From a virus: a DNA stretch of 30,263 bases. How positions within the stretch are numbered: position 1 is the first letter of the stretch; every line of letters starts with the position of its first letter. A program made the position numbers and the translations under genes. Below the pieces are notes generated by a model, which saw nothing but the letters and a program-made list of their open reading frames with translations, did not search any database and was not told the DNA's origin. Below, one piece after another: positions 1 to 30,263 of the stretch. The stretch is from positions 1 through 30,263 of the IMG/VR virus record IMGVR_UViG_3300012012_000195; one strand, written 5' to 3'.

Positions 1-55
1 TAACGAATATATAAAAGTTATTTTAATAATTCACAAAATAAAAAATATATTTTTA
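1..55. repeat. Terminal direct repeat (left copy), assembly overlap
   Basis: These 55 bases are identical to 30209-30263. An exact 55-base end overlap equals a common assembler k-mer length, so this is best read as a circular contig cut at an arbitrary point, not a biological terminal repeat. The circular genome would be 30,208 bp. The repeat lies in the gap between the last and first genes of the circle and carries a possible promoter. Confidence 0.9.
4..37 (-). promoter_or_regulatory. Possible Bacteroidota-type promoter for the leftward early operon
   Basis: Read on the minus strand across the circular junction, a TTTG (34-37) is followed after 22 bases by TATATTCG (4-11), one mismatch from the Bacteroides -7 consensus TAnnTTTG. 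Transcription would start near 30205, about 15 bases before the 29-aa first ORF at 30190. The spacer is slightly longer than the usual 19-21, so this is a weak call supported mainly by its position at the only large gap before the early genes. Confidence 0.35.
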
Positions 56-69
56 ATGTAACAACAATA

Positions 70-234
70 TTACAATATACGGATAATCATGGTATGATCT
101 TTCATTTTCTTGATATGAAATAATTTTTGAGTTTCTTTATGCAATCTACTTGCATTATTGCGCCAGACCTGAGGATTCTCAAATACTTTAATGACCTGAT
201 TAATCTTTAAATGTTCTAATTCTTCTTTATACAT
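70..234 (-). CDS. Small protein of unknown function (54 aa)
   Basis: A 54-codon ORF starts with ATG at 234 and ends with TAA at 70-72, 18 bases downstream of the endolysin stop. It begins MYKEELEHLKINQVIK and ends KKMKDHTMIIRIL. It is basic, without a membrane segment, probably helical, with a central NPQVWRNNASRLHKET stretch that looks like a compact folded domain rather than random translation. It is the last gene of the leftward late operon before the circular junction. I recognise no catalytic motif. Its coding status rests on position, ATG start and sensible composition; only homologs could settle it. Confidence 0.6.
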   Translation of the reverse strand: MYKEELEHLKINQVIKVFENPQVWRNNASRLHKETQKLFHIKKMKDHTMIIRIL

Positions 235-252
235 ATCGCAAAGATAAATAAA

Positions 253-702
253 TTATTTATATAATCTATATTTAGTTATTTTACCCTCTTTATAAGCCTC
301 TAGGATCTCGCCTCTTTGCTTACCATTTGCCTTATAACTAACATGAACCCATGCATAATTAAACTCATTGATTAGCTGATCAAAGGCTAGATTATCTTTG
401 ATGTAATCAAACACCTGCTTATTAGTTATTGTAGTGCCGTCCTGGTCTATGTCTATCGCCTCGCCAGTTGAGTGCTGACTGGTAGCAGATCCGCCAATAC
501 ATTTGTTTAACTCTGCTGATCTATAACCAGATGATATACGGATAGGAACGCCAAAATGTTCCCTAATAGGCTCAAATACTTTAGTCGCTAGTATCTTAAA
601 GTTTTCTATATGATCTAGCGTAGGCATATTGCTGATGCCGTTACGCTTTGCAGATTCAGACCTTATAACCTCAGATAACTCTAAATGCTCTGATATTTTC
701 AC
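253..702 (-). CDS. M15-family peptidase endolysin
   Basis: This is a 149-aa peptidoglycan peptidase of the M15 (D-Ala-D-Ala carboxypeptidase-like/L-Ala-D-Glu endopeptidase) type, expected to cut peptide cross-links at lysis. The zinc-site signature is visible: SQHSTGEAIDID with H77 and D84, and a second WVHVSY motif with H120. An ISSGYR motif (56-61) is typical of the family. It has no signal peptide or separate wall-binding domain, so it would need a holin or other release route. The start is GTG (700-702), overlapping the TGA of the upstream holin-like gene as GTGA. It sits at the end of the lysis block. Confidence 0.88.
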   Translation of the reverse strand: MKISEHLELSEVIRSESAKRNGISNMPTLDHIENFKILATKVFEPIREHFGVPIRISSGYRSAELNKCIGGSATSQHSTGEAIDIDQDGTTITNKQVFDYIKDNLAFDQLINEFNYAWVHVSYKANGKQRGEILEAYKEGKITKYRLYK

Positions 703-890
703 TTTGCAGCGAACAGGTTAGACAGTAGCTTACCGAGTATCCCAGTAATTAAGATAAACACCGATACTGTTTTATTATCCTGAGCAAAAGCTAGGCTACC
801 TGCTGCCACAGATACGGCAGTCAAGCCATCAGCTAATTTTCTGATTTTAACTGGAGTTGGCTTGTAATAATGATTGATTCCTATTTTCAT
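699..890 (-). CDS. Putative holin (63 aa, two membrane segments)
   Basis: The protein has a basic N-terminal tail with several Lys and an Arg, a small-residue hydrophobic stretch at about 22-36, a short polar turn (QDNK, 37-40) and a second hydrophobic segment at about 42-60. This two-helix hairpin with charged tails fits a class II holin, which would permeabilise the inner membrane for the M15 endolysin encoded immediately downstream. It overlaps its neighbours by four bases on both sides (887-890 ATGA; 699-702 GTGA), so translation is probably coupled. Holins are too diverse to recognise by motif; the call rests on size, topology and position. It could alternatively act with the 55-aa membrane protein as a holin/antiholin pair. 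Confidence 0.6.
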   Translation of the reverse strand: MKIGINHYYKPTPVKIRKLADGLTAVSVAAGSLAFAQDNKTVSVFILITGILGKLLSNLFAAK

Positions 891-1474
891 AATTGATTTA
901 CCGGTATGATTGTACCTACCGGATATGATGCACCCTCTGGTGCTTGTGTTATTGATGTTTCACCCTCGACTACTCTTAACGCCCTACGCAATGGTACTGC
1001 GGCTTCGTTGATAGGACCTAAACACTCAGCTAGTGTAACTCCATTAACTTTATCTTCTAAGACCTTACAAGGCATACAAAACATATTAGACATCCCTTGT
1101 GTTTTAGTTATTACAAATGAGCGGTTAACTGTCGGCAGTACATCCCATGTAGGCGCTTGTGCTACTGAGTCAAAATACCAGAAATAAGACCATACAGTTT
1201 TATCGGTGCTATCTGGCGTAATTGATGGATTGCCTACTAGCATGGCGTTTGCTAATGAAACGCCGTCTAATACCGGGCATATTGACTTACCCTCTAAGAA
1301 CTTTTTGCCTTGCACTTCGATAGTTCTGCCTGTTAATTCAGCACCAGATGCACCGCAAAAAGCAAACTTGCCTTTAACTAATACTAATGCTTTCTCAGGT
1401 TTTGGCTTATCCTGAGTTAGATAAATAGCACCTATTGTGACTATTATCGCTACTGCTATAATGATTTTTTTCAT
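887..1474 (-). CDS. Membrane-anchored or secreted Cys-containing protein, unknown function
   Basis: The 195-aa protein begins with MKK and one strongly hydrophobic segment (4-19), a signal anchor or uncleaved signal peptide, so the rest should lie in the periplasm or outside. Five Cys are visible (C40, C66, C133, C136, C151), including a CMPC pair. Two segments resemble each other: CPVLDGVSLANAMLVG (66-81) and CKVLEDKVNGVTLAECLG (136-153), suggesting an internal duplication. It lies between two holin-like genes and overlaps both by ATGA. A spanin-like, virion-associated or lysis-timing role is conceivable from the position. There is no lipobox and no C-terminal membrane segment, so it is not a standard spanin. 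Confidence 0.6.
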   Translation of the reverse strand: MKKIIIAVAIIVTIGAIYLTQDKPKPEKALVLVKGKFAFCGASGAELTGRTIEVQGKKFLEGKSICPVLDGVSLANAMLVGNPSITPDSTDKTVWSYFWYFDSVAQAPTWDVLPTVNRSFVITKTQGMSNMFCMPCKVLEDKVNGVTLAECLGPINEAAVPLRRALRVVEGETSITQAPEGASYPVGTIIPVNQL

Positions 1475-1638
1475 AACTTTTTAGTTGCATTATAATAATA
1501 CCTAATCGCAAAGCCTCCCGAAACTATGGCAACCAATGAAGCTACCAGAGTTACTAAAGGCTGAAAATTGGCTATGCTTAGCAAAGCACTTGAAATGCTT
1601 ACTATGGTTGCTGAATCAGCTAGATTGTGGTTTGTCAT
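1471..1638 (-). CDS. Small membrane protein, holin candidate (55 aa)
   Basis: A 55-codon ORF starts with ATG at 1636-1638 and ends with TGA at 1471-1473. Its stop overlaps the next start as ATGA (1471-1474), and its own start lies 23 bases inside the end of the preceding gene. The protein has a polar N-terminus (MTNHNLADSAT), a long hydrophobic stretch rich in Ala, Ser, Val and Leu from about 11 to 46, and a charged end (YYYNATKKL). The segment can form one or two membrane helices. Length, topology and position within the lysis block suit a holin or antiholin. The tight overlaps on both sides support a real gene. Confidence 0.65.
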   Translation of the reverse strand: MTNHNLADSATIVSISSALLSIANFQPLVTLVASLVAIVSGGFAIRYYYNATKKL

Positions 1639-1801
1639 CTTTAATCTGCGGTTGTAACTGTTTAACTAATTCTGCGGCTACTGATTTAACTTGAATGTGC
1701 GGACTTGTGCTTTGCTCTATTACTGCTAATACTGCCTCCCATTCTTGTACTGTTAATTCAACTTTTAACTTTTCTGGTTGTACTGCTTCTTTGGTTTTCA
1801 T
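1616..1801 (-). CDS. Small soluble protein, unknown function (61 aa)
   Basis: The protein is charged and probably mostly helical, with the core VELTVQEWEAVLAVIEQS followed by a second helix (VKSVAAELVKQLQPQI). No membrane segment or known motif is seen. It is the first gene after the tail fibre, 29 bases downstream of the fibre stop, and an exact TATATTTG box lies just upstream (1822-1829). It may be first in a separately initiated lysis transcript. The leader is A-rich with no Shine-Dalgarno box. Function not recognised. Confidence 0.6.
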   Translation of the reverse strand: MKTKEAVQPEKLKVELTVQEWEAVLAVIEQSTSPHIQVKSVAAELVKQLQPQIKDDKPQSS

Positions 1802-1821
1802 GTTTGTTTTTTTGGTTTGGT

Positions 1822-1829
1822 CAAATATA
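1822..1829 (-). promoter_or_regulatory. Candidate -7 promoter element (TATATTTG) before the lysis genes
   Basis: The minus strand reads TATATTTG, an exact match to the Bacteroidota -7 consensus TAnnTTTG, between the tail-fibre stop (1831) and the ATG at 1801. No convincing TTTG -33 element is seen 19-21 bases upstream. A start about 5-7 bases downstream would leave a leader of about 14 bases. It could let lysis genes be expressed separately from the tail operon. Confidence 0.4.
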
Positions 1830-1830
1830 G

Positions 1831-3477
1831 TTATTCTAAATTATTATCAGTCGGTATTGTCGGCTCAGTTTCAGGCTCATTCGTAACTTCTGGTACTATC
1901 GGCTCAATAGGTGCTATTCCTTTTAGTAAATCTATTTCGGCTTTAAGTTCTTGGATTGCTTTTACTAATACAGGTATTAAATCTTGATAATTTAAAGCTA
2001 AACTTTCCTCTTCCTCTTCATTTTTTATTCTAAATACTGCTTCAGGATATACTTTTTCTATATCTTGTGCAATTAAAAATAATCTTCTTTTATCTTTATC
2101 ATCAGTTTTATATTTACCAATAATTGTCCTAACCTGAGATAAATTATCACAAGCATTTACTATTGGTTCAATTATATCTTTTGAATTTTCATCAGATAAT
2201 GAACCCCATGAAGTACCTCCATTTGCTAAAACAACTCCATTTGTATTACTGATAATTCTTATTTCAGCACCACCTCCTCCATTTGCAGTAATATAATTTG
2301 CACTATTTCTTCCAAAAAATAATTCAGCTCCTGAACTTCCAATAGTAAAATTTGCAAGTGAACCTTTTACTATAACATCACCACCTGATGTGATACGCAT
2401 ACGTTCAGTAGCGTTACTCCTTAAAACAAAATCTACATTATTTCCTGGTCCAATAATCGCAATACCTGTACCAATTGGTTCAAGATTTATTTGTGCATTT
2501 GTGTTACCTGATAATGCAGCAACATTTAACTGTGACACTGTATTACTTAAAATATGCAAAGGGTTTGTTGGACTTGTTGTTCCTATACCTATTCTATTAT
2601 TTGTACTATCTACATATAAAGTATTTGTGTCAATAGTTAAATCACCACTAAACGTAGCACTTGTACCACTTAATGCTCCTGTAAGCGTACCTCCTGTTAA
2701 TGGTAAGTAACCACTTAAAGCAGATGTCAAAGCTAAAGTACCTGTCGCTGATGGTAGCGTATAGGTGTACGTTCCGTTTGTAATAGTTGAATCTAATCGT
2801 AATTGACCTAAAAAATACCCCTTACCTGTGGCGTATAAACTTAATCCATTTGATGTTAAGCCACTACCTAAAGTCAAAGCATAGTTACCGCCATATCCTG
2901 GAGGTATTTGCGCACCGCCATCATACTCGCCTATTGCTGATAATCCGTAAACTTGCGCACCTCCAATTACATAAATATCATTATTTAAAGTTTTAGTACC
3001 TGCAAATGTTTGAGTTCCTGTGGTAACAACACCTCCAAATGAAGCATCAGCAGGTTGTAGATTTAATACTGTGCCTGTAATTGTCGCAGCATTTGCATTA
3101 GGAACTGCCCCAATAGCTGAAAGCGATAGCACTCCACCATCAGCATAATTAGGAATATTTAACGTATTTGATACTAAAGTCGCAGCACCTGATGTTCCAG
3201 TTGTAGTTAGTGTAATCGTACCCTGCTTTCCATTGATCTGGTTTTGTACTTTGCCAAATGCTGCTAAGATAGTATCAGCTGCCACTACTGCGCCTCCTGT
3301 GACTGATAACCCTGTTAATAGCTTTGCCGTTATCCTAGCATCCGTAACAATCCCTGCTACTGTCGTTCTGTACGCTATGTTATCACCTGTTATGGCAATA
3401 GGTATTATATTAGCATCTGCAACCGCTCCCGGCAATGCAGTAAAATCCTTTAAATAAACTCCATTTATAACTGGCAT
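1831..3477 (-). CDS. Tail fibre/spike protein with C-terminal S74 intramolecular chaperone
   Basis: This 548-aa fibre probably binds the host surface. The N-terminus (1-90) is likely the virion attachment part; the middle is rich in Gly, Thr, Ser and Asn with beta-strand repeats (such as LPLTGGTLTGAL, 258-269; NRIGIGTTSPTNPLHI, 294-309) typical of trimeric beta-structured fibres. Near the C-terminus the motif SLSDENSKD begins at 426, with S428-D429, and matches the start of the peptidase S74 chaperone, which folds the trimer and then cleaves itself off. NYQDLIPVLVKAIQELKAEI (496-515) is the usual terminal helix, and a Pro/Glu-rich tail follows. The C-terminal half is clearly more AT-rich than the N-terminal half, suggesting swapping of the receptor-binding and chaperone region. 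Confidence 0.85.
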   Translation of the reverse strand: MPVINGVYLKDFTALPGAVADANIIPIAITGDNIAYRTTVAGIVTDARITAKLLTGLSVTGGAVVAADTILAAFGKVQNQINGKQGTITLTTTGTSGAATLVSNTLNIPNYADGGVLSLSAIGAVPNANAATITGTVLNLQPADASFGGVVTTGTQTFAGTKTLNNDIYVIGGAQVYGLSAIGEYDGGAQIPPGYGGNYALTLGSGLTSNGLSLYATGKGYFLGQLRLDSTITNGTYTYTLPSATGTLALTSALSGYLPLTGGTLTGALSGTSATFSGDLTIDTNTLYVDSTNNRIGIGTTSPTNPLHILSNTVSQLNVAALSGNTNAQINLEPIGTGIAIIGPGNNVDFVLRSNATERMRITSGGDVIVKGSLANFTIGSSGAELFFGRNSANYITANGGGGAEIRIISNTNGVVLANGGTSWGSLSDENSKDIIEPIVNACDNLSQVRTIIGKYKTDDKDKRRLFLIAQDIEKVYPEAVFRIKNEEEEESLALNYQDLIPVLVKAIQELKAEIDLLKGIAPIEPIVPEVTNEPETEPTIPTDNNLE

Positions 3478-3483
3478 AATATT

Positions 3484-3939
3484 TTAATTTACAAATACAT
3501 ATTCATCACCACCGTTATCAACATACACACCCGCATTTTGCGCCCAGACATAGTAGTTAATCTCGGCATCTACTATCGCCCCATAGCCTGTAATAACTCC
3601 TGTAAATTTAACAAAATCTTCGCTAGTTCCACTAATCTCTAAAGATTCCAGAAATCCCTCACCTGCATCGCCCTCATTCGTATCTGTGTTAATCATTGAC
3701 CAGTCCATCATAGTCCTAGACCTGCCTAAATCTTTTAGCTGATCCCAACCTATTATTGCCTGATCTGTCGAATAAACCGCCTCAAAACTAATCGAATAAG
3801 AATGCAACTGTGGTAACTGCTTCTGAGCCATATCTTGCGTAGATTTGCAAGTTTTAATAAAGCTGATGCTCTCAGCTAGATTATTACTAAGCAAACACCC
3901 TACAGGCGTATCGTTTATATAAAGCATTAAATCAGTCAT
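3484..3939 (-). CDS. Tail-tube-like paralog 2 with C-terminal extension
   Basis: The 151-aa protein is clearly related to the next gene upstream (3932-4276) and to the major tail protein (8730-9200). Shared positions include LMLYIND-PVGCL at the N-terminus, the Cys-Lys of TCKSTQ, YSISFEAV, a GWDQLKDL helix, and GEGFLESLEISG followed by DFVKFTGVITGYG. After this common domain (about 1-118) it carries about 33 extra residues (YYVWAQNAGVYVDNGGDEYV) that the sister copy lacks. It may be a specialised tube, collar or tail-tip decoration that connects to the fibre encoded next. The start ATG (3937-3939) overlaps the upstream stop by 8 bases. Function is inferred only from fold similarity and position. 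Confidence 0.7.
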   Translation of the reverse strand: MTDLMLYINDTPVGCLLSNNLAESISFIKTCKSTQDMAQKQLPQLHSYSISFEAVYSTDQAIIGWDQLKDLGRSRTMMDWSMINTDTNEGDAGEGFLESLEISGTSEDFVKFTGVITGYGAIVDAEINYYVWAQNAGVYVDNGGDEYVFVN

Positions 3940-4276
3940 AGCCTGTTATATTTCCACTAAATTTAATAAAATCCTGCACCTCACCTACTATCTCTAAATT
4001 CTCTATAAATCCTTGCCCTTGCTCACCCTCTATGCCATCGCCTGTAATTTCCCAATCTATCTTAACTCTTTCAAGCGATTTTAAGCCTGTCCACGACATT
4101 ATATTATTGTCGGTAGTCATAACACCCTCAAAGGGTATAGAGTAGGTGTAGAGCCTCCCTAATTGCGTCTGACCGCCTGACTGTGTTGTCTTGCACGTTC
4201 CTAGAAAGGAAATCTGCTCTGATCTACTAACAGAGGTTAAACAACCTACTGGCATATTGTTTATAAATAGCATCAT
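3932..4276 (-). CDS. Tail-tube-like paralog 1
   Basis: This 114-aa protein consists almost only of the domain shared with the downstream paralog and with the major tail protein: MLFINNMPVGCLTS, TCKTTQ, YSIPFEGV, SWTGLKSL, GQGFIENLEIVG and DFIKFSGNITGYD. The YSIPFEGV stretch nearly repeats SFEIPFEGV in the 8730-9200 protein. It starts with two Met codons at 4276 and 4273; the first overlaps the tail-hub stop as ATGA. Being encoded after the hub rather than before the tape measure, it is likely a minor tail component at the distal end. An Ig-like or tube-like beta fold is the simplest model. Confidence 0.7.
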   Translation of the reverse strand: MMLFINNMPVGCLTSVSRSEQISFLGTCKTTQSGGQTQLGRLYTYSIPFEGVMTTDNNIMSWTGLKSLERVKIDWEITGDGIEGEQGQGFIENLEIVGEVQDFIKFSGNITGYD

Positions 4277-6261
4277 GGTCCTGCTTTTACAGTTACTCTA
4301 GTTGTCGCTCCGTAATCTGGCACTAAGGTATAATCCAGAGCAATTTCATCATCTGTTATCCTACCTAAAACTGCTTTACAGATATTCTGCTGCAAGTCAT
4401 AAGTTAGGCTTAAATTCATAAAGTAACCCTCTATTAAATTAATTGACCACCTCTGCAAAGGATTAAAATATCCAAATATAGAACCCTCAAATCTTACAAA
4501 TGGTCCTGCATATAGTCTTTGTTTTTCTTCAACTGCAATCCGTAAAAATTCTTTATTAGCCTCATAAGGCTCTGCCAGAATACTCTCAGATATGCCACGC
4601 CTTACCCATCGTTCTGTTAAAGTCACCTGATCATCCTGATAAATAGCACCAACATACATCTTATTAGGACTATCGCCATTAAAGACATTAATAGTTTCTG
4701 GCACAAAAGTAAACTTGCCTGTTTGAGTAGCCGTATGAATCTCACCTATTTCATCTCCAAAATCTAAAAATACATAGGCAGAAATTCTAGTATAAACTAT
4801 GTTATATACTGTGCCTGATGGTGCTAATATTCTAAAAGTAACATTTCCACTTATAGGCACTGGATTAGATACAATTGTTTCCGTACCTCCTGCTCCTATT
4901 TGACTTCTAAGCTGATAATAATTTATTCCTGGCTCTACTGGAGTTATTGCCCATGAGCCGTCTGCCTGTAAATAATGAGTGCTTAAGCCATCGTATAAAC
5001 TAATCACAAAATTCATATCTGTACCAAATAGAGGATTTGGATTTTCATATTCAATAACAAACTTTACTCGCTCTTGTACAGTTATATTTAATGTTACGGG
5101 TATTAAATTATTATTTTGGTAATAGTCTGTCAATACAGGGTAAGTGCCACCCGTAGTGTAAAATATTACTCCGCCAGTAGGGTACAAACCTGCATACATT
5201 GTGCCTGTTTTAGTGTAGCCGGGAATAGTTACAAAAGCACAAGGACCAATAGGATCGCCTCCGCAGGTTTGACCTGCACCTAATAGATTAGGATTAGCTA
5301 ACATTTCATCCGTATTTTCAATCTTGCCATATAGATAAGACATTGACGCATTTTTGTATGGTCTATCAATCATTTTCATCTGGTCGGTATTGATATGAAA
5401 ATAAGGAGCTGCAATAATTCCCTCACTCTCGCCACCCAAAACCAAATCTAGATTTTCTGTTACTGTCGGCTGATCATAAATCCTGTACCCATCTAAATAT
5501 CTTCTAAATACTAAGTCACCGTCAACTGCTAACTCTGTCGGTCTATAAATATACCATTCGCCTCCGCTTTGTACCATTACCGCAGTCCATTCCTCTAGTA
5601 TTGATCTAAGCACATCTTCACAGTTCATTGGCGTAAACTGGTCATCTTTTAGATAGCGCTCTGCATTTACATAAGCCATATCAAAAGGATCATAAGAATC
5701 GCCTTGCGTCATGCTAGTTTCATAAATATTAACGCAAGTATTAAGCACTAAACTAGGTGCATCTAACCTGACTAGACAGGCTTCTATTACCTCAATAAAA
5801 CTCTGCTTACCTAAATAAAAGTTTCCATCGTTCTGCACATAACTTAAGTTTTTAAGCAACCCTAATCCATCAACTGCATTTACAGATATAACATAAGGTG
5901 CAAATGTAAATGATTCCTGACATCCATCTGGAATGATAAAGCCTGACCAGATTAAAGTCCCATTTCTAAATATTTCTACTAAAAACTCCCTTTCGTTTTC
6001 TGTATATAAATCCTCTAGTTCAAAGTCCTCAGTTGCTATTAGATTTAACGTACACTCAGAACCAATAATAGGCTCTAGCTTATTGCTTGATGTATTTTGA
6101 TAGTTAATCTGTATAGGATTCTGTTGAGCCTGAATTTCTGTTGCTGAACCTGCATAATCCAGTTGTGAAATATCACAAGAATACTCATCTGGCGTACCAT
6201 TGATAATCCGAGTATCTCTATCAGCGTAAAACGTAAAATAATATTTTTGCGAATAACTCAT
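4273..6261 (-). CDS. Tail tip/hub (baseplate) protein
   Basis: The 662-aa protein follows directly after the tape measure (ATGA overlap at 6258-6261), where Dit/Tal or gpJ-type hub proteins are encoded. The N-terminal 130 residues include a segment (LWS at about 104-106, then GFIIPDG) typical of Bacteroidota-phage minor tail proteins, followed by ISVNAVDGLGLLKNL. The middle (about 155-240) is helical with Trp and Cys and resembles a hub insertion (NCEDVLRSILEEWTAVMV). The C-terminal half is beta-rich. I see no clear lytic enzyme motif. It should connect the tube end to the fibre and the two small tail paralogs encoded next. The exact assignment (Dit plus Tal fusion or hub) is inferred from position. 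Confidence 0.7.
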   Translation of the reverse strand: MSYSQKYYFTFYADRDTRIINGTPDEYSCDISQLDYAGSATEIQAQQNPIQINYQNTSSNKLEPIIGSECTLNLIATEDFELEDLYTENEREFLVEIFRNGTLIWSGFIIPDGCQESFTFAPYVISVNAVDGLGLLKNLSYVQNDGNFYLGKQSFIEVIEACLVRLDAPSLVLNTCVNIYETSMTQGDSYDPFDMAYVNAERYLKDDQFTPMNCEDVLRSILEEWTAVMVQSGGEWYIYRPTELAVDGDLVFRRYLDGYRIYDQPTVTENLDLVLGGESEGIIAAPYFHINTDQMKMIDRPYKNASMSYLYGKIENTDEMLANPNLLGAGQTCGGDPIGPCAFVTIPGYTKTGTMYAGLYPTGGVIFYTTGGTYPVLTDYYQNNNLIPVTLNITVQERVKFVIEYENPNPLFGTDMNFVISLYDGLSTHYLQADGSWAITPVEPGINYYQLRSQIGAGGTETIVSNPVPISGNVTFRILAPSGTVYNIVYTRISAYVFLDFGDEIGEIHTATQTGKFTFVPETINVFNGDSPNKMYVGAIYQDDQVTLTERWVRRGISESILAEPYEANKEFLRIAVEEKQRLYAGPFVRFEGSIFGYFNPLQRWSINLIEGYFMNLSLTYDLQQNICKAVLGRITDDEIALDYTLVPDYGATTRVTVKAGP

Positions 6262-8081
6262 GGTCCGAACCTCTGTAATTTAGCACCTGCTCTGTTTAAA
6301 ACACCGATTAAGTTAGTACCTGAAATCTCAAATACAACACGACCACCACCAAAGTCCTGAGCAGATCCTGCGGCACTTGTGCTGATTGTAGATGATGCTT
6401 GTGGTATAGGTGCTTGTTGTTTCTTTTTAAATAAGGATGCAATCCCTGCTATTGCAGCAACCCCGGCTAAGATAGGTAACAATGGACTAGCAGCAGCAAC
6501 TGGTGCAGTAAGAGTTGCGGCTGAACCCAATATGCCTCCAGTTGATTTAGCAATATCTGCTAAAGGCGCAGCTTTTTTACTTGCACCAAATAGCCCTGCA
6601 ATACCTGCTATTAAACCGCCACCTTTTTCAGTTTTACCGCCTACTGATCCTAACAGTTTTAAAACGCCCTGAGTTGCTTCACTTGCAATTACTGATAAAA
6701 AAGTATTTTTGATTGCTTGACCTAAAGCCGAGAAAGAAAAATTACCATTCATTAATATATCATCAAAGAATGTCTTAAATGATGTACCTAACTGAGGCAA
6801 TAAATCAAACTTAATATTATCCTGTAATATCTGGAATGGAGTGTAAAGTTGCTGACCTATATTATTAGGTATAAAACTTTTTGTACTTAATAAAGTATTT
6901 ATATCAATTAACGGCTTACCACCGCTTAAAGTTTTTGCAATATCTTTTTTACCTGTTTCTGCAATACCTTTAAAATCATTAATTAAAGCAAAGAATCTTC
7001 TTTTTTCTTTTTCGGTTTCTTTTAACTTTTCACCTGCTACGCTTCCGCTAATTTTACCGCCTTTTAATACCTCAGCAGTAGCTGCCTTTTGCAGTTGGAT
7101 ATTTTGCTCAGTAAGTATATTAGTATCGGTTAATAAATTATTCTTAAGTTTTGTTAACTCATTTTCCTGAAAACCTGCTTTTAGATATTGGTTTAAAATA
7201 TCTCTTTGCTGAGATGTTAAAATATTAGCTTCTTGCTTTGCTAATAAATTCTGGCTATCAACCTGAGCCTGTAATTTCTTTTGCTTAGTCTGCTCAGCAA
7301 CTATTTGAGTAGTTAAGTCAATTACTTTTTGCTCATTTTCTAACTGTCTGGTAGAGTTTTTAGTAATTAGATCAGCTGCGGCTCTTGCTCTAGCAGTTGC
7401 CAGAATAGATTGAGTTAATGAATCGTAAGCAGTTTTTGTTTTATCGGTTGCTGATGTTTCAAATTTTAAATTGCCAAAATATGCAGGATATAACTTTTGT
7501 ATTTCCTTATATGCTTCTTTTCTTTTTTCAAGCGGTAAAGCTGCATTCTGATATTGGTCGTATAATAGCTTTATAGTAGTTAATTCAGATGCTGCACTTT
7601 GCCCACCTTTTAACCTTGCCTGGTCAACTTGATTTAACGAATTAATATATTCGTCTGTTACTTTTTTAGCGACAGTAACCTCTTTATTTGCTCTTTGTTG
7701 ATATTGCTGATAAAATAGAATACCTGCTGATACAACTGATAAAGCAATACCTAATCCGGCAGGACCGATTAAAGATTGCCCTAATGCTTTCAATGCAGAG
7801 CCAGTACCGCCTGTTTCTGCTTTTAATCTACTAAAACTTTCTAATAATGGATTTAAGTTGTTTTGTATACCAATAAATCCAAAAGGTGCATCCTGAGCAA
7901 CTCTGCCTAAGTTAGTTAAGGCAAAGGCAGCAGAGTTAGAACCTTTAACAACTGCGCCACCCAGAACTCCTGCGCTCTTAGATGCTTCGGCTGCAAATCC
8001 TTTTAATTTGCTTTCCGCACCCTTTAAGTCCTTATCTAATTGCCCTAAAGGTGCGCCAATAGGTATCTCAATTCCTTGCAT
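6258..8081 (-). CDS. Tape measure protein
   Basis: At 607 aa this sets tail length, roughly 90 nm if about 1.5 A per residue applies. Visible features are an N-terminal motif found in Bacteroidota-phage tape measures (DAPFGFIGIQNNLNPLLESF, 64-83), a hydrophobic segment (105-124), a long Lys/Gln-rich helical middle with coiled-coil character (about 240-360), and a second Ala-rich hydrophobic segment near the end (520-551) followed by KKKQQ. Hydrophobic stretches fit a protein that inserts into the host membrane during ejection. It overlaps the frameshifted chaperone by 14 bases upstream and the hub by 4 bases downstream, the classical position. It is short for the family but complete. Confidence 0.88.
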   Translation of the reverse strand: MQGIEIPIGAPLGQLDKDLKGAESKLKGFAAEASKSAGVLGGAVVKGSNSAAFALTNLGRVAQDAPFGFIGIQNNLNPLLESFSRLKAETGGTGSALKALGQSLIGPAGLGIALSVVSAGILFYQQYQQRANKEVTVAKKVTDEYINSLNQVDQARLKGGQSAASELTTIKLLYDQYQNAALPLEKRKEAYKEIQKLYPAYFGNLKFETSATDKTKTAYDSLTQSILATARARAAADLITKNSTRQLENEQKVIDLTTQIVAEQTKQKKLQAQVDSQNLLAKQEANILTSQQRDILNQYLKAGFQENELTKLKNNLLTDTNILTEQNIQLQKAATAEVLKGGKISGSVAGEKLKETEKEKRRFFALINDFKGIAETGKKDIAKTLSGGKPLIDINTLLSTKSFIPNNIGQQLYTPFQILQDNIKFDLLPQLGTSFKTFFDDILMNGNFSFSALGQAIKNTFLSVIASEATQGVLKLLGSVGGKTEKGGGLIAGIAGLFGASKKAAPLADIAKSTGGILGSAATLTAPVAAASPLLPILAGVAAIAGIASLFKKKQQAPIPQASSTISTSAAGSAQDFGGGRVVFEISGTNLIGVLNRAGAKLQRFGP

Positions 8082-8394
8082 CTTCTAAATATTTAAGCAT
8101 CGCCTTATTCATTTGATCTTTGATAATATCCATGTCTGCTATCTCATCATTCTCGTAGATAAAAGACATAAACTTCTTAAAACTGGGCATCCCTTTATTT
8201 ACGTGCACTCTCATTCCGTTCCACGTAGACCAACCGATTCGCTCCCAGTCTTTTTTTTCTTTATTAAAAAAGCCTTGACACTTTAGAATATATTGATTCC
8301 AGGTCAAGGCATAAAAGTCATCAGGCATCAAACCGAGTTCTCCAAAAGCAAAAGTCAACACATCTTTATTCCAATTTAACTTTCCTGTTTGCTT
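8068..8394 (-). CDS. Tail assembly chaperone frameshift extension (gpT-like)
   Basis: This reading frame is the -1 continuation of the upstream chaperone. It has no good ATG near its beginning: the only early start is a GTG at 8361, yet the frame is open and protein-like upstream of it, through LNWNKDVLTFAFGELGLMP, back to the A9 run at 8393-8401. The GELGLMPDDFYALTWNQY segment is the hallmark of the second half of lambda gpGT-like chaperones. A slip on A AAA AAA would give a fusion of about 220 aa (112 + 108) that binds the tape measure during tail assembly. The 3' end overlaps the tape measure start (8081) by 14 bases. A separate GTG-initiated 97-aa protein is the alternative. Confidence 0.75.
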   Translation of the reverse strand, partial: KQTGKLNWNKDVLTFAFGELGLMPDDFYALTWNQYILKCQGFFNKEKKDWERIGWSTWNGMRVHVNKGMPSFKKFMSFIYENDEIADMDIIKDQMNKAMLKYLEDARN

Positions 8395-8729
8395 TTTTTT
8401 TGTTCGGTTACCTCTGTATTTAATCCTAACACTCTAAAGACTTCCTTAGATACTGTAAGGATAAACTCACCACCTGAGCCTCCAGAGTTATCAATCCAAT
8501 CATGCACATCAAACTCCGTAAAGTCTATGATCTCGCCTTTTTTTAATATAGGGTAAGCCGATGCATGATAAATAAACACTCTCAGGAACGGCAGTAATTG
8601 CTTACCTAACAAGTCTGATAGATCAGTCACCGATGCGTCAAAGTGAGTAAGCGTCTGCTCTAAAGCATAATTGCCAAAGAACATCTGCCTATCTACCTCA
8701 CCTATTTTGTACGTTAAATGTCCCTCCAT
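8376..8729 (-). CDS. Tail assembly chaperone (gpG-like)
   Basis: The 117-aa protein lies between the major tail protein and tape measure, where lambda-type gpG is encoded. It contains FFGNYALEQTLTHFDAS and a helical bundle with a charged, low-complexity end (EVTEQKKSKQES). The final codons contain nine consecutive A (8393-8401), placing the zero frame as CAA AAA AAA AGC, just before the stop (8376-8378). The short form would act with the rarer frameshifted long form in loading tube subunits onto the tape measure. The start is one base from the stop of the major tail gene. Confidence 0.78.
   Translation of the reverse strand: MEGHLTYKIGEVDRQMFFGNYALEQTLTHFDASVTDLSDLLGKQLLPFLRVFIYHASAYPILKKGEIIDFTEFDVHDWIDNSGGSGGEFILTVSKEVFRVLGLNTEVTEQKKSKQES
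8393..8401 (-). promoter_or_regulatory. Programmed -1 ribosomal frameshift site (A9)
   Basis: The minus strand has nine A in a row ending in GC. In the zero frame this includes the slippery heptamer A AAA AAA. Moving back one base joins the 8376-8729 frame to the 8068-8394 frame with no intervening stop. Codon phase agrees: first bases are 2 mod 3 before and 0 mod 3 after. No stimulatory hairpin was spotted downstream. Confidence 0.7.
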
Positions 8730-9200
8730 TTAGTAACCAGGGTATGGATCAGTTGTCGTAATATCGCCGTCACCTAGCAAAGTGCCAGTAAAGGTAATAA
8801 ACTCACCCTCTGCGCCTGTAATCTCTAAAGCACTAAAGTAAGCATAGCCAAACTGCGCACTAAAGTTAGGATCTTCTTGACCATTTGTAAGTAGTAAAGC
8901 CACCTGAAACTCAGTCAAAGTCTTTGCCCTTGCAATTGTGCTTATACGATCCCATGATGCTTTTGCAGTATCGCCACCTGCACCTGCCGTATCTGTGAAA
9001 ACACCCTCAAAAGGTATCTCAAAAGAATAGGTTGTCGGTTTGCGTCTGGTCACTCCAGGATCGCATTTAGTTACTGTCTCAGCAAAATCCCATGATTCGC
9101 TGATGCCGTTTGAAGTTAAACACGCTACTGGTTTCCATGCGCCACCTGTGCGAATGTAGAGCATGAATAGACTTCCTGCATAAAATTGTTCTGCTGCCAT
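8730..9200 (-). CDS. Major tail (tube) protein
   Basis: The 156-aa protein precedes the tail chaperones and follows the tail terminator, the standard position of the major tube subunit. The sequence is beta-rich, with FMLYI, ACLTSNGISESWDFAE, KCDPGV, YSFEIPFEGVFTDT and a C-terminal YFSALEITGAEGEFITFTGTLLGDG. The same framework recurs in two smaller proteins at 3484-3939 and 3932-4276. It should polymerise around the tape measure. The spacing to the downstream chaperone is one base, so the two are co-translated. Confidence 0.82.
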   Translation of the reverse strand: MAAEQFYAGSLFMLYIRTGGAWKPVACLTSNGISESWDFAETVTKCDPGVTRRKPTTYSFEIPFEGVFTDTAGAGGDTAKASWDRISTIARAKTLTEFQVALLLTNGQEDPNFSAQFGYAYFSALEITGAEGEFITFTGTLLGDGDITTTDPYPGY

Positions 9201-9201
9201 T

Positions 9202-9624
9202 TTAAGTTCTATTTAATTTGTGTTGAAAAGTTAGTATGTATTGAAATATGTTTTCTGTTTCTGTTTCTAAAATTACCTCATTTGTTAATAGTTGTAAGGT
9301 TTCAACATTTATAAAGTTACTCAAAGTTAAATTAGTAACTTGAATCCTATTTTGTATCTCTTCACTTATTACCATTGCAAAACTTAAATCGCCATTGCCA
9401 TTAGGGTATTTAGTGACTATCTGCACATTTATAGTACAAAGATAGTAATATCCGCACTTTGTCTGCTCTTGCAATCTTGTTTGACTAGATAAAATTACAT
9501 ATTTAGCCGGTACATTCTTTAAAGGTGCTGATTTACTGTAAACAGGTATAGTAACGCCACCAACTATTAAATTGGCTAGAGCGCTCTTATATGCGTTTAG
9601 TATTGATAAATTAGCATCTTTCAT
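9202..9624 (-). CDS. Tail terminator/completion protein (DUF3168/gp17-like)
   Basis: At 140 aa, with a two-layer alpha/beta pattern (N-terminal helix ILNAYKSALANLI, then VTIPVYSKSAP, YVILSSQTR, YYYLCTINVQIVT, and a C-terminal ILTFQHKL strand), it resembles the phage tail terminators that cap the tube and join it to the head. Position between the gp10-like protein and major tail protein supports this. It lies one base upstream of the tail gene and is AT-rich. Assignment is by pattern and synteny. Confidence 0.68.
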   Translation of the reverse strand: MKDANLSILNAYKSALANLIVGGVTIPVYSKSAPLKNVPAKYVILSSQTRLQEQTKCGYYYLCTINVQIVTKYPNGNGDLSFAMVISEEIQNRIQVTNLTLSNFINVETLQLLTNEVILETETENIFQYILTFQHKLNRT

Positions 9625-9637
9625 TTCTCAAATGTAA

Positions 9638-10171
9638 TTATTTTTTTGCATTATATTTTCGTGTTTCAACTTCCAATACTTTTCTTAAAGTTTTAGGATA
9701 TTGCTGAATGCCCTCTAAATAGCTAGGTATTAAATATGGTCTAGGTTTTAATCCTTTTCTTAATATTGATACTGCTATAATGTAAGCTAATTTTGAATCT
9801 ATACCTTTTCTGGCACACCATTCTCTAATAGCATCTAAAAAACTATCAAAATTACCACTTTTTTTACCTCTAAATTCAGATGCCATTTGCTCAAATCCTT
9901 TAGGTATTGCTACTCTTGCACCTGTCCCAAATTCTACAAATGCAGCATAAGGAGTATTAGCAAATACAAAGGAAACATTATAACCTACTCTGGCAGTTGT
10001 TTTACCTATGGATTGCCTTAACTGTCCCTGATCTACTGGCGCTCTTAATTTAGCTTGATTAGCAATATCTTCAGCAGTTGAATTAGTTACCGCAACTGCT
10101 AACCTATTAGCATCATGACCAAAGGCTGATATTTGAGATAGTAATTTAGAAATATCTATTTTAGCTGCCAT
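9638..10171 (-). CDS. HK97 gp10-like head-tail/tail protein
   Basis: The protein matches the gp10-like family with ATEDIANQAKLRAPVDQGQLR-type residues (TAEDIANQ, then APVDQGQLRQSI) followed by NTPYAAFVEFGTGA. These are the conserved core motifs of this connector/tail-completion group. I chose ATG at 10171 (MAAKIDISK, 177 aa), which overlaps the adaptor stop (10161) by 11 bases. The open frame extends to an ATG at 10222, but that would give a 62-base overlap and an unlikely N-terminus. ATG at 10180 is also possible. It probably occupies the neck or proximal tail. Confidence 0.78.
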   Translation of the reverse strand: MAAKIDISKLLSQISAFGHDANRLAVAVTNSTAEDIANQAKLRAPVDQGQLRQSIGKTTARVGYNVSFVFANTPYAAFVEFGTGARVAIPKGFEQMASEFRGKKSGNFDSFLDAIREWCARKGIDSKLAYIIAVSILRKGLKPRPYLIPSYLEGIQQYPKTLRKVLEVETRKYNAKK

Positions 10172-10499
10172 TATTATCATCCGTGACGGATGCCAGTATC
10201 TCATAAAATCTGAATGTATCATCTACATTCCTAATTGAATGAATAGTGAAAAAATTTAACTCATACAGAATCCTCATGTCCTTTGTAGGTGCAAAGTCTT
10301 TTCTATAACGAATTGTAAACCTAAAGACCTGATTTATGACTTGTTCTTGCGCTTGTAACTGTCTATTGCCATCGTATGGCTTTATATTTGACCATGTAGC
10401 CAAAACAGGCACAAACGTAATCACGTAATCCTGATAGGCATTTTCAACTGATGTGAACGTGCCAAATGTAATGCGCTTATCTAATCTGCCCGGATTCAT
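10161..10499 (-). CDS. Head-tail adaptor/stopper (SPP1 gp16-like)
   Basis: The 112-aa protein begins MNPGRLDKRITF, the classic start of phage head-tail joining proteins, followed by beta strands with ATWSNIKP and RFTIRYRKD, ending with a YEILASV strand. Length and order (after the connector, before the gp10-like protein) fit the neck stopper. It overlaps the connector gene by one base at 10499 and the next gene at 10161-10171. Confidence 0.8.
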   Translation of the reverse strand: MNPGRLDKRITFGTFTSVENAYQDYVITFVPVLATWSNIKPYDGNRQLQAQEQVINQVFRFTIRYRKDFAPTKDMRILYELNFFTIHSIRNVDDTFRFYEILASVTDDNNGS

Positions 10500-10999
10500 T
10501 AGAATAGAGTTATGCGTCTGTATGGAGAAAGTAACAAAGTTGCAATCGTAGGCATTCCAACAACTGGATTATCCCTGTTCTCATAATAGTAGGCTATCAT
10601 TTCTTTAATTGCAGTTTCTATATCATCTGGCACATCTGATCCGCCCTCATAATTCCATCCATAACCTGCTACAAACGTAACTGTATTAAATCCCGCCGTA
10701 TCTGAAATGACCTCTGTAAAGCCTTGCGTTTCGATTGTTTCAAATGTTAGCGCAACCATATCAGGATCTACCACAGTTTCAACTGAGATCAAAGGGTACT
10801 CATATATTTTAACTGCTCCAGAAACAGGCGTAATTAAACTCATTTGCCTTTGCCATAATACTTGTAGCGTAAACTGTTCAGCTTGATTTACCGCAGATTT
10901 TATCAATGAGGTAATTAATCCATCTTCTATTGTATAGTCTAGGTCTAGTCTTAGATACATTTTTGCATCTGCTAGGCTCACTACATTTAACTGGTCCAT
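10499..10999 (-). CDS. Head-tail connector (gp6/gp15-like)
   Basis: The N-terminus VSLADAKMYLRLDLDYTIEDGLI is split across two recognisable parts (SLADAKMYLRLD, then TIEDGLITSLIKSAV), the helical signature of phage connector/DNA-packaging adaptors that dock under the portal. The end has DIETAIKEMIAYYYENRD and SPYRRI, also usual. It is 166 aa. In most such phages it directly follows the capsid gene; here about 5.9 kb of glycan and modification genes separate them. A gap of 45 bases precedes it, with no exact TAnnTTTG box. In-frame TAA codons upstream of the ATG exclude a longer start. Confidence 0.82.
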   Translation of the reverse strand: MDQLNVVSLADAKMYLRLDLDYTIEDGLITSLIKSAVNQAEQFTLQVLWQRQMSLITPVSGAVKIYEYPLISVETVVDPDMVALTFETIETQGFTEVISDTAGFNTVTFVAGYGWNYEGGSDVPDDIETAIKEMIAYYYENRDNPVVGMPTIATLLLSPYRRITLF

Positions 11000-11044
11000 T
11001 CTCTTTAGGTTTAAAAGGTTGTTTTAAATACTCTTTTTTTTCCA

Positions 11045-11989
11045 TTATATAATCGCTAAATTACATATTTTATTTAACCAATTTTCAAACTTTGGCAATT
11101 CCTTGACAGGATCTAATTCTTTTGCCCTCTCTAAAGGCGTTTTCTTAGTCTGTATTGTATCTATGTTACTAATAGCATCTATCCATCCATCTATATTGTT
11201 CCTCTCAACGAATATCCCTGCATCTGCGACGCTATCTCTAAAGCCTAGTATATCAGAGCAGATAACAGGAATATTGCAGCACAGAGCTTCTATTTGAGCC
11301 ATGCCATAACTCTCATACTCACTAGGTGCTATTAGCACTTTAGTCATTGCCAGATATTTGCGCACATCATCAATTAAAGGTACATATTTTATATTCCTGA
11401 CCTTTTCGTCTTTGATCTGATGATAGTAACCGCCTTGCACCGCTAGAAACTTTGTTTTAGGCATTCGCTTGGCTATGTCAATTAATATCTGACCGCCTTT
11501 GTTTTCGTTATGGTTTATCAGCGTCACGTACTCAGCATCTGGTCTAGCAGTTGAGTAATCTCTGTAATTAATCGGCGCATATAGCGTATAGGTTTCCTGA
11601 TTGTAGTTTAATTCTCGCTTTGTGTTCTCGCAGTTGTAAACTGTATAAGTATTTGGTCTGATATTAACCTGCGGATAACCTACGTTATTATGAGCAAAGT
11701 TTATAACCTTTTTAGCTTGCAGCCTTTGTTTATTCATTGCATAGTAAGTGCCTGACAGTTGACAAAACACTAGATCTGCCCAGTCCCATAAATCATTATG
11801 ACATTGCTTGTAATTGTCTTTAGCCTTGTAAACCTGTATGCCCTCGTAGGTATAATTCTCTGGGCATCTAGTAACTGCCTTAACCTCATGACCTTTGCTT
11901 ATTAGATAGGTTACAACCCGATGCAAATAGATTTCAGATCCTGCTCTCTGATGCGGTAAGTATATGCCTGGACTTAGTAAAATGTTCAT
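11045..11989 (-). CDS. GT-B glycosyltransferase, GT4-like
   Basis: The 314-aa enzyme should transfer a sugar from a nucleotide donor. The N-terminal Rossmann half starts MNILLSPGIYLPHQRAGSEIY with the Gly-Ser typical of group 1 transferases. The C-terminal half has NENKGGQIL (161-169) with the conserved Lys, and the E-x7-E motif in EYESYGMAQIEAL (E226, E234), followed by PVICSD. Cytosolic, with no membrane segment. It is the last gene of the modification cassette, and its start overlaps the DNA methyltransferase stop as ATGA (11986-11989). Acceptor unknown. Confidence 0.85.
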   Translation of the reverse strand: MNILLSPGIYLPHQRAGSEIYLHRVVTYLISKGHEVKAVTRCPENYTYEGIQVYKAKDNYKQCHNDLWDWADLVFCQLSGTYYAMNKQRLQAKKVINFAHNNVGYPQVNIRPNTYTVYNCENTKRELNYNQETYTLYAPINYRDYSTARPDAEYVTLINHNENKGGQILIDIAKRMPKTKFLAVQGGYYHQIKDEKVRNIKYVPLIDDVRKYLAMTKVLIAPSEYESYGMAQIEALCCNIPVICSDILGFRDSVADAGIFVERNNIDGWIDAISNIDTIQTKKTPLERAKELDPVKELPKFENWLNKICNLAII

Positions 11990-12618
11990 CTAAATAATTG
12001 AGTTTGTGCCATGTGGTTATTAATTCGTTTCATAGCCTGATCAAAATATTCCTTATCTAATTCACAAGCCGTTAAATCAAATCCATAATCATGACAGGCT
12101 ATTGCTATTGAACCTGATCCTAAATGAGTATCAAGTATTTTATCGCCTTGTTTTCCGTATTTGTCTAATAGCCATTTGTAAAGTGCTATTGGCTTTTGTG
12201 TTGGGTGTATTCGTTCTTCATCGGCTACAAATCCAGTTAATATTTGTATAGATACATAATCAACTTTTTTCTGACCTGAAACACTTGCTATTTCACATTG
12301 GCTTAAAGTATTTCCGCCTCTGTTTTTATACCAAACCAACGCACCGCCTTCGTTATTAAATGAGTTGAAGTAATTAGCACCCCAAATGATTTGTTTTTTA
12401 GATACTCTTTTCAGTTCCGCAAAATATTCATCACTTGGTATATTATCATCCCATTTCATTTCTTTATGAACCCTTTCAAGTTTACCTTTTTTTGCTCCAC
12501 TTGAAAATCCGATAAAAGTATCTCCAATTCCGTATGGTGGGTCAACTATTGCCAAATCAAAATACTTATCAGGATAACGTGCCATTAATAGCATATTATC
12601 TTCGTTTGTTATTGTCAT
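11986..12618 (-). CDS. DNA methyltransferase (N6-adenine/N4-cytosine, DPPY type)
   Basis: At 210 aa it has motif IV DPPYGIG (D26-G30) near the N-terminus, HPTQKP (138-143) and the SAM-binding motif ILDTHLGSGS (161-170) near the C-terminus. This order marks the beta-class amino-methyltransferases. It should methylate a short DNA site, probably protecting phage DNA from restriction. No restriction endonuclease is adjacent, so it is an orphan enzyme. Its location inside the glycosyltransferase run, with ATGA overlaps on both sides (12615-12618, 11986-11989), is unusual. Specificity cannot be read from sequence. Confidence 0.88.
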   Translation of the reverse strand: MTITNEDNMLLMARYPDKYFDLAIVDPPYGIGDTFIGFSSGAKKGKLERVHKEMKWDDNIPSDEYFAELKRVSKKQIIWGANYFNSFNNEGGALVWYKNRGGNTLSQCEIASVSGQKKVDYVSIQILTGFVADEERIHPTQKPIALYKWLLDKYGKQGDKILDTHLGSGSIAIACHDYGFDLTACELDKEYFDQAMKRINNHMAQTQLFR

Positions 12619-13220
12619 GTTACAGGAATAAACAGATATGGTCTTTGTATCTTTAATGTTCTGCCATCGTAATTATGCAGATCGCTTCTATGGTAGTGAA
12701 TAGCTTGTATTCTTGTAGCCGGATTATAAAGCGCATAACCTGCGCTATGTAACTCATAAGCAATCCGATTATCACAACCCGGTATGCCTAAATAAAAGTC
12801 ACAAAAATTAACATTGCGCATCTTGCCTTTAAATATCCAGACATCCTGACTAAAGCGCTCATTGTGTAACTTTAAGCCACCTATCTTATCATCCCACCTG
12901 CTTAACGCTATGCATTGCCGTTCATTTAAAGTCAACTGCCTCAGCGTATGATTAAAATAAATATCTGTATTTGCGACCATTGATATATCATCCCTGCTTG
13001 TGACTGTTCTATCTATCAGATTAAAAAAGTCCCTGTATGTAGGTCGCTGAAATGGTATAATTACTAATTTGTCAGAATTTGGCAACTCTACAAATCCATC
13101 AACAAAGAGATAAATTTTATCTATAAGCTGATTCTCTATGTTCTTATTCAGGCAGTAGATTAATTCTTTTTGCCTGATTGCGCTTTTATCGGTATAAATT
13201 GAAGTAAATAAATTAATCAT
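12615..13220 (-). CDS. Putative GT-A glycosyltransferase
   Basis: The 201-aa protein has an N-terminal alpha/beta unit (MINLFTSIYTDKSAIRQKEL) and, after two strands, VANTDIYF (82-89), which looks like the acidic metal/nucleotide-sugar site of GT-A enzymes. SRWDD and a PGCDNRIAYELHSAGYAL segment (145-162) follow, resembling acceptor-side motifs of small bacterial glycosyltransferases. No membrane helix. It overlaps the upstream methyltransferase by 8 bases and the downstream DNA methyltransferase by 4. Family assignment is tentative, by motif and neighbours. Confidence 0.62.
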   Translation of the reverse strand: MINLFTSIYTDKSAIRQKELIYCLNKNIENQLIDKIYLFVDGFVELPNSDKLVIIPFQRPTYRDFFNLIDRTVTSRDDISMVANTDIYFNHTLRQLTLNERQCIALSRWDDKIGGLKLHNERFSQDVWIFKGKMRNVNFCDFYLGIPGCDNRIAYELHSAGYALYNPATRIQAIHYHRSDLHNYDGRTLKIQRPYLFIPVT

Positions 13221-13767
13221 AAATAGCTATGCCTGTACCTGTATGATGTCCTATATGTGTTAAATCGTATTTTTCGTTTTTTAATCCATTCCAGAAATTA
13301 CTCATTTCATTGTTTAAATGAATGTCATCAAACATGACTAAGCCTTTGTAATCAATCTCTAGCAGATGATCAGCAAACTCCTGCTCAAACTCGCCATCGT
13401 GGTAAGTATCTAGCATAATAAAAGGACTTGCAATCTCATACTTCAAAACATTGCCTTTTATAAATTCTATGTTAGGTATTTTAATATCCTCAATCTCAGG
13501 CTGATGCTCAATGTCATAGCTGATAACTTTATTCTTTTTATTAAATGACAAAGCTATGGCAGAACTACCCTGATAACTTCCAATGTCCAACAAAGTAACT
13601 CCGTTAACTAAAGTGCTGATATAAGCTAACAGTCTGTAATGTTCTAGACCTGCATCCATGTAAAACCAGCCTTTGGGGAATCCCAAATCATCCGTACTTT
13701 TTAGATACTTAGACAGGTTGATTGCATTTAACTCCTCTGCGCTTACTTTTAATATTTTATCAATCAT
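13213..13767 (-). CDS. Class I SAM-dependent methyltransferase (Methyltransf_24-like)
   Basis: The 184-aa protein carries the SAM site TLLDIGSYQGSSAIAL (58-73; D61, G63, G67), an acidic end of strand 2 in VISYDIE (D85), and MFDDIH (145-150), the pattern of class I small-molecule or glycan methyltransferases. No DNA-target motif (DPPY, PCQ) is present, so a sugar or other small acceptor is more likely than DNA. Embedded between glycosyltransferases, it may methylate or cap a glycan. Overlaps: 8 bases at both ends. Confidence 0.75.
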   Translation of the reverse strand: MIDKILKVSAEELNAINLSKYLKSTDDLGFPKGWFYMDAGLEHYRLLAYISTLVNGVTLLDIGSYQGSSAIALSFNKKNKVISYDIEHQPEIEDIKIPNIEFIKGNVLKYEIASPFIMLDTYHDGEFEQEFADHLLEIDYKGLVMFDDIHLNNEMSNFWNGLKNEKYDLTHIGHHTGTGIAIYD

Positions 13768-14326
13768 ACTGCTTTAGTAAAAGGTTGTAATTTTTATGGT
13801 ATTTATCTATGGCATGATAACCTACTGAGCCATACTCAAACTCGGTTTCAACTGCAAACTTATTGCAGGTTGCCTTATCGGGTAACTTATAGCCTAATTC
13901 ACGCATCTTATTAGTAAAGTAAATATCTTCATTGCCATCTTTTTCCATGCCTTTGTACGGATGCTTTGCGCATATCTCATACATTAGCTTTGGATTGCGT
14001 ATGCTTAGACCTCCATTCATGCAACCCGGTATGTTCTTAATCCACGATCCTATAAAGTCCCATTCTAAAAAATCTTCAATGCCATCTTTTAATAATCCTG
14101 AATCATGCTGAAATATTAGCACCCTATCATATCTTGATCCTCGCCAAAAGTTAGGATTAGTTAGTATAGAGTTATATACTCTAGGCGTTTTTATGTAATA
14201 AATGCCACCTGCATAAGGCGGTTGAATATGTAGCAAATCCCATGACTTAGGTATAAACCTTTTATGTCTTGCGATTGCTTCCTGAGCCACATCTTCCCGG
14301 TCATCTATAATTATAGCTGCGTTCAT
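13760..14326 (-). CDS. DUF5672-like putative glycosyltransferase
   Basis: The 188-aa protein shows the pattern of the DUF5672 group: YDRVLIFQHDSGLL (66-79), where HDS is a likely DxD-type site, IEDFLEWDFIGSWI (83-96), and GCMNGGLSIRNPKLM (101-115). These are thought to be GT-A-like enzymes in glycan clusters. It lacks membrane segments. The start overlaps the GT2 gene stop as ATGA (14323-14326). Catalytic activity is inferred from motifs. Confidence 0.72.
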   Translation of the reverse strand: MNAAIIIDDREDVAQEAIARHKRFIPKSWDLLHIQPPYAGGIYYIKTPRVYNSILTNPNFWRGSRYDRVLIFQHDSGLLKDGIEDFLEWDFIGSWIKNIPGCMNGGLSIRNPKLMYEICAKHPYKGMEKDGNEDIYFTNKMRELGYKLPDKATCNKFAVETEFEYGSVGYHAIDKYHKNYNLLLKQYD

Positions 14327-15072
14327 ACTAAAACCTTGTTATAATTATGGTGACTCTTTAAATAGCTAGGTAAAATTGATTTATCAAATGGCACAGGATT
14401 CCATAAGTTCAACGCTACGCAATGCACATCATTAAACTGCTTATTAGGTTTCCATTTATAGAAACAATCATTTAACCAGTCTTTTCTAACCTCGTGAGCA
14501 TGACCGAATACATTATACTTGTATCTCATAATCGGCTCTGGCTGACAGGTGCTAAAATGATAAATAGTCTGCTTTAGGTTTAAATCCTGTGTATGCTCTT
14601 TCCTATGCAAATTTTCTAATCGTATCGGTCTAAAGCCATCATAACAAGCATAGTCAAAAGACCGCCAGAAGTTTACAAAACCATCAATGCCATAAAAGCG
14701 ATCTACGCCCCAATAAGCATATTCAAAAGACTTCTGTAATTCATCTGATTTATAAACTTCGTCTGAATCTACTGTAAGTACCAGATCATAGCCATCAGAG
14801 TATTTATACTTGACTGATCTATGCTCACTCTCAGCGCCATATCTGTCTGCCCTGTCCCAAATCATTTTATCTTTTAATACATCCTGACAAATGCTAAATA
14901 TATAACCCTCTGAATCTGGACATTGCAATAGCGTTCCATGACCTTGACTTGGCATCATGCTATAAGCAATTACCATTTTATCAACATGATCTACAACCGA
15001 CATAAGAGCCTCACGCAAGTAATCACCTGCATAGTGTATAGTCATAAATCCTAAAACTTTAATTTTGCTCAT
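14323..15072 (-). CDS. GT2-like glycosyltransferase
   Basis: The 249-aa protein begins KIKVLGFMTIHYAGDYLREAL, a short GT-A N-terminus, and has LVLTVDSDEVY (98-107) with the DxD pair D102 and D104 for metal and nucleotide sugar. FRPIRLENLH and the His-rich end HCVALNLWNP are additional features. No transmembrane region, so it probably acts in the cytosol on a soluble or protein acceptor. It overlaps the upstream gene by 14 bases and the downstream by 4. Confidence 0.75.
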   Translation of the reverse strand: MSKIKVLGFMTIHYAGDYLREALMSVVDHVDKMVIAYSMMPSQGHGTLLQCPDSEGYIFSICQDVLKDKMIWDRADRYGAESEHRSVKYKYSDGYDLVLTVDSDEVYKSDELQKSFEYAYWGVDRFYGIDGFVNFWRSFDYACYDGFRPIRLENLHRKEHTQDLNLKQTIYHFSTCQPEPIMRYKYNVFGHAHEVRKDWLNDCFYKWKPNKQFNDVHCVALNLWNPVPFDKSILPSYLKSHHNYNKVLV

Positions 15073-15973
15073 ATATCTCTAATAAATTCTTTACCATTTT
15101 ATCAAATGTATAATTAGCCTTGACAAACTCATTGCCTTGCTTTGCTATAAGATCCCGCTCCTCTTTATGGTCATCTAGATAGTATCTTAGCAATACCATT
15201 AAATCATATAGACTATTCCATGTCCTAACGTGAACATGATCTATAAAAGGCATATTAGGATAGGCTTTGCATAAACAGAACGCACCAGAACCTAGTATCC
15301 TATAAATCCTATCTGAGCTATATGAATCTTCGTCATAATGGCTTAGGTTAATGGCTATCTTTGTAGCTCTGTATGCTTTTGATTCCTCTGCCTGTGAATG
15401 GTTATAGTTACCGGCTACATTAAACCAGTTATTGCCGTAAACGCCATACTTATCGCCAAAATGTTTATGTAGCATAGTATTCATGTCTATTCGCAACCTG
15501 CTTAGCGGAAATTTATCGCCACCGTAATTATTACCAAAAAAAGAAATCTCTCTGCAATTACCTATCTCGCCCTCTGGCTTGTATATCTCAGGATCGTAAC
15601 CTATCTCTAAATATCCGCCGTTTACTACGTTTGCAACATCTCGCATATTAGAAAACAAAGTCTTATCTATATAAGGTGACATTGCAATCATCCATGCAGG
15701 AGTCTCATTTCGTATGTCGCCGTTCCAGTTACAAATCCATGCACCTGTTTCACGCATAGCCTTTACAGTTTCTATATGAATAATGTTAGGACTTTGTATC
15801 TGCATAAATATAATATCAGGCAAAAACTCTCTGGCTATTCTTATCGCTTCTTGGTTTACATCCTTTGCCCCTGTGGATAACTCTATGTAATCAGTACAGT
15901 TAGCTAGAAACGCTTTACGTGCTGAATCATTTGGCGGAGGTGCTACCATTAACCCTAAGTGAAAAATTCTCAT
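15059..15973 (-). CDS. GT-B glycosyltransferase (CgeB/Glyco_trans_1_2-like)
   Basis: The 304-aa protein has a Rossmann-like N-half (MRIFHLGLMVAPPP; LPDIIFMQIQSPNII) and a C-half with ISFFGNNYGG and SSDRIYRILGSGAFCLC (219-235), which matches the nucleotide-sugar site of the CgeB/spore-maturation-like GT-B group. The end, YTFDKMVKNLLEIYEQ, is also typical. No membrane anchor. It overlaps a small upstream ORF as ATGA (15970-15973). It resembles the GT4 enzyme only in fold, so the two probably add different sugars. Confidence 0.75.
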   Translation of the reverse strand: MRIFHLGLMVAPPPNDSARKAFLANCTDYIELSTGAKDVNQEAIRIAREFLPDIIFMQIQSPNIIHIETVKAMRETGAWICNWNGDIRNETPAWMIAMSPYIDKTLFSNMRDVANVVNGGYLEIGYDPEIYKPEGEIGNCREISFFGNNYGGDKFPLSRLRIDMNTMLHKHFGDKYGVYGNNWFNVAGNYNHSQAEESKAYRATKIAINLSHYDEDSYSSDRIYRILGSGAFCLCKAYPNMPFIDHVHVRTWNSLYDLMVLLRYYLDDHKEERDLIAKQGNEFVKANYTFDKMVKNLLEIYEQN

Positions 15974-16146
15974 ACTTTACGGATATTATCCCAATCTCTC
16001 AGGAAATCTAAAATTGATGGGTAATTCATACGACCTGCACCGCATTTTCTGCGGACATGAATCCAACCATTTATAACGCCAATACAGATAACATACTGCT
16101 GATTCTTGTATAATCCTGCTTGACCTATAAAATTGGCTTTAAACAT
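15970..16146 (-). CDS. Small protein, unknown function (58 aa)
   Basis: A 58-codon ORF runs from ATG 16144-16146 to TGA 15970-15972. It begins one base after the PP-loop gene stop (16148-16150) and its stop overlaps the next start as ATGA, so it fits the cassette with no spare bases. The sequence includes YVICIGVINGWIHVRRKCGAGR and ends SILDFLRDWDNIRKV; the first part (YVICIGVINGW) is strand-like. Two Cys and several basic residues are present. No family recognised; it may support a neighbouring enzyme. Confidence 0.65.
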   Translation of the reverse strand: MFKANFIGQAGLYKNQQYVICIGVINGWIHVRRKCGAGRMNYPSILDFLRDWDNIRKV

Positions 16147-16147
16147 A

Positions 16148-16852
16148 TTAATTAGTGCAACTGCAACTGTATGCAGGTAATTGTGAATCTAATTCAAATA
16201 AACTCATTTGATTTTTAGAAATATCTAACAAACTTTGATAGCTAATATCTTTAAAATAAGTAGCTCCTATTTCTTTTTCATCTGCAATCCATTTATCAGC
16301 AAGTTCTGGGTAATGTTGTAAAATTGTTATAATAGATGATTTGCCTTTTAAAAAGCATAAATCACAATTACCTAAAATTGATGGTATCTCTAAACTGTAA
16401 TCTTTAGATAACCAATATTGATTAACATCTGCTTTGCTTATACCCATATTATAAAGCGGAAATTTAGGTAATACTTTTTTATGAAATTGCTTGTACCCTT
16501 TTACTCTGCGTTCCTCATCTGACCTAAATCCTATATAACTTTCAAATGCTTGTATGCCTATTGACCTTAAATATCTTTTAGCAGTTTTTATCTTTAATTC
16601 AGTTGTGCAAATTCTCATTTGCTGATTAGGTAAAAACTTTACTTTTCTGACAAAAGCATCAAACTTACCCTTGTAGCTTATACGAGTGACTTTAATGCCC
16701 TCGTATTTTTCAAAGTCATCTATAAACTTGTATGTCAATGGATGCTCTCTGCCTGTATCTGTAAATAAAACAATATCGTTTTCTGTTGGCTTTAAAAGAA
16801 TAGTCATTAATGCTGATGTTTTACCACCTGAGAAATTGATTACCCTTTTCAT
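16148..16852 (-). CDS. PP-loop enzyme, PAPS reductase/DndC-like (adenine nucleotide alpha hydrolase)
   Basis: The 234-aa protein has the PP-loop NFSGGKTSAL (6-15), which binds ATP or adenylated substrates, then LFTDTGREHP (29-38) and YIGFRSDEERR (106-116). Cysteines C82 (RICT), C163 and C166 (NCDLC) and C230/C232 (CSC) could bind an Fe-S cluster or act in sulfur transfer, as in DndC and related proteins. No DndA, DndD or DndE partner is present, so phosphorothioate DNA cannot be claimed. It is the first gene of the cassette, preceded by a TAACTTTG box four bases from its ATG. The gene is very AT-rich (a sampled 60-base line is 20% GC) compared with the capsid gene. Confidence 0.75.
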   Translation of the reverse strand: MKRVINFSGGKTSALMTILLKPTENDIVLFTDTGREHPLTYKFIDDFEKYEGIKVTRISYKGKFDAFVRKVKFLPNQQMRICTTELKIKTAKRYLRSIGIQAFESYIGFRSDEERRVKGYKQFHKKVLPKFPLYNMGISKADVNQYWLSKDYSLEIPSILGNCDLCFLKGKSSIITILQHYPELADKWIADEKEIGATYFKDISYQSLLDISKNQMSLFELDSQLPAYSCSCTN

Positions 16853-16856
16853 AAAG

Positions 16857-16864
16857 CAAAGTTA
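16857..16864 (-). promoter_or_regulatory. Candidate -7 promoter element (TAACTTTG), nearly leaderless
   Basis: The minus strand reads TAACTTTG, an exact TAnnTTTG match, followed by CTTT and the ATG at 16852. Transcription from it would begin at or beside the start codon, giving a leaderless or very short leader. No TTTG is seen at the expected -33 spacing. It lies directly after the capsid terminator, so it could drive the modification cassette and the downstream connector and tail genes. Confidence 0.45.
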
Positions 16865-16888
16865 ATTATTTATATAACATAAAATAAT

Positions 16889-16920
16889 AAAAAAAACCTG
16901 TCAAATTAATGACAGGCTTT
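16889..16920 (-). terminator. Intrinsic terminator after the major capsid gene
   Basis: On the minus strand the stem CCTGTCA (16910-16916 complement) pairs with TGACAGG (16897-16903 complement) across a six-base loop, and eight T follow (16889-16896). It begins about 20 bases past the capsid stop at 16940. Perfect 7-bp stem plus T-tract is a strong factor-independent terminator. It separates the head operon from the modification cassette; partial read-through would lower tail gene dosage relative to capsid. Confidence 0.88.
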
Positions 16921-16939
16921 CTTCATTAAACCAAAAAAA

Positions 16940-18142
16940 CTAGCTTGGATTTGCATTAAGTGAACCAGTCACAAATGCATCTGTGTAGTAGATAGGTAGA
17001 GCAATACGACCTTCAACACGAACTGTAATCTTGTTTTCACGAACGTTAGTACCATCCTCCTCAAAGAAACGAACAATCGGATTCTCACGTACAAATAGTT
17101 GAGCACCTTTAGCCCAGTCGCCTACTAAGTACTTAGAATCGCTCATTGCAGTAGACTTAAAGATTGGAACTCCAGAGATAAACAACTGACCATTAACTAA
17201 GTCAACTGCAACTCCGCCTGGTAGCGTATAATCATTTGTAGTGCCTCTAGTAAGCATCAAAGCATAGAACTGCTCTGGACTTAAAAGAATACCATTTGCA
17301 GAGTGGTTGTTTGACTCAATTTGTGCAACTGAATCTAGTAACTTCTCAACCTGAATAGTACGAAATCCTGAGTAAGCCTCAGCGTTAGTAATCAAACCAC
17401 CTAATTGAGGCGATGTACCTGTACCGTTTAATAGTTGATTATCCTCAGCATCAAGATATTGCTCTAACAAACGAGATTGTAGATAAGAACGCATAGCTGA
17501 GATGTCATCTAAAGCCTTACGAGTAATACGCAAGAATCCTGCAATAAACTCAGATGGTGCAACCTCCTCAGTCAAATCATAATCAATCTGTGACTTGTTA
17601 CCAGAGTTATCTAAGAACGGAGAAACAGAACCCTCAGAACCTGTCTCCTGTAAGTAGTGAATTGCAGAAGTAGTCATAACGCCAGTAGGCAACAATGCTC
17701 TGATGTGCAACTTACGTGGTGCAGCAGGAATAATGCCCGGTAGCATCTGTACGTTAGCAGCAGCTAAGTCAGTAATGTTAGCTAGTGACATATCACCAAC
17801 TGTCTTTAACTCCATTGCAAATTGCTTGATTTCTTTTCTACGGAATTTCTCTAAGTTATCAGAGTTTTCATCCATTGCAGTAGCAAATGCCTGATTGAAA
17901 GAAACTGGCGATGCCTCTTTAGCATCCATTTTAATTCTGTTTGCTTCTGAGTTAGCCTCTAGCAATGCTTTATCCATTGCATCAATTCTAACCGATGTAG
18001 ATTTTTGCAATTCCTCTAGCTTAAGATCAGCTGCCTTTGTAGCTTCGCTGATAGCGTTTGCGATGATAGCCTTAGCCTCATCAATTGTTTTGGCTTTGTT
18101 TGCATCTAGCAACTCCTGAGCCTTTAATTCTAAATTGTCCAT
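16940..18142 (-). CDS. Major capsid protein, HK97 fold
   Basis: The 400-aa protein has an N-terminal, Ala/Glu/Lys-rich coiled-coil region (about 1-95), which acts as a scaffold-like delta domain and is normally removed by the protease encoded upstream. The capsid domain follows with PGIIPAAPRKLHIRALLP (134-151), EEVAPSEFIAGFLRITRKAL and the C-terminal strand KITVRVEGRIALPIYYTDAF, a hallmark of HK97-type shells. It lies two bases after the protease gene. It has no visible Ig-like decoration domain. A terminator follows its stop. Confidence 0.92.
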   Translation of the reverse strand: MDNLELKAQELLDANKAKTIDEAKAIIANAISEATKAADLKLEELQKSTSVRIDAMDKALLEANSEANRIKMDAKEASPVSFNQAFATAMDENSDNLEKFRRKEIKQFAMELKTVGDMSLANITDLAAANVQMLPGIIPAAPRKLHIRALLPTGVMTTSAIHYLQETGSEGSVSPFLDNSGNKSQIDYDLTEEVAPSEFIAGFLRITRKALDDISAMRSYLQSRLLEQYLDAEDNQLLNGTGTSPQLGGLITNAEAYSGFRTIQVEKLLDSVAQIESNNHSANGILLSPEQFYALMLTRGTTNDYTLPGGVAVDLVNGQLFISGVPIFKSTAMSDSKYLVGDWAKGAQLFVRENPIVRFFEEDGTNVRENKITVRVEGRIALPIYYTDAFVTGSLNANPS

Positions 18143-18144
18143 TT

Positions 18145-18852
18145 TTACTTTTCTAAATGTTTTATTAATTCTGTTAATATATTCGGCTCATCTTTTACTG
18201 GAGTGACTAATGTCGGCTCTGCTTCCGATAGTGAATTTTTACCTAATGTGAACGCTTCTAGTTGGAATTGCTTTAATGCTATTTCCAATCTGCCAAAGCC
18301 CTCATCCGTCAAGCTACCATCTTTTAATAGCTTAATCATTTTACCAATCTGATCGTTTATCTCTGCCATTGTTAAGGACTTAAATCCCATAAATGGAGTT
18401 TCTGGATTAGCACCCAGAGTAACATTTGATCCCTCGTATAACTTAATTTCTTTAATCATGCGCATTCCTGTATTCTGATCATAGTCAGCTTTCATAGTGC
18501 TAAAACCGATTGAATGCTGAATTACAATACCCTCTGCATAAAGAATCATTGCATCTCTGCCGTAGCTTGTAGGTGCAATTTTACTCTCAAAGTATATACC
18601 TCGCTCCTGAGCCTCTAAAACCATAGGCTTACCATGCGGCTGAGCGTAGTTATGCTGATTTAAAAAGAATATCTCGTTAGATCCTTTTGGTCCACGCTCT
18701 GCGATTGTCTTAGTTGCAGCACCCGGCATGATAATATCATCATCATAATCCATATTCCCAAAACTTGCAAAGTAGCCTGTAACTGTCATCCTATCGGAAT
18801 CCATGTCTTTTATCTCGGCTTTGTAATTCTTATACTCTAATAATCCTTTCAT
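18145..18852 (-). CDS. Prohead maturation protease (HK97, U35-like)
   Basis: The 235-aa enzyme has TVTGYFASFGNMDYDDDIIMPGA-type N-terminal core (GYFASFGNMDYDDD, 26-39), catalytic His in FLNQHNY (H67), Ser in VIQHSIGFS (S114) and acidic residues in KEIKLYEGSNV (E135, E140), matching the herpes/HK97 protease layout. It should digest the capsid delta domain and itself inside the prohead. The helical tail (from about 155) is probably scaffold-like. Order is MuF protein, protease, capsid. A near-match TATATTTA lies in the 25-base upstream gap (18870-18877) but is only a weak promoter candidate. Confidence 0.9.
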   Translation of the reverse strand: MKGLLEYKNYKAEIKDMDSDRMTVTGYFASFGNMDYDDDIIMPGAATKTIAERGPKGSNEIFFLNQHNYAQPHGKPMVLEAQERGIYFESKIAPTSYGRDAMILYAEGIVIQHSIGFSTMKADYDQNTGMRMIKEIKLYEGSNVTLGANPETPFMGFKSLTMAEINDQIGKMIKLLKDGSLTDEGFGRLEIALKQFQLEAFTLGKNSLSEAEPTLVTPVKDEPNILTELIKHLEK

Positions 18853-18877
18853 GATTAAAAAATTTTATGTAAATATA

Positions 18878-20068
18878 CTATTCATTATCTATTTCTTTTA
18901 ATTTTCTTATTGCCCATTCTACGCCTGCCGTTCCGCCCCATGCATCCCACATTAAACCACCGCAACCCTCTGTATAAGGAACATCTGCATGTTGCTGATG
19001 TCTTTTAAATGATGCCATTCTAGCGATTGTATCTCTTGACAGAGGCTCTCTATTAGCTAACTGTCTGGCTCTAGCTTTGCCCACAGGCGTTCCGCAGTCG
19101 CCCCATCCGTTTGCTTCAACCCATTTTAAGGCACGTTTAGCATTATTTACCGCTGCCTCTGGATAATCATTATAGGTTTTAGCTTTTCTCATATACTCAG
19201 GCGTTCTCGGTTTTAGTATTGGCAACCCATCAGCATCCTTTATAGCTTCAGTTGCCATAACGCATCGGCAATTTACAACCTCAGCAGCAGGTATTTTATT
19301 TAAAGCAGTACCGACATCACCAGGATACATCATTTCAGTAATTACATTAGTTTTCGGATTTCTAAGCGTAAAAAACTGATTTAATCCTATTCTATCCTGA
19401 GTCATTGCTAAGTGCGAAAGTCTAGTGCGCTTATCTTTTGTATTAATCCAGAACTTTTGCACCTCGTAATCAGAGCTTCTAGCGCCCTCATTTATCCCAT
19501 GATTTGCAGCAGTTGTAGATTCAGTTCTAGCAATTACTAAAGACCTTGCTCTGTTAAATGCAGGATCATTTAGCGTTTCCTCGAATAGCTTTGCCTGTTC
19601 TCTACGGCTTAAATTTTGCCCTAAAATATTAGCTAATAAGTTGTTAATAATATCCTTAGTTGTATTATCTATTCCCTGAACTTTAGTACCTCCTATAAGC
19701 CTAAAATAGTTTACCATTTCTTCGTACCATGCAGCATTAAAGAAATCTATAATAAAATCCTTTTTGTTTTTAGGTACTGAATTACGAATCCAATCGTATG
19801 AGAATGTAGCTGCCGATACGCCGACCTTTGTATAAATCTTTTCTAATCCAGAATACAAAGGTTTTTGCTGAACTAGAAACTGTATGTATAAATCGATGTT
19901 ATCAAAGTTATCTTCATTCACAAAGTCAGCAACTACACCTGTCTGGTCATCTAAAGCCTTTTTAATTATAGGGTAAGCATAAGCCTCATATTCCTTATGT
20001 AGCTTTAGATAGGTCTTATGGTATTTAACACTACTTGCCATTGATTGTGGCATTGTTATAAGCCGCAT
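18878..20068 (-). CDS. MuF-type head morphogenesis protein with C-terminal conserved domain
   Basis: At 396 aa it combines an N-terminal helical region (20-150), a MuF-like domain (about 150-272; NRARSLVIARTEST, DKRTRLSHL, NCRCVM at 267-271) and a C-terminal domain (about 300-393) with YPEAAVNNAKRALKW, CGTPVGKARARQLAN, LSRDTIARMASFKRH and MWDAWGGTAGVEWAIRKL. The latter is common in phage head proteins but its role is unclear to me. It probably attaches to the portal inside the prohead. The start at 20068 overlaps the portal by 38 bases; Met codons at 20053 and 20041 are alternatives, and 20041 gives a shorter, 11-base overlap. Confidence 0.85.
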   Translation of the reverse strand: MRLITMPQSMASSVKYHKTYLKLHKEYEAYAYPIIKKALDDQTGVVADFVNEDNFDNIDLYIQFLVQQKPLYSGLEKIYTKVGVSAATFSYDWIRNSVPKNKKDFIIDFFNAAWYEEMVNYFRLIGGTKVQGIDNTTKDIINNLLANILGQNLSRREQAKLFEETLNDPAFNRARSLVIARTESTTAANHGINEGARSSDYEVQKFWINTKDKRTRLSHLAMTQDRIGLNQFFTLRNPKTNVITEMMYPGDVGTALNKIPAAEVVNCRCVMATEAIKDADGLPILKPRTPEYMRKAKTYNDYPEAAVNNAKRALKWVEANGWGDCGTPVGKARARQLANREPLSRDTIARMASFKRHQQHADVPYTEGCGGLMWDAWGGTAGVEWAIRKLKEIDNE

Positions 20069-21473
20069 CTAAAGATAATTCCTCAATAGGTACTAAGTTA
20101 GCCGGTACGTAAATCTTGCCCATATCTACTGAACTAATCTTATCGTACCCTTGCGCAATACGTTTTTCGTCTGGAGTTATCCAATAGGAGTTAGCTAACC
20201 AATTAGTTAGCATTTCCATATCTTCCTGCATCTCAGGATAAGAACTAAAATCAAAGTCAAAGTAATATTGCTTACCATATACTTTAGCGTATGGCTCACA
20301 GACAAACTTATTGATTGCATCCCTGATCTTGCGAGATAGTGGAGCGGTTGCGTTATAGATTAACTGCTTAGAAGCCCAACCCATGTTATTATCCGTAGAT
20401 GCAGCTTCACTACCTGAGAACTGTATAGGAACGTGAAACGCTGCATATATTTTTCTGGTATCAATGTTAAGCGATTCTATTAGTTGCAGATCAGTAGATG
20501 GCATTCCTATCTGAGTCCATTTCAAAGGACCAGAACTAGGAAAAATCCTGTCCATTAAAGTTTCGCCACGCTTAGCCTCTACAAACTTTTCTTTAAGGAC
20601 ATTCATCTGATCCTTAGTCAGCGATGCACCCGGTCCATCTGGTGAGATAAAACCATAAGCTCCTCCGTTACGGATCTGCTTTAGTAATTCGTTATCGCCC
20701 TCATTCTCTTTTAGTACATTCCTGTAAATAGCTTTTATAGGTGACTGCCCGTATAATTGCGCACCTGTCAGCGTAAAGTCAGGATTAAAGGATTTAAAAT
20801 GCACAACTTGATGAGCCGGTATAGGCACTTCGGTCATGTAAACAGATCTCATCTGATAACCTTTAATTGGCTCAAACATACCACCAGAGATAATCTCTAT
20901 AAACTGTGACGGCAGAGAATACAGTTGCGACCAAATACATTTAGCAGTCATGTCAGGATTTTTGCCATTGCCAAATATATATCCATCGCCAGTACATAAA
21001 AAGAATCCTGCTAGATCAGTCATCCACTCCTCATAAGTTTGCTGAGGATTAGGCTTTGCTAGTAGGTCAAGAATAGGATTGCTTTCTACTTGATTAAACA
21101 TCTGCTCTTTAAGTTGCAAAGTCCGCATCTTAGCAGTTGCACCCTCAGCCATTGACATATTCTGGAATATCTTTAGATCCTTTTTAGTTACGCCCTCTTT
21201 AACTTCGTATAAACAGTAAGCGCATTCAGCTATTTTCTTAGATATAATATCAATGCAAGTATAAATGTCGGCATTTTTCTTAAACCCCTCATCTACAAAC
21301 TTTACTTTGTCCTCAAAGTCAACGATAACCTGATTATTGCCAATCCAACCAAAAACATTCTGGTTATATAGGTTAGCAGTTATTTGTTGTTGTAGTCCAG
21401 GCATTAACGCCTCTAATTGAGTAGTAGCTGCCTTTTCTATATCAGCCTTGAATATTTTAGAAAATACGCTCAT
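20031..21473 (-). CDS. Portal protein (HK97-type)
   Basis: The portal forms the ring through which DNA is packaged. Features include FKKNADIYTCIDIISKKIAE-like core (NADIYTCIDIISKKIAEC), IPAHQVVHFKSFNPD, GQSPIKAIYRNVLKEN and HVPIQFSGSEAASTDNN, all in the usual order for the family. ATG at 21473 (MSVFSKIFK, 480 aa) is one base past the terminase stop and is preferred to the TTG at 21488, which would extend into the terminase gene. It is followed by the MuF gene with overlapping ends. Confidence 0.92.
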   Translation of the reverse strand: MSVFSKIFKADIEKAATTQLEALMPGLQQQITANLYNQNVFGWIGNNQVIVDFEDKVKFVDEGFKKNADIYTCIDIISKKIAECAYCLYEVKEGVTKKDLKIFQNMSMAEGATAKMRTLQLKEQMFNQVESNPILDLLAKPNPQQTYEEWMTDLAGFFLCTGDGYIFGNGKNPDMTAKCIWSQLYSLPSQFIEIISGGMFEPIKGYQMRSVYMTEVPIPAHQVVHFKSFNPDFTLTGAQLYGQSPIKAIYRNVLKENEGDNELLKQIRNGGAYGFISPDGPGASLTKDQMNVLKEKFVEAKRGETLMDRIFPSSGPLKWTQIGMPSTDLQLIESLNIDTRKIYAAFHVPIQFSGSEAASTDNNMGWASKQLIYNATAPLSRKIRDAINKFVCEPYAKVYGKQYYFDFDFSSYPEMQEDMEMLTNWLANSYWITPDEKRIAQGYDKISSVDMGKIYVPANLVPIEELSLDAAYNNATINGK

Positions 21474-21474
21474 G

Positions 21475-22641
21475 TTAATTCCAGTCAAATGAATATTCTT
21501 GTTTAATTTTCGATGCTAACTTATTTAAAGCCACGTAACGTAACGGATCTATCAGGTGGTTAAAAGCATCAATAGGCTCATTAAGCATCCTGCCTGTCTT
21601 ATCTTTTTTCCAAATGTAACTAAATAATTCCTTTTTAAAGTTATGGCTATTTGCGGTAATATTTATTTTATATCTTTTAAGAATATCGATTCCTTGCTTT
21701 ATCGAGTCTGGTCCTTTCATTGCGCCATGAATGTTAAATCCCTCTGCATAGATTTCTTGAATAGACTTAGGCTCAGCAGAGTCTGCTATAATCTCCTGAT
21801 CCTCTGTTACGCCAAAGTCTCTAAGCTTCCTGCAAATATCCATATTAGTCAATCTGGTCTCATAACACATCTCATTTACCCATAATTCGCCACCAGACTT
21901 GTAAACCTCTATAATGCCAGTCGGATCGTTAGTAAAGCCAAAGTCAATGCCGTAACTTATCAGCTCCGCATCCTCTGGTATCTTTTCACATATTGCCCAG
22001 TTACGGAATATAACGCCCTCAATCTTACCGGTCATGCCTCTGGCATATACTCGCCAAAGTTCTAAGTCTAAATCTTTGATAGCCTCTATTCTGTCATGGT
22101 CCTGATCTGATAGGAATGGATTATGCCTATGGTCTGTTATAATCAGCTTTGTATCTGGCTGACCGATTAGCTTAGTATGAGCCCAAAATTCATTTGTCGG
22201 ATTGTAGTCAATGTATATCTGATTCTTAGTCCTGATTGCTAACTGCCAGTAAATCTGGTAGCTTATACCATTAGCCTCATTTACAAAAAGATAGTCACGC
22301 TTACCATTCTTAGCAGACTGCTCATTCTCAAACGAAACAAACTCAATCAAAGAACCGTTCTTAAAGTAGATTATCCGCTCAGTCTTATTCCAGAACTTTA
22401 GTTGTGACTGTAGATATTTGTTATCTGCAAAGATATTTTCAGCATCTCTGTAAGCGCCTTTACGTAAGTTAGGCAATGATTCACCGGCTACTGTTATTAC
22501 TGATCTCTGCTCGGTTACTGCTTTATAGAATAGCAGTTGCATGATTGAGTAGGTTTTGCTTGAGGATGTCCCGCCCTGATTTATTAAAACCTTTTCCTTG
22601 TAATTATAATTTTTATAAAAGACAGGTGAGCATTTAAACAT
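21475..22641 (-). CDS. Terminase large subunit (PBSX/XtmB-like)
   Basis: The 388-aa motor has an ATPase domain with Walker A GGTSSSKT (23-30) and Walker B YLFVNEA (117-123; E122), and a C-terminal RNase H-like nuclease with acidic residues in YGIDFGFTNDP (D233), IADSAEP (D287) and DAFNHLIDPLRYV (D358, D365). It packages DNA into the prohead through the portal. It overlaps the small subunit by 8 bases. Packaging strategy (cos or pac) cannot be decided from these motifs. Confidence 0.93.
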   Translation of the reverse strand: MFKCSPVFYKNYNYKEKVLINQGGTSSSKTYSIMQLLFYKAVTEQRSVITVAGESLPNLRKGAYRDAENIFADNKYLQSQLKFWNKTERIIYFKNGSLIEFVSFENEQSAKNGKRDYLFVNEANGISYQIYWQLAIRTKNQIYIDYNPTNEFWAHTKLIGQPDTKLIITDHRHNPFLSDQDHDRIEAIKDLDLELWRVYARGMTGKIEGVIFRNWAICEKIPEDAELISYGIDFGFTNDPTGIIEVYKSGGELWVNEMCYETRLTNMDICRKLRDFGVTEDQEIIADSAEPKSIQEIYAEGFNIHGAMKGPDSIKQGIDILKRYKINITANSHNFKKELFSYIWKKDKTGRMLNEPIDAFNHLIDPLRYVALNKLASKIKQEYSFDWN

Positions 22642-22924
22642 CTTCTATATCATTTTCATTATTAGCTATTGGTGGTGCAGTATTGTAGATGACCGGTGCA
22701 GGAATGCTAAGCATTAAATCACCATCAATGGCAACCTCTTGCTTTGGTTTGGACCATCTGTATTCCATAAACATTTTAAGAGCTGCCATATCGCCCTCCT
22801 CTAACTTATCATTAAGTAATTTTAACGCCAGGTTATCCATTGGTGACAGTCTTGCAATTAAAGCTATTTCGTCTGACTTAGGTTTTCTACCTGCATTTTC
22901 TCTAGATCCGCCTCTATTTTCCAT
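22634..22924 (-). CDS. Terminase small subunit candidate
   Basis: The 96-aa protein starts ENRGGSRENAGRKPKSDE, a basic N-terminus common in DNA-packaging small subunits, then has a helical core (LALKLLNDKLEEGDMAALKM) with WSKPKQE and an acidic, disordered tail (NNENDIEDV). It is directly upstream of the large terminase with an 8-base overlap, which is the main argument. It probably recognises phage DNA for packaging. A TACCTTTG promoter box lies about 30 bases before its ATG. Confidence 0.72.
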   Translation of the reverse strand: MENRGGSRENAGRKPKSDEIALIARLSPMDNLALKLLNDKLEEGDMAALKMFMEYRWSKPKQEVAIDGDLMLSIPAPVIYNTAPPIANNENDIEDV

Positions 22925-22950
22925 TTTGAAATAATTTGATTATTCAAAAA

Positions 22951-22958
22951 CAAAGGTA
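22951..22958 (-). promoter_or_regulatory. Candidate -7 promoter element (TACCTTTG) for the head operon
   Basis: The minus strand reads TACCTTTG, an exact TAnnTTTG match, 26 bases before the small terminase ATG (22924) and within the 49-base gap after the C5 methyltransferase. Its position at the early/late boundary suits a late promoter. A clear -33 TTTG is not visible at normal spacing. Confidence 0.5.
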
Positions 22959-22973
22959 TAAAATATATTTAAG

Positions 22974-24299
22974 TCATTTTAAATAGCTAAATATATGTGC
23001 AATTACATCTACTGTCCAACCATTGCCTAGCATCTTATACCTTTGAGAATCGCTTACATGGTTTGTGTAATTATCTTTTACTGTTTGTAGGCGTTCACAT
23101 TCTAAAGGAGTTAGGCGGCGGATGCGTGAATTATTATTATTGTAAATCCCAATACCTTTAGTTTTTCCACCACATTGAGATAATAATGCTCTGTGTTTTT
23201 TTGATTTATCACTATTTGTAGGTATTGTTTGACTAAAATTCCAATCTGATATTTGAACTAAATTATCATTTGTGTGAGATGTAAGCAAAGCACCTATCTT
23301 GCCATCTGTTCTCTCTACTAATTCTTTTGCTCTTTTTGGATTAGTTCCTGTTTCCTTGCGTATTTGTTTGGCTGCATCTGTTCTTACTTCTGTTAAAGCT
23401 ACAATTTGGATTAAATCCATATCTGAATGATTGCCATGCCCATGACCTCCAACGCTCAATGAAGATGCTTTATCTTGATTATTTTTAACATTGCCTTGCC
23501 TATCTATTTTTATGTAATCTTGAGTTATAGGCATTTTACCCATTGAAGCCGTTAAACAAGCGCCTTTTTTTTCTCCATCTGTTGGTTTAAAATCAAATTT
23601 AAAATTTGAGTAACTTGATTTATTATTAAAATGATTTAACAATTTTTCACTCAAAAAATACTTATCATCAACCTCATTCTCCAAAACATCCTTTAAAAAA
23701 ATGCCTTTATCCTTTGGCTTTTGTATAATAGAAACTAAGTCACCAAACAATCCACCCGGTTGCATACCAATGTTAGTCCAATAAATCCTTTTACGATTCT
23801 GGGCAGATACTAAAGCTGAGTTAATATGAATACCATTCACTCCTATTGCTTTGCTCAATACCTTTTCCCATTTCTCGCCCATCTCTACATTTTCCAATAA
23901 AAAGTATTTAGGCTTACATTCGTTAAGTAATCTCATGAACTCCCAAAATAGATAAGACTGCCCCTCAAACTCATAGCCATCTGCTTTTAATTCCAGATAG
24001 TGTTCTAAGGTTAAAATCTCTGTTTCGCATTTAGTTGACATTCCTTTACGTTTACCTGCAAAACTAAATGACTGGCATGGAGAACCACCTATTAATAAAT
24101 CAATCTTAGGCAGATCAAAGCCATTTACATTTACTACGCTACCTAATTGCTTAGTATCTGGATAATTAGCCATTGTAACCTGCATGGCATATTTGTCAAT
24201 CTCAGATGCAAAGTAGTTATCTACTGTTATTCCTGCGCGTTCTAAAGCTTGTTGACCGCATGACATCCCATCAAATAGGCTTAATATGTTTAGTTTCAT
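22974..24299 (-). CDS. DNA (cytosine-5) methyltransferase
   Basis: At 441 aa it has the motifs in order: SAM site LSLFDGMSCGQQALE (6-20), catalytic GGSPCQSFSF (71-80; C75), LLENVEM (134-140), QNRKRIYW, a variable target-recognition region in the middle (about 200-380), and the C-terminal RRLTPLECERLQTV with KMLGNGWTV. All appear intact. It methylates cytosine at a site set by the variable region, protecting phage DNA from host restriction. No partner endonuclease is present. Parts are very AT-rich (a sampled 60 bases near 23581 is 17% GC), suggesting recent acquisition. It lies between the candidate origin and the packaging genes. Confidence 0.93.
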   Translation of the reverse strand: MKLNILSLFDGMSCGQQALERAGITVDNYFASEIDKYAMQVTMANYPDTKQLGSVVNVNGFDLPKIDLLIGGSPCQSFSFAGKRKGMSTKCETEILTLEHYLELKADGYEFEGQSYLFWEFMRLLNECKPKYFLLENVEMGEKWEKVLSKAIGVNGIHINSALVSAQNRKRIYWTNIGMQPGGLFGDLVSIIQKPKDKGIFLKDVLENEVDDKYFLSEKLLNHFNNKSSYSNFKFDFKPTDGEKKGACLTASMGKMPITQDYIKIDRQGNVKNNQDKASSLSVGGHGHGNHSDMDLIQIVALTEVRTDAAKQIRKETGTNPKRAKELVERTDGKIGALLTSHTNDNLVQISDWNFSQTIPTNSDKSKKHRALLSQCGGKTKGIGIYNNNNSRIRRLTPLECERLQTVKDNYTNHVSDSQRYKMLGNGWTVDVIAHIFSYLK

Positions 24300-24427
24300 C
24301 TCTAATTACTGGTTTCTATTTAACATAATGTAAGGATTTTACCCCTTTTTTACTTATTTTTTGGTCCTAACCTTACTACTTTTAGCAAAAGGTAGTAGGG
24401 TTGAATTTTTAAAAAGTGCCTTTAAAC

Positions 24428-24440
24428 GTATTTAAACGCA
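24428..24440 (+). repeat. 13-bp direct repeat GTATTTAAACGCA, copy 1
   Basis: The 13 bases recur exactly at 24579-24591. Both copies are followed within a few bases by a TAGTAAGG element, so the repeated unit may be a composite site of about 25 bases. A related CTTTAAACG sits just before this copy. Confidence 0.75.
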
Positions 24441-24442
24441 AT

Positions 24443-24462
24443 AGGTAGTAAGGTAGTAACTA
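24443..24462 (+). repeat. Inverted repeat, left arm (20 bp)
   Basis: These 20 bases (core GGTAGTAAGGTAGTAACTA) are the exact reverse complement of 24537-24556. The 74-base spacer is AT-rich. The arms consist of the CCTTACTA-type repeat, so the whole could extrude as a cruciform or bind a protein symmetrically. Confidence 0.85.
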
Positions 24463-24536
24463 GAAATATGTTTTTCCTATAGTACCTAAATATATATGTA
24501 GTGTATATAATATCACTTCATATATTTATATAAATA

Positions 24537-24556
24537 TAGTTACTACCTTACTACCT
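24537..24556 (-). repeat. Inverted repeat, right arm (20 bp)
   Basis: Reverse complement of 24443-24462. The arm runs on into a further CCTTACTA unit up to 24562, and its 19-base part TACCTTACTACCTTACTAC (24544-24562) is directly repeated at 24620-24638. Confidence 0.85.
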
Positions 24557-24578
24557 TACTACTTTTATGACTTTAAGT

Positions 24579-24591
24579 GTATTTAAACGCA
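24579..24591 (+). repeat. 13-bp direct repeat GTATTTAAACGCA, copy 2
   Basis: Second exact copy of the motif at 24428-24440, followed by GATAGTAAGG. It lies between the inverted repeat and the CCTTACTA array at the end of the primase-helicase gene. Confidence 0.75.
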
Positions 24592-24639
24592 GATAGTAAG
24601 GTTGTTAGTGAAAAACCTATACCTTACTACCTTACTACC

Positions 24640-26640
24640 TTAAAAAACATCGTTCTGATAGCTATTATTCTGCACCTGGTTAGTGTTTATGGTACTTACC
24701 TCCCAGACATAAACCGGGATATTATTTACCTTTTTCATACGCCTATTAAAGCCAATAGACTTCATACGTAGACCTATCATGACAGGCGATAGCGTAATCT
24801 GTGACCTAACTTTAATGTAGCTTAGAATCTCAGTAGATGAAAAAAACTCAGATTGATTAGCATTTATAGGAATCTCAAAATACTTTAAAATCATGTCCTC
24901 CTCCTGAGATACTGCCTTAAATTCATCCGTAGAATCATTTAATATCTGTATGTCATCGCCTGATAAATTATGGTTATAACCAGAGTTATAGAGATGATAC
25001 ATTTCCATAAATAAAGCCTTTTTATCTATTGAGTTGTAAAGCTCATGATTTATACTAAGCACCTTGACTGGCAGTATGCGTCTATTGCCCGTAGGATCGC
25101 TTAAAAGTCCCTCTATGTTAGTAGTACCGCAAAGCATAGCTAATCGGTTTAAATCAACGGAAACAACACCATACGGCTCACGTATTGAGAATGTCTGGCT
25201 AGATGTCAAGCGATTAAGCATTTTAGCTTCTGCTTTAGACTTACCGCCCATTTCATCATCCATTATGATCAGCTTCTTAGTCATTAAAATATCAGAATCT
25301 TTGCCTTGATCTAGCTTATCTTCTGCATAATAAGATTTTAATTCAGTAGGTAGTAAACGCCTAAACCATTCGGTTTTACCTGTATTCTGACCTCCGACTA
25401 ATACCAGAACCAGAGGCGAATGTTTGCCATTTATTGACGCCATTAAGGATGTTAGCCATTTCTTAATAAACAGATCATGATTTTGCGTATCGGTTGTTAT
25501 TGTACTAATCAGTTTATCAATATTACCAGTGCCTTTAATTTTGATATTTGTAAGCAGAAAAACATGAAAAGGATTATATGTTTTAGTAAAATCTGAGAAT
25601 ATTACGCTTTTTACAAGTTCTTTGTTTGCTTTGTCTATAAAGGTTTTGCAGTTTATAAAGATTGAGTTTAGATCAATATCGGTTATAGGCTTAAAATCAA
25701 TTTCAATATTACGGCTTATTTCATTGCGTTTCATATTGTAATTTTTGCTAATAAATAGCTTTAGCCTATTTATAATGTTTTTTTCGTCTATGGCTTCAAC
25801 CTTTATATTTTCTTTTTTAGCCAGATTATATATAAAATCAATCGGTACTGTAGGATCTTTTTTAGTACGCAATAAATGAGAATACTTCTGGTCTGTTTTA
25901 TTCTGGTTATACTCAGGATTTAAAGAACTCAAAGCATGAAAATAAGACCTACCATTTTCGCCAAACTTACCGGCTAAAGCAAATCCAATATTTATCCAGT
26001 CGCCATAATCAGAGGTTACATCTACTTTTTGATCTATAATATTTTTAATAACATTAGTAAATTCTGATTCTACAAAAACATAGCTTGTAGGTTCTTTTTT
26101 ATCTTTTGCATAGGCTTTTACTTGCACTTCTATTGCATCCTTGTTTATATATAAATCAGGATCATAACTGACAAACCTTGCCCGGCTTACATCTTTGCAT
26201 TTTTCGTCTACTTCTATTATGTTGTACTTTGTGTACAGATATTTGCTCAGATAGTTAAAACTCTCTAAATGTAGTTTGGGATTGACTTTGGCTATTGCAC
26301 AAAGACCAGAACCACCGCATGATACAAAGGTTGCATAGAAATTATTATCGCAGCATATCTGTTCGCGCACAAGATTTATGTCTTTTAAGCCATCAATATC
26401 AATAGCTATAAAACCAGAATGCTGAGTCAATAGGCTAGAGTTACGCTCTTTAAATAATCCAGAAATAGTTACATAAGGCAATGCTTTTTTACTCTCTGGC
26501 GTCTTTTCGTTTCGATATTTTAAAACCTGATCTTGCCAAAAACCATCTTTGATCTTTTCTAAAAAGTCAGAGAATGTCAAACTCATACCTTTTTTAGTAT
26601 GTGCTATATTGTTAAAATACGATATGTTTGGATCTGTCAT
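24640..26640 (-). CDS. Primase-helicase (VirE/BT4734-like N-terminus, PriCT, VapE-like ATPase)
   Basis: At 666 aa this likely primes and unwinds phage DNA. Domains in order: a BT4734/VirE-type prim-pol-like N-terminus with FIAIDIDGL (77-85; D81, D83) and VSCGGSGLC (106-114); a PriCT-like helical region (209-258; DYGDWINIGFALAG); a D5/VapE-type superfamily 3 ATPase with Walker A GGQNTGKT (416-423), Walker B KLIIMDDE (456-463) and a probable arginine finger in DPTGNRRILP (515-524); then a winged-helix-like end. The first codon overlaps the upstream gene as ATGA (26637-26640). Its 3' end merges with the repeat region, a natural place for an origin it could act on. Confidence 0.88.
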   Translation of the reverse strand: MTDPNISYFNNIAHTKKGMSLTFSDFLEKIKDGFWQDQVLKYRNEKTPESKKALPYVTISGLFKERNSSLLTQHSGFIAIDIDGLKDINLVREQICCDNNFYATFVSCGGSGLCAIAKVNPKLHLESFNYLSKYLYTKYNIIEVDEKCKDVSRARFVSYDPDLYINKDAIEVQVKAYAKDKKEPTSYVFVESEFTNVIKNIIDQKVDVTSDYGDWINIGFALAGKFGENGRSYFHALSSLNPEYNQNKTDQKYSHLLRTKKDPTVPIDFIYNLAKKENIKVEAIDEKNIINRLKLFISKNYNMKRNEISRNIEIDFKPITDIDLNSIFINCKTFIDKANKELVKSVIFSDFTKTYNPFHVFLLTNIKIKGTGNIDKLISTITTDTQNHDLFIKKWLTSLMASINGKHSPLVLVLVGGQNTGKTEWFRRLLPTELKSYYAEDKLDQGKDSDILMTKKLIIMDDEMGGKSKAEAKMLNRLTSSQTFSIREPYGVVSVDLNRLAMLCGTTNIEGLLSDPTGNRRILPVKVLSINHELYNSIDKKALFMEMYHLYNSGYNHNLSGDDIQILNDSTDEFKAVSQEEDMILKYFEIPINANQSEFFSSTEILSYIKVRSQITLSPVMIGLRMKSIGFNRRMKKVNNIPVYVWEVSTINTNQVQNNSYQNDVF

Positions 26641-26912
26641 GATTTGCGTATATGAGCATCAATGGCAGTTTTTAACTTAGCATTTAAACCTGGTGCCTGA
26701 GATAGCCAGATAAGATAGTTTAATTCCTCATCTGATTGAAGTGTAGATAGCTCCCGGTCTTTGTACTTACCAAAATATAAAGTAATTGGTTTGCCCTGTG
26801 GTAAATGTTTAATGTAGCTTCCGCATCCATTACAGTAAGCGCTTTTGTGTGGTCCAGATTGTTGTTCGTTATAGTCGCCAACAAGTCCGCATTTTTGACA
26901 AGAAATGTCCAT
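26637..26912 (-). CDS. Zinc-ribbon and DUF3820-like small protein
   Basis: I chose ATG at 26912 (91 aa); the open frame extends to a TTG at 26999 but that part has no protein character. Two CxxC pairs (C5/C8 and C27/C30) form a zinc ribbon. The second half, LYFGKYKDRELSTL and LNYLIWLSQAP, matches the small domain seen in DUF3820 and at the end of exodeoxyribonuclease X. It may bind DNA and aid the primase-helicase, whose start overlaps its stop by ATGA. The 105 bases upstream (26913-27017) contain no gene; a TGTATTTG there is one mismatch from a -7 box. Confidence 0.65.
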   Translation of the reverse strand: MDISCQKCGLVGDYNEQQSGPHKSAYCNGCGSYIKHLPQGKPITLYFGKYKDRELSTLQSDEELNYLIWLSQAPGLNAKLKTAIDAHIRKS

Positions 26913-27017
26913 AATTTGAGAAAATCTGGAAGCATTAGGGATGCTACTCAGATATATAATTAATAATTTCCATGTGTATAAGTCCCTAATCAAATACAAT
27001 GGGATTAAATTCTAAGG

Positions 27018-27473
27018 CTAATATAATAAATAATTTTTAAATACTAATATTGCCTCATCCATTCCCTCTGCAAAAACAACTTGCCATGCATTTTTACGTA
27101 AAAATTCATGCATTTCATTTTGTTCTTGCACGTGCTTTGAATTAGATAGGCTACCATCTTTAAGATATAAGCCAGAGTTTTCGCGCTTCATTTCAATCAT
27201 AAGACCGCAAAATTCACCACGCTTTAGATAGATAGTAATATCTGGAAAACCTCTAAACGGATCTAAAATTAATTTAATATTCTGCATTGCAGGACTTAGC
27301 TTCCCGGCTGATTGAATGTCTGATCTAAAGCGCACCTCTGGGTATTGGATTTTAAGCCATTTACAGAATGCTAGTTGCTCCTGCCATTCGGTACGTAGAG
27401 TTGTTGGTTTTACCACTTTTGCAGTTTTACGGCTATGGTACATTTCCATAGGATCTCTTTTTATTTGTTCCAT
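27018..27473 (-). CDS. VRR-NUC domain nuclease
   Basis: The 151-aa protein is a compact VRR-NUC (PD-(D/E)xK) nuclease: E32 in WQEQLAFCKWL, RGFPDITIYL (G75-D78 with catalytic D78), and LMIEMKRENS (E94, K96), then VQEQNEMHEFLRKNAWQVVFAEG. Related phage proteins are thought to cut branched DNA or act in replication and packaging. It overlaps the next upstream ORF by 13 bases. No metal-site residues are missing. Confidence 0.83.
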   Translation of the reverse strand: MEQIKRDPMEMYHSRKTAKVVKPTTLRTEWQEQLAFCKWLKIQYPEVRFRSDIQSAGKLSPAMQNIKLILDPFRGFPDITIYLKRGEFCGLMIEMKRENSGLYLKDGSLSNSKHVQEQNEMHEFLRKNAWQVVFAEGMDEAILVFKNYLLY

Positions 27474-27655
27474 CTTTGCTCAATTTCTAACTTCTGATCT
27501 GGCGTACCCTCTAACCAAAACAACCGATCTCTGGCTTTTAAATAGTTTTCGATAATGTCTGATTTATACTTTTTAGGTTTGGCTTTATATTCCTGAACTT
27601 TGCCCAGTTCCTGAGCAAATCCACGCCCATCGGTTTTAATGTGTTTTTTAGCCAT
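27461..27655 (-). CDS. Small basic protein, unknown function (64 aa)
   Basis: The protein is lysine-rich (MAKKHIKTDGRG; YKAKPKKYKSD), with a helical second half (IENYLKARDRLFWLEG). It could bind nucleic acid but no motif is recognised. Its stop lies 13 bases inside the VRR-NUC gene. ATG at 27655 is preceded by an A/T-rich leader. Kept because length, charge pattern and operon spacing are sensible. Confidence 0.55.
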   Translation of the reverse strand: MAKKHIKTDGRGFAQELGKVQEYKAKPKKYKSDIIENYLKARDRLFWLEGTPDQKLEIEQRWNK

Positions 27656-27758
27656 AATAATTTTTTAAAGCATTGCATATATCTTCTATTTTATATTTAG
27701 CAAGTGACTTGCCTCTAATATAATTTAAAATTATCTTGTGGAATAAATGATTAAACAT
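27648..27758 (-). CDS. Possible 36-aa micro-ORF
   Basis: ATG at 27756-27758 to TAA at 27648-27650 gives MFNHLFHKIILNYIRG followed by KSLAKYKIEDICNALKNYYG. It fills the only gap between the HTH-like gene and the 64-aa gene, overlapping both by 8 bases. The second half could be a small helix-turn-helix-like fragment. It is short and AT-rich, so chance cannot be excluded. Confidence 0.4.
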   Translation of the reverse strand: MFNHLFHKIILNYIRGKSLAKYKIEDICNALKNYYG

Positions 27759-27951
27759 CGCTTTTTAATATTAAAACTATTGGATTTACAGGCTTTTGAT
27801 AAAACCAGTAGTATGTCATCCATCCGCAAATAGACGGATGCGGAATATTTAGCAATACGGATGCTTGTATTGGCGTTAAATTATGACCGCAGACCATTTC
27901 TAATGACAAAGCAATGCGCTTTTTATCTGGCACTTTTAGGTATTTTTTCAT
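27751..27951 (-). CDS. Small HTH-like protein (66 aa)
   Basis: The centre GHNLTPIQASVLLNIPHPSICGWM is recognised in two pieces (LTPIQASVLLNIP and HPSICGWM) as a helix-turn-helix, like MerR/transposase-type HTH units. With charged ends (MKKYLKVPDKKR) it may bind DNA. It overlaps the exonuclease stop as ATGA (27948-27951). It is the only protein in the genome that looks like a regulator, but specificity and partner are unknown. Confidence 0.58.
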   Translation of the reverse strand: MKKYLKVPDKKRIALSLEMVCGHNLTPIQASVLLNIPHPSICGWMTYYWFYQKPVNPIVLILKSDV

Positions 27952-28643
27952 TTAACAAGTGTAGCTATATACTCTCTGCATTCAATTACTCTAGCTTGTA
28001 GCTTTTCAATCACTTGCGGATCATAGTCAAACTCAAATGTTTTAATCCGGTCTGCTTCTGGTATCTCAATAAAATTGCCCTCGAATCCATCACAAAACTC
28101 CTCATAATATACCTTATACGCTTCTTTAGTATAAACCATGTTAAAAATCGTACTGTATATCTTTTTAGGCTCTGTAAGCCACTTTACTGCTTGACTAACT
28201 AGATCATAGTCTGCATCTATTAAAGTGTAGCACAGAGAGGCTTTGGTACATCCAGTCAAGTGCATATATACTTGTAACTGATTAAAGTAGTCAGAATTTG
28301 GTATCTCTGATTCAAACATTGGAAATGTATCTAAGGACCAGGAGCATTTATTATCATAAACCACTCCGTTATGTATTAGATCTGGAGTTCCGCAGAAATA
28401 GTCATCCTCAAAGTATTTATCATTCTTATAAACCATACCTAAGTCTAACTGCAAAGCCATAAGCGTAAACGCCTCCTCTTCTAGCCTGTTTCCTTTGTCA
28501 ATGTATTTAGATTTAATTTCTGTGCGCCTTTTGTATAGCTTTTCTTTTAGCCATTGCTTACAGTATGTTTTACCTGTTTCGCCTAGTCCTTTTATGCCTG
28601 ATATTTTACCGGCTGATGACGCTCTTATTTTAAAGATTTCCAT
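27948..28643 (-). CDS. YqaJ-like recombination exonuclease
   Basis: The 231-aa protein has FKIRASSAGKISG at the start, RLEEEAF (53-59), CGTPDLI (84-90; D88) and VYDNKCS (95-101; D97, K99). These are the PD-(D/E)xK nuclease residues of lambda-exonuclease/YqaJ-like enzymes. It should resect double-stranded DNA ends to give single strands for the annealing protein directly upstream (19-base overlap). The remainder, with FNQLQVYMHLTGC, matches the family. It is a standard pair with the SSAP. Confidence 0.82.
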   Translation of the reverse strand: MEIFKIRASSAGKISGIKGLGETGKTYCKQWLKEKLYKRRTEIKSKYIDKGNRLEEEAFTLMALQLDLGMVYKNDKYFEDDYFCGTPDLIHNGVVYDNKCSWSLDTFPMFESEIPNSDYFNQLQVYMHLTGCTKASLCYTLIDADYDLVSQAVKWLTEPKKIYSTIFNMVYTKEAYKVYYEEFCDGFEGNFIEIPEADRIKTFEFDYDPQVIEKLQARVIECREYIATLVK

Positions 28644-29287
28644 TTTGTATCAAATTGATTTTGTAAGTTTTCGGTTAAATGTGTTTTAAGAGTTTCCAGA
28701 GTTTCCCGGTCTTGTGCCTTTTCGATTAGCTTTTGCATCCGGTCCTCCTCTTTGTTTTGAGCAACTATGTGCAATTTATCATCAGAGGTAAATGCTAAAG
28801 TATCTTTGCGATTCAAGTCGCTTCCAAAGGTAGTACCAAAATGATCACAAGCATCCTTTATGGCTACTGTTTTAGCTAATGGGTAAGCCATTGACAAAGC
28901 GCCATTGTTAATGTTCGCTAAATCAGCCGCAGACTTACCAGAAGCGGTCTGTAATTGCGCAGCTCCTATGCCATCATGAAAATCCCAAAGACCGCTAATT
29001 GGATTAAGATAATGCACACGCACTACGACATAAACGCCGTTAAATGAGCTACCCTCACGCAAGATCTCTATTCTGTAATTCTTAAAAATGCGCTTTAGTA
29101 AATATTCTACTTTATCAATAGGCAGATACTTATAGCCTTTAATAAATGGATGTGTTTTAATCCAGGATGCAGGAGGTTGACCATTTAAGATAACCTGCAA
29201 AGCATCTGTTTTTACTAGTCCCTCGGGATCGCTATAAAGCTCCTGTAAGGTTGGTAATTTCTTTTGATGTAATTCTATATCGCTCAT
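28625..29287 (-). CDS. Single-strand annealing protein (Rad52/Sak-like)
   Basis: The 220-aa protein has an alpha/beta core (about 50-160) with SSFNGVYVVVRVHYLNPISG and, after DGIGAAQLQ, MAYPLAKTVAIKDACDHFG (133-151) followed by TTFGSDLNR, the pattern of phage Rad52-superfamily annealing proteins. The tail (about 170-220) is charged and helical. It should coat and anneal ssDNA, pairing with the exonuclease downstream to mediate recombination or concatemer formation. Family naming (Sak versus Erf) is uncertain. A TAACTTTA near-match lies just upstream. Confidence 0.75.
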   Translation of the reverse strand: MSDIELHQKKLPTLQELYSDPEGLVKTDALQVILNGQPPASWIKTHPFIKGYKYLPIDKVEYLLKRIFKNYRIEILREGSSFNGVYVVVRVHYLNPISGLWDFHDGIGAAQLQTASGKSAADLANINNGALSMAYPLAKTVAIKDACDHFGTTFGSDLNRKDTLAFTSDDKLHIVAQNKEEDRMQKLIEKAQDRETLETLKTHLTENLQNQFDTKWKSLK

Positions 29288-29310
29288 TCAGTTAAAGTTA
29301 TAATAATAAT

Positions 29311-29412
29311 TTATAAATACAAATAAAACATGATAAATAATTCAATAATAAATACCAATACTACTAATGATACGGCTGCCATAATCACCCAGAAGATACG
29401 ATTTTCAATCAT
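29311..29412 (-). CDS. Membrane micropeptide (33 aa)
   Basis: ATG at 29410-29412 overlaps the previous stop (29409-29411) as ATGA. The peptide starts MIENRIFW and is otherwise one long hydrophobic segment rich in Val, Ile, Leu and Phe, ending FYLYL. It is a likely single-pass inner-membrane peptide. The four-base overlap and clean helix support coding. Similar small phage peptides can modulate host membrane functions, but no role is assigned. Confidence 0.6.
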   Translation of the reverse strand: MIENRIFWVIMAAVSLVVLVFIIELFIMFYLYL

Positions 29413-29642
29413 CCTAATATCTCCTTTGCTAATCTCAATGCTGATTCCTGCCCATCTGAATAGCATACGCCACCAGATCTAATCTTATTAACGCCTTTGA
29501 TATTAAAGACCAGGTTATGAACATATACTGCCCATCTGTTATATAGCTGAGAATCCATTGCTAACTCTTTGTGCTTTGGCATTCCGCTTACCCACGTGAT
29601 TCTGAATCCGTCTGGATATACTGTTGATCTAACTGCTAACAT
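29409..29642 (-). CDS. Small protein, unknown function (77 aa)
   Basis: I prefer ATG at 29642 (MLAVRSTVYPDG); the frame opens 6 bases earlier at a TTG. The protein has a mixed alpha/beta look: FRITWVSG, YNRWAVYVHNLVF and a C-terminal helix (SALRLAKEIL). No motif was recognised. Its start lies 14 bases inside the previous gene and its stop overlaps the micropeptide as ATGA. Early-region unknown. Confidence 0.6.
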   Translation of the reverse strand: MLAVRSTVYPDGFRITWVSGMPKHKELAMDSQLYNRWAVYVHNLVFNIKGVNKIRSGGVCYSDGQESALRLAKEILG

Positions 29643-29850
29643 TGTCAAATAATTTTTCTAGTGAAGTTACTGAATAATCTTTTAAGTCTAAATGCAAAAA
29701 TAATTTAAGGATGCTTTGGTAGGTTAAATCTAAAAAATGATTATTACTTTCCAATTCTGCAATCAAATTTTTAATCGTAGCCGGGTATTTTTCTTGCTCA
29801 GCCTTTAACATCTCTAAATGCTCTGGGGCTAATCTTTCTAATAGGTTCAT
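29629..29850 (-). CDS. Small helical protein, unknown function (73 aa)
   Basis: Leu- and Glu-rich and probably all-helical (LLERLAPEHLEMLKAEQEKY; LTYQSILKLFLHLDL). Its ATG overlaps the upstream TGA (29847-29850). Likely a soluble helical bundle or dimer. No family recognised. Confidence 0.6.
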   Translation of the reverse strand: MNLLERLAPEHLEMLKAEQEKYPATIKNLIAELESNNHFLDLTYQSILKLFLHLDLKDYSVTSLEKLFDNVSS

Positions 29851-30104
29851 ATCTGATCAAATGCAAAGTGATAATCGTGGTTAAATTCTGATATTATGTA
29901 ATCTTCGCCTGAGCATGACTGCATGGTCTCATCTTCTGGATTGCCTGATTTAGCAGATGTCCAGGTTTTCATGCCCTCGTAATGATCTTCAATCAGATAC
30001 TTAGCATCCTCAGCTACTGTCTGACCATTCCAATAAATAGCATCCATGTCGGCATCATAATAGCAGTCAGGGTACTTTGTTTTAATTTCTTTTAGTGTTG
30101 TCAT
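29847..30104 (-). CDS. Small acidic protein, unknown function (85 aa)
   Basis: Acidic, with many Asp, Glu and Tyr (YPDCYYDADMDAIYWNGQ; EDHYEGMKTW; GEDYIISEFNHDYHF). DNA-mimic or host-modulating proteins often look like this, but there is no specific evidence. It overlaps the first micropeptide stop as ATGA (30101-30104). Early gene by position. Confidence 0.58.
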   Translation of the reverse strand: MTTLKEIKTKYPDCYYDADMDAIYWNGQTVAEDAKYLIEDHYEGMKTWTSAKSGNPEDETMQSCSGEDYIISEFNHDYHFAFDQI

Positions 30105-30190
30105 TTGATTTTTTCGCTTAAATAGTCACACAATCCGGCTACTGTTATCAGTATTGCCGACATAATAATAAAAAAAATGATAATTTCCAT
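30101..30190 (-). CDS. Membrane micropeptide, first ORF of the early operon (29 aa)
   Basis: ATG at 30188-30190 is preceded by an A-rich leader (AAAAAAAACAAATT) usual for Bacteroidota genes. The peptide MEIIIFFIIMSAILITVAG is one membrane helix with a short polar end (LCDYLSEKIK). Its TGA overlaps the next ATG as ATGA. It is the first coding sequence after the putative promoter at the circular junction. Function unknown. Confidence 0.6.
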   Translation of the reverse strand: MEIIIFFIIMSAILITVAGLCDYLSEKIK

Positions 30191-30208
30191 AATTTGTTTT
30201 TTTTGGTT

Positions 30209-30263
30209 TAACGAATATATAAAAGTTATTTTAATAATTCACAAAATAAAAAATATATTTTTA
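30209..30263. repeat. Terminal direct repeat (right copy), assembly overlap
   Basis: Exact copy of bases 1-55. See the left copy. Joining the two at this overlap makes the gap between the 54-aa gene (ends at 70) and the 29-aa gene (starts at 30190) only about 87 bases. Confidence 0.9.

Follow-up and report, generated by a model that had tools for sequence, protein, structure and literature searches.

A conserved glycosyltransferase module between the capsid and head-tail adaptor genes of metagenomic phages: a putative pathway for virion glycosylation

Background

Most documented cases of virion glycosylation in tailed phages come from mycobacteriophages, and the phenomenon has been regarded as rare. 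The 30,263-nucleotide viral sequence analysed here (IMG/VR record IMGVR_UViG_3300012012_000195; hereafter the window) encodes a dense cluster of predicted sugar- and methyl-transfer enzymes in the midst of its virion genes. An original prediction, made from the sequence alone, had described an insert of about 5.9 kb between the capsid and connector genes, at a place where the connector normally follows closely, and had proposed that the encoded enzymes decorate virion proteins or DNA with sugars, capped by methyl groups. Here we ask which of these genes form a unit, what their products are, and what those products would most plausibly modify.

Results

Organization of the locus

The spacing between the capsid gene and the head-tail adaptor gene was measured as 5,940 bases. 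The nine open reading frames packed into it (11045-16852) all lie on the minus strand and are joined by overlaps of 4-14 bases or by a 1-base gap, as originally described. From the capsid side, the features are as follows.

16940..18142, minus strand: major capsid protein, HK97-type; flank and possible acceptor (phrog_10, E=7e-38)
16853..16939, minus strand: terminator hairpin behind the capsid gene, followed by a TAnnTTTG (-7) box that lies 4 nt ahead of the next ATG (fold and comparison)
16148..16852, minus strand: PAPS-reductase-like PP-loop protein; accessory, sporadic, non-core (PAPS_reduct, phrog_424)
15970..16146, minus strand: 58-aa protein with an invariant RKCGAG motif; core (conservation)
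15059..15973, minus strand: CgeB-like GT-B glycosyltransferase; core (Glyco_trans_1_2, PF13524)
14323..15072, minus strand: putative GT-A glycosyltransferase GTA249 with an invariant DxDE, candidate initiating enzyme; core (predicted fold nearest SunS/ThuS)
13760..14326, minus strand: DUF5672 protein, putative GT-A-like transferase; core (PF18922)
13213..13767, minus strand: class I methyltransferase, putative sugar O-methyltransferase; tailoring slot (weak family match)
12615..13220, minus strand: small putative GT-A glycosyltransferase G201 with the motif NxD; core (predicted fold)
11986..12618, minus strand: N6/N4 DNA methyltransferase (DPPY); accessory (N6_N4_Mtase)
11045..11989, minus strand: GT4 GT-B glycosyltransferase; core (PF00534/PF13692)
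10499..10999, minus strand: head-tail adaptor; flank (phrog_40, E=4e-16)

The expectation of a closely following connector was borne out in 25 more distant capsid relatives, where the adaptor gene lies directly 3' of the capsid gene (identified in 18 by HMM and in 7 by an ORF of the same size). One of these relatives (L294) has a GT4 gene at the capsid-adaptor position.

Families and predicted folds of the enzymes

Matches above the Pfam cut-offs were obtained for PAPS_reduct, Glyco_trans_1_2 (CgeB-like), DUF5672, N6_N4_Mtase and GT4, the DUF5672 protein scoring 89 bits against a gathering score of 24, while the Pfam search assigned no family to the products of 14323-15072 and 12615-13220. For these two, structure prediction, a check proposed with the original prediction, gave GT-A folds in both cases. 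The smaller protein (pLDDT 94) was closest to chondroitin synthase (Z 14.1), with SpsA and GalNAc-transferases also matched; the larger (pLDDT 93) was closest to the peptide S-glycosyltransferases ThuS (Z 13.3) and SunS (Z 12.8), with 185 residues aligned at 10-14% identity. Both carry invariant acidic motifs, N84xD86 in the former and D102xD104E105 in the latter. The GT-A fold is predicted with high confidence for both, the motifs matching its acidic metal/nucleotide motif, and we model them as putative glycosyltransferases. Because GT-A folds are common to many enzymes, the SunS-like fold is insufficient to establish a peptide acceptor, and at this level of identity we do not claim membership of the SunS/ThuS group. 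A profile search of PDB sequences with the larger protein gave weak similarity to Listeria GmaR (E=0.01) and did not list SunS; the same kind of search with the CgeB-like, DUF5672 and methyltransferase proteins returned nothing useful.

All five of the glycosyltransferases originally proposed were retained as putative enzymes, namely two GT-B families by Pfam, two GT-A proteins by predicted fold, and the DUF5672 protein as a candidate transferase. The predicted class I methyltransferase was likewise retained; its family match is weak, and it occupies a variable slot.

A six-gene core with an exchangeable tailoring slot

Across the 32 loci that span capsid to adaptor, six genes were present without exception: those for the 58-aa protein, the CgeB-like GT-B, the SunS-like GT-A, the DUF5672 protein, the small GT-A and the GT4 enzyme. 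A seventh position was variable, being occupied among 53 loci by a methyltransferase (29), a GP88-like gene (3), a hexapeptide acetyltransferase (3) or nothing (18). The PP-loop gene and the DNA methyltransferase gene were each found in only 2 of the 32 complete loci. This sporadic occurrence rules out the nine genes as a single unit. The cassette of the original prediction thus stands as a packed set of genes at that site but is redefined, from gene content, as a six-gene core plus an exchangeable tailoring slot, with the PP-loop enzyme and DNA methyltransferase as passengers and not parts of the system.

Median dN/dS values of the core genes (0.056-0.108) bracket those of the capsid (0.092) and adaptor (0.072) genes, indicating strong purifying selection on every core gene. 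The encoded proteins have no membrane segment, the highest 19-residue hydropathy being 1.4, in keeping with their earlier description as cytosolic enzymes lacking membrane anchors.

Entry-side terminator and promoter

The terminator hairpin at the entry to the cassette is real and conserved: its fold has a z of -3.85, none of 200 shuffles folded equally well, and two-sided changes occur at 4 of its 11 pairs in a comparison of 11 relatives. In 67 of 75 loci the capsid stop codon is followed by a TAnnTTTG box, and in 56 of those 67 the next ATG begins 3-4 nt past it; the background was 15% in random 150-nt stretches and 19% in shuffled regions. By these sequence features the box is a predicted leaderless-type Bacteroidota promoter. 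Both elements had been noticed in the window itself, and their presence in relatives substantiates them. Since the module has its own promoter, its expression need not match that of the head genes exactly.

Recurrence beside head genes of unrelated phages

The same gene set was also sought elsewhere, as had been suggested. Beyond the 32 complete loci, four of the enzymes (small GT-A, CgeB, SunS-like GT-A and DUF5672) recur in several unrelated phage groups, where they adjoin head or packaging genes in a similar order and are accompanied by a methyl- or acetyltransferase. In several of these groups the module adjoins the terminase and portal genes and not the capsid gene, and in two distant phages (L240 and L255) G201 and CgeB are fused. 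Among 50,697 deposited phage records, close relatives of the conserved module are almost absent: protein matches were few and weak, and the window had no nucleotide match among deposited phages. A search of 84,980 bacterial and archaeal genomes with one cassette family gave a single relative, on a probably viral contig.

Discussion

A proposed pathway for virion glycosylation

Five predicted glycosyltransferases and a 58-aa partner are, without exception, encoded together in the interval from capsid to adaptor gene. Since a conserved set recurs in unrelated phages next to their head genes, such phages probably assemble a small sugar chain on the virion and cap it. The reading we favour, with somewhat better than even confidence, is that the core genes specify a soluble pathway for assembling a short oligosaccharide directly on a protein of the virion, most probably a head protein and perhaps that of the capsid. 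The SunS-like GT-A would attach the first sugar to a side chain; lengthening of the glycan from host nucleotide sugars would fall to the small GT-A, CgeB, DUF5672 and GT4 enzymes; and the enzyme of the exchangeable slot would methylate or acetylate the chain. Because that enzyme is exchangeable, we propose an invariant core beneath an exposed cap that changes from phage to phage; such diversity might conceal the surface of the particle or make it variable, or adjust attachment. The original prediction is supported on methyl capping, on the lack of membrane anchors and on the placing of the pathway among virion genes. The glycan, its sugars, linkage and acceptor are proposals here, substrate being beyond what position and fold can prove.

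As to the acceptor, comparison of the capsid with that of a relative lacking the cassette revealed no obvious new tail or loop standing out as an acceptor site; the role could fall to a different virion protein or to the 58-aa protein. The separate promoter, and the siting beside terminase and portal genes in several groups, also weigh against the favoured reading. The 58-aa gene lies upstream of the transferases in 32 of 32 loci, its product has an invariant Cys35 and an invariant RKCGAG motif, and SunS and ThuS, the nearest folds to the larger GT-A, glycosylate Cys of small peptides, the glycocins, as described in PMC6405829. A glycopeptide made from a small phage protein, possibly this one, and decorating the particle or acting in the host, is nevertheless very improbable: no leader peptide, protease or exporter was seen, and no homologue of the 58-aa protein was noticed, albeit with no dedicated profile, in the unrelated phages in which the four transferases recur.

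Host-surface conversion and DNA glycosylation both appear less likely than modification of the virion. Temperate-phage glycosyltransferases are known to alter the host surface, as in GtrABC serotype conversion, and bacterial polysaccharide synthesis, as judged by family matches, also employs enzymes of the CgeB and GT4 families; the present enzymes might therefore act on host glycans during infection, in superinfection exclusion or receptor masking, with their late-operon location incidental. We consider this unlikely. GtrABC-like systems are membrane-bound flippase/transferase sets of temperate phages, whereas membrane segments are lacking from all of the cassette proteins; the polyprenyl-phosphate sugar transferase that initiates on a lipid carrier (PF02397) was found in none of 17 records; an integrase (PF00589) was found in 2 of 19 records overall and in neither the window nor its six closest long relatives; and siting beside head genes is repeated in unrelated phages.

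For DNA, the route would be glycosylation of hydroxymethylated cytosine or uracil by several transferases. Virus-encoded glycosyltransferases that hypermodify DNA are a precedent (Pyle 2024, as cited in PMC12619734), the window encodes a C5-cytosine methyltransferase (22974-24299), one of two steps in the TET route to hydroxymethylcytosine, and a Tet_JBP protein occurs in one carrier (L258). Among 19 phage records, some possibly fragments, a thymidylate-synthase-type hydroxymethylase (PF00303) was above cut-off in none and Tet_JBP (PF12851) in one, and neither was above cut-off in the window. As almost none of these carrier records has a pyrimidine hydroxymethylase or TET gene, this branch is disfavoured, and with acetyl and methyl tailoring and a SunS-like fold pointing to a non-DNA acceptor we give it little credence. 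Of the two acceptors originally offered, virion proteins are thus the more likely and DNA the less likely.

Relation to known systems

Virion glycosylation by phage-encoded glycosyltransferases has been published for mycobacteriophages, Che8 among others (Freeman 2023, as cited in PMC12619734 and PMC11256854), so the system is unrecognised, as originally suggested, only in its enzyme set, which we did not find in the literature searched. The conserved enzyme module, and not virion glycosylation itself, is the new part. These mycobacteriophages resemble the present phages, as far as those citing accounts describe them, in being dsDNA tailed phages with their own glycosyltransferases (here GT-B by Pfam and GT-A by predicted fold); the glycan resides there on capsid and tail-tube proteins, a location that is proposed here. 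The present locus differs in its five transferase families and methyl/acetyl tailoring between capsid and adaptor genes, whereas in Maravista, a Che8 relative, the glycosylation genes are described near the genome 3' end (PMC11256854).

The logic is closer to that of chlorovirus PBCV-1, whose virus-encoded enzymes (A064R, A111/114R) attach sugars and cap the glycan with a methyl group (PMC7826918). Both have virus-encoded cytoplasmic enzymes with several glycosyltransferase domains, a methyltransferase, and a conserved core with variable decoration, seen here as several soluble transferases, the 32/32 core and the variable slot. The resemblance is one of logic, PBCV-1 being a green-alga virus with an N-linked glycan that has a five-sugar core and a methyltransferase capping its terminal rhamnose (PMC7826918). 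It is an evenly balanced proposition that the four recurring enzymes constitute a mobile and widespread pathway, passed between unrelated phages, most of them presumably phages of Bacteroidota. Such a pathway would make a constant oligosaccharide core on virion proteins whose methyl or acetyl cap can be swapped; it would be the analogue, among bacterial viruses, of chlorovirus capsid glycosylation, and one that deposited phages have hardly revealed. If so, with the module conserved across unrelated metagenomic phage lineages, glycan-coated virions would be common. It would then be asked what the coat conceals the particle from or what it binds, and the module would supply soluble protein glycosyltransferases.

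Two cultured-phage loci offer partial parallels. Gene 20 of Streptomyces phage TurkishDelight (L308), the nearest deposited-phage homologue of the GT4 enzyme (26% identical, E=2e-35 for this pair), lies between gene 17 for the capsid and gene 23 for the head-tail adaptor, as here; that record has two homologous places, and the annotation next to gene 20 includes no CgeB, SunS-like GT-A, DUF5672 or methyltransferase. Cellulophaga phage phi17:1 (L262), whose capsid is about 32% identical to that of the window, encodes a Methyltransf_24 protein and a TOD1/MUCI70-type transferase (gp41-gp42) within its head module, but as a two-gene set between the minor capsid and protease genes, its capsid and connector genes being adjacent without a cassette. 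DUF5672 itself appeared in the literature searched in a single context, that of type VII secretion effectors.

Gene content of the cassette

The window, a viral record of 30,263 bases, carries the minus-strand genes of a tailed phage of the HK97 type, in the order terminase, portal, morphogenesis protein, protease, capsid, cassette, adaptor, neck and tail. ORF re-calling reproduced exactly the coordinates and 4-14 base overlaps of the nine ORFs in the original prediction:

16148-16852 (-): PP-loop protein, PAPS_reduct family
15970-16146 (-): 58-aa protein, no Pfam match
15059-15973 (-): CgeB-like protein (CgeB), Glyco_trans_1_2 family
14323-15072 (-): GTA249, no Pfam match
13760-14326 (-): DUF5672 family protein
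13213-13767 (-): class I methyltransferase, sub-threshold Pfam match
12615-13220 (-): G201, no Pfam match
11986-12618 (-): DNA methyltransferase, N6_N4_Mtase family
11045-11989 (-): GT4 family protein

Elsewhere in the window, a C5-cytosine DNA methyltransferase is encoded at 22974-24299, with a small ORF and the terminase gene immediately downstream. Three proteins of a single sequence cluster are encoded at 3484-3939, 3932-4276 and 8730-9200, and two of them match the major tail protein family phrog_1407.

Six core genes and a variable slot

Relatives of the capsid protein and of CgeB were collected from the viral collection, and the two sets lay mostly on the same contigs; the close relatives are metagenomic contigs throughout, many of them fragmentary. 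The unit was defined by gene calling and clustering, with 32 loci complete from the capsid gene through the adaptor. ORFs were called by the longest-ORF rule; the G201 gene on the contig of locus L120 was missed and was recovered by tblastn (L223).

Six genes, encoding the 58-aa protein, CgeB, GTA249, DUF5672, G201 and GT4, are constant in all 32 complete loci, within a capsid-to-adaptor span of 4.05-5.94 kb. All are under purifying selection of a strength matching that on the capsid and adaptor genes. The predicted nine-gene cassette stands as a six-gene core plus a slot; the PP-loop and DNA methyltransferase genes are each found in just 2 of the 32. Between DUF5672 and G201 is a slot, which among 53 loci holds a methyltransferase (29), nothing (18), a GP88-like protein (3) or a hexapeptide acetyltransferase (3).

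Small ORFs intrude between core genes, never displacing the core. The same holds for two ORFs in unrelated phages (L079:3204-3803 and L120:9652-10410) that resemble GIY-YIG endonucleases by eye and lie inside the glycosyltransferase module beside GTA249; they are a possible route of module spread.

Insertion site and transcription signals

In 25 more distant capsid relatives, cultured Cellulophaga phages included, the capsid gene is directly followed by the adaptor or an ORF of the same size, the exception being L294, with a GT4 gene in between. Because of this adjacency the cassette appears to be a derived trait of a clade, in line with the proposed insertion between capsid and connector. The site also appears to be used for transferases by other phages, such as L240, where GT4 follows the capsid gene and the remaining transferases lie between the morphogenesis and protease genes. 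The nearest GT4 homologue in a deposited phage, gene 20 of Streptomyces phage TurkishDelight, likewise lies between capsid and adaptor genes.

The terminator and -7 box read at the cassette entry were both borne out. A hairpin with a T-run lies 3' of the capsid stop codon (fold z -3.85), its pairs kept across relatives by two-sided changes. In 67 of 75 loci it is followed by a TAnnTTTG box, the Bacteroidota -7 consensus (15-19% expected by chance); the next ATG is usually 3-4 nt downstream. Since this box comes with a leaderless-type start, the cassette is probably transcribed from a start of its own. The host is assigned to the Bacteroidota from promoter type and Cellulophaga- and Bacteroides-type homologues, not from a provirus.

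The stretch from promoter to 58-aa gene (16146-16853 in the window, with its counterpart in relatives) is an insertion hotspot, containing the PP-loop gene, a tRNA-Ile (L078), small orphan ORFs and tRNA-like elements, which directly follow the cassette promoter:

First four: L018:9706-9821, L062:9870-9984, L065:4585-4705, L069:5755-5873
Further elements: L061 about 2212-2340, L047 about 3227-3331

These keep an acceptor stem, a tRNA-Leu-like D-arm and a T-arm, and the first four score 35-39 bits with the Rfam tRNA model. The ~65-75 nt from D-arm to T-arm differ wholly between phages and contain no obvious anticodon arm; ARAGORN called none of the elements as a tRNA.

Two predicted GT-A enzymes

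Of the enzymes predicted as glycosyltransferases, two were folded, using diverse alignments, and both G201 (pLDDT 94) and GTA249 (pLDDT 93) are GT-A folds in the resulting models. The nearest folds to G201 are chondroitin synthase, WrtF, SpsA and polypeptide GalNAc-transferases (Z 11-14). For GTA249 they are ThuS and SunS, both peptide glycosyltransferases (Z 12.8-13.3), then WrtF and GalNAc-transferases, and its profile has a sole match among PDB sequences, GmaR (E=0.01), the Listeria flagellin glycosyltransferase and antirepressor. Invariant residues are D102xD104E105 in GTA249 and N84xD86 in G201.

Recurrence in phages with other structural genes

Profile searches reached unrelated phages, with other structural genes, whose flanks were annotated by PHROGs and gene order. 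Three or all four of G201, CgeB, GTA249 and DUF5672 recur there, mostly accompanied by a methyltransferase related to that in the slot of the window (hhalign E=1e-7) and/or the acetyltransferase. The positions, group by group, are:

Following the genes for protease, putative capsid and 189-aa protein: L186, L225, L251-L260
Upstream of terminase and portal genes (phrog_6681): L191, L196, L200
Upstream of a different terminase: L181 (phrog_3717), L229 (phrog_10250)
Preceding a portal gene (phrog_7376): L190
Neighbours matching no PHROG: L182/L184 group
About 3 kb from a phrog_38 terminase: L261

That terminase makes the L261 contig probably viral; it holds the one GTA249 match among 84,980 genomes, in a scan restricted to the patterns used. 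G201 and CgeB are fused in L240 and L255. In L191, L196, L241 and L246 G201 is longer, with extra domains resembling other glycosyltransferases by eye, that of L191 having no Pfam match. In L246 (contig IMGVR_UViG_2883623797_000002) the extra domain is C-terminal and a phrog_29 capsid gene lies upstream of the gene; the identifier suggests an isolate genome, which may lead to a cultured host. The L258 record encodes a Tet_JBP-like dioxygenase over the Pfam cut-off (G016:C1:2941-3366), the sole one among 19 records.

A putative soluble glycan pathway

From gene content, position, predicted folds, selection and transcription signals, we infer that a soluble pathway builds a short oligosaccharide on a virion protein; the SunS-like GTA249 would initiate it and the slot enzyme would cap it. 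The 58-aa protein, with its invariant RKCGAG motif, might instead be the acceptor. Were the sugars placed instead on phage DNA, the C5 methyltransferase of the window would fit, but a hydroxymethylpyrimidine supply is missing from nearly all carriers. Modification of the host surface by the same enzymes is argued against by the lack of membrane and lipid-carrier enzymes, and of integrases in the close group; no membrane segment was found in any cassette protein.

For the virion-protein pathway, the closest worked-out logic is that of chlorovirus PBCV-1, whose own enzymes work in the cytoplasm; its core of five sugars is conserved, the decorations vary, and A064R adds rhamnoses plus a methyl group (PMC7826918). 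A phage precedent, the mycobacteriophage glycan shield, is cited in PMC12619734 and PMC11256854.

Cellulophaga phage phi17:1 (L262:1274-2946) carries two genes of interest in its head module, one for a Methyltransf_24 protein, annotated as a DNA methylase, and one for a glycosyltransferase of TOD1/MUCI70 type. The pair may be an independent virion-glycan module, here in a phage that has been cultured; several environmental relatives (L263-L271, L276, L278) have gene pairs of similar size.
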